Both the position numbers and the translations under genes were made by a program. A DNA stretch of 13,296 bases from Gammaproteobacteria bacterium (GTDB lineage: Bacteria > Pseudomonadota > Gammaproteobacteria > Steroidobacterales > Steroidobacteraceae): contig RFTM01000012.1 of the NCBI GenBank assembly GCA_009923475.1, forward strand, positions 1 to 13,296, read 5' to 3'. Of the stretch, positions 1-13,296 are shown one piece after another. The notes under the pieces are model-generated. The model was not told the origin of the DNA. It did not search any database and worked only from the letters and a program-made list of their open reading frames with translations. Each line of letters begins with the position of its first letter. The stretch's first letter is position 1.

Positions 1-678
1 GACCTCTCGAACGCCGCGTTCCCGTTCATGTCCTGCGGCGAGATGCAGATCGCAGGCGCGGCATCGGTGTCCGCCGTCGTCGCGCGGCTCTCGCTCACCG
101 GCGAGCTCGGCTACGAGCTCTACGTGCCCGCGGCCTCGCAGCCCGCGCTGCTCGAAGCATTGATGGCTACCGGCCGTGCGCTCGGCCTGCGGCACATCGG
201 CAACCGCGCGCTCGATTCCTTGCGGCTCGAGAAGAGCTACGGCATCTGGTCCACCGAGTTCACGCAGTCCATCACACCCGGCATGTGCGGGCTCGACCGT
301 CATGTCGCCTTCGACAAGGGCGGGTTCATCGGCCGCGAGGGGGCGCTGCGCGAGCGCGACGCACCCGCCTCACGCGTGCTCGTCACCCTCGCCATCGATG
401 CCACCGATGCCGATGCCTCCGGCTTCGAGCCCGTGAAGCTCGACGGACGCCTCGTCGGCTACACCACCTCGGGCGCGTATGGGCACCATGTGGGCCAAAG
501 TCTCGCCCTCGCCTATGTCGACCGTGAGGTGGTGCGCGATCTCGCCGGGATCGGCAGCGGCGGCACCAGCCACGGCAGGGCTGCGGCGCTCACCATCGAC
601 GTGATCGGCGAGACGCGTGCGGCGCGCTTGCTGACCGCGCCCGTCTTCGACCCGAAGGGCGTCCGGATCCGGAGCTGA
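1..678 (+). CDS. Dimethylglycine/sarcosine dehydrogenase-like protein, C-terminal aminomethyltransferase part (5' truncated by window)
   Basis: The frame is open from base 1 (DLSNAAFPFMS...) to a TGA at 676-678, so only about the last 225 residues are visible. These belong to the folate-binding GcvT-type domain. The run LSLTGELGYELYVP, then ALDSLRLEKSYG, then the C-terminal barrel with KGGFIGRE and GHHVGQSLALAYV is characteristic of dimethylglycine and sarcosine dehydrogenases. Those enzymes demethylate N-methylglycines and pass the one-carbon unit to tetrahydrofolate. The N-terminal FAD oxidoreductase domain would lie upstream, so the oxidase activity is inferred. A stand-alone GcvT-like protein, including the related O-demethylase family (LigM/DesA), cannot be excluded without the missing part. 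The gene converges on pobR with a 45-base gap. It is probably unrelated to the aromatic operon, unless it supplies folate-linked demethylation. Confidence 0.8.
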   Translation, partial: DLSNAAFPFMSCGEMQIAGAASVSAVVARLSLTGELGYELYVPAASQPALLEALMATGRALGLRHIGNRALDSLRLEKSYGIWSTEFTQSITPGMCGLDRHVAFDKGGFIGREGALRERDAPASRVLVTLAIDATDADASGFEPVKLDGRLVGYTTSGAYGHHVGQSLALAYVDREVVRDLAGIGSGGTSHGRAAALTIDVIGETRAARLLTAPVFDPKGVRIRS

Positions 679-723
679 GGCCGGTCGACGGCCCAAGGGC
701 CGGATGACGCCTCACTGCACCGC
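679..723. terminator. Possible bidirectional hairpin terminator between convergent genes
   Basis: The 45 bases between the two convergent stop codons contain CGGCC (689-693), a CAAG loop, and GGCCG (698-702). This forms a compact GC hairpin. A competing arm GGCCG at 679-683 could also pair with 689-693. There is no T-tract on either strand, so intrinsic termination is only suggested by the location and the stem. Confidence 0.35.
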
Positions 724-2884
<2,161 letters not shown>

Positions 2885-2890
2885 GCGCGC

Positions 2891-2907
2891 ATGTCCGCCG
2901 GAGACAT
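2891..2907. repeat. Small inverted repeat ATGTC-N7-GACAT between pobA and the lig run
   Basis: ATGTC (2891-2895) and GACAT (2903-2907) could form a 5-bp stem in the 58-base gap after pobA. This is the only gap above 26 bases between pobA and ligC. It might attenuate read-through or be an operator, but the stem is weak and could be chance. Confidence 0.2.
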
Positions 2908-2929
2908 CGACGAGGCATGATGGGGCCAC

Positions 2930-2936
2930 GAGGTGG
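2930..2936 (+). promoter_or_regulatory. Ribosome binding site that fixes a GTG start
   Basis: GAGGTGG ends 6 bases before GTG at 2943. It supports this non-ATG start for the ModA-like gene; the nearby ATGs at 2917 and 2920 are in other frames. Confidence 0.7.
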
Positions 2937-2942
2937 AACACC

Positions 2943-3656
2943 GTGACATCGGACGCCCGACGACCCCGCGGACTGCGCCTGATCTCCTCGATGGCGACGC
3001 GCCACCTGCTCGCCGCGCTGACGGCGGAGTGGGCGGCCCGTGGCGGACCGTCGACGCACATCGAATCGGTGGGAGGCGTGGACGCCGCGCGACGCGTCCG
3101 CGACGGCGACGCCTTCGATGTGGTCGTGCTCGCCGCCGATGCGATGGCCGGGCTCGACGCCGCCGGTCGCCTGCGTCCCGGGAGCCTGCGCGCCCTGGCG
3201 GACTCGCCCGTCGCGATCGCGGTGCAAGCCGGCGCGCCGCGGCCCGACATCGGCAGCGAAGCCGCGTTGCGTGAGGCGGTGCTGCAGGCGCGCAGCATCG
3301 GCTGCTCGACCGGACCGAGCGGGACGGCGCTGATGCGGCTCTTAGAGCGTTGGCGGATCATGGATCTCGTCGCAGACCGCTTGGTGCAGGCGCGCCCCGG
3401 AGTGCCGGTGGGCAGCCTGGTGGCGAGCGGCGAAGCCGCGCTCGGCTTCCAGCAGCTGAGCGAGCTCATGGCATTGCCCGGCATCACGCTGCTCGGCGGC
3501 CTGCCGCCGGGACTCGGGTTGCAGAGCCGCTTCAGCGGCGCCGTGGGCATCGACAGCCCCGTCGCCGACGAGGCGCAGCGCCTGCTCGATTTCATGGCGG
3601 GCCCCGACGCCGCGGACCTGAAGAGCGCCCACGGCATGCAACCCGTCATCGCATGA
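2943..3656 (+). CDS. Cytoplasmic ModA-type substrate-binding-fold protein of the protocatechuate 4,5-cleavage cluster
   Basis: The 237 residues resemble molybdate/anion-binding ModA-family proteins (SBP_bac_11 type). Features are a first strand with a Ser/Met anion-loop candidate (RLISSMATRHLL, 12-23), GGVDAARRVRDGDAFDVVVLAADAM, VAIAVQAGAPRPDI, SIGCSTGPSGTALMRLLERW, then GEAALGFQQLSEL and a C-terminal SAHGMQP. Unlike true periplasmic ModA it has no signal peptide or lipobox: the N-terminus is short and polar (MTSDARRPRG). No ABC permease or ATPase lies nearby. It starts from GTG behind a strong ribosome binding site, 58 bases after pobA and 25 bases before ligJ, so it is probably co-transcribed with the pathway. 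Its role is unknown. It might bind a tricarboxylate pathway intermediate, act as a sensor, or have gained catalysis. True molybdate transport seems unlikely. Confidence 0.75.
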   Translation: MTSDARRPRGLRLISSMATRHLLAALTAEWAARGGPSTHIESVGGVDAARRVRDGDAFDVVVLAADAMAGLDAAGRLRPGSLRALADSPVAIAVQAGAPRPDIGSEAALREAVLQARSIGCSTGPSGTALMRLLERWRIMDLVADRLVQARPGVPVGSLVASGEAALGFQQLSELMALPGITLLGGLPPGLGLQSRFSGAVGIDSPVADEAQRLLDFMAGPDAADLKSAHGMQPVIA

Positions 3657-3681
3657 ACCGACCTCCCCGCAGGACATCGCC

Positions 3682-4710
3682 ATGATCATCGACATCCACG
3701 GCCACTACACGACCGCGCCCAAGTCGCTCGAGACCTGGCGCAACCGGCAGATCGCCGGCATCAAGGACCCCGCGCTCAGGCCGCGGGCCGCCGACCTGAG
3801 GATCGGCGACGACGAGCTGCGCGAGACCATCGAGAGCAACCAGCTCCGGCAGATGCGCGCGCGCGGCTCGGACCTCACCGTGTTCAGCCCGCGCGCGAGC
3901 TTCATGGCCCACCACATCGGCGACTTCGAGGTGAGCAGCGCCTGGGCAGCCATCTGCAACGAGCTCTGCCACCGCGTGAGCCGGCTCTTCCCCGACCACT
4001 TCGTGCCGGCGGCGATGCTGCCGCAGAGCCCCGGCGTCGCGCCCGAGACCTGCATCCCGGAACTGGTGCGCTGCGTGGAGCAGTACGGCTGCGTGGCGGT
4101 CAACCTCAACCCCGACCCGTCGGGCGGCCACTGGACCAGCCCGCCGCTCACCGACCGTCACTGGTACCCGATCTACGAGAAGATGGTCGAGTACGGGATC
4201 CCGGCGATGGTGCATGTCAGCACCAGCTGCAACGCCTGCTTCCACACCACCGGCGCCCACTACATCAACGCCGACACCACCGCCTTCATGCAGCTGCTGC
4301 AGGGCGATCTCTTCAAGGATTTCCCGACGCTGAAGTTCGTCATACCGCACGGCGGCGGCGCGGCACCGTACCATTGGGGCCGCTACCGGGGCCTCGCCCA
4401 GGAGCTCAAGAAGCCCCCGCTCAAGGACCACCTGCTCGGCAACGTGTTCTTCGACACCTGCGTCTACCACCAGCCCGGCATCGACCTGCTCACCGATGTG
4501 GTCCCGGTCGCGAACATCCTCTTCGCCTCGGAGATGATCGGCGCGGTGCGCGGCATCGACCCCGAGACAGGCCACCATTACGATGACACCAAGCGCTACA
4601 TCGAGGCCAGCACGCGGCTCGGCGCCGACGATCGGCACGCGATCTACGAACGCAACGCCCGACGCGTCTATCCGCGTCTCGATGCCGTCCTGAAACGACG
4701 GGGGAGATGA
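3682..4710 (+). CDS. ligJ: 4-oxalomesaconate hydratase (LigJ/PmdE type, amidohydrolase superfamily)
   Basis: LigJ adds water to the isomerised form of 4-oxalomesaconate, giving 4-carboxy-4-hydroxy-2-oxoadipate. The 342-residue length matches the LigJ family (about 341). Metal-ligand candidates follow the amidohydrolase pattern: His6 and His8 in MIIDIHGHY, His178 in PAMVHVSTS, His223 in VIPHGGGA, and Glu284 in LFASEMIG, where most relatives carry Asp. The surrounding words NLNPDPSGGHW and VFFDTCVYHQPGIDLL also recall LigJ. AGGAC (3671-3675) ends 6 bases before the ATG. The gene is followed after 3 bases by ligK, whose product uses LigJ's product. This type is distinct from GalB, which catalyses the same hydration but belongs to another family. 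Confidence 0.93.
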   Translation: MIIDIHGHYTTAPKSLETWRNRQIAGIKDPALRPRAADLRIGDDELRETIESNQLRQMRARGSDLTVFSPRASFMAHHIGDFEVSSAWAAICNELCHRVSRLFPDHFVPAAMLPQSPGVAPETCIPELVRCVEQYGCVAVNLNPDPSGGHWTSPPLTDRHWYPIYEKMVEYGIPAMVHVSTSCNACFHTTGAHYINADTTAFMQLLQGDLFKDFPTLKFVIPHGGGAAPYHWGRYRGLAQELKKPPLKDHLLGNVFFDTCVYHQPGIDLLTDVVPVANILFASEMIGAVRGIDPETGHHYDDTKRYIEASTRLGADDRHAIYERNARRVYPRLDAVLKRRGR

Positions 4711-4713
4711 ACC

Positions 4714-5397
4714 ATGTACGAACTCGGGATCGTCCACCGCAACATCCAGCGCGCCGACCGCGCCGTCGCCGACGCGTTGGCGGGATACGGCAGCGCCACG
4801 GTGCATGAGGCCATGGGGCGCGTGGGGCTGCTCAAGCCCTACATGCGCCCGATCTACGGCGGCGCACAGGTGAGCGGCACCGCCGTCACCGTGCTGCTGC
4901 ATCCCGGCGACAACTGGATGATGCACGTCGTCGCGGAGCAGATCGGCCCGGGCGACATCGTGGTCGCGGCGCTCACCGCGGAGTGCACCGACGGCTACTT
5001 CGGGGATCTCCTGGCCACCTCTTTCAAGGCCCGCGGAGCGCGGGGCCTCGTGATCGACGCGGGCGTGCGCGATGTGAAGGCGCTGACGGCCATGGGCTTC
5101 CCGGTGTGGAGCCGCGCGATCAGCAGCAAGGGGACCATCAAGGCCACGCTCGGTTCGGTGAACATCCCGGTGGTCTGCGCGGGCGCGTTGGTCAACCCCG
5201 GTGATGTCATCGTCGCCGACGACGACGGCGTGGTCTGCGTGCCGCGTGCGATCGCCGATGAGACCTTGCAGGTCGCCGCGGCACGCGAAGCCGGCGAGGA
5301 CGCCAAACGGCAGAAGCTGGCTGCGGGCGTCCTGGGTCTCGACATGTACGACATGCGCGGACCGCTCGCGGCGGCGGGCCTCAGGTACATCGACTGA
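4714..5397 (+). CDS. ligK: 4-carboxy-4-hydroxy-2-oxoadipate aldolase / oxaloacetate decarboxylase (LigK/PmdF/ProA)
   Basis: This class II pyruvate aldolase of the RraA-like fold cleaves 4-carboxy-4-hydroxy-2-oxoadipate to pyruvate and oxaloacetate, and usually decarboxylates oxaloacetate as well. The protein has 227 residues, the usual length. The N-terminus [18 protein letters not shown] is typical of LigK. The signature is present in order: GDLLAT (97-102) and DAGVRD (115-120), whose Arg119-Asp120 pair matches the substrate- and metal-binding Arg-Asp of the family. Late motifs are [15 protein letters not shown] (163-177). The ribosome binding site GGGGAGA (4701-4707) overlaps the end of ligJ, implying translational coupling. 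It supplies the last step of the pathway. Confidence 0.94.
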
Positions 5398-5402
5398 ACG
5401 CC

Positions 5403-7665
<2,263 letters not shown>

Positions 7666-7667
7666 CG

Positions 7668-8627
7668 ATGTCGAGCAAGATCAAGGTGGCGTTGGCCGGC
7701 GTCGGCGCGTTCGGCCTGAAGCACATGGACGCGATGCGGACCATCGCCGACGTCGAGGTCATCTCGCTCATCAGCCGTGACCTGGAGAAGACCCGCGAGG
7801 CCGCCGCCAAGTACGGCGTCGCGCATGTGACCACCGAGCTCGCCGAGGCGCTCGCCCTGCCCGGACTGGACGCCGTCATCCTCTGCACGCCGACCCAGAT
7901 GCACGCCCGTCAGGCGCTGGCCTGCCTGGAGGCGGGCAAGCATGTCCAGGTCGAGATCCCGCTCTGCGACATCCTCAGCGAAGGCGAAGCCGTGGTCGAA
8001 CAGGCCGCGCGCAGCGGCAAGGTCGCGATGTGCGGTCACACCCGGCGCTTCAACCCCAGCCATCAGTGGGTGCGTCGCCGCATCAGGGACGGCGGCTTCA
8101 GGATCCAGCAGATGGATGTGCAGACCTACTTCTTCCGGCGCACCAACACCAATGCGCTCGGCCAGCCCCGCAGCTGGACCGACCACCTGCTGTGGCACCA
8201 CGCCGCCCATACGGTCGACCTGTTCGCGCACCAGACCGGCAGCCCCGTGGTGCAGGCGCATGCGATGCAGGGACCCATCCATCCGACGCTCGGCATCGCG
8301 ATGGACATGAGCATCCAGCTGAAGACCGCCGACGGCGCGATCTGCACGTTGTCTTTGAGCTTCAACAACGACGGTCCGCTCGGCACCTTCTTCCGCTACA
8401 TCGGCGACACCGGCACCTACATCGCGCGCTACGACGACCTGTTCGACGGCAAGGACCAGCGGATCGATGTCAGCGGCGTGGCCGTGTCGATGAACGGCAT
8501 CGAACTGCAGGACCGCGAGTTCTTCGCCGCCATCCGGGAGGGACGCGAGCCCGAAGCGGGCGTCGCCCAGGTGCTGCCGTGCTATCAGGTGCTGGACGGC
8601 CTCGAGCGGCAGCTCGCGGTGTCTTGA
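7668..8627 (+). CDS. ligC: 4-carboxy-2-hydroxymuconate-6-semialdehyde dehydrogenase
   Basis: LigC oxidises the hemiacetal form of the LigAB product with NAD(P)+ to 2-pyrone-4,6-dicarboxylate, the substrate of LigI. It belongs to the Gfo/Idh/MocA family rather than to the aldehyde dehydrogenases. The 319 residues begin with a Rossmann motif GVGAFGLKH (11-19). The family's EKP-type region reads GKHVQVEIPLC (90-100), with Ile in place of the usual Lys, as in LigC-type proteins as I recall them. Later come GHTRRFNPSH and WTDHLLWHHAAHTVDLFAHQ, typical of LigC. GGAGGA (7653-7658) ends 9 bases before the ATG, inside the end of ligB. It is the last gene of the run and converges on marR. Confidence 0.95.
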   Translation: MSSKIKVALAGVGAFGLKHMDAMRTIADVEVISLISRDLEKTREAAAKYGVAHVTTELAEALALPGLDAVILCTPTQMHARQALACLEAGKHVQVEIPLCDILSEGEAVVEQAARSGKVAMCGHTRRFNPSHQWVRRRIRDGGFRIQQMDVQTYFFRRTNTNALGQPRSWTDHLLWHHAAHTVDLFAHQTGSPVVQAHAMQGPIHPTLGIAMDMSIQLKTADGAICTLSLSFNNDGPLGTFFRYIGDTGTYIARYDDLFDGKDQRIDVSGVAVSMNGIELQDREFFAAIREGREPEAGVAQVLPCYQVLDGLERQLAVS

Positions 8628-8646
8628 TCGTCGCCGACCCCGACGC
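8628..8646. terminator. Possible short bidirectional hairpin between ligC and marR
   Basis: Only 19 bases separate the convergent stop codons. They include CGTCG (8629-8633) and CGACG (8641-8645), a 5-bp stem with a 7-base loop. No T-tract follows on either strand, so evidence for termination is weak. Read-through would create antisense RNA over the neighbour. Confidence 0.3.
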
Positions 8647-9120
8647 TCAGTCCTGTTTCGCGCCGCTGACGGACGTCGGCGGCAAGGCCTCGCCGTTGGC
8701 GGCGACCAGTTGCGTCAACAGCTTCATGAGGGTCCGCTGCTGCTCCGCGCTCAGCGGCGCCAGGATCTTCTTCTGCGAGCGAGCGACCGCGGTCTCCAAC
8801 CGCCGCAGCAACAGGCGGCCCTGCGGATCGAGCTTCAAGAGCTTGATGCGCTTGTCGTCCGGGCTCGGGAAACGTTGGATCAGACCCTTTCTCTCGAGCC
8901 GCTCCAATACATTGCCTATCGTGGAGCGGTCGAAGGCGATCAGGGCGGAAAGCCGCGTCGCATCGACGCCGGGGTTCGCCTTGAGCGCCTTCAGGCAAGC
9001 ATATTGCACCGGCGTGATGCCGGACTCGCCGCACTCCGCCATGAACAGCGCCACCGCTATCTGATGGACCCGACGGATGAGGTGGCCCGGATGCGTGTAG
9101 AGGTCGTCCAGAATGAACAT
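8647..9120 (-). CDS. MarR-family winged-helix regulator, probably of aromatic-acid uptake or catabolism
   Basis: The 157-residue protein starting at MFILDDLYTHPGHLIRRVHQ has the typical MarR length. The N-terminal dimerisation helices include IAVALFMAECGESGITPVQYACLKAL. The winged helix-turn-helix is VDATRLSALIAFDRSTIGNVLERLERKGLIQR, with a wing DDKRIKLLKLDPQG, and a leucine-rich C-terminal helix follows. The pattern resembles NicR/BadR-like repressors of aromatic degradation, which are released by a pathway acid. A start at 9210 would add 30 residues unlike the family; neither start has a strong ribosome binding site. The gene lies 115 bases downstream of the MFS transporter on the same strand and converges on ligC. 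Regulation of the transporter, of the lig run, or of itself is plausible but unproven. Confidence 0.85.
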   Translation of the reverse strand: MFILDDLYTHPGHLIRRVHQIAVALFMAECGESGITPVQYACLKALKANPGVDATRLSALIAFDRSTIGNVLERLERKGLIQRFPSPDDKRIKLLKLDPQGRLLLRRLETAVARSQKKILAPLSAEQQRTLMKLLTQLVAANGEALPPTSVSGAKQD

Positions 9121-9229
9121 GGTGCGAAGGGCCCTGACAGGTGGGAGCTCGAGACCTCGGCCCGATCGGAGCGGAGGCCGAGCATCGGGGAAGTATGCGG
9201 ATAGCCCCATCGGCGTTCAAGCCGCTTCC

Positions 9230-9245
9230 CGGCCGCTAGCGGCCG
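9230..9245. repeat. Perfect 16-base palindrome over the transporter stop codon
   Basis: CGGCCGCTAGCGGCCG is fully self-complementary and includes the TAG stop (9238-9236) of the MFS gene on the minus strand. As RNA it would fold to a 6-bp all-GC stem with a CUAG loop. It could slow or end transcription, or protect the transporter mRNA, before marR. No T-tract follows, so it is not a standard intrinsic terminator. Confidence 0.45.
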
Positions 9246-10432
9246 CGCTGGGCAAGCCAAAGCACGGCGCCGCCGGCGACGATCGCCAAAGGCGCGAGAT
9301 CCTCGATCACCTGCCCCCCCGTCTCGCCCTGAGAGAGCCAGATCCCCGCCAGCAAGGGACCGATGACGGAGCCGAGGCGGCCGGCAGCCACGGCGGCACC
9401 CGACCCGACGCCACGCATGCTCATCGGGTAGAAGCGCGTGGTCACGCCGTACAGCGCGTAGTTCGCGCCGAGCACGCAGAACCCGGCGAGACCGGCCGCC
9501 AGGAACAGTCCGGTCCGCGCCTCGACAGCGCCCAGCGCGAGCAGTGCGAGGACGAGACCTGCGTAAGCCAGCGTCAACGGCCAACGCATGCCGAAGCGAT
9601 CCACCGCTGCCGAAAGGGCGATGGCGCCCGCCGCAGCGGAGAAGTTGAAGACGACGGCGGACAACGGCGCGAGAGCCGGATCGAGGCCCTTGGCGATCAC
9701 CACCGACGGCAGCCAGCTGAGCATCAGGTAAAGGATCAACAGCGTCGGGAAGAACGCCATCCAGAGCAACAATGTGGGGGCCGCACGCCCCTCGGCGAAC
9801 AGCACCTGCCAGACCGTGGTCGAGCGCTCTTCCCCAGCAGCCTCCGCCGTACGCGGACGCAGCGTCTCGCGGAGGAACGCCATCAGCGCCGACGCCAACA
9901 GGACCGGCAGCAGGCCGCCGGCGATGAAAACCGCCTGCCAGGGGATGCTTTGAGGCAGGGCCCCGACGAAGAGCCCGCAAAAGCCCCCGCCGATCGGCAT
10001 GCCGCAGAACATCGCGGCGGTGGTGGACGCGCGCTTGCCCTCGGGCGCCACCTCCGCGGCCAACGCCATCATCGTCGGCAGGGCGGCGCCGAACCCGGCC
10101 CCCGCAAGCAGCCTGGCGGCGAACAGCCCGGCGAAGCCGCTCACCAACACCGTGCCGAGCGTGAACAGCCCGAAGGTCAGCACTGCGCCCACCAACACCG
10201 GTTTGCGGCCGAACCGGTCCGAGAGGGCGCCACCGAGCGCGGCGCCGATCACGAGGCCGATGTTGCCGCCCGCGAAGACCAGCCCGAGCTCGGCGGCGGT
10301 CAGCGCGAGATCGCGGGCGAGCCGTGGCGCGACGATGCCGAGCGCCTGGATGTCGAAGCCCTCGAGCACCGCGACGCCGAAGCACAACGGGATCGCAAGG
10401 CTGTTCCGGTCACTGGGCCGACTCGCTTCCAA
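9236..10432 (-). CDS. MFS aromatic-acid:H+ symporter-family transporter (MhpT-like)
   Basis: This inner-membrane protein of 398 residues has about 12 hydrophobic segments and the MFS cytoplasmic motif GGALSDRFGRK (67-77). The first segment carries VLEGFDIQALG (22-32), the acidic G-F-D motif of the aromatic acid:H+ symporter family; Glu replaces the first Asp of PcaK-type proteins, as in MhpT. Further MhpT-like stretches are GAGFGAALPTMMALAAEVAP, GMPIGGGFCG and GVGSGAAVAAGRLGSVIGPLLAG. The likely cargo is a hydroxylated aromatic acid, consistent with the neighbouring 4-hydroxybenzoate/protocatechuate pathway; the exact substrate is unknown. The start must be TTG at 10432: the upstream frame closes after two codons, the first in-frame GTG lies inside the first membrane helix, and no ATG is available earlier. 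Only a weak GAGTGA-like site precedes it. It may be co-transcribed with marR. Confidence 0.87.
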   Translation of the reverse strand: MEASRPSDRNSLAIPLCFGVAVLEGFDIQALGIVAPRLARDLALTAAELGLVFAGGNIGLVIGAALGGALSDRFGRKPVLVGAVLTFGLFTLGTVLVSGFAGLFAARLLAGAGFGAALPTMMALAAEVAPEGKRASTTAAMFCGMPIGGGFCGLFVGALPQSIPWQAVFIAGGLLPVLLASALMAFLRETLRPRTAEAAGEERSTTVWQVLFAEGRAAPTLLLWMAFFPTLLILYLMLSWLPSVVIAKGLDPALAPLSAVVFNFSAAAGAIALSAAVDRFGMRWPLTLAYAGLVLALLALGAVEARTGLFLAAGLAGFCVLGANYALYGVTTRFYPMSMRGVGSGAAVAAGRLGSVIGPLLAGIWLSQGETGGQVIEDLAPLAIVAGGAVLWLAQRGR

Positions 10433-10474
10433 GCGTGCTCACTCGCAGCGCGACCCGTGCCGGTCGCCACCGCC

Positions 10475-10496
10475 TCGTTACGGAGAGATGCAACGA
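10475..10496. promoter_or_regulatory. Imperfect 22-base inverted repeat, candidate operator upstream of the transporter
   Basis: TCGTTAC (10475-10481), an 8-base spacer, and GCAACGA (10490-10496) pair at 6 of 7 positions. The dyad would lie just downstream of the predicted transporter transcription start on the minus strand. That is a typical place for a repressor such as the nearby MarR protein. Binding is inferred only from symmetry and position. Confidence 0.4.
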
Positions 10497-10506
10497 ATGC
10501 TGATTG

Positions 10507-10535
10507 AGGGTATGCGGTCGTTTGACGGGTGTCAA
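10507..10535 (-). promoter_or_regulatory. Candidate promoter of the MFS transporter (and possibly marR)
   Basis: On the minus strand a consensus -35 TTGACA (10535-10530) is followed after 17 bases by TACCCT (10512-10507), a weak -10 matching 3 of 6 positions. The start would be near 10500, giving a leader of about 70 bases. The perfect -35 and ideal spacing support it; the weak -10 lowers confidence. Confidence 0.45.
10522..10535. promoter_or_regulatory. Palindrome TTGAC-N4-GTCAA shared by two divergent -35 boxes
   Basis: TTGAC (10522-10526) and GTCAA (10531-10535) form an exact dyad. The left arm is the -35 of the amidohydrolase promoter; the right arm, read on the other strand, is the -35 of the transporter promoter. 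One protein bound here could block both, or the two polymerases could compete. Confidence 0.5.
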
Positions 10536-10550
10536 TTTCGCTTCGATAAT
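10522..10550 (+). promoter_or_regulatory. Sigma70-type promoter of the amidohydrolase / cyclodeaminase pair
   Basis: TTGACG (10522-10527), a 17-base spacer, and GATAAT (10545-10550) match the sigma70 consensus at 5 of 6 positions in each box. Transcription would start near 10557, about 20 bases before the ATG at 10577. GAGG (10567-10570) ends 6 bases before that start codon. It is the best promoter seen in the window. Confidence 0.75.
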
Positions 10551-10576
10551 CCCCGGACGCTGTCACGAGGCTCCGC

Positions 10577-12628
10577 ATGCGTCGCACGAAGATGATCGGT
10601 GTGTCCGGAAAGCTCTCGATGCCATGGCTGCTTGCGCTGGTCTGCGCCGCCGCGTCCGCGTCCAGCCCCGCGACCCTCGAATACTCCTGGCTCACCGTCG
10701 ACCGCATATCCGGCTCGCAGACCGTCTCCCGCGACGCCGATGGCCTGACGACGGTCCGTTTCGGATACGCCGATCGCGGCCGCGGTCCGTCGTTCGTGTC
10801 GACCTTCCGTCTCGACACGCAAGGCATCCCGACCGAGTTCGCCGCCAGCGGCGTCAACAACACGCGCGCCTCCATCGACGAGCGTTTCCGCGTCGCCGGC
10901 GGCGTCGCCACCTGGAAGTCTTCGCTCGAGCAGGGTCGTCGCCGGACCCGCGGCCACGAGTTCTTCGTCCCCTTCAACGACACCCCGGAAACGCGTGCGG
11001 TGCTGGCGCGGGCCCTGCTGCGGGCACCCGAGCGCCGGCTCGACCTGCTTCCCGGCGGCAGCGCGACCATCGCGCAGGCCGGCAGCGCCGAGTTCCGCCG
11101 CGACGCGGAGACGCTCCGCGCGACCCTCTACGGCATCAACGGCATCGGCCTCGGGCCGACATTCGTCTGGTTGGACGAGGCAGGCGAGCTCTTCGGCTAC
11201 ACGGATCGGAGCTGGGGTGTCATCCGCCGCGGCTGGGAAGCGAGCATGCCGGCGTTGCGCGCAGCGGAGCGCGGCGCGCTGCAGTCGCATCATGAAGCCA
11301 TCGCCCGCAGCGCATCCCGTGAGCTGACAGGCCTGACGGTGGTCCGGGGCGCACGCATCTTCGACAGCCTCTCGGGTCGCCTGACGGAGCCGTCGACCGT
11401 GTTCGTCTGGGACGGGAAGATCTCCGCGGTGTATCCCGGGCGGGTCGCGGTCCCCGAAGGCGCGTCGCTGGTCGACGGCGAGGGCAAGACGCTCATGCCG
11501 TCGTTGTGGGACATGCACAACCATGTCCAGCTGGTGCATCTGCCGGAGTACCTCGCCTTCGGCATCACCAATGTGCGCGACATGGGCAGCAACTTCGATG
11601 ACCTGCAGTATCTGATGCGCCAGGTCCGCGAGCAGCGTCTTGCCGGACCCGACATCCATCCCATGGGCTTCGTCGACCGCAGGAACGAATTCGCGGCCCC
11701 GGTGGGCATGCTGGCCGACGGACTCGAGAACGCGCTCGGTTTCGTGGACTTCTATGCGCAGCATGGCTACAGCGGACTGAAGCTCTACAGCTCGATCAAA
11801 CCCGAGTGGGTCGCGCCCTTGGCGGAGGCTGCGCACGCGCGCGGCCTGCCGGTGGCCGGCCACATACCCTCGTTCATGTCGCCGGAGGCCGCGATCCGCG
11901 CAGGCTATGACGAGATCACGCATTTCAACCAGTTGCTGCTGGCGTTCGTGGGCGGCGAGCGGATCGACACCCGCGGGCCCGCGCGCTTCCTCGTGCCCGG
12001 GGAGATGGCAGGTCTGGTCGATCCGGAGTCCAAGCAGGTGCAGGATTTCATCGCGCTCATGAAGGCGCGTGATGTCGCTCTCGAACCGACGCTGGCGGTC
12101 ATCATGGAGATGTTCCGCAATCGACCCGGCGAACTGACCCCCATCCTCGCGGACGTCGCCGACCGCCTGCCCGAAGCGGTGCGACGCCGTCAGCTCATGA
12201 CCACCGGCTACAACCAGGGCCGTGAAGCGGCCTTTGCGCGCTCCTCGGACATGCTGCTCAGGCTGATCAAGATCCTGCACCGCTCCGGCGTGCGGATCCT
12301 GCCCGGGACCGACAACCAGTTGCCGGGTTTCACCCTGATCCGTGAACTCATCTACTACACCGAAGCGGGCATCCCGGCGAACGAGGTGCTGCAGTTGGCG
12401 ACGATCGGTTGCGCCCGCCACCTCCGGCTGGCGGACCGCTTGGGCTCGATAGAGCCCGGCAAGGACGCGCAGATGTACCTCATCGACGGCGATCCGCTCG
12501 CCGACATCACTGCGTTGTACCGGGTCGATCAGGTCTTCAAGGGTCGTCGGCTGTACAGCGCGCCGGATCTCCTGCGCGCGCAGGGCTTCATGCCGACGAA
12601 GATCGCCCGTCCGCCCGAGCGCAAGTGA
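10577..12628 (+). CDS. Exported metal-dependent amidohydrolase with an N-terminal accessory domain
   Basis: This 683-residue protein has a signal peptide (about 1-30; hydrophobic PWLLALVCAAASA, probable cleavage near ASA-SS), an N-terminal domain of about 35-250, and a C-terminal amidohydrolase domain of the imidazolonepropionase/prolidase-like subtype. The accessory domain holds FGYADRGRGPSFVSTF and TFVWLDEAGELFGYT; I do not know a function for it. In the catalytic domain the expected binuclear-site residues are present: His314 and His316 (WDMHNHV), Lys402 (GLKLYSS, the carboxylated lysine), His429 (AGHIPSF), His449 (ITHFNQ) and Asp579 (PGTDNQ). Relatives hydrolyse dipeptides or N-acyl amino acids, but the substrate cannot be read here. 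A consensus promoter and GAGG site support the start; Met6 or Met15 would also leave a signal peptide. The next gene follows 14 bases later, indicating an operon. Confidence 0.85.
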   Translation: MRRTKMIGVSGKLSMPWLLALVCAAASASSPATLEYSWLTVDRISGSQTVSRDADGLTTVRFGYADRGRGPSFVSTFRLDTQGIPTEFAASGVNNTRASIDERFRVAGGVATWKSSLEQGRRRTRGHEFFVPFNDTPETRAVLARALLRAPERRLDLLPGGSATIAQAGSAEFRRDAETLRATLYGINGIGLGPTFVWLDEAGELFGYTDRSWGVIRRGWEASMPALRAAERGALQSHHEAIARSASRELTGLTVVRGARIFDSLSGRLTEPSTVFVWDGKISAVYPGRVAVPEGASLVDGEGKTLMPSLWDMHNHVQLVHLPEYLAFGITNVRDMGSNFDDLQYLMRQVREQRLAGPDIHPMGFVDRRNEFAAPVGMLADGLENALGFVDFYAQHGYSGLKLYSSIKPEWVAPLAEAAHARGLPVAGHIPSFMSPEAAIRAGYDEITHFNQLLLAFVGGERIDTRGPARFLVPGEMAGLVDPESKQVQDFIALMKARDVALEPTLAVIMEMFRNRPGELTPILADVADRLPEAVRRRQLMTTGYNQGREAAFARSSDMLLRLIKILHRSGVRILPGTDNQLPGFTLIRELIYYTEAGIPANEVLQLATIGCARHLRLADRLGSIEPGKDAQMYLIDGDPLADITALYRVDQVFKGRRLYSAPDLLRAQGFMPTKIARPPERK

Positions 12629-12635
12629 AGGAGGA
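12628..12635 (+). promoter_or_regulatory. Strong ribosome binding site overlapping the amidohydrolase stop
   Basis: AAGGAGGA shares its first base with the TGA of the amidohydrolase gene and ends 7 bases before the ATG at 12643. It fixes the start of the last gene and suggests tight translational linkage. Confidence 0.75.
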
Positions 12636-12642
12636 TCAGGTC

Positions 12643-13296
12643 ATGCAACCCGTCGTGGTCGACGCGAAGCTCGCGGCGCAAGTCGTCGAGCGGATCGATG
12701 TACTCGGCGCGATGCGCGCGCTGTTCGCAGGGCTGCACGCCGGCAAGGTGACCCAGCCACCACAGACCCTCGCCCTGCTGCCGGACGGCGGCGGTGGCGA
12801 CTTCATCGCCTACCTCGCGGCGCTCGCCGATCCGCCGGTGTTCGGTGCCAAGCTCTCGCCCTACCTGCCGCGACCCGGCGGCGGCATCGTGACCGCCTGG
12901 ACGCTGCTGATGAGCAGCGAGACCGGCGCCCCGCTGCTGCTCTGCGACTCGCTCGCCCTGACGCGGGAACGCACCGCTGCCACCACCGCGCTCGCCATCG
13001 ATCTGCTCGCGCCGCGCACGGCGACGCGGCTGGCGTTGATCGGCTGCGGAGCGGTCGGGTGCGCCCACCTGAGGCACGTGCTGCCCCTTCGGGACTGGCA
13101 GCAGGTCATGGTCTGGTCACCGCATGCATCCGATCGGGCGGCCGACATCCGCGCGGCGGCGGCCTCGGCGACGATCGCCGGGTCCTTGCGTGAAGCGGTC
13201 GAAGATGCCGAGGTGGTGATGCTCTGCACTTCCGCTGCCGCGGCGGTGGTCGACCCCGCCGAGCTGCCCCACTGCCGGTTGTTGACCTCCATCAGC
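12643..13296 (+). CDS. Ornithine cyclodeaminase / mu-crystallin family protein (3' end beyond window)
   Basis: The frame runs open from ATG 12643 to the window end (218 residues; the family is usually 310-350). It matches the ornithine cyclodeaminase/mu-crystallin/alanine dehydrogenase family. FGAKLSPY holds Lys70, equivalent to the substrate-binding lysine. LCDSLALTRERTAATTALA (100-118) includes the conserved Arg-Thr. LALIGCGAVGCAHLRH (130-145) is the Rossmann nucleotide-binding turn. Family members are NAD(P)-dependent cyclodeaminases, imine reductases or amino-acid/opine dehydrogenases. Where mu-crystallin reads QPVRT, this protein reads QPPQT: Gln41 replaces the arginine that helps hold the substrate carboxylate, so classical ornithine cyclodeaminase activity is doubtful. 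It follows the amidohydrolase by 14 bases and may process an amino acid or imine released by it. Confidence 0.82.
   Translation, partial: MQPVVVDAKLAAQVVERIDVLGAMRALFAGLHAGKVTQPPQTLALLPDGGGGDFIAYLAALADPPVFGAKLSPYLPRPGGGIVTAWTLLMSSETGAPLLLCDSLALTRERTAATTALAIDLLAPRTATRLALIGCGAVGCAHLRHVLPLRDWQQVMVWSPHASDRAADIRAAAASATIAGSLREAVEDAEVVMLCTSAAAAVVDPAELPHCRLLTSIS

Follow-up and report, generated by a model that had tools for sequence, protein, structure and literature searches.

The genes ligU, pmdU and galD are treated as alternatives for one step in the sections of PMC12314914 on which we draw, the one paper found to name pmdU as a pathway gene. PmdU, the Comamonas counterpart of LigU and GalD, heads the pmd operon and very probably belongs to the same SBP_bac_11 family as the protein described here. 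LigU and GalD (PrpF fold, NF033377) appear to serve the same step from the same operon slot as our protein, but their sequences are unrelated to it: at E 0.001, neither PF04303 nor NF033377 matches the window protein. The PmdU of the Comamonas sp. E6 pmd operon was reportedly the subject of Kamimura et al. 2010, and the order of that operon is presumably pmdUKEFDABC. MqnA and MqnD of menaquinone synthesis are enzymes with a periplasmic-binding-protein fold and provide a precedent for cytoplasmic enzymes of this kind, although they are of another family and catalyze other reactions.

A more distant relative has a name of its own. The copy in Pseudarthrobacter phenanthrenivorans Sphe3 is called pcaT, “ABC-type molybdate transport system”, and is given no pathway step in the relevant sections of PMC8431788. 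It is 46% identical to the window protein and is the last gene of a ligJ-ligK-ligI-ligAB-ligC cluster, which places it at the opposite cluster end from our gene and in an actinobacterial host. Some sources likewise label homologues “molybdate transport protein”, and the public records examined carry substrate-binding or molybdate-transport labels only.

The locus and its protein

The window (the whole 13,296-nucleotide stretch of DNA analyzed, part of a Steroidobacteraceae metagenome-assembled genome, MAG) contains pobA, then the gene under study, then ligJ-ligK-ligI-ligABC, and also encodes AraC and MarR regulators (Table 1). Unlike in the Comamonas pmd operon, pobA precedes the gene and no MFS gene separates it from ligJ.

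Table 1 Genes of the aromatic degradation cluster in the window
Gene	Product or role	Position	Strand	Evidence
pobA	4-hydroxybenzoate 3-monooxygenase, feeds protocatechuate	1703..2884	+	TIGR02360, 671.9 bits
pmdU-type gene	cytoplasmic SBP_bac_11 (ModA-fold) protein, proposed 4-oxalomesaconate isomerase	2943..3656	+	PF13531, 123 bits
ligJ/pmdE	hydratase of the isomerized product (KCH)	3682..4710	+	PF04909
ligK/pmdF	CHA aldolase	4714..5397	+	TIGR02798, 396.7 bits (cut-off 304.5)
ligI/pmdD	PDC hydrolase, makes 4-oxalomesaconate	5403..6344	+	PF04909; orthologues in pmd loci
ligA/pmdA	protocatechuate 4,5-dioxygenase alpha subunit (start inferred)	6347..6796	+	ORF, orthologues
ligB/pmdB	protocatechuate 4,5-dioxygenase beta subunit (start inferred)	6799..7665	+	ORF, orthologues
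ligC/pmdC	CHMS dehydrogenase, Gfo/Idh type (start inferred)	7668..8627	+	orthologues, 67–86% identical in loci having ligC

Pfam and fold matches both assign the 237 aa product to the ModA fold (SBP_bac_11), and the PDB structures nearest to its model (pLDDT 94.3) are ModA. No signal peptide was found in the protein, and no ABC permease or ATPase gene (modB/modC) among the window genes adjoining it. An initial annotation had described a ModA-fold protein without signal peptide ahead of ligJ and without ABC partners, and Pfam, fold and window genes confirm this description. A scan against PADLOC returned nothing, and none of the 36 stretches of viral contigs that fit the search pattern encodes a relative.

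In what follows, SBP denotes the family of the window protein within SBP_bac_11, with true members scoring at least 260 bits; neither the matches of a secreted sister family (135–168 bits) nor weaker ones entered any SBP count. Among SBP loci that have ligJ, this neighbor is 75–85% identical.

The missing LigU/PrpF gene noted in the initial annotation is missing from the genome as well: a genome-wide search with PF04303 (PrpF, the LigU family) found no match in the MAG (86.9% complete) or in the same-genus genome G700 (97% complete). A hole in the assembly is an unlikely cause of this gap, since G700 carries the same cluster, 94–98% identical, and also lacks PF04303. Beside the lig cluster the two genomes further share a large amidohydrolase gene (10577-12628 in the window) and a gene of the ornithine cyclodeaminase/mu-crystallin type (12703-13296, cut by the window end).

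Exchange of SBP and LigU

The gene ligJ was searched in 398 genomes of a phylum sample and 296 of an order sample, and SBP and PrpF were then searched in the ligJ-positive genomes (34 and 72, respectively; 105 distinct). SBP was found in 23 of these, LigU in 60, an unclassified, unlinked PrpF of LigU size in 11 and neither in 11, while no genome had both. The LigU count comprises 58 genes within 5 kb of ligJ and those of G229 and G636, which were placed in the LigU clade. Leaving out the 11 unclassified genomes and ignoring kinship, the exclusion of SBP and LigU has a Fisher p of 5.8e-14. These values replace a first tally (22 SBP only, 73 LigU-size PrpF only, 1 both, 9 neither) made before a PrpF tree moved the proteins of G664 (the first “both”), G081 and G608 outside the LigU group.

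The tree, of 50 rows, was built because the NCBIfam model OMA_tautomer also accepts other paralogues. This model is passed by all 20 LigU-size PrpF counted in the phylum sample but not by the two methylcitrate-type PrpF tested, which pass TIGR02334. Some PrpF is present in 26 of 38 SBP genomes, and 8 of 10 tested PrpF from SBP genomes pass OMA_tautomer. Every ligJ-linked LigU placed on the tree (21 of the 58, and in addition that of Paraburkholderia G032) falls in one clade (99*), while the other 37 were counted by linkage and PF04303 score. The PrpF of SBP genomes on the tree lie outside this clade save that of G032, with those of a Pigmentiphaga pair only partly placed, and 14 PrpF neighborhoods examined in SBP genomes contain no ligJ except that of G032. 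This genome carries SBP in one of its two ligJ operons (L067) and LigU in the other (L381).

Several PrpF paralogues (L371-L378, L382, L383) are neither near ligJ nor part of the LigU clade; OMA_tautomer accepts all eight that were scanned and may therefore over-annotate. The neighbors of one of them (L377) we take to be LysR, tripartite-transporter binding protein and tricarballylate dehydrogenase genes.

Kinship was addressed with a ligJ tree of 101 rows, drawn from 100 of the ligJ genes found, on which G664 is still labeled as both and G081 as LigU. Nine changes of the SBP label are needed on this tree, and at least 7 for the SBP-only group are forced by supported branches. Of six supported independent pairs, an average of 5.3 had LigU changing in the direction opposite to SBP and 0.0 in the same direction (sign test, median p 0.0625, range 0.031–0.125). 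Among the 11 genomes with neither gene, seven are listed as 80–95% complete, G608 as 96% and G287, G291 and G081 as 100%. Since G287 (L256) and G291 (L257) have ligJ and lack both genes at a listed completeness of 100%, there may be yet another way of carrying out the step.

The same exchange is seen within one genus. A Comamonas sample comprised 41 genomes of the genus of C. kerstersii, and the 35 with ligJ divide into 22 with SBP and 13 with LigU, with none having both or neither; two of the 22 (G018 and G011) had originally been found through SBP, and two Comamonas genomes are shared with the phylum sample (G120/G732 and G234/G736, with identical coordinates). LigU lies within 5 kb of ligJ in 13 of 13 genomes and SBP in 21 of 22, the exception being G735, where a ligJ fragment is on another contig than SBP. 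One of the six ligJ-less Comamonas genomes has SBP as well. Among 15 loci compared, the order is SBP-PmdK-ligJ in 10 and LigU-PmdK-ligJ in 5, and outside Comamonas LigU is found directly 5′ of ligJ, the place of the window gene, in G332 and G293. The proposal that the gene occupies the isomerase slot is thus borne out by LigU itself standing there. LigJ is 77–80% identical to that of the window in both Comamonas groups, so the swap is not explained by any major change in that enzyme. The suggestion in the initial annotation that the protein might even replace the isomerase is favored by these comparisons, both in Comamonas (22 versus 13) and in the wider samples (0 of 105 ligJ genomes with both).

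The comparison also identifies the family at the head of a described operon. PmdC of G760 is identical over 316 of 316 residues to PDB 9AZO, which is the C. testosteroni PmdC in the relevant part of PMC11489326. The pmd operon of G760 starts with SBP followed by PmdK, and the sole PrpF of this genome is of methylcitrate size; in C. testosteroni-type genomes the head gene of the operon encodes an SBP protein 57–58% identical to the window protein. Four LigU-type Comamonas are 86–89% identical to G760 in PmdC and 58–64% in PmdK. PmdK of nine other SBP-type genomes is 98–100% identical to that of G760 in five (G749, G743, G751, G758, G747) and 61–64% in four, and an identity of 98% between PmdK of C. 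testosteroni KF-1 and Comamonas sp. E6 is given in a section of PMC10154247. Taken together, operon order, the 9AZO match and the PmdK identity indicate that PmdU of strain E6 very probably belongs to the SBP family. The window gene is therefore not an undescribed part, for which it was initially the best candidate: the same family, not the LigU fold, heads the C. testosteroni pmd operon, where PmdU belongs.

Gallate operons and members elsewhere

Gallate operons help to define which step SBP serves. Those of Caballeronia sp. Lep1P3, Burkholderia pyrrocinia and B. multivorans have SBP after, in this order, a gallate dioxygenase gene, an MFS gene, a ligJ-type amidohydrolase gene and ligK, and no ligI, ligC or ligAB is annotated in the stretches examined, whose gene tables are incomplete. 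This composition argues against a role of SBP tied to protocatechuate, CHMS or PDC. Gallate cleavage yields 4-oxalomesaconate (OMA) directly according to sections of PMC12314914 and PMC6888825, and the conversion of OMA to KCH is the sole gallate-operon step without another gene. On two Arthrobacter-type plasmids the SBP gene, labeled as a substrate-binding domain-containing protein in the plasmid records, closes the lig cluster. In two Comamonadaceae clusters, a DUF1932/6-phosphogluconate-dehydrogenase-like gene lies between ligK and ligI (L028:12026-12952 and L193:11463-12395).

A protein search passed 7,954 of 8,000 scored candidates, wider relatives included, and a search of named genome contigs gave at least 594 pattern matches, of which 564 of those listed were confirmed. 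In the best 80 of these 564, which formed our SBP locus set, ligJ is within 5 kb in 63; ligJ or ligK is within 5 kb in 64, and 16 have neither, at least 4 of them near a contig end. Among the 23 SBP genomes of the two samples, SBP is within 5 kb of ligJ in 11 and further away or on another contig in 12, four of the latter being of one genus. Given these unlinked loci and genomes, the family may hold members that do something else away from ligJ.

Two Pigmentiphaga loci (L024 and L068) have no lig genes within 8 kb on each side of SBP, so solitary members do exist and another use of the protein is possible there. In L024 the SBP gene is beside glyoxalase-like and luciferase-like monooxygenase genes, and L068 looks similar. 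In Rhodoferax and Burkholderiaceae MAGs (L022, L080), the SBP gene stands back to back with a LysR-like gene and an additional LigA/LigB pair, which is more distant (41–44% identical); this may be a further ring-cleavage branch with OMA as its end point. Leminorella grimontii L064 encodes, beside a Na_sulph_symp transporter, a secreted family member whose signal peptide is clear, and the cluster may serve uptake; the stretch L064:3251-8690 also holds genes for a LysR-like regulator, LigK and a PIG-L protein that we take to resemble the GalB hydratase. Members of the secreted sister family (L123-L125, L131-L135, L139) occur in several of the same genomes.

Proposed reaction and alternative roles

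Mutual exclusion, the shared operon slot, the gallate operons and the family of the C. testosteroni head gene give good support to SBP as a replacement for LigU. Very likely, the window protein is an isomerase of the PmdU type that acts on 4-oxalomesaconate in place of LigU without being its homologue, with catalysis by SBP being what we infer from the exchange of genes. It is likely, with somewhat less confidence, that the cytoplasmic ModA-fold family is a true 1,3-allylic isomerase convergent with LigU, the two having repeatedly replaced each other, often in the same slot, across Proteobacteria, with an actinobacterial branch. In the pathway we propose, LigI converts 2-pyrone-4,6-dicarboxylate (PDC) to OMA by ring opening, SBP would shift the double bond by a 1,3-allylic proton transfer to give KCH, LigJ adds water to KCH to form CHA, and LigK splits CHA into pyruvate and oxaloacetate.

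The molybdate contacts of E. coli ModA, which we take to be S12, S39, A125, V152 and Y170, align by profile with A18, G45, S126, G153 and Q171 of the window protein, all invariant in a set of 152 rows (some proteins twice). Three side-chain donors of ModA are thus gone, as S12, S39 and Y170 align with A18, G45 and Q171. Also invariant in this set are S16, M17, G44, S122, G124-G127, V156, Q170 and E174, and from the alignment with ModA these residues would be expected to line the cleft. The OMA tri-anion may be held between the two lobes by helix starts at the invariant SSMA, GG, S-T-GPSG and GxPV, perhaps also by the conserved R51 and R146, and the invariant Q170, Q171 and E174 are the best candidates for a role in proton transfer and in polarization of the keto group. 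Q171 and E174 are also present in most of the secreted sister family, with a GFQQ-type motif in most and SGGF or similar in place of SSMAT, so it is the SSMAT, GGV and STGPSG stretches that mark SBP. The family alignment shows no Lys, Cys or His that reaches 95% conservation, and there is therefore no obvious catalytic base.

This last point, together with a fold that is commonly that of a binder and the ligJ linkage in 63 of the best 80 of 564 loci, would suit a non-catalytic protein that binds OMA, or its enol, and passes it to LigJ, the isomerization being spontaneous or carried out by LigJ. Were SBP a mere carrier, it should occur together with LigU, but it swaps with that enzyme and was not found beside it in one operon, and the similar LigJ of both Comamonas groups leaves no large change in LigJ to account for the exchange. 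We consider such a channeling role improbable. Far less probable still is a cytoplasmic sensor of an intermediate: a binding fold inside the operon and without a leader could serve this purpose, but dedicated regulators already adjoin the clusters (AraC and MarR in the window, LysR in the plasmid clusters) and a sensor would not alternate with LigU. The binding, channeling or sensing roles offered by the initial annotation thus lose ground to the isomerase, given that SBP trades places with LigU instead of accompanying it.

A molybdate or other oxyanion-binding protein, or a part of an uptake system, is what the Pfam family, the PDB neighbors and the names of some homologues would suggest, and no TIGR01256 ModA was found in the MAG or in G700. 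ModA is periplasmic, however, whereas the window protein has no leader and no modBC beside it, and signal peptides are absent in 79 of the best 80 of 564 loci; on two plasmids ABC genes lie some 9 kb from SBP, in other gene groups. The window protein is not assigned to the modA family by TIGR01256, against which SBP relatives score 20–43 bits where listed and the secreted Leminorella member 60.1, all below the 62.5 cut-off, and a separate ModA at 152–250 bits is present in 16 of the 18 SBP genomes examined for one. With the presumed ligand side chains also replaced, molybdate uptake by SBP is unlikely, and we give the ModA reading very little weight.

An SBP-type isomerase would fill what looks like a gap in protocatechuate 4,5-cleavage and in the gallate pathway across a large bacterial group. 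The genomes of this group seem incomplete because only the LigU type is recognized by the NCBIfam model of the OMA tautomerase. Such an isomerase would show engineers of PDC or lignin pathways which gene to include, and it is likely a further case of an enzyme that arose from a transport-protein fold.
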